Below the pieces are notes generated by a model. The model saw only the letters and a program-made list of their open reading frames with translations, ran no database searches and was not told the DNA's origin. The translations under genes were made by a program, and so were the position numbers. This document shows positions 1 to 64,000 of a DNA stretch of 64,000 nt, in pieces (position 1 is the stretch's first letter; the number at the start of each line of letters is the position of its first letter). The stretch comes from Alicyclobacillus pomorum DSM 14955 (lineage in GTDB: Bacteria > Bacillota > Bacilli > Alicyclobacillales > Alicyclobacillaceae): assembly GCF_000472905.1 (NCBI RefSeq), contig NZ_AXAR01000002.1, positions 124,001-188,000 of the forward strand, written 5' to 3'.

Positions 1-208
1 GGATTCGGCGCGCTTCAATCGAGTTGGTCACGCACACGACCTTCTCGGGAAGGACAATCAAGTCCGCCACACCGAATTCGGAGGTCAACACGATGTGGTT
101 GTCCCGGCCGCCCGTGACCCAGGCGAAGTTCGCGCGGGTCTTCAGGACCATCGCGTCAAACCCCGCCTGAACCATGTAGTTGCGGATGTTTTGAATCGCC
201 TGGTTCAC
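1..208 (-). CDS. M24-family aminopeptidase (Xaa-Pro dipeptidase type), N-terminal fragment
   Basis: Only the first 69 codons lie in the window; the gene runs off the left edge. The GTG start at 208 follows an AGGAGG site that overlaps the galE stop codon, so it is probably translated from the gal mRNA. The visible part (AGFDAMVLKTRANFAWVTGG, then GVADLIVLPEKVVCVTNSIE) matches the creatinase-like N-terminal domain that precedes the metal-binding pita-bread fold in M24 peptidases. The catalytic domain is outside the window, so peptidase activity is inferred from the N-terminal domain only. Why a peptidase follows a galactose operon is unclear. Confidence 0.72.
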   Translation of the reverse strand, partial: MNQAIQNIRNYMVQAGFDAMVLKTRANFAWVTGGRDNHIVLTSEFGVADLIVLPEKVVCVTNSIEARRI

Positions 209-221
209 CGCTTTCACCTCC

Positions 222-1208
222 TTAGTCCTCGTAGCCGTTCGGATGGCTTTGGTGCCACGCCCACGCGGACGCGACAATGGTGGACAGGTCATCGTATTGG
301 GGCTTCCATCCCAGCACTTGTTTCGCTTTGTCCGAGGAGGCCACGAGGACGGCCGGATCGCCAGGGCGACGCGGCGAGTGAACCGCGAGAATATCGCGGC
401 CTGTGACTTCTCGGGCGACATCAATCACCTGTTGCACGGAAAATCCGGTGCCGCTGCCGAGATTGAACGCTTCCACCCCCCCGCCCGTCCGCAGGCGATT
501 CACAGACAGGCGGTGTGCGCTTGCGAGGTCCATCACGTGGACGTAGTCGCGGATGCACGTGCCATCCGGCGTCGGGTAGTCGTTGCCGAAGATGGAGACG
601 TGCGGGCGCTGACCGAGCGCCGCCTGCAGTACAATCGGAATCAGGTGTGTCTCGGGGTTGTGGTCTTCGCCAATCGGCAACGTCGGGTGCGCCCCTGCCG
701 CATTGAAGTAGCGCAGGCTGATGGACTTCAGGCCGTACGCCTGGTGACACCAGCGGAACATGCGCTCAATCGCCAGTTTTGTTTCGCCGTACGGATTCGT
801 AGGAACGGTGGGATCTTCTTCGTGGATTGGGGTTCGAACCGGCTCTCCGTATACAGCCGCCGTCGAGGAGAACACGATGTTCAGGACGCCGTTGTCGACC
901 ATCGCGGACAGCAACTTGGCCGTCGCTGCGACGTTGTTTTCGTAGTACTGCAGCGGCTTCTCTACGCTCTCCCCAACGAGCGAGTTCGCTGCGAAATGGA
1001 CCACAGTGTCCACCTTGTGATCCCGCAAAATCCGCCCGACCTGTTCGGTATCGCGGATGTCCACCTCGTACAATGGGACATCCCGCACCGCAGCGCGGTG
1101 GCCTTGGCGCAAGTTGTCTATGACGACGACGTCTTCACCATGCGCCACCAACTCGGCCACGGTGTGACTTCCAATGTAACCTGCTCCACCCGTCACTAAT
1201 ACGGACAT
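222..1208 (-). CDS. galE: UDP-glucose 4-epimerase
   Basis: Interconverts UDP-galactose and UDP-glucose, closing the Leloir pathway with galT and galK upstream. The 328-residue protein starts with the NAD-binding Rossmann motif VTGGAGYIGSH and has the catalytic YxxxK pair in VYGEPV...NPYGETKLAIERM, as expected of extended short-chain dehydrogenase epimerases of about 330 residues. The ATG at 1208 was chosen because AGGAGAAGG lies just upstream and the protein then begins MSVLVTGG. It lies 14 bases after galK and is third in the galTKE operon. Confidence 0.95.
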   Translation of the reverse strand: MSVLVTGGAGYIGSHTVAELVAHGEDVVVIDNLRQGHRAAVRDVPLYEVDIRDTEQVGRILRDHKVDTVVHFAANSLVGESVEKPLQYYENNVAATAKLLSAMVDNGVLNIVFSSTAAVYGEPVRTPIHEEDPTVPTNPYGETKLAIERMFRWCHQAYGLKSISLRYFNAAGAHPTLPIGEDHNPETHLIPIVLQAALGQRPHVSIFGNDYPTPDGTCIRDYVHVMDLASAHRLSVNRLRTGGGVEAFNLGSGTGFSVQQVIDVAREVTGRDILAVHSPRRPGDPAVLVASSDKAKQVLGWKPQYDDLSTIVASAWAWHQSHPNGYED

Positions 1209-1222
1209 ATTGACACCTTCTC

Positions 1223-2425
1223 CTAGAGTATTGATTTCGCCAGTTGAGCCAACTCGTCGCTCGTCACTTCGCGGACGCCGTCTCCGATGTCGGAGACGTA
1301 AAAGGACGGTGCCCATCCGGTTTGCTCTATGTACCGTTCTGCCACGACTTGCTCAAACACTGGTAACTGAGGCGCTTCCACAAAGCTCACAGTGCAGCCG
1401 CCGAATCCAGCGCCAGTCATTCTGGATCCGATACAGCCCTCGACAGTCCAAGCCGCCTCGACCAACGCGTCCAACTCCGGGCCGGTGACCTCGTAGTCAT
1501 CCCGAAGCGACCGGTGGGACTCGTTCATCAGCTCGCCAAACGCGCGCAAATTCCCCTGTTCCAGGAGGGTGGCGGCGCGCTGGGTCCGCGCGTTTTCAAA
1601 CACCACGTGGTGAGCCCGTTTCCTTAGTCTTTCATCGTCAATCACGGCGGACAGCCGCTCCCAATCCTCCACCGAGACGTCCGCCAGACACGTCAGGCTC
1701 GGGTTCGCCCGCTGCATCTGCGCCAGCGCGGCTTCGCATTCCTGGCGGCGTTCATTGTACTTGGAATCGGACAGGACGCGACGTTTGTTGGTGTTGGTGA
1801 TGACCAGTTTGTACCCAGGCGCTTGAACGGGCACCAGTCGGTAGTGGAGCGTGGCACACTGCAACAACAGCGCATGATCCGCCCTGCCCATGCCCACCGA
1901 GAACTGGTCCATGATGCCGCAGTTCACGCCGACGAATTGGTTCTCCGCTTCTTGCGACAGCAACGTCAATCGCTCGACGCTCAGCCCGGCACCGCTCAGT
2001 TCATTGATGGCGAACGCCGTCACCACTTCAATGGAAGCGGAGCTGGACAGCCCTGCGCCGTTGGGCAGGTTGCCGTGGTACAGGATGTCAGCACCAGGGA
2101 TGGATACGCCCGCTTTCTCCATCGCCCAGACCACGCCTTTCGGGTAATTGGCATAGTCGTCCTCCAGTTTATAGTTGAGATCACCCTTTTGCACAGTCAC
2201 AACCTGCGGGAATGCGGTGGAGGCAAAGCGGTACACGCCGTCTTCGCGCAGGCGCACGAAAGCCCACGTCCCCACGGTAAGGGCCGCAGGCAGCACGTAG
2301 CCCCCGTTGTAATCGGTGTGCTCTCCAATTAAATTCACACGCCCAGGCGCGAAGAACACGCGCACCTGCGAGACGTCCCCGGGCGAGAATGCCAAAAACC
2401 GTTGCCATATGTTTGCATCAGTCAC
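1223..2425 (-). CDS. galK: Galactokinase
   Basis: Phosphorylates galactose at C1 with ATP, the first Leloir step. The 400-residue GHMP kinase shows the galactokinase signature GRVNLIGEHTDYNGGYVLP near residue 30, the ATP loop PNGAGLSSSASIEV and the C-terminal motif GSRMTGAGFGGCTVS. The start is taken as GTG at 2425, which overlaps the galT stop by 8 bases and has GGGAG upstream; this gives the usual family length. The overlap suggests translational coupling to galT. Confidence 0.95.
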   Translation of the reverse strand: MTDANIWQRFLAFSPGDVSQVRVFFAPGRVNLIGEHTDYNGGYVLPAALTVGTWAFVRLREDGVYRFASTAFPQVVTVQKGDLNYKLEDDYANYPKGVVWAMEKAGVSIPGADILYHGNLPNGAGLSSSASIEVVTAFAINELSGAGLSVERLTLLSQEAENQFVGVNCGIMDQFSVGMGRADHALLLQCATLHYRLVPVQAPGYKLVITNTNKRRVLSDSKYNERRQECEAALAQMQRANPSLTCLADVSVEDWERLSAVIDDERLRKRAHHVVFENARTQRAATLLEQGNLRAFGELMNESHRSLRDDYEVTGPELDALVEAAWTVEGCIGSRMTGAGFGGCTVSFVEAPQLPVFEQVVAERYIEQTGWAPSFYVSDIGDGVREVTSDELAQLAKSIL

Positions 2426-3398
2426 CGTGCACCGCTCCCTTCGCACGCGCAATGGCCGCCCGCAACGCTTTCGCTGTGTCTTCGACCGCCGTCGGGTTGC
2501 ACGGCGCCCAGGCACCGGTCTCCGCGGAGGCCAGGAATTTGATTTTGTCCTTGGCGCGAAGCGGCGGGTAGAATTCGATGTGGAAATGGAAGTAGGTGCT
2601 CGTGTCCGGGCCGTTGACAGGGTCCTGGTGCAGCACCATCATATACGGGAATTCACGGTCAAACAGCGCGTCCATCCCCGCAGTCACTTGTTTGAGGATG
2701 TTGGCCAAATCATCCTTTTCGGCGTCGCTGAACGCTGCCAGACTACCCTTGTGCGATTTGCTGGAGATGAACGCCCCGTACGGGTAATCGGTGAAAAACG
2801 GAATATAACTCACGAAGTGCTCCGTCTCCAGAAGCACGCGTTCCTGAGACGTTTCCTCTTCGCGGTTGATGTCGCAAATCAAGCAGCGGCCGGTTTCTTT
2901 GTGATGCTCTCGGCAGGAATCCAACTCGGTGCGAATCTTGAGCGGGATGTACGGGAACGCGTAAATCTGGCCGTGTGGGTGCGGCATCGTGACGCCCACC
3001 TCCGGCCCGCGGTTTTCGAAAATCAATACGTACTTGTGCTCTGGATTCTTCGCCAACTCCACAAGCCGCTCTGTCCACAGATCGACGACTTTGCGAATGT
3101 GGGACACTGGCAACTGCGGGAGCGTTGCGTGGTGTTCCGGTGAATAGAGAATCACTTCGCACTTCCCGTACGCAGGGGCCACTTTGTACAGCTCCGTCGC
3201 AACCGGATCCGGTGTCGGCGGGTTCTGTGACAGCGCCGGGAAGTCGTTGTCGTACTTGTATACATCGTAATGATCCGGCACTTTGCCGGAACCTGGGCAA
3301 AACGGACAATCGTCTTTGGGCATGTTGGGGCGCTTCTGGCGATGGGAGGCGACCATCGTCCAGTCCCGCAGCAGAGGATTGTACCGCAGTTCTGACAT
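2418..3398 (-). CDS. galT: Galactose-1-phosphate uridylyltransferase
   Basis: Exchanges UMP between UDP-glucose and galactose-1-phosphate. The 326-residue protein is of the class I histidine-triad type, with the CPFCPGSGK zinc region near the start and the nucleophilic histidine in TMPHPHGQIYAFP. The ATG at 3398 follows GAGGGGTG. It is the first gene of the galTKE operon and sits about 85 bases behind a good sigma-A promoter at 3490-3518. Many Bacilli carry the unrelated class II GalT, so the class I enzyme is worth noting. Confidence 0.94.
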   Translation of the reverse strand: MSELRYNPLLRDWTMVASHRQKRPNMPKDDCPFCPGSGKVPDHYDVYKYDNDFPALSQNPPTPDPVATELYKVAPAYGKCEVILYSPEHHATLPQLPVSHIRKVVDLWTERLVELAKNPEHKYVLIFENRGPEVGVTMPHPHGQIYAFPYIPLKIRTELDSCREHHKETGRCLICDINREEETSQERVLLETEHFVSYIPFFTDYPYGAFISSKSHKGSLAAFSDAEKDDLANILKQVTAGMDALFDREFPYMMVLHQDPVNGPDTSTYFHFHIEFYPPLRAKDKIKFLASAETGAWAPCNPTAVEDTAKALRAAIARAKGAVHGD

Positions 3399-3489
3399 AG
3401 GATATCACCCCTCTTCGAATGGGCCCTGACGTACGACCACACGTCGTCGAGCCACATCACCATACATACAAATCTTTTGTTTTGAAACA

Positions 3490-3518
3490 ATTTTATTGGT
3501 ATAAAAATCGATTTGCAA
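3490..3518 (-). promoter_or_regulatory. Predicted sigma-A promoter of galTKE
   Basis: On the minus strand a TTGCAA -35 (3513-3518) is separated by 17 bases from a TAAAAT -10 (3490-3495). The predicted start is near 3483, giving an 85-base leader before galT. The -35 lies inside one copy of the 13-base repeat CGATTTGCAAAAT (3509-3521), so a factor binding that repeat would compete with RNA polymerase. This is a prediction from sequence only. Confidence 0.5.
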
Positions 3519-3521
3519 AAT
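3509..3521 (-). repeat. 13-base intergenic repeat, copy 1
   Basis: CGATTTGCAAAAT on the plus strand. One of five exact copies found by eye in this window, all between genes (others at 5556, 48087, 62961, 62999). Read on the minus strand as ATTTTGCAAATCG, its TTGCAA is the -35 box of the predicted gal promoter. Function unknown. Confidence 0.6.
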
Positions 3522-3801
3522 TCACTAGAGTTGTGCAGCACGACGAGGTGTTGCTCGCGCGCAAATCGCTGAGGATACCACGCACCCAGCGTACCGCCCA
3601 GTCTGGTTCAGACGATACGCCAACCAAGCTCCCTATTGGTGGAGAAGTTTTGTCGATTCTTGTGAAAACCTGTCCCAGCATGAACCGCAGAATGGTACAA
3701 TATACGACACGTAGCTATCTTCGCTGCATGCATCGAAGTCGCTTTCGTTTCTCGTAAACGGCGTAGACGTACGGACTCCAATTCTCTGTGAGGTGAACCT
3801 C

Positions 3802-4107
3802 ATGTCCGAAGACCGCCTGCAACGCATTGAAGACCTGCTCGTCCAATTGATTGGGAACGTCGCAGGTCTACGCAATGAATTCGACGCGTTTCGCGCGGAA
3901 GTCAACCAAAGGTTTGACACAGTTGTGGACCGCGTGTCCGCCCTCGAGGAAAAGCAAACCGCGATTGAGGAAGGACAGCTTGAAATCATCAAAACGCTTC
4001 AAGGCATGGACGACAAGTTCATCGTTGTCGGGCATCGGCTGGATTTTCACAATGCCCGCATTGCCAAAGTGGAGGAAGAGACGCACCTGTTGAAAGCTCA
4101 GCCCTAA
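3802..4107 (+). CDS. Small coiled-coil protein of unknown function
   Basis: Codes for about 101 residues with no recognised enzymatic motif. The sequence is dominated by heptad-like repeats such as IEDLLVQLIGNVAGLRNEF and VSALEEKQTAIEEGQLEII, so a long coiled coil is likely. No signal peptide or membrane segment is visible. The ATG at 3802 was chosen because GAGGTG lies 6 bases upstream. It is one of few plus-strand genes here and is convergent with spoIID, without an evident terminator between them. Function is not known. Confidence 0.7.
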   Translation: MSEDRLQRIEDLLVQLIGNVAGLRNEFDAFRAEVNQRFDTVVDRVSALEEKQTAIEEGQLEIIKTLQGMDDKFIVVGHRLDFHNARIAKVEEETHLLKAQP

Positions 4108-4150
4108 TTGCTGACACACTCCATCAAATCCTAGGCTGCACCTCGCTCAG

Positions 4151-5269
4151 CTACTCTTCCGTGGTCGCTGGCTGCGTGAACCGCTCGTCGCCCTCCACTT
4201 GCGTTCCCGGATAAAAGTACTGGACAATCTCCGCCCACGCCTTGCCTTGCTGGGCAAGCGCTTTGGCCTCGTTCAAACTCATACCAATCCCGGAACCCAC
4301 ACCTTTGCACTGAACCAATAACTCATTGCCGCTGACCGTCCACGTGAAATTTGAGGATGGAAGCCCAAGTACACTGGCAAAGTCGTCTCCCGTCCACGAC
4401 TTATCATGATAAGCGACTGCTTTCACATACCCTTGTGCATCTCTCATCGCGATGCGGAATTGATTCAGTTGGACGTTGTTACTTTGTATCTGCAAGGCCT
4501 GCTGCAACGTAGGGGCAGAAATGTGGATGGGCGACTTCGCGAGCTGGTGTGCGTCATCTGGGCATGCCACACTCTTGAGGTACGGCAGCGGCTTGCCGAA
4601 TACCTTGCTGCCATCGCGGGTCTGACCGGTGGACTCCCCAAACGTGAAAGCCAGAATGGGCTGTTTGTTATACGTCAGAATGAGGCCGTCTGTGGCGAGC
4701 ACGGCGTGCTGCAGACGGACCGTGTTCACGCTCAGGTCTTTCCCAAACCGCTGTTCCTGCACGGCCATAGACCACCACGGCAAGTCGAGACTCGCGTTGT
4801 CTGTGACGTCCGCGCCGTGCTGATTGGCAAATGTAGGATGAGAACCCACGTTGGCGGACATGGCGTGAACCACGTATGTGCGCGCGGCAACCGCAGCCGC
4901 CTCCAAAGCTTGCATCGGCGAGTGGGGATTCATCTCTGCAGCGAGTACGCCCACAAGATAATCGTTCAAAGCCACGTTGTTCACGTGTCCCGTTTGAACA
5001 TCGTAGACTTTCACCTGAACCCCCGCGTCATCCGACTGAATCCAGGCACGTGCGGGATCTGTATCGCGTCGGTGAACCATGTTGGCCATCGCCGTTGGTA
5101 CAATCACAAGCACGAAAAAGCACGCGCAAAGTACCACGAGGACTTTTCCACGCCAATCCACACGAAGCCACAGTTGGTGTATTCGAGGGAATCGGTGGAT
5201 GGGAAACCCAATGACCGACCGCGTGGCTCTGGATGTATGTCTAGATCTGACGGGACGGAATTGCGCCAA
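4151..5269 (-). CDS. spoIID: Stage II sporulation protein D (septal peptidoglycan lytic enzyme)
   Basis: SpoIID is a membrane-anchored lytic transglycosylase that, with SpoIIM and SpoIIP, thins the septal wall and drives engulfment of the forespore. The 372-residue protein has a membrane anchor at about residues 42-63 (VLVVLCACFFVLVIVPTAMA) and the family core around LNDYLVGVLAAEMNPHSPMQ, AAVAARTYVV and the C-terminal GSGIGMSLNEA. TTG at 5269 is chosen because AGGA lies 7 bases upstream; the N-terminal cytoplasmic part is longer than usual, so the start is not certain. It follows murA, as in Bacillus subtilis, with its own sigma-E-like promoter. Confidence 0.9.
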   Translation of the reverse strand: MAQFRPVRSRHTSRATRSVIGFPIHRFPRIHQLWLRVDWRGKVLVVLCACFFVLVIVPTAMANMVHRRDTDPARAWIQSDDAGVQVKVYDVQTGHVNNVALNDYLVGVLAAEMNPHSPMQALEAAAVAARTYVVHAMSANVGSHPTFANQHGADVTDNASLDLPWWSMAVQEQRFGKDLSVNTVRLQHAVLATDGLILTYNKQPILAFTFGESTGQTRDGSKVFGKPLPYLKSVACPDDAHQLAKSPIHISAPTLQQALQIQSNNVQLNQFRIAMRDAQGYVKAVAYHDKSWTGDDFASVLGLPSSNFTWTVSGNELLVQCKGVGSGIGMSLNEAKALAQQGKAWAEIVQYFYPGTQVEGDERFTQPATTEE

Positions 5270-5305
5270 TGTACATTCCTCGCTTTCAGAGGCTCGTCTC
5301 CTAGA

Positions 5306-5334
5306 GAGGTATGTTCCGGCGCACCAGATTATTC
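5306..5334 (-). promoter_or_regulatory. Possible sigma-E promoter of spoIID
   Basis: On the minus strand GAATAAT (5328-5334) resembles the sigma-E -35 KMATATT, and CATACCTC (5306-5313), 14 bases downstream, resembles the -10 CATACAHT. The predicted start lies about 30 bases before the spoIID TTG. Mother-cell sigma-E control of spoIID is established in Bacillus subtilis. Confidence 0.5.
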
Positions 5335-5496
5335 TTGGGCTGTCACGTTCTCTTTGCCTGCAGGTCTAAAAACGTGAATTGTCGTCCATGATGGTAATGT
5401 CATCAACCGATGGCCAGTAGACTCCAGTTTCCCCCTTGTTGTCACGATTAGGCAGTCGCTTTGCGGCTGTCCTTTTTTGCGCTCAAATCTGCGCAC

Positions 5497-5538
5497 AAAA
5501 AAAAAAAAAAAAACGTGCGGATGGTGAACATCCACACG
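5497..5538 (-). terminator. Rho-independent terminator of murA
   Basis: On the minus strand a 10-bp stem (CGTGTGGATG with CATCCGCACG, one wobble pair, 5-base loop) is followed by an uninterrupted run of 17 T residues (plus-strand A run 5497-5513). It lies about 90 bases beyond the murA stop codon. Confidence 0.9.
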
Positions 5539-5555
5539 TTTTCTCACAGGTGTAG

Positions 5556-5568
5556 CGATTTGCAAAAT
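5556..5568 (-). repeat. 13-base intergenic repeat, copy 2
   Basis: CGATTTGCAAAAT on the plus strand, between the murA stop codon and its terminator hairpin. No -10 element follows it in either direction, so a promoter role is unlikely at this copy. Confidence 0.6.
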
Positions 5569-5626
5569 GCCCGAGACACAGACAAATAGCGCATATAAGT
5601 CCATGTTTCCATTCGGCCGATTCGAC

Positions 5627-6895
5627 TCAGTCGTCAATTCGGCAGATCTTCGCACCCAGCGACTGGAACTTACCGACCAGGTTGTCGTAGCCGCGGTCGA
5701 TATGGTGTAGCCCACTGACCGTGGTCGTACCTTCCGCCATCAGACCTGCGATGACGAGTGCAGCACCAGCACGCAGGTCGGTCGCTGTCACTTCCGCGCC
5801 AGAGAGCTTTTCCACGCCTTCAATGACAGCTGTTCGGCCTTCAATGTGAATCTCAGCGCCCATCCTCTGCAGCTCAGCTACGTGCATGAAGCGGTTCTCA
5901 AACACCGTTTCCGTCATCATGCTGGTACCAATACAGGTGGTCAAGCCAGCCACCATCTGCGCTTGCATATCCGTGGGATATGCAGGATAGTAGTGCGTCT
6001 TTACGTCGAGCGCCTTCATGCGCCCATTTTCCACGGGCCAAACGCGAATGCCTCGCACGTCGTCTTCCAAATGTGCACCAGCCTCTTCGAGTTTCGCCAG
6101 AATCGAAGTCAGGTGATGCGACAGGGCGTTTTCCACGTACACGCCGTTCCCCATCAAAGCGCCGGCAATGAGGAACGTACCTGCCTCAATTCTGTCGGGA
6201 ATCACGGTATGGCTCGCGCCATGCAGTTCATCCACGCCGTCGATGCGAATGGTATCCGTCCCTGCACCGCGCACGCGGGCACCCATCGCGTTGAGGTAGT
6301 TCGCGAGGTCCACGTTTTCCGGTTCCTTCGCAGCGTTCTCAATGATGGTTTGCCCTTTCGCCAGCACAGCGGCCATCATGATGTTCTGCGTAGCGCCGAC
6401 ACTTGGGATATCGAGATAAATACGCGCACCTTTCAATCCGTCCTTCGGCGCGCGGAAATGCACGTACCCGTTCTCCATCTGTGTCTGCACACCCATCGCT
6501 TCGAAGCCTTTGATGTGCAGATCTACTGGGCGCGGTCCAATATTGCAACCGCCCGGCATCGCAATGATGGCTTCACCGAAGCGGGCTAATAAAGGTCCCG
6601 CTACGACAAATGAGGCCCGCATACTGCGTACCAGTTCATAAGGCGGTTCCACACTGTTCACCGACTTGGCACTGATATGCAGTGTGCTTCCTTCTCGTTG
6701 AACGTCTGCGCCCAAGGCGGAGATGGTGTTAATCATATGCTCAACGTCGAGAAGTGACGGAACTTCGTCAATCGTACTTGTTCCCGAAGAGGCGAGAAGA
6801 CTTGCTGCGAGGATGGGGAGTACAGCATTCTTCGCGCCACCAATGCGCACATGTCCTTCCAGACGGTGGCCCCCGTCAATCACTATCTTTGCCAT
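5627..6895 (-). CDS. murA: UDP-N-acetylglucosamine 1-carboxyvinyltransferase
   Basis: Transfers enolpyruvate from phosphoenolpyruvate to UDP-GlcNAc, the first committed step of peptidoglycan synthesis. The 422-residue protein shows K22-N23 in GGAKNAVLPILAAS and the fosfomycin-target cysteine C117 in MPGGCNIGPRPVD. The C-terminal HIDRGYDNLVGKF is also typical. The ATG at 6895 follows AGGAG by 8 bases. The order ywmB-murA-spoIID matches the murAA locus of Bacillus subtilis; no second murA is in the window. Confidence 0.96.
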   Translation of the reverse strand: MAKIVIDGGHRLEGHVRIGGAKNAVLPILAASLLASSGTSTIDEVPSLLDVEHMINTISALGADVQREGSTLHISAKSVNSVEPPYELVRSMRASFVVAGPLLARFGEAIIAMPGGCNIGPRPVDLHIKGFEAMGVQTQMENGYVHFRAPKDGLKGARIYLDIPSVGATQNIMMAAVLAKGQTIIENAAKEPENVDLANYLNAMGARVRGAGTDTIRIDGVDELHGASHTVIPDRIEAGTFLIAGALMGNGVYVENALSHHLTSILAKLEEAGAHLEDDVRGIRVWPVENGRMKALDVKTHYYPAYPTDMQAQMVAGLTTCIGTSMMTETVFENRFMHVAELQRMGAEIHIEGRTAVIEGVEKLSGAEVTATDLRAGAALVIAGLMAEGTTTVSGLHHIDRGYDNLVGKFQSLGAKICRIDD

Positions 6896-6946
6896 GACTT
6901 CAACTCCTGTGCCAGTCCGCCCCGTGTCGTCCGGCACAGTACCCCG

Positions 6947-7759
6947 TTAATACGTTTCCGTAATGATGGGGGTACCAACCAGGACGTTTGTCCGGTGGTG
7001 GTAGGCGTCGTAATGAACGGCCACTTGTAGGTTCATTTTCTGCCCATTGGTCTGTATGTATCCTGGGGCTTTCGATGAATAGCCGGATATACTGGTCACC
7101 AAATCGGATTTGACACCTTCAACGCGATGCGCTCCGACTGCGGAAAATGCGCGTGTCACGAGCCCATCCACTTGAACGCCCATCATTCTAGCATTGGTAA
7201 AACCCTCTATACAAGTGCTAATTTGTGGTGCGCATCCCGAATTTGTCACCGCTTTGCGAACCATAGCTACTTCGCTTGCAAGGCGCACGAAGCCCTTACC
7301 TGCGTGGTGCGCGTGCACCACCAGGACGGTGGTACTTTGTGTGCTTGAGTAGCGCATGGATGAAAGCGTAACAGAAATATCCGTGTTGTCGGACCAGCTT
7401 CCGTACACTTCCGCAAAGTTTTCGGACGCATCCGCATGTGTCATCCATTTCGCGCCTTGAATGTGCAGGTCCTGCTTGAGCTTGTCGGCCGCTTGGCGCA
7501 ATTCGCGTTCCGACATAAAGTTGTCATTCAGTTGACTCCAATTGTGAATCAAGTAGCCATCCACATTTGCGTTCGTGGCCGTAAAACTGGTCTCTAGATA
7601 ATTTACTTCGGTGAAAGGGGTACTGTTTTTGTCCGTCGGCTCGTCCAAAGTAGAGGAATTTCCTGTGAGAGGTGAGGACTTGTGGGTACCGGCCGGCGCA
7701 TACGCGCTCAACACCCCTGCCAGGACAACGCCGATTGCCAACCAACCGAGCTTCTTCAT
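6947..7759 (-). CDS. ywmB: YwmB-like secreted protein
   Basis: A 270-residue protein with an N-terminal signal segment (KKLGWLAIGVVLAGVLSAYA) and no enzymatic motif. Assignment to the YwmB (DUF1779) family rests mainly on its place directly upstream of murA-spoIID, on the size and on the signal peptide; the function of the family is unknown. The second of two nearby ATGs (7759) was chosen because AGGGG lies 9 bases before it but touches the first ATG (7768). About 50 bases separate it from murA, so the genes are probably co-transcribed. Confidence 0.75.
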   Translation of the reverse strand: MKKLGWLAIGVVLAGVLSAYAPAGTHKSSPLTGNSSTLDEPTDKNSTPFTEVNYLETSFTATNANVDGYLIHNWSQLNDNFMSERELRQAADKLKQDLHIQGAKWMTHADASENFAEVYGSWSDNTDISVTLSSMRYSSTQSTTVLVVHAHHAGKGFVRLASEVAMVRKAVTNSGCAPQISTCIEGFTNARMMGVQVDGLVTRAFSAVGAHRVEGVKSDLVTSISGYSSKAPGYIQTNGQKMNLQVAVHYDAYHHRTNVLVGTPIITETY

Positions 7760-7974
7760 GTATTTCATCCCCTGTCCGCGTGTCTTCTATACACGTCAGT
7801 TTGGACAAGGAGTCTACGATTTATTCTGATTCTCATTTACGAGATTTGCAGTGTCAGCAGATGATAGATCACAACATTTTACTAGATTCGTTCGTCGCTG
7901 TTTTGCACTTCGTTGAAATAGGCAGCGTCCCACAAATTCTCATCCGTTTTGCCCACACTGTAAACCCCAGCTCG

Positions 7975-8385
7975 TCAGCGCAAGTTCTGACAGGTCACGC
8001 GTATCAACTCGTCTGTTTGGGGGTTAAATTGAACGCGAACGAGGATTCCCCACTCCTTGGTTCCTTCCCGCATCCACAATCGAAAGGCTTCTTCCGCAAC
8101 CGTGCCCGATACGACAGTCCTGCCAAGGTGCAAGTAGTCCACCACAGCCGCTTTGGGATGGCAGCGCTTCGCTTGTGCCACCGCAATCTTTCCCCACTTG
8201 GCATAGGCCGGTATGGGCTTTCCATACTCTCGCTCTACCGTCCGGGGAACGGGGGTGGTTTGCGCGGTGGCACCGGACTGTGCCGCTTGTGCAGTCTGCA
8301 TGGGAAAGACTGCTGCAGCGCCACCCATCATGGCAATCGTGGTGATGAGTACCTGAAAACAGCGGTGTGCTCGCTGGGAGAACAA
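7975..8385 (-). CDS. Secreted DUF3889 protein
   Basis: The 136-residue product has a signal peptide ending near MQTAQAA, then a Thr/Pro linker and a domain with PAYAKWGKIAVAQAKRCHP and VVDYLHLGRT, features of the DUF3889 proteins of Bacilli whose role is unknown. TTG at 8385 was chosen because GAGGAGG lies 8 bases upstream and the signal peptide then begins at residue 1; an upstream ATG at 8481 lacks such a site. It stands alone between ywmB and the AbrB-type gene. Confidence 0.75.
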   Translation of the reverse strand: MFSQRAHRCFQVLITTIAMMGGAAAVFPMQTAQAAQSGATAQTTPVPRTVEREYGKPIPAYAKWGKIAVAQAKRCHPKAAVVDYLHLGRTVVSGTVAEEAFRLWMREGTKEWGILVRVQFNPQTDELIRVTCQNLR

Positions 8386-8502
8386 AGTAAGTGCCTCCTC
8401 GAGAACGAATTTCTTACTATCGTTCGCCGGAGACACGAGATTATACCCATGCGCGCTCGGTGAATTCCATCCGCGGTTCACCGATTGGATTGCTCGGCCG
8501 CA

Positions 8503-8754
8503 TCACAGCCCGTGCGCCGTGATGCTGTCCCAGCAGTCGCGACAGATGTGCTTTTCTTTGAAGACCCGAATGGTTTCGGAAGGATTCTGACAAAACACGC
8601 ACCTCGGTACAAATTTCTGTAAGATGATGGTGTCGCTGTCTACCAGAATCTCAATGTCGTCATCTACATTGATGGAATATTTCTTGCGCAACTCTTTGGG
8701 TATCACAATCCGCCCGAGTTGGTCCAGTTTTCGCACGACGCCAATGGCGCGCAT
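8503..8754 (-). CDS. AbrB/SpoVT-type transition-state regulator with a four-cysteine tail
   Basis: An 83-residue swapped-hairpin DNA-binding protein; the N-terminal half (GVVRKLDQLGRIVIPKELRK) is nearly the AbrB consensus. The C-terminal half carries C52xxC55 and C71xxC74, which could bind zinc; Bacillus subtilis AbrB lacks this. ATG at 8754 is preferred over 8760 since the GGGGG site is 6 bases before it. A Spo0A-box-like TGTCGAT (6 of 7 matches) lies upstream at 8815-8821. Relatives repress stationary-phase and sporulation genes during growth; which targets this one has cannot be seen here. Confidence 0.85.
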   Translation of the reverse strand: MRAIGVVRKLDQLGRIVIPKELRKKYSINVDDDIEILVDSDTIILQKFVPRCVFCQNPSETIRVFKEKHICRDCWDSITAHGL

Positions 8755-8873
8755 ACTCATCCCCCTTCAAACACCGCGTTATCTCTGATTTATCTGTCAT
8801 ATTTCTGGATTTTCTGTCGATTTCCTTCTGAGAAATTCCAATAAAGTGAGGAATATTCAACGTTTTCTATTGA

Positions 8874-8917
8874 CAGTCAGCGCTTGGCCCCGCGAAGCGC
8901 CAGGTGGGCGCTGACTG
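8874..8917 (-). repeat. Nested inverted repeat between ywzB-type and abrB-type genes
   Basis: A perfect 10-bp inverted repeat, CAGTCAGCGC (8874-8883) and GCGCTGACTG (8908-8917), encloses shorter alternative stems (GCGCTT/AAGCGC and GCGCC/GGCGC). It lies just after the ywzB-type stop codon in the direction of transcription. There is no T run, so it is at best a weak terminator. Confidence 0.5.
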
Positions 8918-8922
8918 GACGA

Positions 8923-9174
8923 TTATAAGAGGGCGCGGAGGGCTTGACCTGCCAGCAAATAGGCAGCCGCGGTGCTGGCAATGAAGAAGCCGCCAATCAT
9001 GGCGAGGATAAAACGGAGCATGCGGGTCTGGTGCCCGATGGGATCGAACACGATTTTATCCCACTTCAACACCCCAAGTGCTTGCCACGTGATATATGTC
9101 CCGCCAAGAAACGCGATGATAAAGATGGCGCCGGCGGCGGCAAGCATCACGGTACTGGTAGTCACATCGTTCAC
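8923..9174 (-). CDS. YwzB/DUF1146 family membrane protein
   Basis: An 83-residue protein with two hydrophobic segments (TVMLAAAGAIFIIAFLGGTY and MIGGFFIASTAAAYLLAG) separated by a short basic loop containing WDKIVFDP and QTRMLRFILA, as in the DUF1146 family that often lies near the ATP synthase or complex I genes of Bacilli. GTG at 9174 has GGAGG 8 bases upstream. It is separated from nuoN by a terminator. Function unknown. Confidence 0.75.
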   Translation of the reverse strand: MNDVTTSTVMLAAAGAIFIIAFLGGTYITWQALGVLKWDKIVFDPIGHQTRMLRFILAMIGGFFIASTAAAYLLAGQALRALL

Positions 9175-9192
9175 TGCCGCTTCCTCCTTCAT

Positions 9193-9242
9193 AAAAACGC
9201 CTCACAGAAGGGCCCAGGCCATCCGATGGAGCCCTCTGTGAG
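9193..9242 (-). terminator. Terminator of the complex I operon
   Basis: On the minus strand a long stem (CTCACAGAGGGC with GCCCTTCTGTGAG) is followed by GCGTTTTT. It lies about 30 bases beyond the nuoN stop codon, closing the operon that begins with nuoA. Because of its position, the following ywzB-type gene must rely on readthrough or its own promoter. Confidence 0.8.
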
Positions 9243-9272
9243 ACGAAACTGACCGACTTAGACATCGTTATT

Positions 9273-10751
9273 TTACGCCAATTTAGCCAATGCGTGAAGT
9301 AAAGTCGCAGGCACCACGCCAAGAATCAGAGTCCCCAGCACGCAGAGCCCGAGCAGCGTGTTCATGATGCCGCTGGGGCGAATGAGGACGCTGTCCTTGG
9401 CCTCGCTCTTCTGGTAGATCTTGCGGATCCAGCCGAAATAGTAGAAGAACGACACAACGCTCGTGAGAAAGAGCAGTACACCGAGCCACGCTTGATGCAA
9501 GTGAATGGTGTCGGCGAAGATGTAGAACTTCCCGACAAATCCAGCAGTCAGCGGCATACCTGCGAGGCCGAGTAGAAAAATAGTCAGCGCGCCGGCGAGC
9601 CAAGGTGACCGCTGATACAGCCCGAGAAGCGCGTCCGAGTCACCGGAGTTGCGAGCGTGCGAGACCACGTGCACGATGGCAAACGCCCCAACGGTGGTGA
9701 ACGTGTACGCGAACAGGTAGAACGTGATGCTGTTCACGAGTGAGGTCCAATCCACCACGTTGTTCTCGTTGAACATGGTGAACGGAATCAGGACGTACCC
9801 TGCTTGCGCGACGCTGGAGAACGCAAGTAGCCGCTTCATGTTGCGTTGCGGTAGGGCAATCAAGTTACCGACCAACATGCTGGCCACAGCGAGAAGACTC
9901 GCCAGGTAGAACATGTTGGAGCCAGACACGGAAAACACATAGAGCATCATCCGGAGCAGCATCCCGAACACTGCCGTCTTGGATAGCGTGGACAGAAACG
10001 CGCTGATGGGTGTCGGCGCGCCGTCGTACGTGTCCGGCGTCCACATGTGGAATGGCACCAACGACAGCTTGAAGCCCAATCCTCCGAGAATCAGCACAAA
10101 GGCAAGGACGGTCACCGCGGGATATTGTGCGAATAGGGACGCACCACTCGTGAGTGTCTGCTTGGAGAACAGTTCGCCCAGGTTGGTCGTCCCGCTGAGC
10201 CCGTAGATGAAGGAGAGCCCGTAGAGGAGCACAGCCGATCCGATACTCCCCATCAACAGGTACTTGATGCCGCCTTCCACGGAGCGTGTTGACTTCGTCC
10301 GCAGCGCGGCTAGGATGTAACTGGAGACGGAGAGCAGTTCCAGGCCGACGTACAGCGTCACCATGTCCACGGATGAGACCATGGCCAGGGCGCCGACAAC
10401 GGCGAACAGGATTAGGTACGTGTGTTCAGAGGCCACCTTCACCTGCGCGGCGTAATCATACGTGAACAGGAAGACCAACAGCGCCGTGATGAGAATGAGC
10501 AGCGTGAACATGGTGGCGATGATATCGTTCTGCACCGTCGCGAGGACCGCCTGCGGCTTTGCGTAGAAGTGCCAGATGGCGACCACCAAGGCTGCAACTA
10601 CGCCGAGCATGCTAAGACCGTGCAGCCAGCGCTTGTCCTCGGATTTGAACACAAATTCTAAAATCATCACCACAAACGCCGCAACAGTGAGGGTAATCAT
10701 GGGACCCATGGCAGACCAGTATGGTTGATGTAGTGCGTCCAGATTCGGCAT
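9273..10751 (-). CDS. nuoN: NADH-quinone oxidoreductase subunit N
   Basis: Proton-pumping antiporter-like membrane subunit of complex I. The 492-residue protein has about 14 predicted membrane helices and the proton-channel motifs around SSVDMVTLYVGLELLSVSSY (key glutamate), GFKLSLVPFHMWTPDTYDG and LAFSSVAQAGY. ATG at 10751 has a G-rich site 7 bases upstream, overlapping the nuoM stop. It is the last gene of the nuo operon. Confidence 0.95.
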   Translation of the reverse strand: MPNLDALHQPYWSAMGPMITLTVAAFVVMILEFVFKSEDKRWLHGLSMLGVVAALVVAIWHFYAKPQAVLATVQNDIIATMFTLLILITALLVFLFTYDYAAQVKVASEHTYLILFAVVGALAMVSSVDMVTLYVGLELLSVSSYILAALRTKSTRSVEGGIKYLLMGSIGSAVLLYGLSFIYGLSGTTNLGELFSKQTLTSGASLFAQYPAVTVLAFVLILGGLGFKLSLVPFHMWTPDTYDGAPTPISAFLSTLSKTAVFGMLLRMMLYVFSVSGSNMFYLASLLAVASMLVGNLIALPQRNMKRLLAFSSVAQAGYVLIPFTMFNENNVVDWTSLVNSITFYLFAYTFTTVGAFAIVHVVSHARNSGDSDALLGLYQRSPWLAGALTIFLLGLAGMPLTAGFVGKFYIFADTIHLHQAWLGVLLFLTSVVSFFYYFGWIRKIYQKSEAKDSVLIRPSGIMNTLLGLCVLGTLILGVVPATLLHALAKLA

Positions 10752-10755
10752 CGAC

Positions 10756-12315
10756 TTACCCCCCAATCCTCATCAAGGCGTTTACGGACAGGCCAAACAG
10801 TTCCCCAATGACCTTGGGGTCAATTCCAATGAAGAGTACCAGCGCCGTCAATACAAGGGCCGGAACATATTCGCGCGGTGTCGCGTCCACCAGTTCACCG
10901 TACCTTGGGTCGAGCGGGCCGAACGTCGTTTTCTGCATCGCGTAGAGTAGGTACACCGCCGACAGGATAACCCCCAACACGCCGACAAACGAGATGACCG
11001 GATAGGTGTCAAAGCCTCCGATAAACGCCTGGACTTCACTGATAAAGCCGCTCGTGAGCGGCAAACCGAGAGAGCCCAGCGCAGCCACCAGCAAGAATCC
11101 GGACAGCATCGGCAGACTGCGCGACAGTCCGCCCAGTGCCGGGATGCGGCTGGTCTCAGTTCGGTCCTTAATGGCGCCGACCAGGAAAAACAAAAGCGCT
11201 GTCAAGAGACCGGACGACACCATCATGAACATCGCCCCCTGCAGACCGACGGCGTTGAGCGCGGCAATCCCGAGCAGAACGAGTCCCATGTGGCTGATGC
11301 TGCCAAACGCGATGAGGCGCCGCCAATCCGTTTGAGCCCACGCGGCAAAGGCGCCGTACAGGATGTTGATGGCGCCGAACACGGCAATCAACACGCCGTA
11401 TTGGCGTACTTCCCCAGGCAATAATCCAACGCCGAAGCGAAGCAGTATGTACGCGCCGGTCTTGGTTAGGACTCCACCGAGCATCATGCTCGTTGGCGTA
11501 TCGGCAGATTCGTGCGCCGTCGGCAACCACGTGTGAAACGGAACAAACGCTTCTTCAATAAAGACAGCAAGCAACAGGAACAAGAACAGCCAACTGCGCG
11601 CGTGGCTGGAGAACGCTTGCGTGGACACGGTGTGCATCACGTTGGTCAACGTCGGGATATCAAAACTGAGTCCCGTGCCGGACAGCGTGGCCGCTTGCTG
11701 AGATCCGTAGGCGCCAGCTGCGCCGTATGCGATTCCGACCAACGCCACCAACAGCGCGACCGTCGCCAGCCCCCGGTAGAGGAGGAACTTGAACGCCGCG
11801 GACTGGCGACGTTCTTCCCCGAAGATGTAGATGAGGAAGAACATTGCAAACAGCGTGATTTCCAGTGCGGCGATAAACGTGAACAGGTCCAGCGCACAGA
11901 AGACGCCGAGCAGGCCTGCAGTCACCAACGAGATCCAGAAGTAGTACTCTCTCGTTCGCTCTACCGAGCGCTTGGCCGCGACAATGGCCAGCAGCGAAAT
12001 CAATGAGGTCAACGCGAGTAGCGGCAGCGACAACCCGTCCACGCCGAACGACAGACCAATGATGAGATTGCCTGGCCCATTCGGGTTGGCACCGTGCCAC
12101 AAGCTCGGCAGCGTAAACCAGTAGAGTGCCGTGACGTGCTGGAAGCCTGTGATGTTGTATTGGAACTGGTCCCAGGCGACAGCGGTGAGCACCAGGGCTG
12201 CGGCGGATCCTAAGAACGCCAGCCCGCGGTGCACAGCGGCGCCGAGCCTAGGCACCAGCAGGATGACGAGCCCTGCAATCAGAGGTGCTACGACCAGCCA
12301 GAATACGAGGCCCAT
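10756..12315 (-). CDS. nuoM: NADH-quinone oxidoreductase subunit M
   Basis: Second of three antiporter-like proton-pumping subunits. The 519-residue protein shows the conserved FVPFHTWLPTAHESADTPTS loop and GSISHMGLVLLGIAALN, with a glutamate in the helix 5 region (IAALEITLFAMFFLI). ATG at 12315 directly follows the nuoL stop (one base between), with GGAGG 11 bases upstream, implying coupled translation. Confidence 0.95.
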   Translation of the reverse strand: MGLVFWLVVAPLIAGLVILLVPRLGAAVHRGLAFLGSAAALVLTAVAWDQFQYNITGFQHVTALYWFTLPSLWHGANPNGPGNLIIGLSFGVDGLSLPLLALTSLISLLAIVAAKRSVERTREYYFWISLVTAGLLGVFCALDLFTFIAALEITLFAMFFLIYIFGEERRQSAAFKFLLYRGLATVALLVALVGIAYGAAGAYGSQQAATLSGTGLSFDIPTLTNVMHTVSTQAFSSHARSWLFLFLLLAVFIEEAFVPFHTWLPTAHESADTPTSMMLGGVLTKTGAYILLRFGVGLLPGEVRQYGVLIAVFGAINILYGAFAAWAQTDWRRLIAFGSISHMGLVLLGIAALNAVGLQGAMFMMVSSGLLTALLFFLVGAIKDRTETSRIPALGGLSRSLPMLSGFLLVAALGSLGLPLTSGFISEVQAFIGGFDTYPVISFVGVLGVILSAVYLLYAMQKTTFGPLDPRYGELVDATPREYVPALVLTALVLFIGIDPKVIGELFGLSVNALMRIGG

Positions 12316-12316
12316 G

Positions 12317-14212
12317 CTAGAACACACCTCCTACGCGGTACATCGCAATGGCGAGGATAATGAACAGGCCAAACCCTGCCACGACGCCGTACGTTTGAAC
12401 CTGCCCCGTTTGCGTGTACTTGAGGCCAAGGCCCAGGTAGTAGACGACCCTGCCCACCAGTTTCACGATGGCATCCACAATGTACCGATCCACACCGTCC
12501 ACGATGGCCGCCATGACTTTGCCGCCTCCGACAACCACCGCGCCGTAGATCTCATCGAAGAAGAACTTCCGGTACGAAAGCTGGTACAGAAATCCAAATC
12601 CTCGGGCCAGCCTCTCGGGCTTCACCAGCGGGCGCCAGTAGAGGATGGCTGCCAACAGGATGCCAAGTAGCGCAATGACGACGCTCAGGGCCATCAAGGG
12701 GACGTTCTCGCTGTAGGTGACGCCCACCGCGCCATCCGCCAACAGGTACTTCTCCAGCCCGTTTCCATTCAACGGCGTGTTGAAGAACCCGCCAACCGTG
12801 GCCAGAACAGCCAGCACCACGAGCGGAAGGTTCATCACCCACCCGCCTTCATGTGCGTTCTCGTACTTTGCTGGATTCCGCGGCTCCCCGGTGAATGTCA
12901 GGAAAAACACGCGGAAAATGTAGAACGCTGTGCAGAACGCGGCAACCAGCGCAAAGACGTAGAGCACTGTGTGTCCACTTTGCAGCGTCGCACTCATGAT
13001 GTCGTCCTTGGACCAAAATCCCGCAAACGGAACAATGCCCGCAAGTGCCAGGGCTCCGGCCAGAAACGTCCACGTGGTGAGCGGCAGTTTCTTGTGCAGC
13101 CCCCCCATCTCGAACAAGTCCTGGGTGTGAACGGCGTGGATGACGGAGCCAGCCGCCAAAAACAGGAGCGCCTTAAAAAAGGCGTGCGTCATCAGGTGGA
13201 AGACACCGTATGCGTACGCGCCGACGCCGAGCGCCATCATCATGTAGCCGAGCTGCGAGATGGTCGAGTACGCAATGACGCGCTTGATGTCGCGCTGGGT
13301 GAGCGCAATCAAGGCCCCCAGCAGTGCGGTGATACCGCCAATCCAGGCGACCGTCGTCAGTGCCGCGGGACTCGCTTGAAACAGCGGGTACGCTCGCGCC
13401 ACGAGGTACACGCCGGCCGCAACCATGGTCGCCGCGTGAATCAACGCGGAGACCGGCGTTGGGCCTTCCATTGCGTCCGGCAACCAGACGTGAAGCGGGA
13501 ACTGTGCCGATTTCCCGATGGCGCCGACAAAGATGAGGATGGCCGTCAACGTCACCAAGGCTTGCCCGGAAATCCACCCCAAGGTCAGTTTGTGAGCGGC
13601 AGCCGCGACGAAAATGGTGTTGTAGTCGAAGGATCCACTGGCCAAGAACAGCAGAATGATACCCGCGAACAAGCCGACGTCGCCGATGCGCGTGACGATG
13701 AACGACTTTTTGGCTGCGAGCGCCGCTTCGGGTTTGAAGTACCAGAACCCGACCAGGAGGTACGAGCACAGGCCGACCATTTCCCAGAAAATGTATAGTT
13801 GAAGGAAATTTGGCGAAATGACCAATGCCAGCATGGAGAAGACGAACAAGTTCAGGTATTGGTAAAACACTGCAAATCGGTCATCGTGGTGCATGTAGCC
13901 TTTGGAAAACAGGAGCACCAACGTGCTGACCAGGGTGACGACAACCAGCATCAGAGCGTTGAGGTGCGTGACTTCAAACCCGACGCTGATGGACCGAGAG
14001 CCCACTGTCAGCCAGTGGAAGGTGTAGGCTGCGACCTGGTCTGGATTCGACCCAACAGCGCGAAACACCGCCACGCTGACAAGGAATGAGAGGAACGTAA
14101 GCACGACGGAAACGCCGGTGACGATGCCTTCGGGGGCACGCCGCCCGAGACAGAGCAGGAATATGTACGCCACAAGCGGCAACAGTGGAACGAGCCATGC
14201 GTATGCAACCAT
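12317..14212 (-). CDS. nuoL: NADH-quinone oxidoreductase subunit L
   Basis: Largest proton-pumping subunit, carrying the lateral helix. The 631-residue protein shows FVGAIGKSAQFPLHVWLPDA, PTPVSALIHAATMVAAGVYL and STISQLGYMMMALGVGAYAY, classic NuoL motifs, and ends with the long amphipathic and anchor helices. ATG at 14212 has GGGG upstream. The family usually has 600-650 residues. Confidence 0.95.
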   Translation of the reverse strand: MVAYAWLVPLLPLVAYIFLLCLGRRAPEGIVTGVSVVLTFLSFLVSVAVFRAVGSNPDQVAAYTFHWLTVGSRSISVGFEVTHLNALMLVVVTLVSTLVLLFSKGYMHHDDRFAVFYQYLNLFVFSMLALVISPNFLQLYIFWEMVGLCSYLLVGFWYFKPEAALAAKKSFIVTRIGDVGLFAGIILLFLASGSFDYNTIFVAAAAHKLTLGWISGQALVTLTAILIFVGAIGKSAQFPLHVWLPDAMEGPTPVSALIHAATMVAAGVYLVARAYPLFQASPAALTTVAWIGGITALLGALIALTQRDIKRVIAYSTISQLGYMMMALGVGAYAYGVFHLMTHAFFKALLFLAAGSVIHAVHTQDLFEMGGLHKKLPLTTWTFLAGALALAGIVPFAGFWSKDDIMSATLQSGHTVLYVFALVAAFCTAFYIFRVFFLTFTGEPRNPAKYENAHEGGWVMNLPLVVLAVLATVGGFFNTPLNGNGLEKYLLADGAVGVTYSENVPLMALSVVIALLGILLAAILYWRPLVKPERLARGFGFLYQLSYRKFFFDEIYGAVVVGGGKVMAAIVDGVDRYIVDAIVKLVGRVVYYLGLGLKYTQTGQVQTYGVVAGFGLFIILAIAMYRVGGVF

Positions 14213-14224
14213 CGAATCACCCCT

Positions 14225-14554
14225 TTACCACTTGTGGACGTCGAGATCCTTGACTTCGCTCGTCTTGCGCAGCCGGAAAATGGCCAGCAACAGCGCTAAG
14301 CCGACGGCAATCTCTGCGGCTGCGACCGTAATGGTGAACAGTGAAAAGATCTGCCCGTTCAAACTCGGTTTATCGCTCAACTTTGAGAATGCAACCAGGT
14401 TGATGTTCGCCGCATTCAGCATCAGTTCGATAGACACCAGCACAATGATGAGGTTGCGTTTGGTCAGCGCCCCGTAGAGCCCGATGCAAAAGAGAATCGC
14501 TGCCAGCGCGAGGACAGAACCGGTTGGAATCGGAAACGGCGCCCCTCCAGCCAC
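14225..14554 (-). CDS. nuoK: NADH-quinone oxidoreductase subunit K
   Basis: A 109-residue membrane subunit with three helices; the glutamates in [18 protein letters not shown] and in [17 protein letters not shown] are the conserved proton-path residues of NuoK. GTG at 14554 was chosen because AGGAGG lies 9 bases upstream and it begins one base after the nuoJ stop. The usual family size of 100-110 residues supports this start. Confidence 0.94.
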
Positions 14555-14555
14555 C

Positions 14556-15071
14556 TTACTCGTCCTCCTTTCGATGTTGCGCGAGAATGACTGCCCCAAC
14601 GAGCGCGACAATGAGCAACAGCGACACCAGTTCAAACGGAATCGCGTACTGCTTGAAGAGTGCCATGCCGATGGCGACCGGATTGCTGTTCCCGCCGTTG
14701 ACGTCGACCGACGTGTCCGGCTGTGGCCAGGGTGTGGATCGGATGACGAGAAGAATGAGTATCCCGAGCAGGATACAGCCTACGGCGCTTGCCACATTCC
14801 GTGCATTCCATTGGAACGGTGGCTCTGTCGCTTCGTGGTTGGTCAGCATGATGGCAAACATCATCAAAATGGTGATGGCACCCGCGTAAATCAGAATTTG
14901 CGCGACGCCCACAAACTCCGCGCCAAGCAGCAGGTAGATGGCCGCGCACCCCACGAACACGCCGCCGATGGCGAGCGCCATGTAGATGACCTTGCGAAAG
15001 CTCAGCATGAGTACCGCGCAGCCCAAGATGCACAACGAGATGACGTAGAAGGCAATCAGTGGCCCACTCAA
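14556..15071 (-). CDS. nuoJ: NADH-quinone oxidoreductase subunit J
   Basis: A 171-residue membrane subunit with five predicted helices and the conserved [20 protein letters not shown]-like region (here [20 protein letters not shown] followed by YAGAI). The TTG start at 15071 overlaps the nuoI stop by 4 bases and has GGGG about 9 bases upstream, so coupling with nuoI is likely. Confidence 0.93.
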
Positions 15072-15508
15072 TCGGCTTCACCCCTAGCGCGTTCAAATCT
15101 ATCGGGGTGCGCCTGCTCGTACTTCAACTGGTTGTCGTGCAACCAGTGCATATCGAGGTACAAATCGTCTCGCGAGTACTTGGCCATCTCAAACGTATCC
15201 GACATGAGCACCGCTTCGGTCGGGCACACCTCCGTGCACAGGTCGCAGAGAATGCAAATGTCGAAGTTGATGTCAAAGGTGTGGATTTTCATTTTCTTGT
15301 TTTCATCCCGCTCGCCCGACAGAGAAATGCAACTGGTGGGACAGATGCGCGCGCATTGGTTGCACGCAATGCAAAGCTCCGGGATGAAGCGATGAACGCC
15401 TCGAAAGCGCTCCGGCCACTCCGGCTTCACGTCGGGGTACTGCAGGGTGACCTTCTTTTTGGGCAGTTGACGCAGCGTGACGCTGAGTCCTTTCAGGAAA
15501 CCAATCAT
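15068..15508 (-). CDS. nuoI: NADH-quinone oxidoreductase subunit I (two 4Fe-4S clusters)
   Basis: A 146-residue iron-sulfur protein carrying two classic CxxCxxCxxxCP motifs, CIACNQCARICP and CILCDLCTEVCP, that form the N6a and N6b clusters passing electrons to NuoB. It is near the short end for the family. Start ATG at 15508, with a GGGTGAAACC stretch upstream. Confidence 0.95.
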   Translation of the reverse strand: MIGFLKGLSVTLRQLPKKKVTLQYPDVKPEWPERFRGVHRFIPELCIACNQCARICPTSCISLSGERDENKKMKIHTFDINFDICILCDLCTEVCPTEAVLMSDTFEMAKYSRDDLYLDMHWLHDNQLKYEQAHPDRFERARGEAD

Positions 15509-15532
15509 GGTTTCACCCCATTCCTCCCGTGT

Positions 15533-16522
15533 TTACCAAATCGCCTTCACGACGCCTGTGAGTACGAGGTTGACAAGCGCCAGCGGCAACAAGACTTTCC
15601 AGCTGAACGTCATCAGCTGGTCCACGCGGAATCGCGGCAGCGTGGCCTGCAGCCAGAACTGAAAGAAGATGTACAGGAACACCTTGATGGCAAACCACAG
15701 CCAACCCGGCAGGAGCGGGCCACTCCAACCACCGAGGAACAAGGTGGCACACAGGCCAGCCATGGCAAACAAGTACATGTACTCCGTGAGCATGAAGAAC
15801 GCGAACCGAAAACCGGTGTACTCCACGTGGTACCCTGCCACCAATTCCGATTCGGCTTCCGGCAAGTCAAACGGCGTCCGGTTCAGTTCCGCAGTCGACG
15901 CAATGAGAAAGACGATAAAGCCGAGAATTTGCGGGATAACATTCCACAGTCCGGCGTGCTGTTGCGCGAGCACAATGTCGTTGAGGTTGAGCGACCCAGC
16001 CATCAGGACCACACCAACCAGCGACAGTCCAAGAGGGATTTCGTACGAAAGCATCTGCGCCGCGCTCCGCATGCCGCCAATCAGGGCGTACTTGTTGTTG
16101 GACGCCCACCCAGCGAGCATCACGCCGTGTATGGTGATGGCGGACAACGCGAGGTAGAAAAGCACACCGATGCCGAGGTTTGCTGTAAACACGTTGTGCG
16201 CACTGAACGGAATCACAGCCATCACCGTAAAGGAAGGTACAAACGCAATGATGGGTGCCAGCATAAACAACGCCCTGTCCGCCTTGGCGGGAACGACGTC
16301 TTCCTTGATGAGGAGTTTCAGAACGTCCGCAATGGTCTGGAACAGACCCAACGGTCCGACGCGGTTGGGCCCGATGCGCAGTTGCATCCAGCCGAGAATC
16401 CTTCGCTGCACATAGATGGTATACGTCACGACCCCCAGCGCGAGCAGGAGGATGACCACCGCACCGATGAGCATCGCGATGACTGACGGTACCGTCAGCG
16501 GTTGGCTGCGCCAATCCCACAT
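15533..16522 (-). CDS. nuoH: NADH-quinone oxidoreductase subunit H
   Basis: A 329-residue membrane subunit next to the quinone chamber. It shows RIGPNRVGPLGLFQTIADVL, the LGVGVLFYLA-type region and the conserved glutamate-rich loop FDLPEAESELVAGYHVEY. Its ATG shares one base with the nuoD stop (TGATG), indicating coupled translation. Confidence 0.95.
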   Translation of the reverse strand: MWDWRSQPLTVPSVIAMLIGAVVILLLALGVVTYTIYVQRRILGWMQLRIGPNRVGPLGLFQTIADVLKLLIKEDVVPAKADRALFMLAPIIAFVPSFTVMAVIPFSAHNVFTANLGIGVLFYLALSAITIHGVMLAGWASNNKYALIGGMRSAAQMLSYEIPLGLSLVGVVLMAGSLNLNDIVLAQQHAGLWNVIPQILGFIVFLIASTAELNRTPFDLPEAESELVAGYHVEYTGFRFAFFMLTEYMYLFAMAGLCATLFLGGWSGPLLPGWLWFAIKVFLYIFFQFWLQATLPRFRVDQLMTFSWKVLLPLALVNLVLTGVVKAIW

Positions 16523-17646
16523 CAGGCGTCCACCTCCCCAAGCACGATGTCCACGGCACCCAAAATGGCGATGACATTCGCGATGCTTTGGCCGCGCAAC
16601 AACTCCGGCAGCAACTGCAAGTTGATGAACGAAGGCTTCCGGATCTTCAAGCGATAGGGCTTGTCTTTTCCTTCGCTGACGATGTAGAAGCCGAGTTCCC
16701 CACGGGCGCCTTCAATGCCGCTGTAGTACTCGCCGGCAGGCACGCGGATCATCTTCGGCACCTTCCCCAGCACCGGACCGGAGGACGGGATACTTTTCAG
16801 TGCCTGTTCCACAATCCGCAGGGACTCCTTGATTTCCAGCAGATGCAGGTAATAGCGGTCAAAGCAGTCACCATTTTGCCCGACCGGGATGTCAAAATCA
16901 AAGCGGTCGTAGATGCTGTACGGTTTCTTGCGGCGCAGATCCCACGGGTATCCTGTGGACCTCAGGTTGATGCCACTCAGGCCGTAGGCCAGTGCGGTTT
17001 CTGTATCAAACCTGCCGATGCCGCGCGTGCGCGCCAGGAAGATCTCGTTGCCCGTAATCAATTCGTCGTACATGTGAAACTTCTGCTTGAGGTACTGGAC
17101 GAAGTCCGCGACCTTTTCAAGCCATCCCGGAGGCGCGTCCCATTTCACGCCGCCCACACGCATGTAGTTGTACGTGAGCCGTGCACCACAGATTTCATTG
17201 AACAGCTGAACAATTTGTTCCCTGTCTGCGAATACGTACAGGAACGGGCTCATGGCGCCGAGGTCCAACAGATAGGCGCCGATGAACATCAGGTGCGACG
17301 CCACGCGCTGCATCTCCATGACAATCACGCGTAGGTACTCGGCCCGTTCAGGAACTTCTAGGTCCATCGCCTGCTCAATCGTGTGGCACAGCGCATAGTT
17401 GTTCAGCATGGCGGCCAAGTAATCGAGGCGATCCGTGTACGGTATGATTTGCGTGTACTGCAAATCCTCCGCCAGTTTCTCCGTGCCGCGATGTAAGTAG
17501 CCAATGACCGGTTCCACATCCGTGATGGTCTCGCCGTTGATTTTCACGAGCAGCCGGAGCACGCCGTGCGTGCTTGGGTGCTGCGGTCCGAGATTCAGCA
17601 ACATCTCTTCGGTGCGGACCTGATCTTTCTCGTCAATGAGTGACAC
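16522..17646 (-). CDS. nuoD: NADH-quinone oxidoreductase subunit D (49 kDa)
   Basis: A 374-residue hydrogenase-derived subunit forming the quinone site with NuoB. It has the signature LNLGPQHPSTHGVLRLLV and YLHRGTEKLAED, and the C-terminal LGEVDA. The start is GTG at 17646, seven bases after the nuoC stop, with GGGAGG 11 bases upstream. NuoC and NuoD are separate here, unlike the fused enterobacterial form. Confidence 0.95.
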   Translation of the reverse strand: MSLIDEKDQVRTEEMLLNLGPQHPSTHGVLRLLVKINGETITDVEPVIGYLHRGTEKLAEDLQYTQIIPYTDRLDYLAAMLNNYALCHTIEQAMDLEVPERAEYLRVIVMEMQRVASHLMFIGAYLLDLGAMSPFLYVFADREQIVQLFNEICGARLTYNYMRVGGVKWDAPPGWLEKVADFVQYLKQKFHMYDELITGNEIFLARTRGIGRFDTETALAYGLSGINLRSTGYPWDLRRKKPYSIYDRFDFDIPVGQNGDCFDRYYLHLLEIKESLRIVEQALKSIPSSGPVLGKVPKMIRVPAGEYYSGIEGARGELGFYIVSEGKDKPYRLKIRKPSFINLQLLPELLRGQSIANVIAILGAVDIVLGEVDA

Positions 17647-17652
17647 TGGGCA

Positions 17653-18288
17653 TCAGGCCTCCCATGCACTGTAGTCTTTGCGAAGCGGATGGCCCTTGAA
17701 GTCATCATCCAGCATAATTCGCCTCAGATCCGGGTGGCCGGTGAATGTGACGCCGAGCAAATCGTAGATTTCCCGCTCTTCCCAATTGGCGCCCGGGTGC
17801 ACTGCGCACAGCGACGGTATCTCCGCCTGTTCCCTGTCTGTCCTCGTCTTCAGACAGATGAAGTGGCCGAGTTCGGTCGATTGCAGGTAAACGACCACCT
17901 CAATGTAGTTCGGGTAGTCAGTGCCAGCCATGCACTCCAAGTAATTGAGTTGATAGGCGTCGCTGCGCTTTAAGAGTTCCACAACAGCTACCCAATCTTC
18001 TTTCCGAATCAGGAGCATCGGGTGAATGTGGGCAGCTCCCGTCTCCACTACAGCTTCGGTGCTCAACTGCTGATCTATAAATTTTCGGATCTCTTCGGCC
18101 TTGGCTTTGGCGGCCTCCACCCGCGGATCTGGCGGTGGTGGCGCCTTTTTGGGTGGAGCTGGCTTGACCGCTGCGCCGGACGCTGCAGCCGGCTTGGAAA
18201 CCGGTTTGGGCCTCTCCGCGGCAGTGACCGATGGCTCTTTGCCTTCGGGCCCCTTGGGTGGCGTCCGATGTTCTCTGTCTTCACTCAC
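17653..18288 (-). CDS. nuoC: NADH-quinone oxidoreductase subunit C with a Pro/Ala-rich N-terminal extension
   Basis: A 211-residue protein. The C-terminal 120 residues are the 30-kDa subunit domain ([27 protein letters not shown]). The first 75 or so residues are low-complexity, rich in Pro, Ala and Lys ([20 protein letters not shown]) and probably disordered. GTG at 18288 overlaps the nuoB stop by 4 bases. The extension is not needed for the known fold; its role is unknown. Confidence 0.93.
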
Positions 18289-18830
18289 GCACGGGTCACC
18301 TTCTTTCCGCGGGCCTCCATGCGAATTTTCTCCTGCAGCATATTGAGCCCATAGATGAGCGCGGGTGGAGACGGCGGGCAGCCGGGAATGTACACATCCA
18401 CGGGAACAACCTGGTCCACGCCCTTGAGCACCGAGTAGCTCCGCACGTATGGACCACCGGCCGTCGCGCAGACCCCCATGGAGATGACCCATTTCGGCTC
18501 TGCCATTTGGTCGTACAGACGACGGATCAGCGGCGCCATCTTCTTCGTCACAGTACCAGCCACAATCATTACATCCGACTGGCGGGGTGACGCGCGAAAG
18601 ATCATGCCGAACCGGTCCAGGTCGTAGTGTGCAGCAGCTGCCCCCATCATTTCGATGGCACAGCACGCCAATCCGAGTGTCATCGGCCACAAGCTGTTGC
18701 TGCGGGCCCATCCTTTCAACGTTTCCAAAGAGTTGAGGAGGACGCCTCCGCGATTCAGCTCCGCGTTTTCTTCCGGCGTGAGCCCTTCGTACTCGATGAT
18801 GGGCAATTGCGAAGCGCGGGTCAGGTCCAT
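18285..18830 (-). CDS. nuoB: NADH-quinone oxidoreductase subunit B
   Basis: A 181-residue subunit that carries the terminal N2 4Fe-4S cluster. It shows the tandem cysteines in [12 protein letters not shown], plus [14 protein letters not shown] and [21 protein letters not shown] at 18830 lies inside the last codons of nuoA (10-base overlap) and gives the usual length; longer forms would be out of family range. Confidence 0.95.
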
Positions 18831-19198
18831 TCGAGCACCTTCTTTCTCCAGGCATACATGAGCCCAATCACCAACATGAAGAGGAATAGGAGCATCTCTA
18901 CAAATGCAAACAGGCCGAGTTTGTGAAAACTGGCGGCCCAAGGGTATAGGAACAGCGTTTCGACGTCAAACACGACGAACAACAGCGCAAATAAGTAGTA
19001 GCGCGCATTGTACCGCACGTGCGCGTCTCCAATGGGTTCGACACCGCTTTCATAGGTGGTGAGTTTGGCACTGGTCGGCCGATGCGGTCTGAGTAGGGGA
19101 CCGAGCACCCACAGCGCGCCGACCGGCAAGAGGATGCCGAGGACCAAGAAGAACGTGACAAAAAGGTAGCCGTTCCAGTACTGGAACATGTGGGCCAT
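18821..19198 (-). CDS. nuoA: NADH-quinone oxidoreductase subunit A
   Basis: A 125-residue, three-helix membrane subunit with the family motif [20 protein letters not shown] and [23 protein letters not shown] at 19198 has GGAGGG 6 bases upstream. It is the first gene of the eleven-gene operon nuoABCDHIJKLMN and has a leader of about 147 bases from the promoter at 19351-19379. Confidence 0.95.
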
Positions 19199-19350
19199 GA
19201 CTGTCCCTCCAGGCTGAGAATGAGATGAGAACGGCTCCGTCACACGGAGCGTTGTGACAAATCGCACATCTTTCAGAGGGGAGCGCTCTGCAAACTTTGC
19301 GTCGATGGAACATCCGAATCAATATTTCAATTCAATAGAGTCTTCGCGTA

Positions 19351-19379
19351 ATTATAACAAACGTTCATTTAGGTGTAAA
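19351..19379 (-). promoter_or_regulatory. Sigma-A promoter of the complex I operon
   Basis: On the minus strand TTTACA (19374-19379), 17 bases, then a perfect TATAAT (19351-19356). Start predicted near 19344. The -35 box overlaps the T tail of the atp operon terminator, so the two operons are packed with almost no spacer. The leader contains two mutually exclusive hairpins (19234-19250 and 19239-19258). Confidence 0.75.
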
Positions 19380-19427
19380 ACAAGAGGGCTATCCGGTGCC
19401 AGTTCTACTGTGGCCCGAATAGCCCTT
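19376..19427 (-). terminator. Terminator of the ATP synthase operon
   Basis: On the minus strand a 12-bp stem (AGGGCTATTCGG with CCGGATAGCCCT, one mismatch) with an 18-base loop is followed by CTTGTTTT. It lies about 40 bases after the atpC stop codon. Confidence 0.8.
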
Positions 19428-19463
19428 CGATGGTTCATAGAAACAAGATGTATAGAGTCATTG

Positions 19464-19907
19464 TCACTGCTCAGATGCCTTGCCGGAACTTAGGGCGCCT
19501 CCCGCCTTGTTAGACAGTTCGACGACTTCCAGACGGCGCAACGCCCGCTGTAAGGCAGCTTCCGCTCGAGCGATGTCCACGCCTTCCTTCTGGGCTAGGC
19601 GCTTCTCCGCACGCTCCTTCGCGGCGCGAGCCCTGTCCACATCAATCATGGAGGCGAGCTCTGCAGCATCTGCCAGAATCGTTACCTTTTCCGGCAGCAC
19701 TTCCAGAAATCCGCCGTTCACGTTGATGAAGTCTTCGCCAGCGTCCGTCTTGACCTTGACAATGCACGGTTTGACGGTCGCGGCGAGCGGCGCGTGCCGA
19801 GGGAGGATGCCGAGTTCGCCGCCGCCGGTCAGCACGGTGATGAAGTTGACCTGTTCCGACACAACCAGGCGCTCTGGTGTGACGACTTCCAGAAGCACGC
19901 TACTCAT
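19464..19907 (-). CDS. atpC: ATP synthase F1 epsilon subunit
   Basis: A 147-residue subunit of the central stalk that also inhibits ATP hydrolysis. The N-terminal beta barrel (LLEVVTPERLVVSEQVNFIT, GELGILPRHAPLAATVKPC, NGGFLEVLPEKVTILAD) is followed by a helical hairpin (RAEAALQRALRRLEVVE). ATG at 19907 follows GGAGG by 5 bases. Last gene of the atp operon, 130 bases after atpD with a hairpin between them. Confidence 0.95.
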   Translation of the reverse strand: MSSVLLEVVTPERLVVSEQVNFITVLTGGGELGILPRHAPLAATVKPCIVKVKTDAGEDFINVNGGFLEVLPEKVTILADAAELASMIDVDRARAAKERAEKRLAQKEGVDIARAEAALQRALRRLEVVELSNKAGGALSSGKASEQ

Positions 19908-19987
19908 GTCAACCTCCAGTCTGTGACCCATCCGACGCCTACATCAGATGTACGTCGGCAGGTCACCAGGAACTTGGTACAGCGGAC

Positions 19988-20028
19988 GGGCTCCCACAGG
20001 AGAGAAAGACATGGTCTCTCGGGAGCCC
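19988..20028 (-). repeat. Intercistronic hairpin between atpD and atpC
   Basis: A perfect GGGCTCCC/GGGAGCCC stem with an inner GAGAGA/TCTCTC stem in its loop. No T run follows, so it is not a typical terminator. It may stabilise or separate mRNA segments and tune AtpC amount relative to AtpD. Confidence 0.55.
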
Positions 20029-20037
20029 TCATCCACA

Positions 20038-21513
<1,476 letters not shown>

Positions 21514-21545
21514 TCAAACCGTACAAACGGGGCGCTTACGTGGCG

Positions 21546-22403
21546 CTATTTGAGCGCTTCCGCACCGCCCACGATTTCAACAATCTGAGTGGTAATCGCC
21601 GCTTGACGCGCACGGTTCAGCTGCAACGTCAGCGTTTCAATCATTTCCTTCGCCGCATCCGTTGCGTTGCCCATGGCTGTCATTTGTGCACCATGGAAAC
21701 TTGCCTTTGCGTCGAGTACGGCTTGGTACACGAGCGTCTCTGCGTACCGCGGCAGAAGCTTCTCAAAGACGGCTTCTGCGTCGGGCTCAAACAGGTATTG
21801 CGTGTTACTCTCGTGACTTGTGCCGACATCGGACAGCGGCAGTACCTTTTTCACCACGGGTCGCTGCGTGACTGGATTGATAAACTCGTTGTAGATGAAG
21901 TACAACTCGTCAAACTCTTCCGCAGCGTACGCTGCGACGACTTGTCGAGCGAGGTCCTTCACGCTGTCGTACGTTGGTACATCCGGCACTCCGATGACTT
22001 CGCCACCCACGGGGTAGCCGTGCTTGTGGAAGAAGTCGCGGCCGCGGCGCCCAACGGCGTACACCGTGTACGTGGACTTGTCCTTGCCCCGGAACTCCTG
22101 CAGTGCAACGCGAATGATTTGCGAGTTGTAGGGTCCGGCAAGACCTCTATCTCCCGTAATCACCAAGTAGCCTGTCCGCTTCACTGGACGCTCTGCGAGC
22201 AACGGATGCTTGATCCAACGCGCAGACTTGGAGATGCCTGCGAGCATTTCCTGCATCTTCGCCAGGAATGGCTTGGATTGTTGAACGGCCTCTTGCACGC
22301 GCCGGAGTTTTGCCGCCGCAACCATCTCCATGGCCTTGGTGATCTGTGCTGTATTTTTCGTACTGTTGATACGGCGTTTAATATCTCGTTGGTTTTGTGG
22401 CAC
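21546..22403 (-). CDS. atpG: ATP synthase F1 gamma subunit
   Basis: Rotating central-stalk subunit, 285 residues. It begins PQNQRDIKRRINSTKNTAQI, typical of the family, and ends with the C-terminal helix containing NRARQAAITTQIVEIVGGAEA. GTG at 22403 was preferred over GTG at 22415, because AAGGTGG lies 8 bases before it. It is separated from atpA by 105 bases that include a hairpin. Confidence 0.95.
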   Translation of the reverse strand: MPQNQRDIKRRINSTKNTAQITKAMEMVAAAKLRRVQEAVQQSKPFLAKMQEMLAGISKSARWIKHPLLAERPVKRTGYLVITGDRGLAGPYNSQIIRVALQEFRGKDKSTYTVYAVGRRGRDFFHKHGYPVGGEVIGVPDVPTYDSVKDLARQVVAAYAAEEFDELYFIYNEFINPVTQRPVVKKVLPLSDVGTSHESNTQYLFEPDAEAVFEKLLPRYAETLVYQAVLDAKASFHGAQMTAMGNATDAAKEMIETLTLQLNRARQAAITTQIVEIVGGAEALK

Positions 22404-22438
22404 TCTGCTCACCACCTTTTCGGGACCTCGCGGTCGCG

Positions 22439-22461
22439 GAACAGGGGCCTATCCCCTGTTC
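22439..22461 (-). repeat. Intercistronic hairpin between atpA and atpG
   Basis: A perfect 9-bp stem GAACAGGGG/CCCCTGTTC with a 5-base loop. It is not followed by T residues in the direction of transcription, so it is unlikely to end transcription. It sits 36 bases upstream of the atpG start. Confidence 0.6.
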
Positions 22462-22508
22462 TCACAACGTTGGAGCACCCCGCACTTTTGTCTCGGACGG
22501 AGTCGTCG

Positions 22509-24032
<1,524 letters not shown>

Positions 24033-24050
24033 CTATACGGGTCCGTCCAT

Positions 24051-24602
24051 CTAACCTTGAACTACGCCGTGGCGCAGTAATTTTCCACTGAACTGGCGCA
24101 GTGCACTCTTGACGGTCGCGTCGAGCACTTTGTTGCCGATTTGCACACGATAGCCTGCAATCAGCTCTGGACGCACTTCGACGACAGCGTGCACTTTCTT
24201 TTTCAGCGCTGCCCCCAACTGCTGTTCCAACTCTGCAACTTGGTGTTCATTCATCGGAAACGCCGATTGCACTGTAACACCCACCACGCCTTTAGCCTCC
24301 TCAGCCAGTGCGTGAAACGCTTCATAAACGGCCTGTAACTGGTCTGCTCGTCCACGGCCAATGAGTAGGTTCACAAACCTTGTCACCACCGGGTCCAGAG
24401 CCTGACCAAACACTTCTTGCACCATCGCCGTTTTCTGCTCTACGCGAATCAACGGGTGCTCCAGCAACAACTTGAACTCAGGGTGCTGCGTCAGCGTGTC
24501 GGCAATCAGCTTGAGGCCTTGGTCGACAACGTCGACGACACCGTGATCCTGCGCATAATCAAACAGACCTGCCGTGTATCGACGTGCTACGACCCCACTC
24601 AT
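24051..24602 (-). CDS. atpH: ATP synthase F1 delta subunit
   Basis: A 183-residue peripheral-stalk subunit joining F1 to the b subunits. It has the family pattern VVARRYTAGLFDYAQDHG at the start and the C-terminal GYRVQIGNKVLDATVKSALR. Its ATG overlaps the atpF stop by 4 bases (ATGA). Confidence 0.94.
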   Translation of the reverse strand: MSGVVARRYTAGLFDYAQDHGVVDVVDQGLKLIADTLTQHPEFKLLLEHPLIRVEQKTAMVQEVFGQALDPVVTRFVNLLIGRGRADQLQAVYEAFHALAEEAKGVVGVTVQSAFPMNEHQVAELEQQLGAALKKKVHAVVEVRPELIAGYRVQIGNKVLDATVKSALRQFSGKLLRHGVVQG

Positions 24603-25090
24603 GACACAAGCTCTCCCAAGTTTTTCTGCGCTTCTTTCAGCATTTCTTCATGCACAGGTTCGGAAACGTGGTTGCGCAGCAACTTCGTGGTCAACTCCAC
24701 GGTCAACGCCGCAACCTGCTGCATGACGCCATTCATGGCTTCAGCGCGTTCGCGCTCAATCAACTGACGTCCTTCGTCGAGAATACGCTGTGCCTCTGCT
24801 TGTGCAGCATCGATGATATCTTGCGCTTGCTTCTCTGCGCGAGCGCGTGCCGTGTCCATGATTTCCTTTGCGTCGCGGCGAGCTTCATCCAGCAACTTGC
24901 GCTGTTCCGCAAGGATTTTCTCGGCTTCGGCACGCCCCTGTTCTGCAGACAGGATTTGGTGCTCAATATGCTGACGGCGTTGTTCCATCATGTTGGACAG
25001 CGGTTTATACGTAACTCTGTAAATGATGAAAAACACAATCAGAAAGGCAAGCAACGAGACAATCATTGTGCCTGGTTCGATAATACCCAC
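24599..25090 (-). CDS. atpF: ATP synthase Fo b subunit
   Basis: A 163-residue peripheral-stalk subunit: one N-terminal membrane helix (TMIVSLLAFLIVFFIIYRVT) and a long charged coiled coil rich in Ala, Glu and Arg. GTG at 25090 is chosen because GAGGGG lies 8 bases upstream; a GTG nine bases earlier overlaps that site. Confidence 0.94.
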   Translation of the reverse strand: MGIIEPGTMIVSLLAFLIVFFIIYRVTYKPLSNMMEQRRQHIEHQILSAEQGRAEAEKILAEQRKLLDEARRDAKEIMDTARARAEKQAQDIIDAAQAEAQRILDEGRQLIERERAEAMNGVMQQVAALTVELTTKLLRNHVSEPVHEEMLKEAQKNLGELVS

Positions 25091-25162
25091 ATGCGTCACC
25101 CCTCTCGTTTGCTCGTCGGCTTACAGTGTGACTGGCATTCGTGAATCCTACTCATTCGCTGA

Positions 25163-25438
<276 letters not shown>

Positions 25439-26176
25439 TCAATGATGTGCAGCGTTAAAGTCCTTGTGACCAATGTAAAGCGTCAACAAGAGCGCAAAGA
25501 TATACGCTTGGATGGTACTGACGAAAGCGCTGTACAAGAGCCAGATAATCAGGAGCGGCAATCCCGTCGGGATCCACCCAAACAACATCGGCATCCGAAG
25601 CAGCGCTTCAATCAAGACTTCACCAGCGAGGATGTTACCAAAAAGTCGCATGCCATGCGTCAACGGGTTGGTGATCTCGTCGATGATGGCCATCGGGTTG
25701 CGATAGGTCTTCAACCACCGCAACGGATGACGGAGACCATACGCATGACTGACGAGCCACACGAGAATCGCCAGTGCCAACGTCATGTTCATGTTCTCGG
25801 TTGGAGAGTTCAACAGCGAGTACTTTTTCCCCGCGACCATGCCCAGCCATGGGATATCACGACTTGGCTCGAACTCCCAGGTGAAGATGAGACCCAGCCA
25901 GTTTGCCACGAACAAGTAGGCCAACACGATGAACGCAAACGGAAGCACAAAGCGCGCGCCCGCCTCGGAGGGCATCATGTCACGCGACATTTTCTGCGTG
26001 AACTCAATCGCCCACTCGAACCAGTTCTGCAGGCCCCTGGGGCTCCGCATGTCCAGTCTCCGAACGACGAAGGCGGAAACGATAATGAGAATCAACCCCG
26101 CAATGAGCGTCCAAGCGACGGTGACCAAGTCAACCTTGTACCAGTGGCCACTGAACAGAAATGGATGTTGAGGCAC
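25439..26176 (-). CDS. atpB: ATP synthase Fo a subunit
   Basis: A 245-residue membrane subunit forming the proton half-channels. The essential arginine lies in NPLTHGMRLFGNILAGEVLI. GTG at 26176 has AGGTGAGAAG directly upstream. The family is usually 235-260 residues. Confidence 0.95.
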   Translation of the reverse strand: MPQHPFLFSGHWYKVDLVTVAWTLIAGLILIIVSAFVVRRLDMRSPRGLQNWFEWAIEFTQKMSRDMMPSEAGARFVLPFAFIVLAYLFVANWLGLIFTWEFEPSRDIPWLGMVAGKKYSLLNSPTENMNMTLALAILVWLVSHAYGLRHPLRWLKTYRNPMAIIDEITNPLTHGMRLFGNILAGEVLIEALLRMPMLFGWIPTGLPLLIIWLLYSAFVSTIQAYIFALLLTLYIGHKDFNAAHH

Positions 26177-26220
26177 CTTCTCACCTACTTTCGCTGCGAG
26201 ATTTGCATGCTCAGGTTAGC

Positions 26221-26592
26221 CTAGGCGGATCTGGACAGACCCACAACAATGAAGACAAATCCGAGCAAGTATCCAACAAGGGCCGCGATAACGTTGACGT
26301 GCGGCAACTTGATGGCGAGCACCATGACGGCAATCAGAAGGATCATGCGCGTGAAAAAGCCAATGATTCCAGATACCATGAGCGCAGGGCCTTGCTGATT
26401 GTCCCGCAAATGACCTTGGCGCACCATGCTCCAGACTGCACCCGCGCCTCCAACTTCCCCGATGAGCAAACCGTTTAACACCTCGTGCCAGGGCGTCACA
26501 AACCGAGCAATCACCGTCAGTCCGATGAACGCCAAACCAGCCCACTGAATCACTCGCAACCGAGTTTGCAGTTTTACGATGTCAGTATTCAC
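26221..26592 (-). CDS. atpI: ATP synthase subunit I
   Basis: A 123-residue protein with four predicted membrane helices (VIQWAGLAFIGLTVIARF, VLNGLLIGEVGGAGAVWSMV, MVSGIIGFFTRMILLIAVMV, VIAALVGYLLGFVFIVVGL). AtpI helps assemble the c-ring in related bacteria. GTG at 26592 has AGGAG 7 bases upstream and overlaps the preceding stop by 4 bases. Confidence 0.88.
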   Translation of the reverse strand: MNTDIVKLQTRLRVIQWAGLAFIGLTVIARFVTPWHEVLNGLLIGEVGGAGAVWSMVRQGHLRDNQQGPALMVSGIIGFFTRMILLIAVMVLAIKLPHVNVIAALVGYLLGFVFIVVGLSRSA

Positions 26593-26837
26593 GGCTTTTC
26601 TCCTAAAAAATGTTTTGCCAGATAAGCAAAACCCGACATTCCAACTGCCAGGCCCACAACGATGCCGACTGCCGTGATGTACGGGTGATGCCATTTGTCC
26701 GCGAGAAGATGTCCTATAAACCCGAACACAACGGTACACGTCGCCAACTGCATCATGAGGCTGAGCAACACCGCAATGGTTCTGAGTGCGCTCGGTGCAT
26801 CATTTTGCTTTCGATTTCCGTTGTTGTCTGCGAACAT
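26589..26837 (-). CDS. AtpZ/AtpI-like small membrane protein
   Basis: An 82-residue protein with two membrane helices (VLLSLMMQLATCTVVFGFIG and ITAVGIVVGLAVGMSGFAYL), like the AtpZ proteins (F0F1-ATPase subunit, putative magnesium or calcium transport) at the head of many Firmicute atp operons. ATG at 26837 was preferred to GTG at 26843, which overlaps the ribosome site. First gene of the atp operon. Confidence 0.82.
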   Translation of the reverse strand: MFADNNGNRKQNDAPSALRTIAVLLSLMMQLATCTVVFGFIGHLLADKWHHPYITAVGIVVGLAVGMSGFAYLAKHFLGEKP

Positions 26838-27169
26838 CTTCACCGCCTAACAAAACAATTGAAGGGAAGTAACAGTGCGAGGTCGCGCGAAATGAGAGAG
26901 ACCGACCACCGGCAAGAATCATCTTTCCCGAACGTCAGCCTTCTCAACCGTGAGAGATCTGTCTTCAAGTACTTGGAGGTTCATTGTTTCGCACTGTGAA
27001 ACAGCTGTCCCTCACAGTGAAATGCCGTAACCCTCGCTAATAGTACCGAATGCATAGACCCTTGTCAACGAAAAAACCGTGATACAGCGCGATTTCAGAC
27101 GGTATTTCCCCACTTGTTCATAAAATTGCCGCGATTGCTCTCGCTTACGCCCGATAGATACTTCAGGAA
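26838..27169. other. Leader and promoter region of the atp operon
   Basis: About 196 bases of leader separate the predicted transcription start (near 27033) from the first gene. The leader holds a perfect 8-bp inverted repeat, TCACAGTG / CACTGTGA, at about 26991-27020. Upstream of the promoter, at about 27070-27103, ACCGT...ACGGT followed by TTTTTT on the minus strand could end the small gene at 27170. No other gene was seen. Confidence 0.5.
27040..27068 (-). promoter_or_regulatory. Sigma-A promoter of the ATP synthase operon
   Basis: On the minus strand a perfect TTGACA (27063-27068), 17 bases, then TACTAT (27040-27045). This is the strongest-looking promoter in the window, as fits a highly expressed operon. 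Start predicted near 27033. Confidence 0.8.
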
Positions 27170-27289
27170 CTAAAAGAAAGCGTTCTCAGAGAGTTGCATC
27201 TGACCATCCAATGGGATCCAGGCATCCTCGATACATGGTTCGGCTTGTCCAACGAATGGAGATTGCGCGGTTTTTCCCCTTCCCTTCAA
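27170..27289 (-). CDS. Possible 39-residue protein of unknown function
   Basis: TTG at 27289 has a full AGGAGGG site 8 bases upstream (27298-27304) and opens a 39-codon frame that ends with TAG. The product is hydrophilic and acidic, with a central GQAEPCIEDAWIPLDGQM. No family was recognised. The spacing and site are as good as those of established genes here, but no clear promoter lies between it and the terminator at 27349-27390. Confidence 0.4.
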   Translation of the reverse strand: MKGRGKTAQSPFVGQAEPCIEDAWIPLDGQMQLSENAFF

Positions 27290-27348
27290 GCAACCAGCCC
27301 TCCTATAGTGTACCTGAACCGCTCTGTGTGTGATCACCGTTTTCATCA

Positions 27349-27390
27349 TGAAAAGGGATTCCACGTCCCTTGAAGCGGAATCCCTTTTCA
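27349..27390 (-). terminator. Terminator of the ArsR/SRPBCC operon
   Basis: A perfect 14-bp stem (TGAAAAGGGATTCC with GGAATCCCTTTTCA) with a 14-base loop. The stem carries four T residues at its 3' end on either strand, so it could work in both directions. It lies 40 bases beyond the ArsR gene. Confidence 0.75.
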
Positions 27391-27429
27391 TTCAATGTAC
27401 TGAAACGTCCCAGATGCCTCTTGTAACCA

Positions 27430-27756
27430 CTATTCATCCTCACATTCCACGTAGTCCTTTAGAGCGGACAGCTTTTCATCCCAATATTGTTCAAAAAAGG
27501 CGAGCCATTGTTTTACTTTGGCCAAAGGCTGCGGCTGGGCCTTGTAACGAGTTTCTCTCCCAATCCGGCGACGACTGACAAGCCCCGCATCGGAAAGAAC
27601 TTGCAAATGTTTGTTGACAGCGGTTCGACTGATTGGGAAGCGTTCTACGATGGAAGCGATAGGCATTTCCTTGTCAGCAAGCAATCTTAATATCTTACGG
27701 CGCGTAGGGTCCGCAATGGCCTGAAATACATCGTGCTTCGACTCGGAAGCAGCCAA
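27430..27756 (-). CDS. ArsR-family transcriptional regulator
   Basis: A 108-residue winged-helix protein with the usual ADPTRRKILRLLADKEMPIA and SRTAVNKHLQVLSDAGLVSR recognition helix. No cysteine metal site is visible, so it belongs to the non-metal group often paired with SRPBCC proteins. TTG at 27756 has GAGG 6 bases upstream and starts two bases after the preceding stop. It probably binds the two palindromes at 28204-28251 and controls its own operon. Confidence 0.85.
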   Translation of the reverse strand: MAASESKHDVFQAIADPTRRKILRLLADKEMPIASIVERFPISRTAVNKHLQVLSDAGLVSRRRIGRETRYKAQPQPLAKVKQWLAFFEQYWDEKLSALKDYVECEDE

Positions 27757-27757
27757 T

Positions 27758-28177
27758 TCAAGCCTCGATGTACGAGGGAAGCTTCTCTTTGACAATTTTC
27801 TCCCACCCGCCGTCCATGATGCTGCGAACGTTCGAGTGCGGCTGTCCAAACTTCGTGACTTTGTCTGCATCCCAACCAGAGTGAATCAGTGTGAACTCCG
27901 TTTTACCCTCTTCCAGCTCCCGAAGTTCAAATACAACGTGCCAATCCTTGTCCCAATCCAAGCCAAGACGGTGCGGAGGATTGAGTTCTGTTACTTTACA
28001 AGGTGAGTCGCCGTACGGACCGGCACGAAGTATGAATTCACGTCCTAGAACAGGTTCGAACGTGTTCGGCATCCACCATGCCGAAATTCCTTCTGACGTT
28101 GCAACAGCTTTCCACACCTTCTCAATCGGTGCATTCAATACAACGGTTTTACGGATTTCTGGCAATTTCTCTCCCAA
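27758..28177 (-). CDS. SRPBCC/AHSA1 domain protein
   Basis: A 139-residue START-like ligand-binding fold protein: EIRKTVVLNAPIEKVWKAVA, WWMPNTFEPVLGREFILRAG, and the C-terminal GGWEKIVKEKLPSYIEA are typical of the activator-of-Hsp90-homology (AHSA1) family. The TTG at 28177 has GGAGG 8 bases upstream. The ligand is unknown. The stop codon nearly touches the ArsR start, so the two are translated together. Confidence 0.85.
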   Translation of the reverse strand: MGEKLPEIRKTVVLNAPIEKVWKAVATSEGISAWWMPNTFEPVLGREFILRAGPYGDSPCKVTELNPPHRLGLDWDKDWHVVFELRELEEGKTEFTLIHSGWDADKVTKFGQPHSNVRSIMDGGWEKIVKEKLPSYIEA

Positions 28178-28203
28178 AGGAAATACCTCCTCGTCGCCTA
28201 GAT

Positions 28204-28256
28204 ATAACACCTAAGGGTGTCACATCGGATTATAACACCTTTTGGTGATATATCAA
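28204..28256 (-). promoter_or_regulatory. Promoter and double operator of the SRPBCC/ArsR operon
   Basis: On the minus strand TTGATA (28251-28256), 16 bases, then TATAAT (28229-28234). Two similar palindromes, ATAACACC-N4-GGTGATAT at 28232-28251 and ATAACACC-N4-GGTGTCA at 28204-28222, lie 28 bp apart: one fills the -35/-10 spacer, the other covers the start site. This is a textbook arrangement for autorepression, here probably by the ArsR protein of the same operon. Confidence 0.75.
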
Positions 28257-28363
28257 TTACCATAGACTGCTGCCCGCTCGCACGGTTTCCGTTGGATTCC
28301 AGCCAAGATTGTGTCCATCTCTCGTGTTCAACATTCTGATGGATCCGCATGATCCATGCAGAC

Positions 28364-28391
28364 AGAAAGCGCCTACCCGTCGGCAGGCGCT
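28364..28391 (-). terminator. Probable terminator after the thiolase gene
   Basis: On the minus strand AGCGCCTGCC pairs with GGGTAGGCGCT (short loop), followed by TTCTGTCTG. The T run is weak. It lies about 50 bases beyond the thiolase stop. Confidence 0.5.
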
Positions 28392-28442
28392 GAATGAAGA
28401 TAAGTGAGAGTCTACACTCTGTTCAAACAAACCACGTTCGCC

Positions 28443-29627
28443 TTACAGGCGCTCAACCACCATGGCGACGCCTTGGCCGCCACCGATGCAAAGTGTGGCG
28501 AGTCCGTAGCGCCCCTCACGCTTTTGCAGCTCGTGCAACAGCGTGACCAGTACGCGGGCACCGCTTGCGCCAATCGGGTGACCGAGCGCAATGGCGCCAC
28601 CGTTGACGTTGAGCCTCTCAGGGTTAAACTCGAGGTCACGCCCGACAGCCAGTGCTTGCGCGGCAAACGCCTCGTTTGCTTCCACGAGGTCCATGTCCTC
28701 CACTGCGAGACCGGCTTTGCCCAAGGCCTTCCTCGTCGCGTCAATCGGACCGAGGCCCATGACGGACGGATCCACACCTGCGCTGCCATAGCTGACCACG
28801 CGGGCAAGCGGTTTGAGGCCGAGCTCGTTCGCTTTCTCTGCACTCATCACAACGAGAGCCGCCGCACCATCGTTGATACCTGATGCGTTGCCGGCGGTCA
28901 CAGTACCGTCTTTCTTAAATGCAGGGCGCAGTTTGGCGAGGGTTTCTTTCGTGGTTCCAGCACGCGGGAACTCGTCGGTATCAAACACAAGAGGATCTCC
29001 CTTGCGTTGGGGAACTTCGACGGGGACGATTTCATCCTTAAACTTGCCTGCTTTCAGTGCCACTTCCGCTCTCTGCTGACTGCGCGCAGCGAATTCATCC
29101 TGCTCTTCCCGCGTCAAACCGTAGCGCTCAGCGATGTTTTCAGCGGTGATGCCCATGTGAATGTCGCAGAACGCGCACCAGAGGCCATCGCGGATCATAC
29201 TGTCAACGACTTTTTGGTCGCCCATCCGGAAACCGTTGCGGGCGCCTGACAACAAATAGGGCGCATTGGACATGCTCTCCATGCCACCGGCGACCAGAAT
29301 GTCTGTATCTCCAGCTCGAATGGCTTGCGCAGCCAACATCACGGCTTTCAAGCCAGACCCACACACCTTGTTAATGGTGGTGGCAGGCACGGTCTCTGGA
29401 AGCCCAGCCTTGATGGACGCCTGCCGCGCTGGATTCTGACCCAGCCCTGCTTGCAAAACGTTGCCCATGTATACTTCCTCGACTTGCGCTTTGTCCACGC
29501 CAGCGCGATTCAGGGCCGCTTCAATCACGACGCTCCCGAGCTCTGTCGCTGAAAGTGAAGACAACGTCCCCATAAAGCTTCCAATCGCGGTGCGAACCGC
29601 GCTGACAATCACAACTTCCTTGCCCAT
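28443..29627 (-). CDS. Acetyl-CoA C-acetyltransferase (thiolase)
   Basis: Catalyses reversible condensation or cleavage of acetoacetyl-CoA or a 3-ketoacyl-CoA. The 394-residue protein has the nucleophile C89 in [17 protein letters not shown], the histidine in [19 protein letters not shown] and the second cysteine in [18 protein letters not shown] at 29627 has GGGAGG upstream. It follows the epimerase gene at 111 bases. The two acyl-CoA dehydrogenases at the other end of the window could feed the same pathway, but direction (breakdown or synthesis) is not shown. Confidence 0.93.
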
Positions 29628-29707
29628 CGAAATTCCTCCCCGTCGAATCTGGTATCTCCTCTCCAGCGCCCTCGCAGCAGACGCCAAGTCAAAACCCTCT
29701 CGCCATG

Positions 29708-29725
29708 GAGCTCTTGCCCGAGCTC
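29708..29725 (-). terminator. Weak hairpin after the UDP-GlcNAc 2-epimerase gene
   Basis: GAGCTC-N6-GAGCTC forms a 6-bp stem about 15 bases past the epimerase stop; TTTTG appears 15-20 bases further on. It may be only a pause site. Confidence 0.3.
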
Positions 29726-29738
29726 AGTGAGACTCTTC

Positions 29739-30911
29739 CTATCGTTGCAAGTCGTTGCTCATGCCAACACGGTACGTGAACGGTTCAGGCCGCGGACCAC
29801 GGCCAAAATAGTGCAGAATGGCTTGGACAATCCGCTCCGACGCATAGCCGTCCCCATACGGGTTCTTGCGCCCCGCCATATCCCGGTACGCCTGTTCGTC
29901 CGTGAGTAGGTGCACCGCTTCGTTGTATATATCCTCCTGGTTGGTGCCGACCAACTTCAACGTTCCGGCGGAAATTCCCTCCGGACGCTCTGTGGTGTCT
30001 CTGAGGACCAGTACAGGGACGCCGAGGGATGGCGCCTCTTCCTGAATGCCCCCTGAGTCCGTCAGAATGAGCGTCGACCGCGCCAGAAAGTTGTGGTTGT
30101 CGACGACGCCCAGCGGATCAATCAAGTGAATTCGCGGATGTCCGCCGAGAATGTCAAACGCGACTTCGCGTACACTTGGGTTCAAGTGCACAGGGTAGAC
30201 AAGGTGAACATCCTCAAATGTATCCGCGAGCTGCCTTGCGGCGTTGCAAATATTATGCAGTTTTTCGCCCAAATTCTCCCGTCTGTGCGACGTCATGTAG
30301 ATCAACCGAGCACCTTTGGGAATGCTGTCGAGTACAGGGTGCTGATACGACTGGCGGACGGTCGTCTTCATGGCGTCTACGACAGTGTTGCCAGTGACAA
30401 ACACCTTTTCCGGCGACTTGCCTTCCCGCCACAGGTTTTCAGCCGCCCATGTGGTGGGGGCGAAGTACAAGTCACAGAGGACGTCGGCCAACTGCCGATT
30501 CATCTCCTCTGGAAATGGACTGTATTTGTCGTATGTGCGCAACCCCGCCTCCACGTGACCAATGGCCGTCTGATGATAAAACGCAGCCAGCGCAGCGGCA
30601 AACGTAGTGGTGGTATCTCCGTGCACCAGGACGATGTCCGGCTTGCGCGCGGCAATCACGTCCTCGAGGCCAGAGAGCGCCTTGCGAGTAATGGTTCCGA
30701 GGCTTTGTTTCGGTTCCATGATATCGAGGTCGTCGTCGGGATGAATATCGAAGACCTCGAGCACTTGGTCCAGCATCTCGCGGTGCTGTGCAGTGACGCA
30801 GACAAGGGATTCAATCCCTTCCTGCTGTTCGAGTACTTTCACAAGCGGCGCCATCTTCACGGCTTCCGGCCGTGTTCCGAACACCGTCATCACCTTGATG
30901 GGCGTATCCAC
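29739..30911 (-). CDS. mnaA: UDP-N-acetylglucosamine 2-epimerase (non-hydrolysing)
   Basis: Converts UDP-GlcNAc to UDP-ManNAc for teichoic-acid linkage units or other wall polymers. The 390-residue protein shows VFGTRPEAVKMAPLVKVLE, VTAQHREMLDQVLEVFDI, VHGDTTTTFAAALAAFY and DSGGIQEEAPSLGVPVLVLR, as in MnaA/WecB. GTG at 30911 has GGAGG 7 bases upstream. It sits 62 bases after upp; the upp-mnaA neighbourhood is conserved near the atp operon in relatives. Confidence 0.95.
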   Translation of the reverse strand: MDTPIKVMTVFGTRPEAVKMAPLVKVLEQQEGIESLVCVTAQHREMLDQVLEVFDIHPDDDLDIMEPKQSLGTITRKALSGLEDVIAARKPDIVLVHGDTTTTFAAALAAFYHQTAIGHVEAGLRTYDKYSPFPEEMNRQLADVLCDLYFAPTTWAAENLWREGKSPEKVFVTGNTVVDAMKTTVRQSYQHPVLDSIPKGARLIYMTSHRRENLGEKLHNICNAARQLADTFEDVHLVYPVHLNPSVREVAFDILGGHPRIHLIDPLGVVDNHNFLARSTLILTDSGGIQEEAPSLGVPVLVLRDTTERPEGISAGTLKLVGTNQEDIYNEAVHLLTDEQAYRDMAGRKNPYGDGYASERIVQAILHYFGRGPRPEPFTYRVGMSNDLQR

Positions 30912-30973
30912 AAGCGGACCTCCTCGTACGGCGTTGTTTCACGTGTGAATCTCGGGGCACTGCTTGGCGACGC

Positions 30974-31603
30974 CTAACGAGTACCAAACAGCCTGTCGCC
31001 CGCGTCGCCTAACCCTGGCACAATGTAGCCGTGTTCGTTCAATCCCTCGTCCACGGCGGCCACGTAGATGTCGACGTCAGGGTGGGACGCCTGGACTTTC
31101 TCAATACCAACCGGTGCAGCGACGAGGCACATCAGTTTGATGTTCGTTGCGCCGCGGTCCTTGACAGCAGAAATGGCTGCGACGGCCGATCCGCCCGTGG
31201 CCAGCATAGGATCCACTACAATCACGTCGCGCTCCTCGATATGAGGCGGCAGTTTGCAGTAGTACTCGACGGGCTTGAGCGTTTCTGGATCCCGGTATAG
31301 TCCCACATGTCCGACTTTCGCGTTCGGAATCATGGCGAGGATACCGTCCACCATGCCCAGGCCGGCGCGCAAAACGGGCACCAGAGCGAGCGTCTTGCCT
31401 TCAATGACCTTGGTTTTCGCGGGTGCCACAGGGGTCTGTACTTCCGTCTCCACCAATGGCAGGGAGCGAGTGATTTCGTACGCCATCAACATGGCTACTT
31501 CCTGAACAAGTTGACGAAACTCCTTCGTGCCGGTTTCCTTGGACCGGATGAACGTCAATTTGTGTTGAATCAACGGGTGATCTAAGACGTGGACTTGTCC
31601 CAC
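30974..31603 (-). CDS. upp: Uracil phosphoribosyltransferase
   Basis: Salvages uracil to UMP with PRPP. The 209-residue protein has the PRPP-binding loop [18 protein letters not shown] and the C-terminal uracil site [19 protein letters not shown] at 31603 has AAGGAGTG about 10 bases upstream. The upp-mnaA-atp order is shared with other Bacilli. Its leader from the extended -10 at 31767-31775 would be about 157 bases. Confidence 0.96.
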
Positions 31604-31766
31604 GATGAATGGACACTCCTTTTTCAGCGGTTGTCCGTGCGAAAAGCCAAACGCCGCATGCTGTGGAGAATTTCACGCACAAAGCGTTGTCCGTGACTTT
31701 CGAGTTGGACATTCCTTTTTCGTCGCTATCCGTCATATACTATCCAATAGGTTGTCTATCGTTGCA

Positions 31767-31821
31767 ATTATACCAGAAGGCTGTACCACAAAGCAGTTGC
31801 CATCGCCGATTATGGTATAAT
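31767..31821. promoter_or_regulatory. Mirror-image extended -10 promoters for upp and the glycosyltransferase
   Basis: ATTATACCA (31767-31775) and TGGTATAAT (31813-31821) form an exact 9-bp inverted repeat. Each is a TGnTATAAT extended -10 element, pointing to upp (minus) and to the glycosyltransferase gene (plus). No good -35 was found for either. The start sites would lie about 68 bases apart. Confidence 0.55.
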
Positions 31822-31875
31822 GTGGTCACCTTTTTTGCTGACTTTCGCTAAAGCTCCTGAGAGGAGGTGCTCATC

Positions 31876-33042
31876 GTGTCCTCTTTAAAGAAACTGCTTA
31901 TCCTGTCGGCTTCGTACGGCGAAGGCCACCAACAGGCGGCGGTTGCAATTCGCGACGCGCTGAAGAACATGAGCCCTCATACGGAAGTGAAGATCATCGA
32001 CTATATGCGCAGTGTGCATCCGATGCTCGACTCTGTGATGAAGTACTGTTACTTGAACAGCGTCCGGTTTGCACCTGCACTGTACGGTTGGTTTTATAAA
32101 GGAACCAGTCAGATCCCACCCTCCTCCATCATCCAGCGCCAGTTGAATTCGCTGGGCATCGACGAAATGGAGGAAACGCTTCGTGAATACCAGCCCGACG
32201 TCGTGTTGGCCACGTTCCCAACACCCGCGGGCGTGGTGTCGTACTTGAAGCAACAGGGTAAAGTCGACGTGCCTCTGGCCACGGTTATCACGGACCACGC
32301 GATTCACAGCCAGTGGATTCACCCGTTCACGGACGCGTACTTCGTGGGGTCTGAACACGTCCGTAAGGGCATGCTCGCACGCGGCATTCCGAGTGACGCC
32401 ATTCACGTGACCGGGATTCCTGTTCGCCCCGCGTTTTTGCAGTCGTTCGACCGCGAAGCGCTCTGCAAGAAGTACGGCCTACGCCCAGAAATCCCGACCG
32501 TTTTGGTCATGGGTGGCGGCTACGGCGTGATGGGCGACGTCAATCAAATCTGTGAAGAGTTGTTTCAATATCCGTACCCAGTGCAAGTGATTGTAGTGGC
32601 GGGCAAAAACAAGCGCATGAAAATGCAGCTGGACGAAGCCGTGAAAACGGCTACGCGCCCGGCCTGGGTGTACGGCTTTGTGTCGGAAGTGTACGAGCTG
32701 ATGGCCGTGGCAGACTTGATGTTGACGAAGGCCGGCGGTCTCACCATCTCGGAGGCACTGGCGGTTCAGTTGCCGATGCTGTTATATCGGCCCATTCCGG
32801 GACAAGAAGTGCAAAACGCGAAGTTCTTGGTCCGCTCCGGCGTGGCCGTTCTCGCCCGCAACCGCAAGCAGGTGAGCGAGCATCTGTACGACCTGTTGGT
32901 GAAAAATCCAGAAAAGCGGGCGTCGATGAAAGCGAAAGCGCTAAAGGTCCGAAAAGTGAACTCCGCGGAAGACATTGCGGAAATTTTGATGGACCTCGCA
33001 AATCGAAACAAATCTCGGGCACACTACCACTACCAGCATTAA
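31876..33042 (+). CDS. Diacylglycerol glucosyltransferase family protein (UgtP/MGDG synthase type)
   Basis: A 388-residue GT28-type enzyme that transfers a sugar from a UDP-sugar to a lipid. It shows the N-terminal LLILSASYGEGHQQAAVAIR, the VLVMGGGYGVMG hinge region and the donor-site motif ADLMLTKAGGLTISEALAVQ. No membrane helix is evident; such enzymes bind the membrane face. GTG at 31876 has AGGAGG 8 bases upstream. It heads a plus-strand cluster with an MFS transporter and a polysaccharide deacetylase. The acceptor cannot be told from sequence. Confidence 0.88.
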   Translation: MSSLKKLLILSASYGEGHQQAAVAIRDALKNMSPHTEVKIIDYMRSVHPMLDSVMKYCYLNSVRFAPALYGWFYKGTSQIPPSSIIQRQLNSLGIDEMEETLREYQPDVVLATFPTPAGVVSYLKQQGKVDVPLATVITDHAIHSQWIHPFTDAYFVGSEHVRKGMLARGIPSDAIHVTGIPVRPAFLQSFDREALCKKYGLRPEIPTVLVMGGGYGVMGDVNQICEELFQYPYPVQVIVVAGKNKRMKMQLDEAVKTATRPAWVYGFVSEVYELMAVADLMLTKAGGLTISEALAVQLPMLLYRPIPGQEVQNAKFLVRSGVAVLARNRKQVSEHLYDLLVKNPEKRASMKAKALKVRKVNSAEDIAEILMDLANRNKSRAHYHYQH

Positions 33043-33113
33043 TCCGCGTCAGCGAACGCCGGCCATTCCCCAGGTCATTGCTGGGATGACTAGCGACTGC
33101 AAGGAGTGGTTTA

Positions 33114-34430
33114 ATGAACATTCGTACGTGGGTGTCATCCCGACTCTCCAAGTGGCTGGAACCGGAGCTGTTTCAGCCATTTGTATTTGGTGTCCTGATC
33201 TCCCTGACGCTGTCTGAATTTGTTCGCGGTGCCCTGACGCTCTCCATGATTCCTACATATGGCAAGAGCGTCCTCGGCTTCGCAGTGGAATGGACGTCAC
33301 TCGCGCTATCCATCCACTACCTGGCGGACAACCTGCTGAGATCCCCCGCGGGTTGGATTGCGGACAAATTCGGCCAGCGCACCCTCCTGTTGACCGGCTT
33401 TGGCATCGCCTTGATATCCATCTTCTGGATGATGCACGCGACCACCATCTGGAGCTTGATTGGCAGCCTTGCGCTGTACGGATTTGGCGTCACGCCCATG
33501 TGGCCCTCGGCCATCTCTGGCATCGGTCTCGCGACGCCGGAAAAAAGCCGAGCACAATTCATGGGCTACCTGTACATCTTCTGGCTCGCCGGAACCGGAC
33601 TCGGCCCTATAGTGATCAACCTGATTATCGGCCGGACCTATACGGTGGCGTTCTGGCTGCTGATAGCGGTGGATATTGCCGCATTTGCACTGGTGTGGAT
33701 ACTGGTTCGCAAAGGAACCATCCGCGTCCACGGCGCTGCTGTGGAGAAAAGACACCATGCACACATCGGCAGAGCACAGTACTGGCAATCATTGTGGAGA
33801 AATGTCAAGGAAGCGGCGTTTCTGTTTCCTGGCATGTTTGCCCAGACGTTCGCCGTCGCTTCACTGCTCCCCATTCTGTCGCTGTACGCCAAGCTGATTC
33901 TGCATCTGAGTGGGGCCATGTACAGTGTCATGCTCGTCTTTGGCGGAGCATTCGCCGTCTTGTTGCTGATTCCGGCCGGCAAGCTGGTGGACCACTTCGG
34001 GCCACGTAAGTTTCTCGTACCGGCGTTCCTCGTTGCGGGGCTTACGCTCGGCATCTGCCCGTTTTTTCACTCCGTTCCTGCGACGTTTGTCGCCGTTGCG
34101 GTCCTCGGCTCCTGCTACGGGTTCATCCTGCCAGCCTGGAACTCGGTGCTCGACAAGTCCATAGATCCAGACAAGAAAGGCACTCTGTGGGGCGTTTTCA
34201 TGACGGTAGAAGGCCTTGGTTCAGCCGTGGGGCCGTATCTTGGTGGCCTCGTCTGGGACACCATCAGTCCCCGCGCGCCCTTTGTGGTCAGCGCTGCCGT
34301 TATCTTCGTAATGGGGCTGTTGTACATGGTTCTGCCGATTGAGCGGCCGCGAAACGTCGAACGGGTTCAGGACGAGGGCGCGGAGACCCGAGGGCGTGTT
34401 GTGTCGGTCAGGCAAAAGCAACGAACATAA
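33114..34430 (+). CDS. Major facilitator superfamily transporter
   Basis: A 438-residue protein with about 12 predicted membrane helices in two halves separated by a cytoplasmic loop around residues 200-225. The loop motif GWIADKFGQRTLLL after helix 2 and AGKLVDHFGPRKFLV in the second half are MFS motif A variants. ATG at 33114 has AAGGAG 7 bases upstream. Substrate unknown; its place between a lipid glycosyltransferase and a deacetylase suggests an envelope role, possibly lipid or glycolipid movement. Confidence 0.88.
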   Translation: MNIRTWVSSRLSKWLEPELFQPFVFGVLISLTLSEFVRGALTLSMIPTYGKSVLGFAVEWTSLALSIHYLADNLLRSPAGWIADKFGQRTLLLTGFGIALISIFWMMHATTIWSLIGSLALYGFGVTPMWPSAISGIGLATPEKSRAQFMGYLYIFWLAGTGLGPIVINLIIGRTYTVAFWLLIAVDIAAFALVWILVRKGTIRVHGAAVEKRHHAHIGRAQYWQSLWRNVKEAAFLFPGMFAQTFAVASLLPILSLYAKLILHLSGAMYSVMLVFGGAFAVLLLIPAGKLVDHFGPRKFLVPAFLVAGLTLGICPFFHSVPATFVAVAVLGSCYGFILPAWNSVLDKSIDPDKKGTLWGVFMTVEGLGSAVGPYLGGLVWDTISPRAPFVVSAAVIFVMGLLYMVLPIERPRNVERVQDEGAETRGRVVSVRQKQRT

Positions 34431-34541
34431 GCACAACACGGCCCTTGGTGCCCGCACCGAGTGCCCGGACACTCAAAAATACCGTGAAACACCTCCTTTG
34501 TGTCCTCGCGTGGTATCATCTAGAAAGAGCCATTTCATCCG

Positions 34542-35885
34542 ATGGACAACGGGCTGTTTAGGGAGGACGAAGCGGTTTTGCTGATACTGGTTATCCTTGG
34601 ACTCCTCATCCTTATGTACATACTCTACGCACCGCTCGCCGAGCTTCTGTTCAAGCTGTTGCATATCGGCACGCTGTACAAAGGGCCCTCAACACTGCGT
34701 AACATCGCCTTGACGTTTGACGACGGGCCGGACCCACGCTATACCCCACAGGTTCTGCAAATCCTGCGGGAACACGGCGCAAGAGCAACGTTTTTCCTGG
34801 TCGGAAAGCGCGCCGAAGCGCACCCAGACCTTGTTCAAGCCATTCTCGAAGACGGCCACGAACTGGCGTCGCACGGCGATGCGCACCGCCACGCCTGGTT
34901 GCTTGACCCCATTTCCACGTGGTTGGACGTCGCACGGGGAAAGCGGCGACTGGAACAGATTGCGGGAAGGACCATTGCCTACTACCGGCCACCCTGGGGA
35001 GCGTTCAACTGGGTGACGCGGTTGGCCTGCAACGTGCTCCACCTGAAACCGACGCTCTGGTCTTTGCGTGCGATTGACTGGTTACCCGGCGAGTACGCGG
35101 ACGAAGTGGTGCAACGGGTGGTCGGAGGGGCACATACGGGCGCGATTGTTCTCTGCCACGACGCAGGCGGTGCGGACAAGGCGCCACTCAACACGATTGC
35201 TGCACTGCCGGTGATTTTGGAGCAATTAGCCCAGCGAGGTTATTCCTTCACGACCGTTGGAGAGATGGAACGCGCTCTGCACGAGCAATCCGAGACCATG
35301 AAGTCGCTCTACAGCCGCTACCCGCTGTTGCGTCGCTGGTTGATTGTGCTGTGGCGCATTGTGGAGTTCGGATTCACGAAGCTGTACCACATCGAAAGCG
35401 TCAATCGGATATTCCGCATCGCACCGACCACGTGGCGCTTCGGTACCCGTACGAACGACGAAGGCGAAGTGGTCGTGACGAATGGAACCAAGGCGCTTGA
35501 CCTGCACTTCCAGAACGATACGCTCATTACATTTTCGAGTGCGGACGACCATCGGGCGCTGATTCGTGGCCTGCGCATGGCGAAGGAAGGCTTTCAAGAC
35601 ATCGCCAAGTTGCTCCAGTACGACCCGAATTACCAGGATGTCCAGGTTGCAGTCGCCATCACACTGATGAATCGCGGCATCGAAATGCTGGGTTTCCATG
35701 TGGAGGATCTGCCTGAAACGAGAACGAAAAAGCGGCTGCAGCGTTACATGCGCTTTCTGATGGGGATGTATCACCCGGAAGGTTTCTCGCGGCTGAAGCA
35801 AGGGCGTCAAGCGTTGGAGGTTAAGCTCGTGTGGATGACGCGCGATGAGATTGTGAAGTTGTACGGGTCTGAACGGCGAAGATAA
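34542..35885 (+). CDS. Polysaccharide deacetylase with a C-terminal YkoP-like domain
   Basis: A 447-residue protein: an N-terminal membrane helix (VLLILVILGLLILMYILYA), a NodB deacetylase domain at about residues 50-250 with ALTFDDGPDPRYTPQ (catalytic Asp and zinc Asp), ELASHGDAHRHAW (zinc histidines) and YYRPPWGAFN, then a 190-residue C-terminal domain that resembles YkoP. It should remove N- or O-acetyl groups from wall or surface glycans. The start is unsure: ATG at 34542 has a weak site, while TTG at 34578 follows AGGGAGG by 11 bases. It ends the plus-strand cluster at a strong terminator. Confidence 0.87.
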   Translation: MDNGLFREDEAVLLILVILGLLILMYILYAPLAELLFKLLHIGTLYKGPSTLRNIALTFDDGPDPRYTPQVLQILREHGARATFFLVGKRAEAHPDLVQAILEDGHELASHGDAHRHAWLLDPISTWLDVARGKRRLEQIAGRTIAYYRPPWGAFNWVTRLACNVLHLKPTLWSLRAIDWLPGEYADEVVQRVVGGAHTGAIVLCHDAGGADKAPLNTIAALPVILEQLAQRGYSFTTVGEMERALHEQSETMKSLYSRYPLLRRWLIVLWRIVEFGFTKLYHIESVNRIFRIAPTTWRFGTRTNDEGEVVVTNGTKALDLHFQNDTLITFSSADDHRALIRGLRMAKEGFQDIAKLLQYDPNYQDVQVAVAITLMNRGIEMLGFHVEDLPETRTKKRLQRYMRFLMGMYHPEGFSRLKQGRQALEVKLVWMTRDEIVKLYGSERRR

Positions 35886-35920
35886 CGCAGGGCGGCGATA
35901 CAGCCGCCCTGCGTGTTTTG
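35885..35920 (+). terminator. Terminator of the glycosyltransferase-MFS-deacetylase cluster
   Basis: A perfect 12-bp stem (ACGCAGGGCGGC with GCCGCCCTGCGT) with a 6-base loop, followed by GTTTTGG. It lies directly after the deacetylase stop and ahead of the convergent oxidoreductase gene. Confidence 0.85.
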
Positions 35921-35929
35921 GCTACTCAT

Positions 35930-36892
35930 TCACTTCAGCAGTGGCAGAATCTCCTCGCCAACCTCCTCCAGTACCTCGTCTGCGGGACGCCGGCCGTACT
36001 TAAAGTTCAGGATCACATGGTTCACGCCCACCTGCTGTAACCCTTCCAAGTATGCCAGCATCGCCTTACGACCGCCGCGGAATCCCAGATGAATCGGCTC
36101 CGGCGGCACATCGGGATCCTCCGTGAGATCAATGTAAAACGACTGAACCATCGGCTTGAACTGGCCAGGGGCAGCGTTGGCCAGCGCGTCTTGCCAGCGC
36201 CGGGCAATTTGCGCCTGGACAGCCAGCCCGCGCGGATACGTGATCCACCCGTCCGCCTCCCGGGCAATCCAATCCAAGCTCTGCTGGCTGTGCCCGGTCA
36301 CCAGAATCGGAATCCGTCCGCTCGGCTTTGGTACCAGGTCGGCACCCTGCATGTGACCGTAGTACGGCGAGACCAGGACGGGGAACTGCTCAGACCATGC
36401 CTCGCGCATCAGCCGAAGGTTTTCGCGAAACCGGTCTCCACGTTCGTCAAAGGGCACGCCAAAAGCGGGAAACTCGACGAGACGGTCGCCGGAGCCCACG
36501 CCCATCACCAGGCGTCCGCCAGACAGTTGGTCCACCGAGGCAGCCGCCTTTGCGGTGTGCAAGGGATGCCGCAGCGACAATACGATGGATCCAGTGGCGA
36601 GGGCAATCTCCTTTGTATGAGCCGCCATCCAGCCGAGGTACACCCACGGATCATACACCTGTCCGACGTCCCCGAAATTCGGGTCTCGCAGGGGCACGTC
36701 CCGCACCCACAGAGCGGCAAACCCGAGTTCTTCCGCGCGGCGGGCAAGCTGTTCCTGGTGTTGCATGGTCGGCTCGTCTCCAACAAAGGCTTCGATGGGA
36801 AAGAAGAGACCCAGCGTCAGTTTCCCCTGGGTGAACATGCGGCGGTAGCCCCGTCCTTCCGTCACCTGCGTGGAAAGCGGTGGATGAAACAT
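35930..36892 (-). CDS. LLM-class flavin-dependent oxidoreductase
   Basis: A 320-residue luciferase-like TIM-barrel protein. It shows LTLGLFFPIEAFVGDEPT, LARRAEELGFAALWVRDVPL and AASVDQLSGGRLVMGVGSGD, all typical of the F420/FMN-dependent monooxygenase group. ATG at 36892 has GGAGG 8 bases upstream; longer upstream forms lack homology-like sequence. It follows an ArsR regulator on the same strand and is probably controlled by it. Substrate unknown. Confidence 0.88.
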   Translation of the reverse strand: MFHPPLSTQVTEGRGYRRMFTQGKLTLGLFFPIEAFVGDEPTMQHQEQLARRAEELGFAALWVRDVPLRDPNFGDVGQVYDPWVYLGWMAAHTKEIALATGSIVLSLRHPLHTAKAAASVDQLSGGRLVMGVGSGDRLVEFPAFGVPFDERGDRFRENLRLMREAWSEQFPVLVSPYYGHMQGADLVPKPSGRIPILVTGHSQQSLDWIAREADGWITYPRGLAVQAQIARRWQDALANAAPGQFKPMVQSFYIDLTEDPDVPPEPIHLGFRGGRKAMLAYLEGLQQVGVNHVILNFKYGRRPADEVLEEVGEEILPLLK

Positions 36893-37001
36893 AAGATACT
36901 CCTCCTCTTGTTGAAGCACATAATATTTGTATTTCGTGAAATCCCGATATATCAGCGCGTAGAGACCCGTGCTTGCCGCCGTTGGCAACAGTACGAGTCC
37001 A

Positions 37002-37328
37002 CTAAGACGTTCTCTCTTCGCCCTGGCCGATGACTCGCTCCAACTCGTCCAGAAACCGTCGAATGCCCGCTTCGTCCCGACGATAATAGGTCCACTGGCC
37101 AATGCGTTTCGATTGAACCAGTCCCGCTCGTTGCAATTCTGTTAAATACTGAGAAACCGTGGACTGGGAGAGGTTCACTCGCCGTTGGATCACACTCACA
37201 CAGACGCCGTCTGCGTCCAAGTCGCCAACCTCCTGATCTGAAAAGTAGCGGTGAGGTTCCCTCAGCCAGTTCAGGATCTGCAGGCGTATTGGATTTGCCA
37301 AAGCTTTTAAGATCAACATCACGTCCAT
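37002..37328 (-). CDS. ArsR-family transcriptional regulator
   Basis: A 108-residue winged-helix protein with KALANPIRLQILNWLREPHR and a recognition helix in NLSQSTVSQYLTELQRAGLV. The metal-box position reads GVCVSVIQ with one cysteine only, so it is not a standard arsenic or cadmium sensor. The ATG at 37328 coincides with the predicted transcription start, which would make a leaderless mRNA. A 20-bp perfect palindrome lies in its promoter. The downstream flavin oxidoreductase is the likely target. Confidence 0.88.
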   Translation of the reverse strand: MDVMLILKALANPIRLQILNWLREPHRYFSDQEVGDLDADGVCVSVIQRRVNLSQSTVSQYLTELQRAGLVQSKRIGQWTYYRRDEAGIRRFLDELERVIGQGEERTS

Positions 37329-37334
37329 GACACC

Positions 37335-37363
37335 ACTATATCGATAATTATCGATATGTGCAA
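37335..37363 (-). promoter_or_regulatory. Promoter and palindromic operator of the ArsR gene
   Basis: On the minus strand TTGCAC (37358-37363), 17 bases, TATAGT (37335-37340). The spacer is filled by ATATCGATAATTATCGATAT (37338-37357), a perfect 20-bp palindrome that also covers half of the -10. Binding there would block polymerase. The +1 is expected at about 37328, the first base of the ATG. Confidence 0.75.
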
Positions 37364-37372
37364 GTGAAAGAA

Positions 37373-37406
37373 AGACCCCCTGACGGTCGCAGCCATCAGG
37401 GGGTCT
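37373..37406 (-). terminator. Terminator of glyA
   Basis: A perfect 11-bp stem (AGACCCCCTGA with TCAGGGGGTCT) with a 12-base loop, followed on the minus strand by TTCTTTC. It is 15 bases beyond the glyA stop and ends just upstream of the ArsR -35 box. Confidence 0.85.
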
Positions 37407-37421
37407 GAACGATAGGTTTCC

Positions 37422-38675
37422 TTATTCCGCGTAGGAAACGCCTGGGTACATTGGGAAACGCTCGGTCAAGTTGCGGACAAGGCGCCGGGCGTGTGCCTTG
37501 CGGTCTTCGGTAAAGTCCGCCGAGAGTGCAACATGGAAGATTTCTGCAATCTCATCCATCGCGGCCTCGTCCATGCCACGCGTGGTGACGGCTGGCGTGC
37601 CGACACGGATGCCGCTCGTGACCATGGGGCTGGCTGGATCAAACGGAATCGTGTTCTTGTTGACCGTGATGCCAATCTCGTCGAGGCGGCGTTCGGCTTC
37701 CTTGCCTGTGAGGTTCATGTTTCGTACGTCAATCAATACGAGGTGGTTGTCCGTTCCGCCAGAAACCAACTGGAAGCCACGTTCCAGCAACCCGTTGGCG
37801 AGCGCCTTCGCGTTGGCGACAATCTTTTCGGCGTACGTCCGGAACTCCGGTTTCAGCGCTTCCCCAAGCGCTACGGCCTTTGCCGCAATGACGTGCATGA
37901 GCGGCCCGCCCTGCACCCCTGGGAACACCGCTTTGTCGATGGCTTTGGCGTGTTCGCTCGTGGTGAGAATAAGCCCGCCGCGCGGTCCGCGCAACGTTTT
38001 GTGCGTGGTGGTGGTCACGTACTGTGCGTGCGGAACAGGGGACGGATGAACCCCGGCGGCAACCAAGCCGGCGATGTGCGCCATATCCACCATCAGTACG
38101 GCGCCGACTTCGTCAGCAATTTCGCGCATCTTCGCGAAATCGATGATCCGCGGGTACGCGCTGGCGCCGGCCACAATCATTTTTACGCGATGCTCCTTGG
38201 CCGCCGTGCGCACTTCGTCATAGTTGATGGTATGTGTTTCCGGGTCCACGCCATACGCCACAAACTTGTACAGCTGCCCCGAGAAGTTCACCGGACTTCC
38301 GTGTGTCAAATGACCGCCGTGGGACAAGTTCATACCGAGTACCGTGTCGCCCGGTTGCAATGCAGAAAAGTAGACAGACATATTGGCTTGAGCTCCGGAG
38401 TGTGGCTGAACATTTACGTGCTCCGCGCCAAACAGCTGCTTTGCACGGTCGCGCGCAATGTTTTCCACCACATCGACGTACTCGCAGCCACCGTAATAAC
38501 GACGCCCTGGGTATCCCTCGGCGTACTTGTTGGTGAGCACGCTCCCCATGGCGTCCATCACCGCTTCACTGACGAAGTTTTCTGAAGCAATCAGCTCAAT
38601 CTTGTCGCGCTGCCGCTGCAACTCCTGTTGCATCGCTGCAGCGACTTCTGGGTCCCACGACTGCAAACGAGACAT
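37422..38675 (-). CDS. glyA: Serine hydroxymethyltransferase
   Basis: Interconverts serine and glycine with tetrahydrofolate, the main one-carbon source. The 417-residue PLP enzyme shows [38 protein letters not shown] and the PLP lysine in [21 protein letters not shown] at 38675 has GGGAGG 9 bases upstream. In Bacillus subtilis glyA precedes upp directly; here about 6 kb of other genes lies between. Confidence 0.97.
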
Positions 38676-38744
38676 GTTTTGAATCCTCCCCACAAATCTG
38701 TCGCACGTACACCTTTCTGAGGTGCACGCCTGCGGCCTATGGTG

Positions 38745-39380
38745 TCAATGTTCCGACGACTTTCCGATTCGCCGGCGCGCTTCCTCCACATCGTACACCG
38801 CGCGCGCCCCGCCGACCAACGGTGGACGCGTCCTGGCCATGGTGACGTGAGCTTCTCCCACCTGATTTCTCCGGCCGCGCACGGGTACCGCCACCCGTTT
38901 TAAATGCATGCCAATGAGCGTATCCCCGATGTCCAATCCGGCATCGGCTTGAACAGACTCCACTAAGCAGGCCTGACGCAGCGCAAAGTACGCGTGCGCG
39001 GCCACGGCCCCGCCAGCACCTGGAACAGGAACTGCTGTCACGACCTTCAGGTTCAACTTCTCGGCGACCTCGGTCTCGACGACGAGCGCTCGGTTGAGGT
39101 GCTCACAGCACTGAAATGCCACAGAGCAACCGACTTCCTCTGCAAACTCAAGCACGGTCTGGACGATGGCTTCGCCGACTTCCAGAGACGTGCTGGTTCC
39201 GATTCGCCGACCGACCACTTCACTGCTGGACGCACCGACAACCAGTAACTGACCGCTGCCCAGACCGGAGGCCTGGCGCAAATCGGCCAAACACTCTTTC
39301 AATTCATGCTGAATCTGCTGAACGTTCACGTCGACTTCGGCGCCATCCAGTTCCTGGCGAACGTCGTCGCACGCACTCAT
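38745..39380 (-). CDS. ywlG: YwlG/TIGR01440 family protein
   Basis: A 211-residue protein of the DUF436 family, with LLVVGASSSEVVGRRIGTST, VAFQCCEHLNRALVVE and VPVPGAGGAVAAHAYFAL. The function is unknown; the family is widespread in Bacilli and lies between glyA and rpiB as here. ATG at 39380 has AGGAG 8 bases upstream and shares one base with the rpiB stop. Confidence 0.9.
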   Translation of the reverse strand: MSACDDVRQELDGAEVDVNVQQIQHELKECLADLRQASGLGSGQLLVVGASSSEVVGRRIGTSTSLEVGEAIVQTVLEFAEEVGCSVAFQCCEHLNRALVVETEVAEKLNLKVVTAVPVPGAGGAVAAHAYFALRQACLVESVQADAGLDIGDTLIGMHLKRVAVPVRGRRNQVGEAHVTMARTRPPLVGGARAVYDVEEARRRIGKSSEH

Positions 39381-39826
39381 CACAGATTCTCCTGCTCAAT
39401 GTGGTGAACTTTGTCCAGGCGTCTGGCGTGCCGTCCGCCTTCAAAGTCAGTGGTCAGCCAAACCTTCAAGACGTCTGCCGCAACGCCTTCCCCGATGACG
39501 CGCTCGCCCATGGTCAACACGTTCGCGTCATTGTGCATGCGGGACATGCGCGCCGAGAACACGTCGTGGGCAGTGATGGCGCGAACGCCCTTCACTTTGT
39601 TGGCGGTGATGGCCATGCCAAGCCCTGTTCCACAGACCAATACCCCTCGGTCAAACGTGCCGTCAGCGACGCCCTTGGCCACTTTCACACCGTAGTCCGG
39701 GTAATCGACGGATGTCTCGTCGAACGTCCCCAAATCCTCGTAGTCCAGCGCCAACTCGTCCAGCGTCTTCTTCAACTGTTCTTTCAGGCGAAATCCAGCG
39801 TGATCACTGGCGATAGCCACTTTCAT
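39380..39826 (-). CDS. rpiB: Ribose 5-phosphate isomerase B
   Basis: Interconverts ribose 5-phosphate and ribulose 5-phosphate. The 148-residue RpiB/LacA/LacB-family protein begins MKVAIASDHAGFRLKEQL and has VLVCGTGLGMAITANKVKGV with the catalytic cysteine and GERVIGEGVA. Its ATG overlaps the ywlE stop by 4 bases. Confidence 0.95.
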   Translation of the reverse strand: MKVAIASDHAGFRLKEQLKKTLDELALDYEDLGTFDETSVDYPDYGVKVAKGVADGTFDRGVLVCGTGLGMAITANKVKGVRAITAHDVFSARMSRMHNDANVLTMGERVIGEGVAADVLKVWLTTDFEGGRHARRLDKVHHIEQENL

Positions 39827-40302
39827 AGGACACCCCCCTTTGTCTCCAGGTAATCAATGAGCCTGGAAACTGCATTCTGCAGGTCTCGAGCACAATCTTC
39901 GTACTCCCTGTCGGATCCTCCGAACGGATCTACAATATCACATTCCACCTGTTCATTTGATGGGTCATCCGCGAGAAAGCGCCCGAGCAACGCCGTTTTA
40001 CCTTTTGCCGCAGGGAATCTACGTTCCAAGTCCTGCGCGTGGGACGCCGTCATCACGAGAATGACGTCCGCCCACTGCACCAGCTCCTCTGTCACAGGTT
40101 GTGACGCGTGGTTCTGCAGAGGAATTTGACGGCGGGTCAGTGCATCTGCGGCAAGCATGGACATGGGTTGCCCCGGCACTGCGTACAACCCTGCAGATTC
40201 CACCGACCACCCCAGTCCCCGCTGATGGATTTCATGTCTCGCAAAAAAAGCCGCCATTGGACTGCGGCATGTGTTCCCTGTACAGATAAAAAGAAGGTGC
40301 AC
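39823..40302 (-). CDS. ywlE: Protein-arginine phosphatase, YwlE type
   Basis: A 159-residue low-molecular-weight phosphatase. The P-loop is C7-T-G-N-T11-C-R13-S, and the acidic DPFGG loop lies near residue 118. Thr at position 11 is what gives Bacillus subtilis YwlE its phosphoarginine preference, so this is probably the enzyme opposing McsB. GTG at 40302 has GGGGG about 9 bases upstream. The conserved order ywlE-rpiB-ywlG-glyA supports orthology. Confidence 0.9.
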   Translation of the reverse strand: MHLLFICTGNTCRSPMAAFFARHEIHQRGLGWSVESAGLYAVPGQPMSMLAADALTRRQIPLQNHASQPVTEELVQWADVILVMTASHAQDLERRFPAAKGKTALLGRFLADDPSNEQVECDIVDPFGGSDREYEDCARDLQNAVSRLIDYLETKGGVL

Positions 40303-40459
40303 GTCGCCTACCCCCTTCAACGACGGGTCAAGCGTCCCGCTCGTCCGCCTCTCGCCATCAGGTCTATCTCCAATCAGACCGCGCGAAAGGCGTCGTACCG
40401 TGCCTTTTCTTCCAGCTTTCTTTTCAGTATATCCCTCTGCAAAACACGCATGCAACCGC

Positions 40460-41044
40460 TCAGGCAGAAGCCCTTGCAAAGGATGGGCCCAAGACCGCGG
40501 ACGATGGCAACGAGGTATGCAACAGGGCCGCGAAGCGGCGCAAGCTCAACCCCTGATGAATCGCAATGCGACGGAGACAATACGGACCGTCTACCATCGG
40601 ATCGGCGTATCCCTCGTTGGTGGTCGTCGCCAAGAGGTAACCGGCCTGTTTGACCGCACGGATGACGCGGTTGTTGTAGTCCCCGTACGGGTAGCAGAAG
40701 AACAGCACAGGGCGACCAAAATCCTTGGACAGCGTCTCTTTGGACTGCGCCACCTCACGCCACAACTGCGCTGGATTTAACTGCGTCAAATGCGGATGGT
40801 CCACGGTGTGCGACTCAAACGTGATGACCACTGGGCGTCTTGGTAATTTCGCGTGTCCCGTCATCGCGGCGTACACCTGGTCCAGCGTCACGGCGTGGAA
40901 ACCACGCGCCTTGAGAAAGTCCATCTCGGACGCAAACTGGGTTGGGCTCATGGCAAACGGATCGTTTTTGATATAGGTGATATCGTGGTATTCAAGAATC
41001 GGCATCGCAAAGCCGAGAGGATTCGATGAATTAGATGAGACCAT
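40460..41044 (-). pseudogene. Degenerate polysaccharide deacetylase
   Basis: A 194-residue frame keeps the start of a NodB-type deacetylase (MPILEYHDITYIKNDPFAM), the ESHTVDHPHL histidine motif and FFCYPYGDYNNRVIRAVK. However, VVITF joins directly to ESHTVDH at about 40815, so the usual DDGY catalytic motif and some 50 residues between are gone. The frame also lacks a signal peptide and a ribosome site, and it is closed by TAA 12 bases upstream. It is probably non-functional. It may have been another wall deacetylase. The frame itself is open, so a regulatory or moonlighting role cannot be excluded. Confidence 0.7.
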
Positions 41045-41078
41045 GATTGGATTTTAATGAGGAATACATGATGATGTA

Positions 41079-41636
41079 TCACTGCGTCATGAAGTACAGG
41101 CCGTAGCCCATCAGAATGGCGGCGCCAATCAACTCTCCGTACATGCCAGCCAGTCTGTTGGCTTTGTTGCCGATTAAGAGACCAAATGCACACATCAACG
41201 CCGCGACACATCCAAACACCGCTGCGGAGACCATGCCGTACGTCGTGCTTCGTAGCCCCAGGCTGAATCCGACGGACAACGCGTCAATCGAAACCCCGAC
41301 CGAAAAGAGGAGCGTCGCCGCGGCAGAGGTACCCACCGCCACCGGCTCTTCGCGTTGAAACAGTGTCGTATACGCCATGTGCAGACCCAATCCTAACAGC
41401 AAAAACGCGCCAAACCACTGCGCAATTTGCCCCATCATTCCTTGCATCAAGAGACCTGCGTAAATGCCGGCAACCGTCATGACGACGTGAGACGTACCGA
41501 TGGACAGCGACAGGAGGGCAGCCCGGTTCCTGGGCAGGCCTTGCAGCCCCACGCCGACGGCCAGCGAAAAAGCATCCATGCCCAGTGCCACGGCCATCAT
41601 GAAGATTTCCATCAAGTCGTGAAAGTGGTTAAGCAC
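41079..41636 (-). CDS. mntP: Manganese efflux pump MntP
   Basis: A 185-residue protein with six predicted membrane helices in two repeats, each with an acidic motif: LGMDAFSLAVGVG and VSIDALSVGFSLG. MntP exports Mn(II) and protects against manganese excess. GTG at 41636 has AAAGGGGGA 5-8 bases upstream, but that site is the 3' arm of a perfect 11-bp hairpin. Manganese riboswitch signatures of the yybP-ykoY class were looked for and not seen. It occupies the ywlD position between ywlC and ywlE. Confidence 0.9.
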   Translation of the reverse strand: MLNHFHDLMEIFMMAVALGMDAFSLAVGVGLQGLPRNRAALLSLSIGTSHVVMTVAGIYAGLLMQGMMGQIAQWFGAFLLLGLGLHMAYTTLFQREEPVAVGTSAAATLLFSVGVSIDALSVGFSLGLRSTTYGMVSAAVFGCVAALMCAFGLLIGNKANRLAGMYGELIGAAILMGYGLYFMTQ

Positions 41637-41641
41637 GGCGC

Positions 41642-41688
41642 TCCCCCTTTGTCCAGTCTAGTTCACTCTATGCACGAACAAAGGGGGA
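41642..41688 (-). promoter_or_regulatory. Hairpin sequestering the mntP ribosome-binding site
   Basis: In the mRNA TCCCCCTTTGT (41678-41688) pairs with ACAAAGGGGGA (41642-41652) across a 25-base loop, all 11 positions matching. The second arm is the mntP Shine-Dalgarno sequence, so translation should be low unless the stem opens. It is not a terminator (no T run). Confidence 0.65.
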
Positions 41689-41830
41689 CATGCCGATCTC
41701 CCACACCATCTGAAAACCAAGACAGGTAGCCGAGGACCTCGGTTCGCCTTACAATAGGGGTAGTGCACATTCTCTCACACGGGTACAGCCTGCGTGGTAC
41801 ACTGATACACCGATGGGAGGCATCGGCACC

Positions 41831-43510
41831 ATGACAGAACGACGTCAACCCCCTCTCAGCCGTCAGCCCCAACGCGCGAAGACTCGTTGGAAGCGCGTGC
41901 TCTCTGTGGCTCTCGCCCCCATTCTTTCTGTGTCCGTAGCCATCATCGGTTGGTGGTGCATGCCGAAACCATCCATTCCTCCGGACATCGCCGCGGTAGA
42001 TGCCCTTCCGCGCAGGCCCTTGACGAAGACGATGGCCTCGAATGCCGAAAACCCGGTCGGAAAGCAAGTGACAGGCGCAGCGGCTGGCAACCCTGCGGCT
42101 TCGCAAGCCGCACCACCTACGCAAAATCCAATTCCCGCCCTGCCACAAGGCGACAAAACACTCGTCGCGCTCGGCGATTCCATCACGTTTGGCTTCAACC
42201 TGCCTGGCGCCACAACATCCACGCCGTCGCCGTACGCGTTTCCATACATTGTCGGTCGCGAGGAACACTGGAAGGTCACGGATCTCGGCGTACCAGGGTG
42301 GGAAACAGCCAACCTTCTCAACGCGTTACAGACGAAACCGTACGAAAGTGCGCTGAAAAAGGCGAACGTGGTCACGCTCGATATTGGCAGCAACAATTTC
42401 CTGCACACCACGTACGCGTTGCTGGCATCCACACAGGAACAACTGCCTGCAAAAAGCGACGTCCTGTCGGACAGCCTTTATCAACAGGCGCTGCAACAAT
42501 ACATGCAAACCTTGCCCGAGGTCATCCGTCAAATTCGGAAGTGGACCACTGCGCAAATCATCCTGCTCAACCTGTACGATCCGTTCCCGGACGGCAGCGC
42601 CCTCCACGACATTGGCGAACAAGTGGTGGCTGCGGCCAACCAGGTGATTGACCAGACTGCCGCTTTGAACCGCTTGCCCGTGGTCGACGTCTACCGCGTC
42701 GTGAACCATCACCAGGATACTATGGTGCGGTTATCCGACCTGGACATTCACCCGACCATCGCAGGCCAACAGGCCATCGCGAACGCAGTGGTGGATGTGG
42801 TGAACCATCCTCAGTCGCATCAACCGCTGTTGCATGCTGTAGCCAGCAAATGGACGCCGGTGAATGCAACTACATCCCCCGGATCTTTAGTTATCGACTG
42901 GCTGAGCCCTGGTGACGGTGCTCTGGTGGTCGGCCGCAACGGTGACTGGCTGCAGGTCGTTACCGCGACAGGCAAAACAGGGTACGTGAAGCAAGACGAT
43001 GTGTCTGTCCTCCTCCGCCGTTACCCTGACGTGAGCGTGACCGCCACGCAGCTCCCACTTCAGACAGGGATGGTCGTGGATAGTGTCACGCAGCGTTCGA
43101 CCAACGTATTTGAGTGGAACGGCGTCGTATATGCTCCGGTCGCGTACCTCGCCAAAAACGCGGACGCACAAGTGACGTATCACGTGGAAACTCGGGAAGT
43201 GGACATCAACACGCCACAGCACAGTGGACTGGTGCAAACTGGGCTGTTGGATCCAGCACCTGTAGGAGGTCCTTCTGCTGCCCCGAAAGCAGAGATGCAC
43301 GTGAAGATGGACGGAACGGCGCAGCCTTTGACGTTACAAGAGCAGGGGCTGGAAGTGGTGGTCGACGGAGAGCCGGTGAACCTGCAAAGTCCCGCAGTGC
43401 TTGTCAACCACCAGGTGTTCGTCCCAGCGGCCGCCTTCTGGGCAGCGCTGGGGGGTATCGTCAAACATGATACAAACGGCCTTCTGACGCTTTCTGCAAG
43501 CGGTTCATGA
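41831..43510 (+). CDS. SGNH/GDSL hydrolase with SH3-like and stalk domains
   Basis: A 559-residue membrane-anchored exoprotein. After an N-terminal anchor (VLSVALAPILSVSVAIIGWW, about residues 22-42) and a Pro/Ala-rich linker comes an SGNH esterase domain (TLVALGDSITFGF with the catalytic Ser; DLDIHPTIAGQQAIA with Asp/His), a bacterial SH3-like domain (LVVGRNGDWLQVVTATGKTG) and a C-terminal region resembling copper-amine-oxidase N-terminal stalks (VLVNHQVFVPAAAFWAALGG). It may trim acyl groups from wall polymers. ATG at 41831 follows GGGAGG by 10 bases. The last 50 bases overlap ywlC on the other strand. Confidence 0.85.
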   Translation: MTERRQPPLSRQPQRAKTRWKRVLSVALAPILSVSVAIIGWWCMPKPSIPPDIAAVDALPRRPLTKTMASNAENPVGKQVTGAAAGNPAASQAAPPTQNPIPALPQGDKTLVALGDSITFGFNLPGATTSTPSPYAFPYIVGREEHWKVTDLGVPGWETANLLNALQTKPYESALKKANVVTLDIGSNNFLHTTYALLASTQEQLPAKSDVLSDSLYQQALQQYMQTLPEVIRQIRKWTTAQIILLNLYDPFPDGSALHDIGEQVVAAANQVIDQTAALNRLPVVDVYRVVNHHQDTMVRLSDLDIHPTIAGQQAIANAVVDVVNHPQSHQPLLHAVASKWTPVNATTSPGSLVIDWLSPGDGALVVGRNGDWLQVVTATGKTGYVKQDDVSVLLRRYPDVSVTATQLPLQTGMVVDSVTQRSTNVFEWNGVVYAPVAYLAKNADAQVTYHVETREVDINTPQHSGLVQTGLLDPAPVGGPSAAPKAEMHVKMDGTAQPLTLQEQGLEVVVDGEPVNLQSPAVLVNHQVFVPAAAFWAALGGIVKHDTNGLLTLSASGS

Positions 43511-44519
43511 CAGCGGCCCCCATGCCGTGCGGCGGAACACCGACAATCAGCACGTGCCTCGCGCCCGCCCGGTCAAAATGGCGCAACAGTCGGTAGAGTT
43601 CACGCGAGAGCGCCACGGCGTACGGAATCTCTGGAGGAGCGGACCAGGCAGGGTCCGCCCCTGGTACGAAATCCGCCCAGCCACTTGGCACGATGGCAGC
43701 CAGAGATTCACCGTTGTGCGCATCACAAAACGTTGCTAAGGCTCGCCGTACAGCGCCGTCTTCGCCCCACCACACGTGAACGGAGGCGTTTGGCGCATAG
43801 TGCCGGTACTTCATCCCGGGCGCTTTGGGTGCCTGTGTCGGTGAGGTAAGGTGCGGATCGAGCGAAACCGGAATGGCGAGGGCTTCCTCCAACTGCTCCT
43901 TGGTGACGCCGCCTGGGCGATAAATGACAGCGTACTCTTCCTCGATGGCGACCACCGTGGATTCCACCCCGACGTCGCACGAGCCGCCGTCGACCACGCC
44001 ATCAATGACGCCTTCCATATCCTCCAGTACGTCCCCCGCCGTTGTTGGACTGGGTTTCCCGGACTTGTTTGCACTGGGAGCGGCCACTGGGCATCCTGCA
44101 AGCCGAATGAGCGTCCGAGCCACAGCGTGGTCGGGCATGCGCACCCCCACCGTGTCGGTTCCAGGCCGGACGGAGGGCGCAATCTGTTCGTTGGCTGGAA
44201 GAATCAGTGTCAGTGGCCCGGGCCAGAATACGTTCATCGCCTTTCGCGCAGGCGCAGGGAGCTGCGCTGGGTTGGCGATGACGCAAGGCAGCATTTCCAC
44301 ATCTGCAATATGTACAATGAGCGGATTATCCGCTGGGCGCGATTTTGCAGCAAAGATGCCACGGACCGCGCTTTCGTTGGTCGCATCGGCACCAAGGCCG
44401 TACACGGTTTCGGTAGGAAATGCGACAAGACCGCCCTGGGACAGGACGGCAGCCGGTTCACGCAATTGTCGCTCCAGCGCTGTGATATCTTCCTCGTTCT
44501 CTACGTTCCAAACGTTCAT
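43461..44519 (-). CDS. ywlC: L-threonylcarbamoyladenylate synthase (Sua5/YwlC)
   Basis: Makes threonylcarbamoyl-AMP for the t6A37 tRNA modification. The 352-residue protein has an N-terminal YrdC domain (AFPTETVYGLGADATN, KSRPADNPLIVHI, GPLTLILP) and a C-terminal Sua5 domain (APGMKYRHYAPNASV and MGAAVMNRLQKASEGRL). ATG at 44519 has AAGGAG 6 bases upstream. Its natural-looking C terminus lies 50 bases inside the SGNH hydrolase gene on the opposite strand. Confidence 0.93.
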   Translation of the reverse strand: MNVWNVENEEDITALERQLREPAAVLSQGGLVAFPTETVYGLGADATNESAVRGIFAAKSRPADNPLIVHIADVEMLPCVIANPAQLPAPARKAMNVFWPGPLTLILPANEQIAPSVRPGTDTVGVRMPDHAVARTLIRLAGCPVAAPSANKSGKPSPTTAGDVLEDMEGVIDGVVDGGSCDVGVESTVVAIEEEYAVIYRPGGVTKEQLEEALAIPVSLDPHLTSPTQAPKAPGMKYRHYAPNASVHVWWGEDGAVRRALATFCDAHNGESLAAIVPSGWADFVPGADPAWSAPPEIPYAVALSRELYRLLRHFDRAGARHVLIVGVPPHGMGAAVMNRLQKASEGRLYHV

Positions 44520-44614
44520 TGAAATCTCCTTCTCAAGGGATCCAACGGTCGAGCACTGGAATGTGTCAGGCTCTCCCATGCATGACCACTGAACCCCATT
44601 TTGGACACGCACAT

Positions 44615-45310
44615 CTAGCGATTCCACAAGTGGTGAATGGCTTTCAATGCAGTTTCTCCGTAGTCTTCGACGGCAAGGCGAACTTGCACATCGCGTGGTT
44701 GTCCGTCTGGTCCAGGCACTTGAATCGTCTCCAGCGGCGGGAGGTCCGGAAATTGACCGGTGTTTGGCACTGCGTCGCCGTCGGCGATGTCTACGAAGCA
44801 GAGCGGTGGAAACAGCACACACCACCAGTTCTGCCCGCGTCCAGACCCGAGCGTAATGCGAAGCGCTTCGTACGTACCCGCCGGGTACACCTGGTTGCCG
44901 TAGACCTTCGTTGGAAACGGAACTTTGCCGATGTCAGCACTCACGGAATAATCATACCCTCGCTGGCGCATGACGTCCAAGGCGGTGGTGCGAAGCGTCG
45001 GCAGCGCGGCCTCCACCCTCGCCTCGGCCTCTTCCGCGTTCCGCGCACCTTTGACGATGGTGGCCACTTTCACCACAATGGCGTCGCGCACTTCGCGCTT
45101 CACTTCCTGATCTGCTGCACTGTCGCTGTTGGCGATAATCCGCAGCCGAAGTGCATCTTTCGGTATCGGCGCGTCATGGGGCTCCGCGATGTCGTACGTC
45201 GTTGTGTCGGGGCTTGCAGCATGTGCAGTCTGCGCCAGAACGGTTCTCCCAACACCAACGATGCAAGCCATCACGCCAAGAAAGACCAACATCCGCTTGA
45301 TTGCCTCCAT
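44615..45310 (-). CDS. spoIIR: Stage II sporulation protein R
   Basis: SpoIIR is made in the forespore, exported, and activates the SpoIIGA protease that processes pro-sigma-E. The 231-residue protein has a signal segment (MLVFLGVMACIVGVGRTV) then LRLRIIANSDSAADQEVKRE, NQVYPAGTYEALRITLG and GQNWWCVLFPPLCFVD, all typical of SpoIIR. The second ATG (45310) is preferred because GGAGGG touches the first. The order spoIIR-prmC-prfA matches Bacillus subtilis. Confidence 0.95.
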   Translation of the reverse strand: MEAIKRMLVFLGVMACIVGVGRTVLAQTAHAASPDTTTYDIAEPHDAPIPKDALRLRIIANSDSAADQEVKREVRDAIVVKVATIVKGARNAEEAEARVEAALPTLRTTALDVMRQRGYDYSVSADIGKVPFPTKVYGNQVYPAGTYEALRITLGSGRGQNWWCVLFPPLCFVDIADGDAVPNTGQFPDLPPLETIQVPGPDGQPRDVQVRLAVEDYGETALKAIHHLWNR

Positions 45311-45366
45311 GACCATCCCTCCGAGGTACCGAGCCCTTCATATCGGCTCTATCACGTCTAGCAACA

Positions 45367-45394
45367 GTGTGTCCCCGAAATGGTAGGTTTAAAC
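45367..45394 (-). promoter_or_regulatory. Possible sigma-F promoter of spoIIR
   Basis: On the minus strand GTTTA (45390-45394) and GGGGACACAC (45367-45376), 13 bases apart, resemble the sigma-F -35 (GYWTA) and -10 (GGNRANAMTW). The spacing is one to two bases short. Forespore control of spoIIR is established in Bacillus subtilis; this site is a prediction. Confidence 0.3.
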
Positions 45395-45411
45395 CTCAGA
45401 GATTCGTAACC

Positions 45412-46347
45412 TCACCGCACCCGCTCGCCCCACACAATCCGATCCACACCACGCAGGTCCTTCGCCGCGTGAAACGTCCATCCCGACCATTGGTCCTGGT
45501 GGACGTATGCAAAGAGTTCCAACACCTCTTGAGCCTGCCCCGCCCCCACTTCGAGGAAGAGCGCGGCCTGCCCAGGCGCAAACATACTTGCCCCGAGGCG
45601 GCTCAGTGCTCGGTAGATGTCGAGCCCATCGTCTCCGCCATCCAGGGCCAGCCGCGGTTCCCAGGCGCGAACTTCAGAATCTAGCTCGTTTACGTCGTGG
45701 CTGGGGATGTACGGCGGATTGCTCACCAAGACGTTCAGCTGCGTGCCGCCATCCGCTGCAGACCGTCCCAGCCAGTCGATTCCGTCTCCTTGGACAAACG
45801 TGACGCCCGCGCCGTGCTGCGTTGCATTCCTCCGGGCAATTTCCAGCGCATCCGCCGATATATCAAGCGCCCAGACGGACGTACCGGGACACTCTAAAGC
45901 CAGGGTCACGGCGATACAACCGCTGCCCGTTCCGAGATCGACCACGCGCGCGGCAGGCGCATGCTTCCGAATCCAGCCGACAGTACATTCCACGAGCATT
46001 TCCGTCTCCGGGCGAGGAATCAAGCACCCGGGCCGCACGGCAAACGGTCGTCCGTAGAACCAGGCTTCTCCCGTCACGTACTGCAGCGGTTCACCCCCTG
46101 CGCGGCGCTGTACGAGCGCTCGGAACGAGGCCTGTGCCGTGTCTGGAAGCGAATGGTCCAAGGAAATGAGAATGCGCGTGCGAGACCAGCCCGTGGCATG
46201 CTCGAGCAAAATCATCGCTTCATGTTGCACCAGGCGCGCCTGTTCTTCTGCCGGTGCGCCGACAAACGTCTGGGATTGCTTGGATAGTCCCTGATGTAAA
46301 AGGGAGGCCCCCCACGCGATGGCCTCCCTGATGGTCTGAGCTGTCAC
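45412..46347 (-). CDS. prmC: Peptide chain release factor N5-glutamine methyltransferase
   Basis: Methylates the GGQ glutamine of release factors 1 and 2. The 311-residue protein shows GEPLQYVTGEAWFYG, CLIPRPETEMLVE, the SAM loop VVDLGTGSGCIAVTLALE and the glutamine-site VLVSNPPYIPSHDV. The start is GTG at 46347 because CAGGAGG lies 7 bases upstream; an ATG 33 bases earlier has no such site. It follows prfA, its substrate gene, by 63 bases. Confidence 0.94.
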   Translation of the reverse strand: MTAQTIREAIAWGASLLHQGLSKQSQTFVGAPAEEQARLVQHEAMILLEHATGWSRTRILISLDHSLPDTAQASFRALVQRRAGGEPLQYVTGEAWFYGRPFAVRPGCLIPRPETEMLVECTVGWIRKHAPAARVVDLGTGSGCIAVTLALECPGTSVWALDISADALEIARRNATQHGAGVTFVQGDGIDWLGRSAADGGTQLNVLVSNPPYIPSHDVNELDSEVRAWEPRLALDGGDDGLDIYRALSRLGASMFAPGQAALFLEVGAGQAQEVLELFAYVHQDQWSGWTFHAAKDLRGVDRIVWGERVR

Positions 46348-46410
46348 TGATATGCCTCCTGCAACGCGAATGGTAGACATGGCCCACGCTGCGTGTGCCC
46401 ATAGAACCGT

Positions 46411-47481
46411 TTACGCTTCTGCCGCCGCCAACAATTCCGCTTGATCCGCCATAATCAACGCCTGAATAATCTCTTCCAAATCACCGTCCAACACGGACTC
46501 CAGCCGATGCAACGTCAGCCCGATGCGGTGATCCGTCACGCGGCTCTGCGGGAAGTTGTAGGTGCGAATGCGCTCACTTCGGTCACCGGTGCCGACCTGG
46601 CTCTTTCGGTTCGCCGCGAGCTCCTGCTGCCGTTCCATCTCGTACTTTTCATACAGCCGAGCCCGCAGCACACGCATGGCCTTTTCGCGGTTTTTGATCT
46701 GTGACTTTTCATCCTGACATGAAACGACAATCCCTGTCGGCAAGTGCGTAATCCGCACCGCAGACTGCGTGGTGTTGACGCTTTGTCCCCCAGGACCTGT
46801 GGAGCAGAACGTATCAATGCGGATGTCCTTCTCGTGGATTTCCACCTGAATGTCTTCGACTTCCGGCAGCACGGCCACGGTGGCGGTAGAAGTGTGGATG
46901 CGGCCACCAGACTCCGTCACCGGCACGCGCTGCACGCGGTGCGTACCGCTTTCAAACTTCAACTTGCTGTAGGCGCCTTTGCCCTGAATGGACATGGTCA
47001 CTTGGCGGAAACCGTTGATATCAGTGTAGTTGGCGTCAATAATTTCCGTCTTCCAACCGTTGCGCTCGGCATAACGCGAGTACATGCGCAGCAAATCGGC
47101 CGCAAACAAGGCGGCTTCTTCGCCGCCTGCAGCGGCACGGATTTCGAGAAAGACGTTCTTGTCGTCGTTCGGATCTTTGGGCAACAGCAGCACCTGCAAC
47201 TCGTGTTGCAGCCGCTCGAGTTCCTTCTCCTTGTCCTCGATTTCCATCTTCACCAAATCACGCATCTCGTCATCGAGCTTTTCGTGCAGCATTTCCTTGG
47301 CGTCGGCCAATTCCCGCTTCGCCTTTTTGTAGGCGCGGTACGTTTCCACTGTCTCCGACAGATCCGACTGCTCCTTGGAGTACTCTCGGAGTTTGTTTGT
47401 ATCGCTGATGATATCCGGATTACACAGCCACTCACTGAGCAGCGTATACCGCTGTTCCATGGCTTCCAGTTTATCAAACAT
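46411..47481 (-). CDS. prfA: Peptide chain release factor 1
   Basis: Reads UAA and UAG stop codons. The 356-residue protein has the PxT-type recognition region in [19 protein letters not shown] and the catalytic GGQ in [22 protein letters not shown] at 47481 has GAGGTG 6 bases upstream and yields the same length as the Bacillus subtilis protein. A TATAAT-like element lies about 70 bases upstream. Confidence 0.96.
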
Positions 47482-47548
47482 GACCTGCACCTCTATGCCA
47501 TCCCGTTTCCGGGGTTCTCGTTCCATCTTCCGCGAGATCTCAAGATCT

Positions 47549-47554
47549 ATTATA
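47549..47554 (-). promoter_or_regulatory. Possible -10 element of the prfA promoter
   Basis: TATAAT on the minus strand, about 60 bases before the prfA start codon when the expected transcription start is counted. No matching -35 box was found at 16-18 bases. A TTGACA further upstream has the wrong spacing. Confidence 0.35.
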
Positions 47555-47677
47555 CACGGCCCTGCACCTGGACTTTATGACAAGTCCTGTGTCAAGGCAA
47601 ACGGGGTGTACAGTGCGCGATGTGCCTCGTGGACGACAGTTGCTGAGGATTGCCATGTTGCCAATCGCTGTATTGTC

Positions 47678-47712
47678 AAAAAGGGCCAATGTCCAGAAAC
47701 GGACACTGACCC
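47678..47712 (-). terminator. Terminator of rpmE
   Basis: On the minus strand GGGTCAGTGTCC pairs with GGACATTGGCCC (two wobble pairs, 6-base loop), followed by TTTTT. It lies about 35 bases beyond the rpmE stop. Confidence 0.85.
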
Positions 47713-47747
47713 GTTTTGATAGCGCAGATACACGCTGACATCCTACA

Positions 47748-47960
47748 TTACGCTTGAGGAGACTTGATGCCGTACTTCTTGTTGAACCTGTCAACGCGGC
47801 CACCCACGTCAACCAGCTTTTGCTTGCCGGTGAAAAACGGATGGCACTTAGAACAAATTTCAACGCGAAGATTCTCTTTGACAGAGCCGGTTTCAAACGT
47901 CTCGCCGCAAGCGCAGGTGACTGTCGTCACATGGTACTCCGGATGAATGCCGGTCTTCAT
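47748..47960 (-). CDS. rpmE: 50S ribosomal protein L31 (zinc type)
   Basis: A 70-residue protein with four zinc-binding cysteines, C16 and C18 in TCACGETF and C36 and C39 in [10 protein letters not shown]. This is the C+ form; the zinc-independent paralogue is not in the window. ATG at 47960 has GAGGTG 8 bases upstream. It sits between rho and prfA, as in Bacillus subtilis. Confidence 0.96.
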
Positions 47961-48086
47961 GTCGTTTCACCTCGCTTTTGTATTCAACACACATAAGACA
48001 CTGTTGCTCATTATATCACGCAACTCCGACGTTGTCACCCATCGGGAACGAGCAGACGCCAATAAACGAATGGTAAATTATATTTC

Positions 48087-48118
48087 ATTTTGCAAATCGT
48101 GATACACGAATGAACAAT
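48087..48118 (+). promoter_or_regulatory. Predicted promoter of the secreted-peptide gene, containing the 13-base repeat (copy 3)
   Basis: ATTTTGCAAATCG (48087-48099) contains TTGCAA (48090-48095) as a -35 box; AACAAT (48113-48118) follows after exactly 17 bases. The expected start is near 48125. A perfect Spo0A box, TTGTCGAA (48135-48142), lies just downstream of it. The same repeat and the same 17-base spacing occur at the gal promoter. Confidence 0.45.
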
Positions 48119-48225
48119 ATTTTTCCATATTTGATTGTCGAATCCCATGGTCGTCCGTAGGATCAGGATGTACCTCACATCAAGTGTTTGCCAAAACCTG
48201 AATGACGATGTAAGGAGGGGTTCGC

Positions 48226-48354
48226 ATGAAGAAGGCGCTGAGCGTGCTGACGGTGTGTATCAGTCTGTTTGTTGGAACGGCTTCCGCGTTCGCAAGTCCG
48301 CTGGAGTTGCCGGGCTTCCACGAAGACGCCATTCACACCATCGTGGCCCAGTAA
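48226..48354 (+). CDS. Short secreted peptide (42-residue precursor), possible signalling peptide
   Basis: ATG at 48226 has a full AAGGAGG site 7 bases upstream. The precursor has a basic start (MKK), a hydrophobic core (ALSVLTVCISLFVGTASAFA) and an AFA signal-peptidase site after residue 23, leaving a 19-residue mature peptide, SPLELPGFHEDAIHTIVAQ. Size, export signal and tail length resemble Phr-type precursors of Bacilli, but no rap-like receptor gene is nearby and no family was recognised. It is convergent with a radical SAM gene. A promoter overlapping a repeated motif and a Spo0A box lie upstream. Confidence 0.65.
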   Translation: MKKALSVLTVCISLFVGTASAFASPLELPGFHEDAIHTIVAQ

Positions 48355-48371
48355 AGTTTCGAACGCGGAGT

Positions 48372-48406
48372 ACACAGGCGGGACGCCGGCAGGGTTCCGC
48401 CTGTGT
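48372..48406. terminator. Bidirectional hairpin between the peptide gene and the radical SAM gene
   Basis: A perfect 10-bp stem, ACACAGGCGG (48372-48381) and CCGCCTGTGT (48397-48406), placed between two convergent genes and touching the radical SAM stop codon. T runs are poor on both sides, so termination may be partial. Confidence 0.5.
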
Positions 48407-49674
48407 TACACTCGCCTCTTTATCGGCGGTACGTGCGTGTAAGAACCCACTTCCAAGCCCGGACACTCTGCCCGAAAGATCTCAATGACAGTTTTCATGC
48501 CCAACAGTTCACCGCGCTGCGGCGGGATCTTCGACAAGTAGTACTCTGGGTCAATATTGAGGTTGCGCATCTGCACCAGTCGTACCCCGTTGTCTCTCAG
48601 GAAATCCACCATCGCCTCTACCTCTTCTTCACGGTCCGTGACACCTGGAAACACGAGGTAATTGATGGAGGTGTACACCCCTTTGTCCGCAGCGTAGCGC
48701 AGGGTGGCTGCAACATTCTTCACGCCGTACCCACGCGGCTGATAGTAGGCGTTGTAGTGGTCGTCCAAGGCGCTGATGGTGCTCACGCGCATGAGATCCA
48801 GGCCAGCGTCCACAATGGTTTGAAGCGGCCGGGTCAATCCCCCGTTGGTATTGATGTTGATGTATCCGTCTGCCGTTTGCTCGCGTACCCTCCGAATGGC
48901 CTGCACAATGTCCGGCCAACGCGTGGCGGGCTCACCTTCACATCCTTGCCCGAAACTGACAATGCCCTCGGGGTTGCTGCGGATGTGCGTCAGCATGACG
49001 TCCACCAGTTCGTCGACGGTCGGCCGAAACTTTAGCCGCACCTGTGGAGATGGAAACGGAGCGTCGTCCGGCTGTTCCGAAATGCACCCTACACACGCCG
49101 CGTTACAGGTGGAGGAGATTGGCAAAGCGCCTTCCAGTCGCCCCAGAAACGTATTCTTTGCGGTAAGGCAACCATACGTCAGTGCGCAGTGTGACAGGTG
49201 CTCGTAAAGTCGGTTGTCAGGGTGTGCTGACAACATGCGCTCGACGGCCAGCTCCACTTCACCCTCGCCGATGGCCGAAGGATCCCACAGATCCGGATTA
49301 TCGGTCGCATCTGCAGCAACCACAAACTGCCCATCCAGCCAACCGACAGCAGTATATCCGAACAAAGGCAATGTCTCGGCGTCTTTCCCGCGCTTCACGT
49401 ACCCTGGGAGGTACAGTCGAGTGAATCCCTGTGGCAACAACGCGCCGACCGCGAAAGCGCGGTCGCTGAGCTTTTTCATTTGTCCAGTCTCCGGATCCAC
49501 GCCAATCACGTGGGTTCCAGGCAACCATGCCAGTGTTGCGCCTTTCGGAAGCGGAATCCACTCCGACGGCTCGATGTCGGTCAGAAAGCTGCCGGTCCGA
49601 CCTGTTGGCAGGTAAACATCGTGGTTCATGACTTCCCCGCGGTCATTGGCGTATACGAGCACTGGTTGTTTCAC
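48406..49674 (-). CDS. Radical SAM protein of unknown function
   Basis: A 422-residue protein. The first 185 or so residues show no recognised motif. The radical SAM cluster motif is C190xxxC194xxC197 (TCNAACVGCIS), followed by FGQGCEGEPATR and YININTNGGLTRPLQTIVDAG as in the TIM-barrel core. No SPASM or other extra cluster domain is visible at the C terminus. GTG at 49674 has GAGAGG about 8 bases upstream. It lies downstream of rho, and convergent with the short secreted-peptide gene. Its substrate is unknown. Confidence 0.82.
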   Translation of the reverse strand: MKQPVLVYANDRGEVMNHDVYLPTGRTGSFLTDIEPSEWIPLPKGATLAWLPGTHVIGVDPETGQMKKLSDRAFAVGALLPQGFTRLYLPGYVKRGKDAETLPLFGYTAVGWLDGQFVVAADATDNPDLWDPSAIGEGEVELAVERMLSAHPDNRLYEHLSHCALTYGCLTAKNTFLGRLEGALPISSTCNAACVGCISEQPDDAPFPSPQVRLKFRPTVDELVDVMLTHIRSNPEGIVSFGQGCEGEPATRWPDIVQAIRRVREQTADGYININTNGGLTRPLQTIVDAGLDLMRVSTISALDDHYNAYYQPRGYGVKNVAATLRYAADKGVYTSINYLVFPGVTDREEEVEAMVDFLRDNGVRLVQMRNLNIDPEYYLSKIPPQRGELLGMKTVIEIFRAECPGLEVGSYTHVPPIKRRV

Positions 49675-49705
49675 AGAATAACCTCTCTCTGATAGCACTC
49701 CAACC

Positions 49706-49740
49706 AAAACCAGAAGACTCCGTCGGCACACCGCCGACGC
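49706..49740 (-). terminator. Possible terminator after rho
   Basis: On the minus strand CGTCGGC and GCCGACG form a 7-bp stem with a 5-base loop right after the rho stop; TTTT comes only 13 bases later. Readthrough into the radical SAM gene is plausible. Confidence 0.4.
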
Positions 49741-49743
49741 GTG

Positions 49744-50997
49744 TTACGCTTTCTTCTCCTTTTGCAGTTCCAGCCCTTGGAGGAATTCTTCGTTGGTCTT
49801 GTAGTGCTTGAACTTGCGGATGAACAATTCCGTAAAGTCCTGATTGTCCCCCATCGACTTGCGGATAGCCCATATCTTTTCGAGCGTTTCCTTCGGCAAC
49901 AGTAACTCTTCACGGCGCGTGCCGGAGCGTCGAATGTCGAGCGCAGGAAATATGCGCTTCTCGGCAAGCCGCCGATCCAAGTGCAGTTCCAAGTTGCCGG
50001 TCCCTTTAAACTCTTCGTAAATGACGTCGTCCATACGTGACCCAGTGTCAATCAAGGCTGTGGCGAGAATGGTCAGGCTACCGCCTTCCTCCACGTTGCG
50101 TGCAGCGCCAAAGAAGCGCTTCGGTCGATGGAACGCGGCCGGATCAATACCCCCTGACAGTGTGCGGCCACTCGGCGGCACCACGAGGTTGTACGCACGT
50201 GCCAAACGCGTGATACTGTCGAGCAAAATGACGACGTCCTTTTTGTGTTCAACCAGGCGCAACGCGCGTTCCAGCACCAGTTCCGCCACTTTAATATGGT
50301 TTTCCGGTACTTCGTCAAACGTGGAAGCGATGACTTCCCCTTTCACGGACCGTTGCATGTCAGTGACTTCTTCCGGCCGTTCGTCAATCAACAGCACCAG
50401 CAGCGTCGCATCCGGGTAGTTCGTCGCCACACTGTGTGCGATTTCCTTCAACAGCAGCGTTTTTCCGGCCTTCGGCGGCGCCACAATCAAACCGCGTTGG
50501 CCAAAGCCGACGGGCGCAAACAAATCAATAATGCGCGTTGCAATTCGATCCGGTGTGGTTTCCAATTCCATTCGTTTCTGAGGAAACAGTGGAGTGAGGG
50601 CTGGGAAGTGAAGTCTTTCTGCAGCGAGGTTCGGACTGACTCCGTTGACCGCTTCGACATGCAGGAGCCCGAAGTACCGCTCATTTTCCTTTGGCGGTCT
50701 CACTTTCCCGGAGACCAAATCCCCCGTTCGAAGGTCAAACCTTCGTATCTGTGATGCGGCGACGTAGATGTCTTCCGCGCTTGGCAGGTATCCGACCGGT
50801 CGCAAGAACCCGTATCCGTCCTGCATGATTTCAAGTACGCCTTCAGCGAACATCAAGCCATCTTTCTCAGCCTGCGCTTTTAATATCGCGAAAATTAGTT
50901 CCTTTTTCTTCATGTTCCCGTAATAGGGGATCTGGAACTCCTTCGCATACTGGTACAGCTCTGTAAGCTTTTTCGATTCTAATTCATGAATATCCAA
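49744..50997 (-). CDS. rho: Transcription termination factor Rho
   Basis: A hexameric RNA-dependent ATPase, 417 residues. It shows the N-terminal RNA domain ([23 protein letters not shown]), Walker [17 protein letters not shown], Walker [18 protein letters not shown] and the Q-loop region [20 protein letters not shown]. The start is TTG at 50997, with GGGGG 7 bases upstream. An extended -10 promoter lies about 55 bases before it. Confidence 0.96.
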
Positions 50998-51056
50998 TAG
51001 GCGTCCCCCGATTCTCCAATCCGTGGCTTGCAGGGCACGGCCTACAAGCCGTCTGC

Positions 51057-51065
51057 ATTATATCA
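51057..51065 (-). promoter_or_regulatory. Extended -10 promoter of rho
   Basis: TGATATAAT on the minus strand (TGnTATAAT form). A TTGACT lies only 12 bases upstream, too close for a normal -35. Start predicted near 51050. Confidence 0.45.
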
Positions 51066-51163
51066 TGTTTACCCAGTCAATCCTATCCTATGCTTGCACA
51101 ACGAAATGCGCACATAGGTTTAGATGAACTTTCAAGGGGGGGGGTAACGCGTCCTGAGAGGGG

Positions 51164-52159
51164 TCACCCACCCGCTTTTGGTAGTGGTTTCCGAGATAAA
51201 TCGTGCGTGGCTTCGATGAAGCGAATTGTGCCCGTCTTGGCTCTCATCACGAGCGAGTGGGTCCGTGCACGAGACTTCCCGATGAAGCGAACACCGCGCA
51301 ACAGTTCACCGTCCGTGACACCTGTCGCTGCAAAGATGGCGTCATCGCCCTTAACGAGGTCGTCCATGGTGAGGACTTTGTTGATGTCTTCGAGCCCCAT
51401 GGCCCTGCAACGTTCCCGCTGTTCATCGTTTTCTGGAAGCAGGCGACCTTGCAACTCTCCACCCAGGCACTTCAGGGCGGCAGCGGCCAAAACGCCTTCC
51501 GGGGCGCCTCCCGAACCAAACAGAATATCCACGCCCGTGTCCTCAAACGCGGTGTTGACGGCGGCTGCAACATCGCCGTCGGAAATCAGCTTAATTCGGG
51601 CACCAGCAGCCCTGACTTGTTCTATGATATGCTCATGGCGCGGCCTGTCAAGGATCACCGCGACCACATCGGAGATATCCTTATCTGTTGCTTTCGCAAC
51701 CGCTTGGAGATTTTCCTGCACCGATGCGTCCAGGTGGATCTTTCCTTTCGCCTTCGGTCCAACCGCAATCTTATCCATGTACATGTCTGGAGCATGCAAC
51801 AGCGTCCCTTTTGGCGCAACCGCAACGACAGACATGGCGTTCCACAAACCCTTCGCGAGGATGTTGGTGCCCTCGAGTGGATCCACCGCGACGTCGACCG
51901 CTTCATCCGTACCGGAACCGACGCGTTCGCCGATGTACAACATCGGGGCCTCGTCCATCTCTCCTTCGCCAATCACCACAGTTCCATCCATTTGCACTGT
52001 GTCAAACATCTCGCGCATCGCATTGGTCGCGGCGGCATCTGCTTCATTTTTCTGCCCACGGCCCATCCAGCGAGCGCAGTTCAATGCGGCCATTTCGGTG
52101 ACACGTACGATTTCCAAGGCAAGTTCCCGATCCACAGCCGTTCTCATCTCCCGGAGCAT
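51164..52159 (-). CDS. glpX: Fructose-1,6-bisphosphatase class II
   Basis: Gluconeogenic phosphatase, 331 residues. It shows [38 protein letters not shown] and [20 protein letters not shown] (metal-binding DPLEGT). ATG at 52159 is the longest start; GTG at 52135, giving the usual [12 protein letters not shown] beginning, is also possible. In Bacillus subtilis the ywjI gene of this family sits beside rho, as here. Confidence 0.93.
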
Positions 52160-52463
52160 TCATTTTCCGTACATCAAGGCAGCCATAAATATGTATCTGT
52201 TCGATTTCGCCCGTTTGTATGATATCACATTTGATTGAATGTGACATACTCTTTTGCAAGAAAAATCATTTCATCGCAGTGCAAGCGCAGGATCTCGCGC
52301 GTCTCATTTCTGATTATCGCCAGGACGGAGAGAACCCATTCATCCAATGGATAACCGGCGTGAACCTGTGAAAGCGTCATTTTCTGGACGCTGGATTCTG
52401 ATTGGATTACAGTGTTGTAAGAACGCCTGAATCGGATGAAGGCTGATGATTTGAGGTGACCGC
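52160..52463. other. Intergenic region between glpX and patA
   Basis: These 304 bases separate two divergent genes. The part near glpX is AT-rich and holds the inverted repeat at 52224-52245 beside a possible -10 (TATCAT). The part next to patA shows no clear promoter or gene. Confidence 0.5.
52224..52245 (-). promoter_or_regulatory. Inverted repeat in the glpX promoter region
   Basis: ATCACATT (52224-52231) and AATGTGAC (52238-52245) form a 7-bp inverted repeat around six bases. It overlaps TATCAT, a possible -10 for glpX. A regulator site is likely; the regulator is not known. Confidence 0.45.
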
Positions 52464-53636
52464 ATGGAGCACTTACTGAACCCACGCGTAAAGAACATTG
52501 AGATCTCCGGCATCCGCCGATTTTCCAACCTGGTCCGCCAGTACCCGGGTGCCATTTCATTCACCATCGGACAACCGGATTTTCCAACCCCGGAACATGT
52601 CAGAGCCGCAGGTATCCGCGCCATTGAGGAAAACCGCAGCAAATACACGCATAACGCCGGTCTACTGGAACTGCGTCGAGCCGCCAGCGACTTTGTTGCG
52701 AACCGCTATGGGCTGGAGTACAACCCGGAGGACGAAATCATCACCACCATTGGCGCAAGCGAAGCCATTGACATCGCGTTCCGGACCATTCTGACGGAAG
52801 GCGCAGAGGTCATTCTCCCAGGGCCTGTGTATCCAGGTTATGAGGCAGTCGCAAGGCTCTGTGGCGCGAAAGTGCTATTCGCGGACACGACCAAGTCCGG
52901 ATTTAAACTCACAGCCCAATTACTGAAACCGTACATCACACCGCGGACGCGTTGCATTGTGCTACCGTATCCATCCAATCCCACCGGCTGTGTTCTCACC
53001 AAGGAGGAACTGGACGGCATCGCCGAGTTACTGCGTGACAAGGACATCTTCGTGGTCGCAGATGAGATTTACAGCGAACTGCTCTTTGACGGCCAGCACC
53101 AGTCCATTGCGGCGTATCCTTGGATGCGTGAGAAGACCATTGTCATCAACGGGTTGTCCAAGTCCCATTCGATGACCGGATGGCGCATCGGCTTCACCTT
53201 CGCACCTCGCGAAATCACACGCCACATGCTGAAAGTCCATCAATATAACGTGACGTGCGCAGCGTCTGTGGCACAATACGCGGCACTCGAAGCGCTGAAC
53301 TGCGGCCAAGATGACGCAGGCCCGATGCGGGACGAATACAAGTGGCGGCGCGATTACGTCTACCAACGCCTGACGGCCATGGGCATGGACGTCATCAAGC
53401 CTGAGGGAGCGTTTTACATCTTCCCATCTATTCAAAAGTTCGGCCTGAGTTCCTTCGACTTTGCCACACGTCTGTTGAAAGAAGGCGGCGTGGCGGTGGT
53501 ACCGGGCGACGCGTTCTCTCGCTTTGGCGAAGGGTACATTCGAATCTCGTACGCATGCAGCCGTCAAGAACTGAAAGAAGGCTGTGATAGGATGGAGGCA
53601 TTCCTCCAAACCCTCACAGCCCACAGCCATCGCTGA
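52464..53636 (+). CDS. patA: PLP-dependent aminotransferase (N-acetyl-LL-diaminopimelate aminotransferase type)
   Basis: A 390-residue class I aminotransferase with FTIGQPDFPTPEHVRAAGIR, YPSNPTGCVLTKEELDGI and the PLP lysine in VINGLSKSHSMTGWRIGF. It lies beside dapL and dapH, the other steps of the acetylase branch of diaminopimelate synthesis, supporting the PatA role. ATG at 52464 has GAGGTGA 4 bases upstream. It is on the opposite strand, convergent with dapL (6 bases between the stops). Confidence 0.88.
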   Translation: MEHLLNPRVKNIEISGIRRFSNLVRQYPGAISFTIGQPDFPTPEHVRAAGIRAIEENRSKYTHNAGLLELRRAASDFVANRYGLEYNPEDEIITTIGASEAIDIAFRTILTEGAEVILPGPVYPGYEAVARLCGAKVLFADTTKSGFKLTAQLLKPYITPRTRCIVLPYPSNPTGCVLTKEELDGIAELLRDKDIFVVADEIYSELLFDGQHQSIAAYPWMREKTIVINGLSKSHSMTGWRIGFTFAPREITRHMLKVHQYNVTCAASVAQYAALEALNCGQDDAGPMRDEYKWRRDYVYQRLTAMGMDVIKPEGAFYIFPSIQKFGLSSFDFATRLLKEGGVAVVPGDAFSRFGEGYIRISYACSRQELKEGCDRMEAFLQTLTAHSHR

Positions 53637-53642
53637 TTCGAT

Positions 53643-54779
53643 TCACTGATTCGATTTCCACTCGATGTAGCGCGTGACCACCCGGACGGCGACCTCAATG
53701 GCTCGTTCGTCCGGTTCAATTTTGGCGTGGTGCAGTCCGTAGGGAGTTTCAACGCCCAGCCAGAACATGAAACCGGGGATGGCGTCGAGGAAGTATCCGA
53801 AGTCTTCCCCCGTCATCGCCTCTCTGCATTCTACCAAATGGGCAGCGCCGTCACGCCGCACCCAAGACATAAACTCCGCTGTCAGGTGTTCGTCGTTGTA
53901 CACCTGCCGGTAGTTGCTGCCGTAATCAATCTCCGCGCGACAGGCAAATCCCGTCTCGATGCCTTTCACCAACGCCTCAATCCTGGACTTGACCTGAGTC
54001 ATCGCCTCTGTGGACAACGTGCGAATGGTCCCTTCCAACCGCGCGTGCCCGGCGATGATGTTCTGCTTTGTCCCCCCGGTGATCTTCCCCACGGTGACGA
54101 CGGCAGAGTCTAGCGGGTTCACATTGCGCGCTACGATAGATTGCAGTTGCGTGACGAGATGGGCAGCAGCCACAACCATGTCGTTTGCCGTGTGTGGAAA
54201 TGCAGCATGCCCGCCGGTGCCTTCCAGGTCAATGAACAATTCGGACGTATTCGCAAAAAGGATGCCAGGTCGGGTGGCTATCGTACCGACCGGGTACTCC
54301 GGTGCAATGTGCAAGGCGAGGATGTGATCCGGCCGCCACGCTTGAAACACCTCACTTTGCAACATCGGCAACGCGCCGCCCGGCCCCTCTTCAGCTGGCT
54401 GAAAGATGACAACCAAATCGTCCGGAATGGGATGCTGAACGAAGTGTTCGAGTACACCCAGTGCAATTGCCATATGCATGTCGTGTCCGCAAGCATGCAT
54501 ATATCCCGGATGTGTGGACTTGAAATCGTACGTCGTCTGTTCCTCAATCGGCAGTCCGTCAATGTCCGTACGGTACGCCAAGGTCTGCCGTGGGTTTGTC
54601 CCCTTCACCTTGACCAAGATCCCAGTACGCCAGGTGCGCACGTCCATTCGTTCCTGCGGCAGCGCTTGAATGTGCTCCAGCAAAAACTTCTGGGTCTTGA
54701 ATTCCTCAAATCCCGGTTCGGGGATTTGATGCAATTGTCGACGGATCTCTGTCAGTGAGAACGGAATCTTCACGCTCAT
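53643..54779 (-). CDS. dapL: N-acetyldiaminopimelate deacetylase
   Basis: Removes acetate from N-acetyl-LL-diaminopimelate, next to last step of the acetylase pathway. The 378-residue M20-family enzyme shows metal motifs [19 protein letters not shown] and [18 protein letters not shown], plus [17 protein letters not shown]. Its ATG overlaps the dapH stop by 4 bases. The symbol is used here in its Bacilli sense (ykuR); dapL elsewhere names an aminotransferase. Confidence 0.9.
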
Positions 54780-55480
54780 AGTTGCCGCAACTCTTGCTTA
54801 ATTTCAATTTTCGACTGTGTTTTTTCGTCAATCTGCTTGATGACGCGGGCAGGAACACCAGCCACCACCACGTTCGGCGGCACATCTTCTGTAACAATGG
54901 CTCCGGCAGCTACGACGGATCCCGCGCCAACCGTGACCCCTTCCAGAATGACCGCGTTCGCACCCACGAGCACGTTGTCCTCAATGACCACAGGCTTCGC
55001 AGACGGCGGTTCGATGACGCCCGCAATGACGGCTCCAGCGCCGATGTGACAGTTCTTCCCGATGGTGCCACGGCCACCGATGACGGCATTCATGTCAATC
55101 ATGGTGCCTTCGCCAATCACGGCACCGATGTTGATGACCGCCCCCATCATGACGACCGCGTTGTCGCCGATGGTCACTTGGTCGCGAATGATGGCGCCTG
55201 GTTCAATCCGCGCGTGTACGTTCTTGGTGTCCAACAGCGGGATGGCGGAGTTGCGGCGGTCGCTTTCCACGACAAAGTCGTCAATGCTGCCTTTGTACTG
55301 GTCAAGTAGCGGTGCGATGTCTTTCCATTCCCCGAAAACCACCCCTGCTTCTCCAGACAGAAACGTTTGTACAGTGGTGGGGAACGGAATGTCTTGCAAT
55401 CGGCCCTTGAGGTAGACCTTGACCGGCGTTTTCTTCTCACTGGTGCGGATGAATTCAATGATTTGTGTGGCGTCCATCAT
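54776..55480 (-). CDS. dapH: 2,3,4,5-tetrahydropyridine-2,6-dicarboxylate N-acetyltransferase
   Basis: Acetylates tetrahydrodipicolinate, opening the acetylase branch to lysine and diaminopimelate. The 234-residue protein has an N-terminal helical part and a left-handed beta-helix of hexapeptide repeats ([36 protein letters not shown]). ATG at 55480 has GGGAG 13 bases upstream, so the start is a little uncertain. It is the first gene of dapH-dapL. Confidence 0.93.
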
Positions 55481-55502
55481 CGGTTTTTACACACTCCCTT
55501 AC

Positions 55503-55543
55503 AAAATGAAGGGCGACAGACCGGTCTTGGCTCCGCCGCCCTT
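55503..55543 (-). terminator. Terminator of the transaldolase gene
   Basis: On the minus strand AAGGGCG and CGCCCTT form a stem with a GC-rich loop, followed by CATTTTG. It lies 15 bases beyond the transaldolase stop and upstream of dapH. Confidence 0.6.
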
Positions 55544-55558
55544 GCACAGCCTCACAGC

Positions 55559-56206
55559 TTATTTCTTGGCAACAGTGCTCCAGTCCGCAAGGAACCGTTC
55601 AATCCCTTGGTCCGTCAGCGGATGCTTAATCATTTTGTCGAGCACGTTGTACGGGCAGGTTGCAATGTGCGCCCCGGCCTTCGCCGCCTGCGTCACGTGC
55701 ATCGGATGGCGGATGGATGCAGCGATGATTTCCGTGTCAATCGCATGAATGTCGAAAATGGTGGCGATGTCCTGAATCAGTTCAACACCGTCAAAGCTGA
55801 TATCGTCGAGACGACCGATGAACGGGCTGACAAACGTCGCACCTGCACGTGCGGCCAGCAACGCTTGGTTTGCACTGAAGACCAAGGTCACGTTGGTCTT
55901 GATACCGCGCTTCGCAAAGCGATGTACCGCCTTCAACCCTTCGGCAGTCATCGGTACCTTGATGACGATGTTCTCGTGAATTTCCGCCAACGGCAAGCCT
56001 TCTTCAACCATGCTGTCCGCATCGAGGCTTACGACTTCGGCACTGATGGGGCCGTCGACGATGGTGGTGATTTCTTTCAGAACCTCGATAAAGTCCCGTC
56101 CTTCTTTCGCAACCAGCGAAGGATTCGTGGTGACGCCACTCAGAATGCCCATTTCTGCCGCGTTTCGTATCTCTGCAGTGTTGGCAGTATCGATAAACAG
56201 TTTCAT
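55559..56206 (-). CDS. tal: Transaldolase (short, decameric type)
   Basis: A 215-residue TIM-barrel enzyme of the TalC/fructose-6-phosphate aldolase group. It shows [36 protein letters not shown], the Schiff-base lysine K83 in [15 protein letters not shown] and [23 protein letters not shown] at 56206 has AAGGAG 11 bases upstream. In Bacillus subtilis, the matching gene ywjH follows fbaA; here kce-kal precede it instead. Confidence 0.95.
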
Positions 56207-56312
56207 CGTTGTCTCCACTCCTTACTTGTGTCGGTCTGTCATGTCCAGTGTTCCGACATTGTCTCGTCCTTATGATAGCACTCATGCGGACCTTGGAAAA
56301 CGCGGTGAAGCG

Positions 56313-57128
56313 TCAACGAGGAATTCCCAGAATTTTGCGCGCTTCGTCCGGCGTAGCGAGGGGTCTGTCCAGCTCCGCTGCCATCCTCGCCACGCGCTCC
56401 ACCAACTGCGCGTTACTTTGCGCTAACTCGCCCTTTCGATAATAGATGTTGTCCTCAAATCCAACGCGCACGTGGCCACCAAGCACAATGGCCAAGGTCG
56501 CCATCGGTAGCTGGTGGCGGCCAATTCCTGCCACCGACCACGTGGCTCCCTCCGGTAACGATTCTACAAGGAACAATAAGTTCTTCGCAGATGCGGGCAG
56601 CGCCCCAGGGACGCCGAGGACGAAGTCGAAGTGGAACGGAGGTTCCACCAGACCTTTTCGATACAGGTTGAGCGCGTTACTCACCATACCAGCGTCAAAG
56701 ATTTCAAACTCCGGTCGCACGCGGTGGGTTTTCAGCATGTCCGCAAACCGCTCCAGATCTTTTGGCCCGTTCCAAAACACGTCGTCCCCGAAGTTCACGG
56801 TGCCGCAGGTGAGTGTGGCCATTTCCGGATTCAGTTCAATCGGCTGCAGACGCTCTTCCGCAGTCATCCCGACCGCGCCGCCTGTGGATACCTGGACAAT
56901 GATATTGCAGCGTTTGCGGATCTCCGCGATGGTCGCACGGTAGCGTTCTCTATCCTGCGTCGGTGTGCCGTCGTCATTGCGTACGTGCAGGTGGCATATA
57001 CTCGCCCCCGCCCGATAGCACGCGTACGCAGCGTCCGCAATTTCTTCTGGTGTGATGGGCAAGTTTGGTTGCTGGTTCCGCGTGATCTCGGCCCCGACGA
57101 CAGCCGCAGTAATCATGAGTTTATCCAT
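56313..57128 (-). CDS. kce: 3-keto-5-aminohexanoate cleavage enzyme (BKACE family)
   Basis: Cleaves 3-keto-5-aminohexanoate with acetyl-CoA to acetoacetate and 3-aminobutyryl-CoA in lysine fermentation; the family also has other beta-keto acid substrates. The 271-residue protein shows the zinc histidines H46 and H48 in GASICHLHVRNDDGTP and the C-terminal glutamate in HVRVGFEDNIYYRKGE. ATG at 57128 has GGAGGGGG upstream. The adjacent kal-type gene supports the lysine route. Confidence 0.85.
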   Translation of the reverse strand: MDKLMITAAVVGAEITRNQQPNLPITPEEIADAAYACYRAGASICHLHVRNDDGTPTQDRERYRATIAEIRKRCNIIVQVSTGGAVGMTAEERLQPIELNPEMATLTCGTVNFGDDVFWNGPKDLERFADMLKTHRVRPEFEIFDAGMVSNALNLYRKGLVEPPFHFDFVLGVPGALPASAKNLLFLVESLPEGATWSVAGIGRHQLPMATLAIVLGGHVRVGFEDNIYYRKGELAQSNAQLVERVARMAAELDRPLATPDEARKILGIPR

Positions 57129-57201
57129 GACTTTCCCCCTCCGCTTTGCAACACAAATTCCTGGCACACCTGTCCATCAGGACCGTGCACCAGGAACCGT
57201 A

Positions 57202-57624
57202 TCAGGTGAGGTTACGTTTCTGTTGTTTGTCCAACGGGACCACACATGTGCCCGTCGCGTATGTAACGAGAATCGGATGGTCGAGGACGCGTGCCGCCGA
57301 TGGGACGTTCGGATGGATGTTGGCTTCAATGACTTTGTACGCAGTAAACTCCATCTGGCGTGACGTATTTCCAATTCGGGTGATTTTTCCGCGCGCTTCG
57401 ATGTAATCCCCGGCGTACACGGGGGCTTTAAACTCCACGCAGTCATAGGCCACAAAGAGTCCCTCATCTCCATCGAGTTGGATCAACAACTCCGTCGCCA
57501 CGTCGCCAAACAGCGACAGCATCCTCGCACCATCTACAAGGCGGCCACCGTAGTGCGCATCGTGTTCACTCATGCGAACGCGAATGAGACTTTCATATGT
57601 TTTCGTTTGATCTGTGCCTGCCAT
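57202..57624 (-). CDS. kal: 3-aminobutyryl-CoA ammonia-lyase (hotdog fold)
   Basis: A 140-residue hotdog protein with [38 protein letters not shown] and [20 protein letters not shown], matching the lyase that removes ammonia from 3-aminobutyryl-CoA to give crotonyl-CoA. It lies 73 bases ahead of kce, the gene for the preceding enzyme. A thioesterase-like role is possible for the fold alone, so the assignment leans on context. Confidence 0.82.
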
Positions 57625-57630
57625 GCTCTA

Positions 57631-57993
57631 TCACCCGACCAGTTGTGCGTTCACCGCTTGACGGAGTTCATCAATGTCAAACGGCTTCGTGAAGTGCGCC
57701 AGGGCCCCCATTTCCATGGCTTCTTGAATCAAATCGAGTTCCCCGTACGCGGTCATCATGATGACTTTGGTATCCACCTCCATCTTGCGGATATTGCGCA
57801 AGATTTCGAGACCATCCATGCCTGGAATTTTCATGTCCAGTAGAATGAGGTCTGGCGACTGAGTCTTCACGATGTCCAGCGCTGTTGGGCCGTTTGGCGC
57901 TTGAAACACCTTGTATCCTTCCTGAACAAGTACTTCCTGCAAGAGCACGCGGATACCAAATTGGTCGTCCACAATCAGAATTTTTTTCGACAA
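57631..57993 (-). CDS. spo0F: Sporulation phosphorelay response regulator
   Basis: A single-domain receiver of 120 residues that passes phosphate from sporulation kinases to Spo0B. It shows [18 protein letters not shown], phospho-acceptor D53 in [39 protein letters not shown] and the lysine in [15 protein letters not shown], so close to Bacillus subtilis Spo0F that the name is safe. TTG at 57993 has GGGAGG 8 bases upstream. It lies next to pyrG as in other sporeformers. Confidence 0.96.
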
Positions 57994-58069
57994 CGTCACT
58001 GCCTCCCTTAGCCACCGTCCCTCGACGGATCTGTGGGAACAAAGTGAGAATCGTTCACATGCCTGAATG

Positions 58070-58159
58070 ATTATAGGCAGGGGCTGACTTTGCTTTCTTC
58101 TGCAAATGTAGCAAAATTCCTTCATTTTTCCGTACGACTCGAGGAATTCGATTCGACAA
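58070..58159 (-). promoter_or_regulatory. Regulatory region of spo0F
   Basis: Minus-strand elements: a perfect Spo0A box TTGTCGAA (58152-58159); AAGGAATTT (58114-58122), a perfect sigma-H -35; GCAGAAGAA (58095-58103), a near-consensus sigma-H -10 but with only 10 bases between; and TATAAT (58070-58075), a sigma-A -10 without a good -35. In Bacillus subtilis spo0F has sigma-A and sigma-H promoters under Spo0A control, so the pattern fits. Confidence 0.5.
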
Positions 58160-58162
58160 ATG

Positions 58163-58189
58163 AAAAAAGCCGGAGACGCCTCCGGCTTT
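58163..58189 (-). terminator. Terminator of pyrG
   Basis: A perfect AAAGCCGGAG/CTCCGGCTTT stem (minus strand) with a 4-base loop, followed by TTTCAT. It lies 10 bases after the pyrG stop and just upstream of the spo0F Spo0A box. Confidence 0.9.
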
Positions 58190-58198
58190 CCGTTCGTT

Positions 58199-59809
<1,611 letters not shown>

Positions 59810-59828
59810 TTATATCCGCACTTCACAC

Positions 59829-59863
59829 AAAAACAGCGTTCTGGTCTCCTGCGACCAGAACGC
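59829..59863 (-). terminator. Terminator hairpin between rpoE and pyrG, possible attenuator
   Basis: On the minus strand a perfect 11-bp stem (GCGTTCTGGTC with GACCAGAACGC, 6-base loop) is followed by TGTTTTTG. It ends about 32 bases before the pyrG start, too close for a promoter to lie between. A smaller hairpin, AGCGATG-TGC-CATCGCT (59895-59911), lies upstream. The 5' arm lacks the pyrimidine-rich tract of the Bacillus CTP attenuator. Confidence 0.8.
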
Positions 59864-59951
59864 AGCCTTGTATTCAATTTCTCAGTCATACATGAGCGAT
59901 GTGCCATCGCTGACATACGCACTCACTGTGCCCGCCGGCCGAAGCGGTCAG

Positions 59952-60488
59952 TCAGTCTTCTTCCTCGTCCACTTCCTCTTCGACGAGCTCTTCTAACTCA
60001 TCCTCATGTTCTTCCTCGTCGACGAAGTCGACATCTTCCTCTTCGTCTTCGCCCGCTGCGTCAAATGCATCCGTTTCGTCGTCTACGAGTGCGAGGTCTT
60101 CCACATCTTCGAGCTCTTCGGTTTCCAACTCTTCATCATAATCATCGAGTAAGTCTTCGTCGTCGTCGCTGAACGCGTCGCCGCTGGCTCGCACAAACTT
60201 TTTACTGGACGGCGCCCGGTCAGCGACCTTATCCACGGGGTACCAGCGTTTCAGCCCCCACACGTTCTGACCGATGCAGACGAACCGACCATCGATGTTA
60301 ATTTCCGTATACAGGCGTGCGATGACGTCCTTGACTTCGTCGTCGCTCATGCCCCGCAACTGCTGAATCTCTGCCATTAAATCACGGAAGTAGTACGGTT
60401 CTTTCTTGACCTTTAAGATCTCACACGCCAATTCGACGAGCGGCATCTCGCGAATCTCTTCCGTGGATTTGGAAATGGCTACTGTCAT
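59952..60488 (-). CDS. rpoE: RNA polymerase delta subunit
   Basis: A 178-residue Firmicute-specific RNA polymerase subunit that speeds recycling and reduces nonspecific binding. The N-terminal domain (PLVELACEILKVKKEPYYFR, DGRFVCIGQNVWGLKRWYP) is folded; the C-terminal 80 residues are mostly Asp and Glu and disordered. ATG at 60488 has GGGAGG 7 bases upstream. Confidence 0.95.
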   Translation of the reverse strand: MTVAISKSTEEIREMPLVELACEILKVKKEPYYFRDLMAEIQQLRGMSDDEVKDVIARLYTEINIDGRFVCIGQNVWGLKRWYPVDKVADRAPSSKKFVRASGDAFSDDDEDLLDDYDEELETEELEDVEDLALVDDETDAFDAAGEDEEEDVDFVDEEEHEDELEELVEEEVDEEED

Positions 60489-60697
60489 CCGTGAACCTCC
60501 CTTGCTGCCAAGCGCCCGCGATTCCCCAAGTATAGACACGGAGATGTCAATTTATTCTCCGAAACATAGAGACCAAAATAGAGAAAACGTGTGCTGTTTG
60601 ACACACGAGCGTTTACAAAACGCTACAAGGCTCAAAACACCGCGAACCGCAGATGTGCAATCAAATAAGGGAATTATAGCACATCTATACACCCACT

Positions 60698-61645
60698 TCA
60701 CAAGCGGATCCACGGCAAGTCGCGCAGGATTTTTTCGGAAGCGATGTAGGGGTCCGCCTGTAGGTCGTCCATCAAAACGCTCCGCCAGGATTCGTCGGAT
60801 GCGGCACGCGCCCGAAGGTACTTGGCAAACGCGGTCTCTACCAGTTTCATGGTCTCCTCCATGTGGCGTTGCTTTCTTCGCTGGGCCAGATAGCCGTGGG
60901 TGCGGATGTGTTCATAGTGGCGGGTCATTTCTGCCCAAAGTTGTTCGATGCCTTCTCCGGCCGTTGCACTGGTCCGCACAATCGGGTTCTTCCAATCTTC
61001 GCGGTACTGTCGCTTGTCGTGCAGCATCAACTGCAGCTCGCGGACCAGCGCATCAGCGCCCGGCAGTTCTTGCTTGTTGACCACGAACACGTCGGCAATT
61101 TCCATGATGCCGGCCTTTGCCGTTTGCACGTGATCTCCTGAGCCTGGCGTCAGTACCAACGCGACAGTGTCCGCAACGGTCATTACGTCCAATTCAGACT
61201 GTCCGACGCCGACCGTCTCCAGTAGAATGACGTCGCATCCATACGCTTCGAGCGCGTACAGCATCTCGCGCGTAGATCGGCCCAGTCCACCGAGACTGCC
61301 GCGACTGCCCATGCTGCGTATGTAAACCCCCGGATCGCTGCTGTGTCGGATCATGCGTACCCTATCTCCAAGCAGCGCCCCACCGCTAAAAGGGCTTGAG
61401 GGGTCCACAGCGAGAACGCCCACCTTCTTCCCCGACGCGCGAAGGTACGCAATCACCTGGTCGACGAGCGTGCTCTTGCCCGCCCCTGGCGACCCCGTAA
61501 AGCCGACAATGTGCGCCCGCCCCGCGTACGGGTAAAATCCTTGCAGCAACTCGCGCTTGCTTTCGTCGTCGTTTTCAATCAGGGTCAGCGCGCGAGCAAT
61601 CGCGCGCTTATCACCCTGAATCACTCGTTGCACTATCGGGTGCAC
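60698..61645 (-). CDS. meaB: Methylmalonyl-CoA mutase-associated GTPase (MeaB/ArgK)
   Basis: A G3E-type GTPase chaperone that protects and loads B12-dependent mutases. The 315-residue protein shows Walker A GFTGSPGAGKSTLVDQVI, VAVDPSSPFSGGALLGDRVR, ILLETVGVGQSE and NKQELPGADAL. GTG at 61645 has GGAGG 7 bases upstream. The mutase itself is not in the window; it may lie beyond the acyl-CoA dehydrogenase genes that come before it on the same strand. Confidence 0.92.
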   Translation of the reverse strand: MHPIVQRVIQGDKRAIARALTLIENDDESKRELLQGFYPYAGRAHIVGFTGSPGAGKSTLVDQVIAYLRASGKKVGVLAVDPSSPFSGGALLGDRVRMIRHSSDPGVYIRSMGSRGSLGGLGRSTREMLYALEAYGCDVILLETVGVGQSELDVMTVADTVALVLTPGSGDHVQTAKAGIMEIADVFVVNKQELPGADALVRELQLMLHDKRQYREDWKNPIVRTSATAGEGIEQLWAEMTRHYEHIRTHGYLAQRRKQRHMEETMKLVETAFAKYLRARAASDESWRSVLMDDLQADPYIASEKILRDLPWIRL

Positions 61646-61724
61646 CGTGACACCTCCAGAATACCGAGGTTGCCTGCGAATGTGGCTGTGCAGACAAGAG
61701 ACAGTTTACCATGAAAGCCGCAGT

Positions 61725-62870
61725 CTATTGCTCTGCGAGGATGTTGCGGGCGATGACAAGCCGCTGAATTTCGTTGGTTCCCTCGTAGATCTGCGTAATC
61801 TTTGCGTCGCGCATATAGCGTTCCACCGGGTACTCGCGGATAAACCCATAGCCCCCGAACACCTGCACCGCTTCCGTGGTCACTTCCATCGCCGTGTCGG
61901 ACGCGAACACCTTGCTCATCGCGGAAGCCTTGCCGTACGGCAGCCCTTGGGATTCCAACCACGCCGCCTGATAGGTCAACAACCGCGCAGCTTCGATTTT
62001 CGTCGCCATGTCTGCGAGCTTAAATTGAATCGCCTGCTGATCCGCAATGGGCTTGCCAAACTGTTTCCGTTCACGCGCGTAGTTCCTGGCCAATTCGTAG
62101 GCGCCCTGGGCAATCCCCACCGCTTGCGCGGCGATACCGTTCCGGCCACCGTCGAGTGTCATCATGGCAATCTTGAACCCAAAGCCTTCTTCGCCGAGGC
62201 GATTTTCCGCCGGAATTCGACAGTTGTCGAAAACCAGTTCCACCGTTGTGGAGGCGCGAATGCCCATCTTCTTTTCCTTTTTCCCAATGGTGAATCCCGG
62301 TGTTCCCTTCTCCACGATGAACGCCGTAATTCCACGCGTGCGCTTCTCTGGATCTGTCAAGGCAAACACCACGTAGACCTCCGCCGGCCCGCCGTTGGTG
62401 ATGAATATCTTGCTGCCGTTCAGGATGTAGCTGTCCCCGTCCTTCTTGGCAGTGGTCCGCATGCCCGCTGCGTCGGAGCCAGATCCCGGCTCGGTCAGCC
62501 CGTACGCGCCGAGCCACTTCCCTTCCGCCATGGGCCGCAGGTACTTCTGCTTTTGTTCCTCCGTGCCAAACTTGTAAATCGGCCATCCGGCGAGACTCGT
62601 GTGCGCCGAGAGGCAGACACCGGTCGACGCGCAGACACGGGACAGTTCTTCCACGGCAATGACATAGCCAAGAAAGTCCATCCCTGCGCCGCCGTACTCC
62701 TCTGGCCAGGGGATCCCCGTGAGTCCAATCTCCGCCATCTTGTCAAACAATTCACGGTCGAAGCGCTCTGCTTCGTCCCGCTCTGCAGCACCTGGTGCCA
62801 CCTCGTTCTCCGCGAATTCACGCACGAGGGCGCGAAGTTGTTCATGTTCCCTGTCTAGTTGAAAGTTCAC
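61725..62870 (-). CDS. Acyl-CoA dehydrogenase
   Basis: A 381-residue FAD enzyme that oxidises acyl-CoA to 2-enoyl-CoA. It shows [35 protein letters not shown] and the catalytic glutamate in [18 protein letters not shown], as in short-chain and branched-chain members. GTG at 62870 has GGGAG upstream. It follows a second acyl-CoA dehydrogenase gene at 149 bases, with an inverted repeat between. Substrate chain length is not evident. Confidence 0.93.
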
Positions 62871-62959
62871 TGTGCTCTCTCCCTTTTTCTAAACTCCTAC
62901 AAAGGCGGCCTTGCCGCACGTTGATTCGACGCTGACTCGTGCAGACCACTGACAGCCCG

Positions 62960-63012
62960 GCGATTTGCAAAATCACGGCGAACAACGGGTTCTGCGTCAT
63001 TTTGCAAATCGC
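62960..63012. repeat. Inverted pair of the 13-base repeat (copies 4 and 5)
   Basis: CGATTTGCAAAAT at 62961-62973 and its reverse complement at 62999-63011 form 18-base arms (62960-62977 and 62995-63012) with one mismatch and a 17-base loop. It lies between two acyl-CoA dehydrogenase genes. There is no T run in either direction, so it is not a standard terminator. Confidence 0.7.
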
Positions 63013-63019
63013 TCACAGC

Positions 63020-64000
63020 CTAACGTTGCAAATGCCGTGCAATCACAATGCGTTGAATTTGGTTGGTCCCTTCGTAAATTTGCGTGATCTTTGCGTCTCG
63101 CATATAGCGCTCCACGTGGTACTCTTTGACATACCCGTAACCACCGAACAGCTGGACAGCATCCGTGGTCACTTGCATCGCGGTATCGGTGGCAAACAGC
63201 TTGGCCATCGATGCCTCCTTGGCACACGGCTTGCCCTGTTGGCGGAGATGTGCCGCGTGGTAGACGAGCCATTTGGCCGCTTCAATCTTCGTCGCCATGT
63301 CGGCCAACATGAACTGGATGCCTTGAAACTGGAAGATTTCCTGTCCAAATTGCTTGCGCTCCCGGACGTAGCGATTGGCTGCGTCAAAGGCAGCGCGGGC
63401 AATCCCCAAGCCTTGCGCGGCAATCCCAATGCGCCCAGCGTCCAACAAGCGCATGGCGATGGAAAATCCTTCGTTTTCGTTGCCCAGGCGATTTTCCACG
63501 GGCACGCGGGCATCCTCGAAGAGAAGTTCGCACGTGGCGGAGCCGTTCAAGCCCATTTTCTTCTCCTTCTTGCCCACCCGAAACCCTGGTGTGTCCTTCT
63601 CTACCAGAAATGCGGTAATCCCGCGATTGCCGCGCTTCGGATCAGTGACCGCGAAGGCGCAGTACACATCGGCCTCGCCGCCGTTGGTGATGAACATCTT
63701 GCTGCCGTTGAGCACATAGTGGTCGCCATCCAACACGGCCCTGGTGCGGATGGAGGACGCGTCGGATCCGGCGTTCGGCTCTGTCAATGCGAATGCAGCC
63801 AGCCATTCACCTGACGCCAACTTCGGCACAAATTTACGCTTCTGCTCTTCGGTGCCGAAGTACACGATGGGAAACGTTCCAACCGACGTGTGAACCGCCA
63901 GAATGACGCCGACCGTGGCTGAAGCGTAGGAGATTTCTTCGATGGCTGAGATGTAGGAGAGGAAATCCGCTCCGACACCGCCCAATTCTTCTGGTACGGG
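63020..64000 (-). CDS. Acyl-CoA dehydrogenase, 5' end outside the window
   Basis: The last 326 codons of an acyl-CoA dehydrogenase; the frame stays open to the right edge. It shows [60 protein letters not shown] and the catalytic glutamate in [20 protein letters not shown]. It is clearly a paralogue of the next gene on the same strand, and the two are probably co-transcribed. The two substrates may differ. Confidence 0.92.

Follow-up and report, generated by a model that had tools for sequence, protein, structure and literature searches.

On the evidence of its sequence, the open reading frame (ORF) of 42 codons between rpmE and a radical-SAM protein gene in the window (the whole 64,000-nucleotide stretch of Alicyclobacillus pomorum DSM 14955 analysed here) is a genuine gene and encodes an exported pro-peptide, with export and cleavage after an AFA motif both predicted. 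Judging by layout and position, it is a member of a rapidly evolving exported-peptide family whose genes occupy a single chromosomal site across many spore-formers of the Alicyclobacillus type, and in the relatives this family is under protein-level purifying selection. By analogy with known propeptides we favour, on balance, the reading that the product is an orphan exported propeptide that acts as a cell–cell signal.

The gene and its product

As read from the ORF and its translation, the product is MKKALSVLTVCISLFVGTASAFASPLELPGFHEDAIHTIVAQ, in which a basic N-terminus is followed by a hydrophobic core and the AFA site. The tail beyond this site is acidic (E, E, D), and neither lysine nor arginine occurs in it. 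The first-pass annotation had described a 42-residue secreted peptide, and each element that it named, namely the ribosome-binding site, the ATG frame, the signal peptide, the AFA site and the acidic tail of 19 residues, is present (Table 1). Signal peptides, in the window gene as in the relatives, were called by a simple hydrophobicity rule and not by SignalP.

Table 1. Features of the peptide locus; positions are those of the window unless a locus handle is given
Feature	Position	Strand	Basis or remark
Secreted peptide precursor gene, 42 aa	48226..48354, including stop	+	Sequence and family conservation
Ribosome-binding site AAGGAGGGG	48212..48220	+	Sequence
Predicted signal peptide, residues 1-23, ending AFA	48226..48294	+	Sequence; relatives with like layout; cleavage predicted from the motif
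Predicted exported tail, 19 residues, SPLELPGFHEDAIHTIVAQ	48295..48351	+	Sequence
Block LELPGFH	48301..48321	+	Aligns in relatives with blocks like VEWPDWL / LEWPEWL
rpmE (presumed; ribosomal protein L31), left neighbour	47748..47960	-	ORF; homologues in relatives
Radical-SAM protein gene, right neighbour, convergent with the peptide gene	48406..49731	-	Domain and homology searches
rho (presumed), anchor gene of the locus	49744..50997	-	ORF; rho search in relatives
Hairpin with 10-bp perfect arms, between convergent ends	48372..48406		Fold z -3.95 (+), -3.64 (-)
Promoter-like site GTGACA-17-TATAAT, divergent from the peptide gene	48010..48038	-	Scan, 11/12 matches
Spo0A-box-like TTGTCGAA, considered chance	48135..48142	+	Window count and relatives
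Palindrome ATCCAAGAGCTCTTGGAT	L155:3534-3551, L157:3550-3567, L156:121-138, L153:3445-3462		18 bp, upstream of the peptide gene

Neighbourhood and control of the gene

The peptide gene points away from what we take to be rpmE and towards the radical-SAM gene, which directly follows what we take to be rho; both names come from knowledge of the protein families. Between the convergent ends lies a hairpin, without a clear T-run, that is likely to be a terminator common to the peptide and radical-SAM genes; a terminator scan of the locus lists none at this position. The possibility of a leader peptide or attenuator was dropped because the downstream gene is convergent, and a search for structured RNA upstream using Rfam at gathering thresholds returns nothing, either for the window or for 20 stretches from rho loci.

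A plus-strand promoter had been placed at 48087-48118, but the promoter scan lists no plus-strand site; read as TTGCAA-17-AACAAT, this stretch has four of six matches per hexamer and falls below the scan threshold. The minus-strand promoter-like site presumably serves rpmE. The Spo0A-like box reported downstream of that supposed promoter is indeed present; its exact copies in the window number five, not four as had been counted, where 2.9 would be expected, and 16 shuffles out of 100 contain that many. Among the 25 relatives, none has the box in the stretch of up to 300 bp read upstream of the peptide gene. With window copies at chance level and the box missing from the relatives, the suggested link to Spo0A is unsupported; a conserved box at the promoter, which we looked for as the mark of the Spo0A regulon, is lacking, and the box was rejected as evidence for control by Spo0A.

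A different element precedes the gene in one group of relatives. All six genomes of this group (G003, G004, G010, G012, G014 and G016) have a perfect palindrome at a distance of 45-133 bp upstream of the start codon; it spans 18 bp in five of them, with the sequence of Table 1 in four and a compensated variant, TTCCAAGGGCCCTTGGAA, in G010, and is a 16-bp core in G012. The palindrome does not occur in the window. Its compensating changes in G010 suggest control by a dimeric regulator at an operator, or alternatively an RNA hairpin.

A peptide family at the rho locus

The sample comprises 41 genomes of the window genome's family, which includes Alicyclobacillus (DNA of six genomes also occurs in named records, for example that of G029 in A. 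tolerans BL-1 and that of G027 in A. montanus). rho was found in 40, and its 3′ side was read in those 40. A gene for a signal-peptide-bearing product of 36-79 residues, on the strand opposite rho, is intact in 26 of the 40 (G000, G002-G004, G006-G014, G016, G020-G022, G024-G028, G030, G035, G036 and G040), reduced to a remnant in two (G023, G032) and unseen in twelve (G001, G005, G015, G017-G019, G029, G031, G033, G034, G037 and G038), of which three are not firm absences (the contig of G037 stops some 170 bp beyond the gene, rpmE is not reached in G034, and G031 is an incomplete genome). The tally of intact genes includes three weak calls: G002 lacks an ordinary start codon (CTG was assumed), G028 lacks a basic N-terminus, and G035 ends in GPDWQ only. 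Carriers place the gene either beside rho or beside the radical-SAM gene adjoining rho; rpmE does not appear within the stretch read in G014, G026 and G027. The sole other genome of the window genus, G001, has no peptide gene, and some 144 bp separate its rpmE from its radical-SAM gene.

Searched across the family as a single sequence, the window peptide returns one notable match (E 0.026), in G025 of another genus, with 54% identity over residues 1-24 and a position directly beside the same radical-SAM gene. At the rho/radical-SAM spot of relatives stand small ORFs led by ribosome-binding sites, with signal peptides and with related blocks at their ends. A six-member profile (A1) added rho-locus members in G020 (E 2.4e-8), G036 (5.9e-4) and G021 (1.3e-3), and also reached rho-locus members in genomes without the radical-SAM gene. 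An order-wide profile search of 59 genomes yields 22 matches with E values of 1e-9 or lower, every one of them at the family rho locus, with scores that are high by construction, as the same genomes supplied the profile; it missed G028 and G040 and matched G036 weakly (E 0.001). Paralogues elsewhere were rejected, as the weaker profile matches off the locus and in 18 sister-family genomes lie mostly inside long frames; three further weak matches (L203, L204 and L206) represent a separate locus, described below.

The family is not represented in the libraries searched. For its 26 members, neither Pfam nor NCBIfam yields a convincing match, the best weak ones being BRANT_His_rich in NCBIfam (E 4.4e-4, two members; cut-off not shown) and TrbC in Pfam (E 0.0059, two members), and the exact strings LPPWPDE, EWPDWL, PPWPDEWE and FLPDWPDD do not occur in the literature searched. 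The gene had been called unannotated; this description holds, with both libraries lacking a family that relatives keep in frame.

In a prfA tree, a single-gene tree with a midpoint root that covers 31 of the 40 genomes, carriers fall on both sides of the root, and the simplest account is therefore that the family's ancestor had the peptide gene and that it was lost several times; horizontal spread is also possible. The remnants and absences mark the gene as dispensable. At L007 and L169 (G023), the remnant keeps the ribosome-binding site and LKKILST, and the remainder is gone.

The conserved block and selection on the reading frame

What persists in the family is a short proline/aromatic/acidic block near the C-terminus, such as EWPDWL, HEPPDYYD or FLPPWPDEWE, while the linker and the rest of the tail drift. 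In one large genus the precursor ends include SFVFLPPWPDEWE, SFGFLPDWPDDDWE, NFGFLPEPDDD and NYAFKPVWDDEDE; blocks in other genomes read EWPDWL, VEWPPWMD, LEQPDWL and LEPPDD. Five genomes carry the block in duplicate, as two DLEWPEWL-like units in G020-G022, two HEPPDYYD in G026 and two KPPYYDE in G027. With a linker that drifts and a C-terminal block that is conserved and in some cases repeated, these proteins have the look of exported signalling precursors.

The window core, LELPGFH, is in alignment the most diverged of the EWPDWL-like cores. This divergence, the lack of the gene at the locus in the same-genus relative G001 and the remnants in G023 and G032 would fit a window copy that is a decaying relic of a family that is real elsewhere, a scenario compatible with signalling by the family; however, the start, ribosome-binding site, signal peptide and frame of the window copy are all intact, and we consider it rather improbable.

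Occurrence of the ORF at the rho locus is above chance. A mechanical screen of 28 gaps found an ORF with a ribosome-binding site and signal peptide on the peptide strand in 16 and on the other strand in two; the same screen on 100 dinucleotide-shuffle sets gave a mean of 2.1 of 28, with a largest value of 8. When the C-terminal motif was added, the count was 14 of 28, whereas the shuffles averaged 0.06 and never exceeded 1, a contrast that is not blind, as the motif was defined after inspection of the family. The screen covers 28 of the 40 loci with borders set by hand, and the border in G025 skips a transporter gene, so that a match there would not necessarily be the family member.

Nonsynonymous divergence is below synonymous divergence (pN < pS) in 25 of 25 within-clade comparisons, with pS/pN of, for example, 0.72/0.10, 0.42/0.07, 0.68/0.21, 0.44/0.11 and 0.50/0.16. 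In five pairs picked from the 25 computed, the synonymous excess has binomial p values of 5.8e-11, 1.5e-5, 1.1e-5, 9.9e-4 and 6.9e-5. It is important to point out that these figures describe the relatives' copies, the only same-genus relative of the window copy (G001) having no gene to compare. Conservation in relatives had been set as a check on the gene, and the outcome supports it: the frame is kept, pN lies below pS, and the family is present at the locus in 25 further genomes.

The radical-SAM neighbour

In the neighbouring radical-SAM protein, Radical_SAM is the one domain to exceed its Pfam cut-off, and NCBIfam matches all lie far below theirs. The N-terminal region is conserved in this protein family, which has relatives in Paenibacillus, Brevibacillus and Cohnella as well as in 13 of the 41 family genomes. 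The two genes adjoin convergently in the window, and seven of the 13 family genomes with the radical-SAM gene also have the peptide, as would be expected of a ribosomally made precursor that the neighbouring enzyme modifies. We nevertheless give this idea scarcely any credence. The enzyme has no match at E 1e-30 in 19 of the 26 peptide genomes, on which account an obligate partnership or maturase tie was rejected, and Radical_SAM is, as noted, the only domain above its cut-off. Furthermore, among 80 radical-SAM loci of named genomes, a family-like ORF occurs in two Alicyclobacillus loci and, doubtfully, in L105, and matches in six other loci look unlike the peptide family; this screen missed a known peptide member in L036. 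The L105 locus (Bacillota bacterium JA1.bin52) carries an ORF with a signal peptide, MKRNYMARVLGSIIAAGMVAGILSVIVVPNYLIMPPIGTVPPITTN, that runs towards the radical-SAM gene, and this ORF is possibly a distant member of the peptide family.

A candidate signal and its potential receptors

As a cell–cell signal, the precursor would be exported by Sec and cleaved after AFA, and extracellular proteases would trim the tail, leaving a short linear peptide from the region of LELPGFH or from the C-terminal end. This peptide would be perceived by the producer population, most likely through uptake via an oligopeptide permease and binding to an intracellular HTH-TPR regulator encoded elsewhere.

The first-pass annotation compared the precursor with the Phr kind. 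The size and layout of an exported signalling precursor stand: as in Rap-Phr systems, a small exported precursor has a signal peptide, a short tail and a presumed C-terminal active piece. The Phr label does not, and Phr identity was rejected: no Rap receptor is recognised next door, and RapH_N, the Rap N-terminal domain, is found in none of the 41 family genomes at E 0.01, with a B. subtilis control that does match. Phr pentapeptides commonly carry a basic residue, unlike the window tail. The cores of PapR and NprX are C-terminal and proline/aromatic/acidic, and these and other RRNPP propeptides seem to resemble the window precursor in combining a signal peptide with such a C-terminal peptide.

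The rho-locus family can be held against what defines RRNPP systems. A secreted propeptide of 10-100 residues with a Sec signal is present (42 residues; 36-79 in relatives), the conserved block is compatible with an active peptide of 5-10 residues after proteolysis, and the genome encodes HTH-TPR proteins of 250-500 residues (L242, L243 and L250). According to PMC11343458, RRNPP-type pheromones have 5-10 residues, usually lie C-terminally in an exported precursor, sometimes in one to four copies, and repeats inside Phr precursors are known; the short, sometimes repeated C-terminal block of the rho-locus family resembles such precursors. The simplest RRNPP systems, as described in PMC10075063, consist of adjacent receptor and propeptide genes, and the same source gives 10 biosynthetic gene clusters in Alicyclobacillaceae as possibly under an RRNPP system. 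These candidates come from the same bacterial family, but they are adjacent receptor–propeptide pairs, unlike the rho-locus peptide, which has no recognised receptor neighbour. That no receptor gene is adjacent in the window had already been stated, and the neighbours are indeed rpmE and a radical-SAM gene that gives no TPR match; in relatives, the neighbours recognised are those that tblastn identifies as rpmE, the radical-SAM gene and rho. Since RRNPP architecture is that of an adjacent pair and no TPR gene is recognised beside the peptide, it does not qualify as an RRNPP member. The RNPP_C domain is above its cut-off in one of the 41 family genomes.

The lack of a recognised receptor next door, together with an acidic, Trp/Pro-rich tail and fast sequence turnover, would also suit a non-signal extracellular role, be it as a small acidic protein that binds the cell surface, the wall or metal, or as a spore-envelope component. 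A short block that is conserved, and that five precursors contain as a repeating unit, suits a cut-out peptide better, and we regard such a role as unlikely, if quite conceivable. An antimicrobial or self-toxic peptide could likewise be small, exported and fast evolving, but this peptide is acidic rather than cationic, and no immunity or export gene is recognised among its window neighbours (rpmE, radical-SAM and rho), which makes this function very unlikely.

If the peptide is a signal, candidate receptors may be sought among the HTH-TPR proteins of the window genome. L242, L243 and L250 encode proteins of 422, 435 and 443 residues, with HTH_3 above its cut-off in all three and TPR above its cut-off only in L242; of 35 HTH_3 matches in the genome, five loci, chosen by frame length, were viewed, and four more long-frame loci below the cut-off were left out. 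The L242 gene (418-1683, minus strand) is divergent from spoIIAB (2200-2667, plus strand) and sigF (from 2682, plus strand), with what is presumably a spoIIAA-like frame between it and spoIIAB. In L243 TPR is below the cut-off, the best structure match is PlcR, over the HTH part, and the gene adjoins a DegV gene. A screen for adjacent peptides at L242 and L243 gave matches inside or opposite other frames, none of them plausible, which leaves both as candidate unlinked receptors for the rho-locus peptide. A new class of orphan pheromone, with its precursor at the rho-rpmE locus and an unlinked HTH-TPR regulator (candidate L242) as its reader, must be regarded as a long shot.

The third protein, L250 (1435-2763, plus strand), has HTH_3 and a weak TPR signal, and a divergent signal-peptide ORF led by a ribosome-binding site, MKWTKRVLGLVAFATLFATSFAVVAEAGIFIPTVPEPMVGYQTTHLP, lies near 1406 on the minus strand; the two are a candidate adjacent RRNPP pair.

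A separate locus with a cyclic di-GMP riboswitch

The weak order-wide profile matches led to a second peptide family. At 23 places in the family's genomes there is a close homologue (E 1e-60 or better) of a soluble HisKA_3/HATPase_c kinase of 227 residues. Just upstream of the kinase, 18 of the 23 have a gene for an exported peptide of 44-74 residues and five have none such; in all 18 (L203, L204, L206, L207-L211, L213, L215, L217, L219, L221-L225 and L227) the peptide gene is preceded by a c-di-GMP-I riboswitch aptamer whose score exceeds the gathering score. The peptides end in, for example, SPDGMVLIW, SPDTLVRPIWD, TPDSTLPIVVE or HDGFRLVVE, and pN is below pS in seven chosen pairs (p 0.04 to 2e-9). 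L228 has the same riboswitch–peptide arrangement with a more distant kinase, and at the nearest kinase of the window genome (E 3.9e-40) neither riboswitch nor peptide is seen. The locus looks like a c-di-GMP-gated peptide–kinase signalling unit, with a peptide gene that appears alike in layout to that at the rho locus, and it is possibly the more striking of the two findings.

Outlook

At the rho locus, a gene for a secreted peptide that is under selection and common throughout one bacterial family has been missed by the family libraries searched, and its defined C-terminal peptides (EWPDWL, FLPPWPDEWE) are available for synthesis and testing. If L242 were its receptor, the timing of the step that commits a cell to sporulation would fall to the peptide, and the idea of a tie to sporulation would be recovered by another route. 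If the peptide is a signal, propeptides need not adjoin their receptors and searches for adjacent pairs would miss such cases; it would also offer a way into how Alicyclobacillus-like bacteria, including spoilers of fruit juice, coordinate their behaviour.
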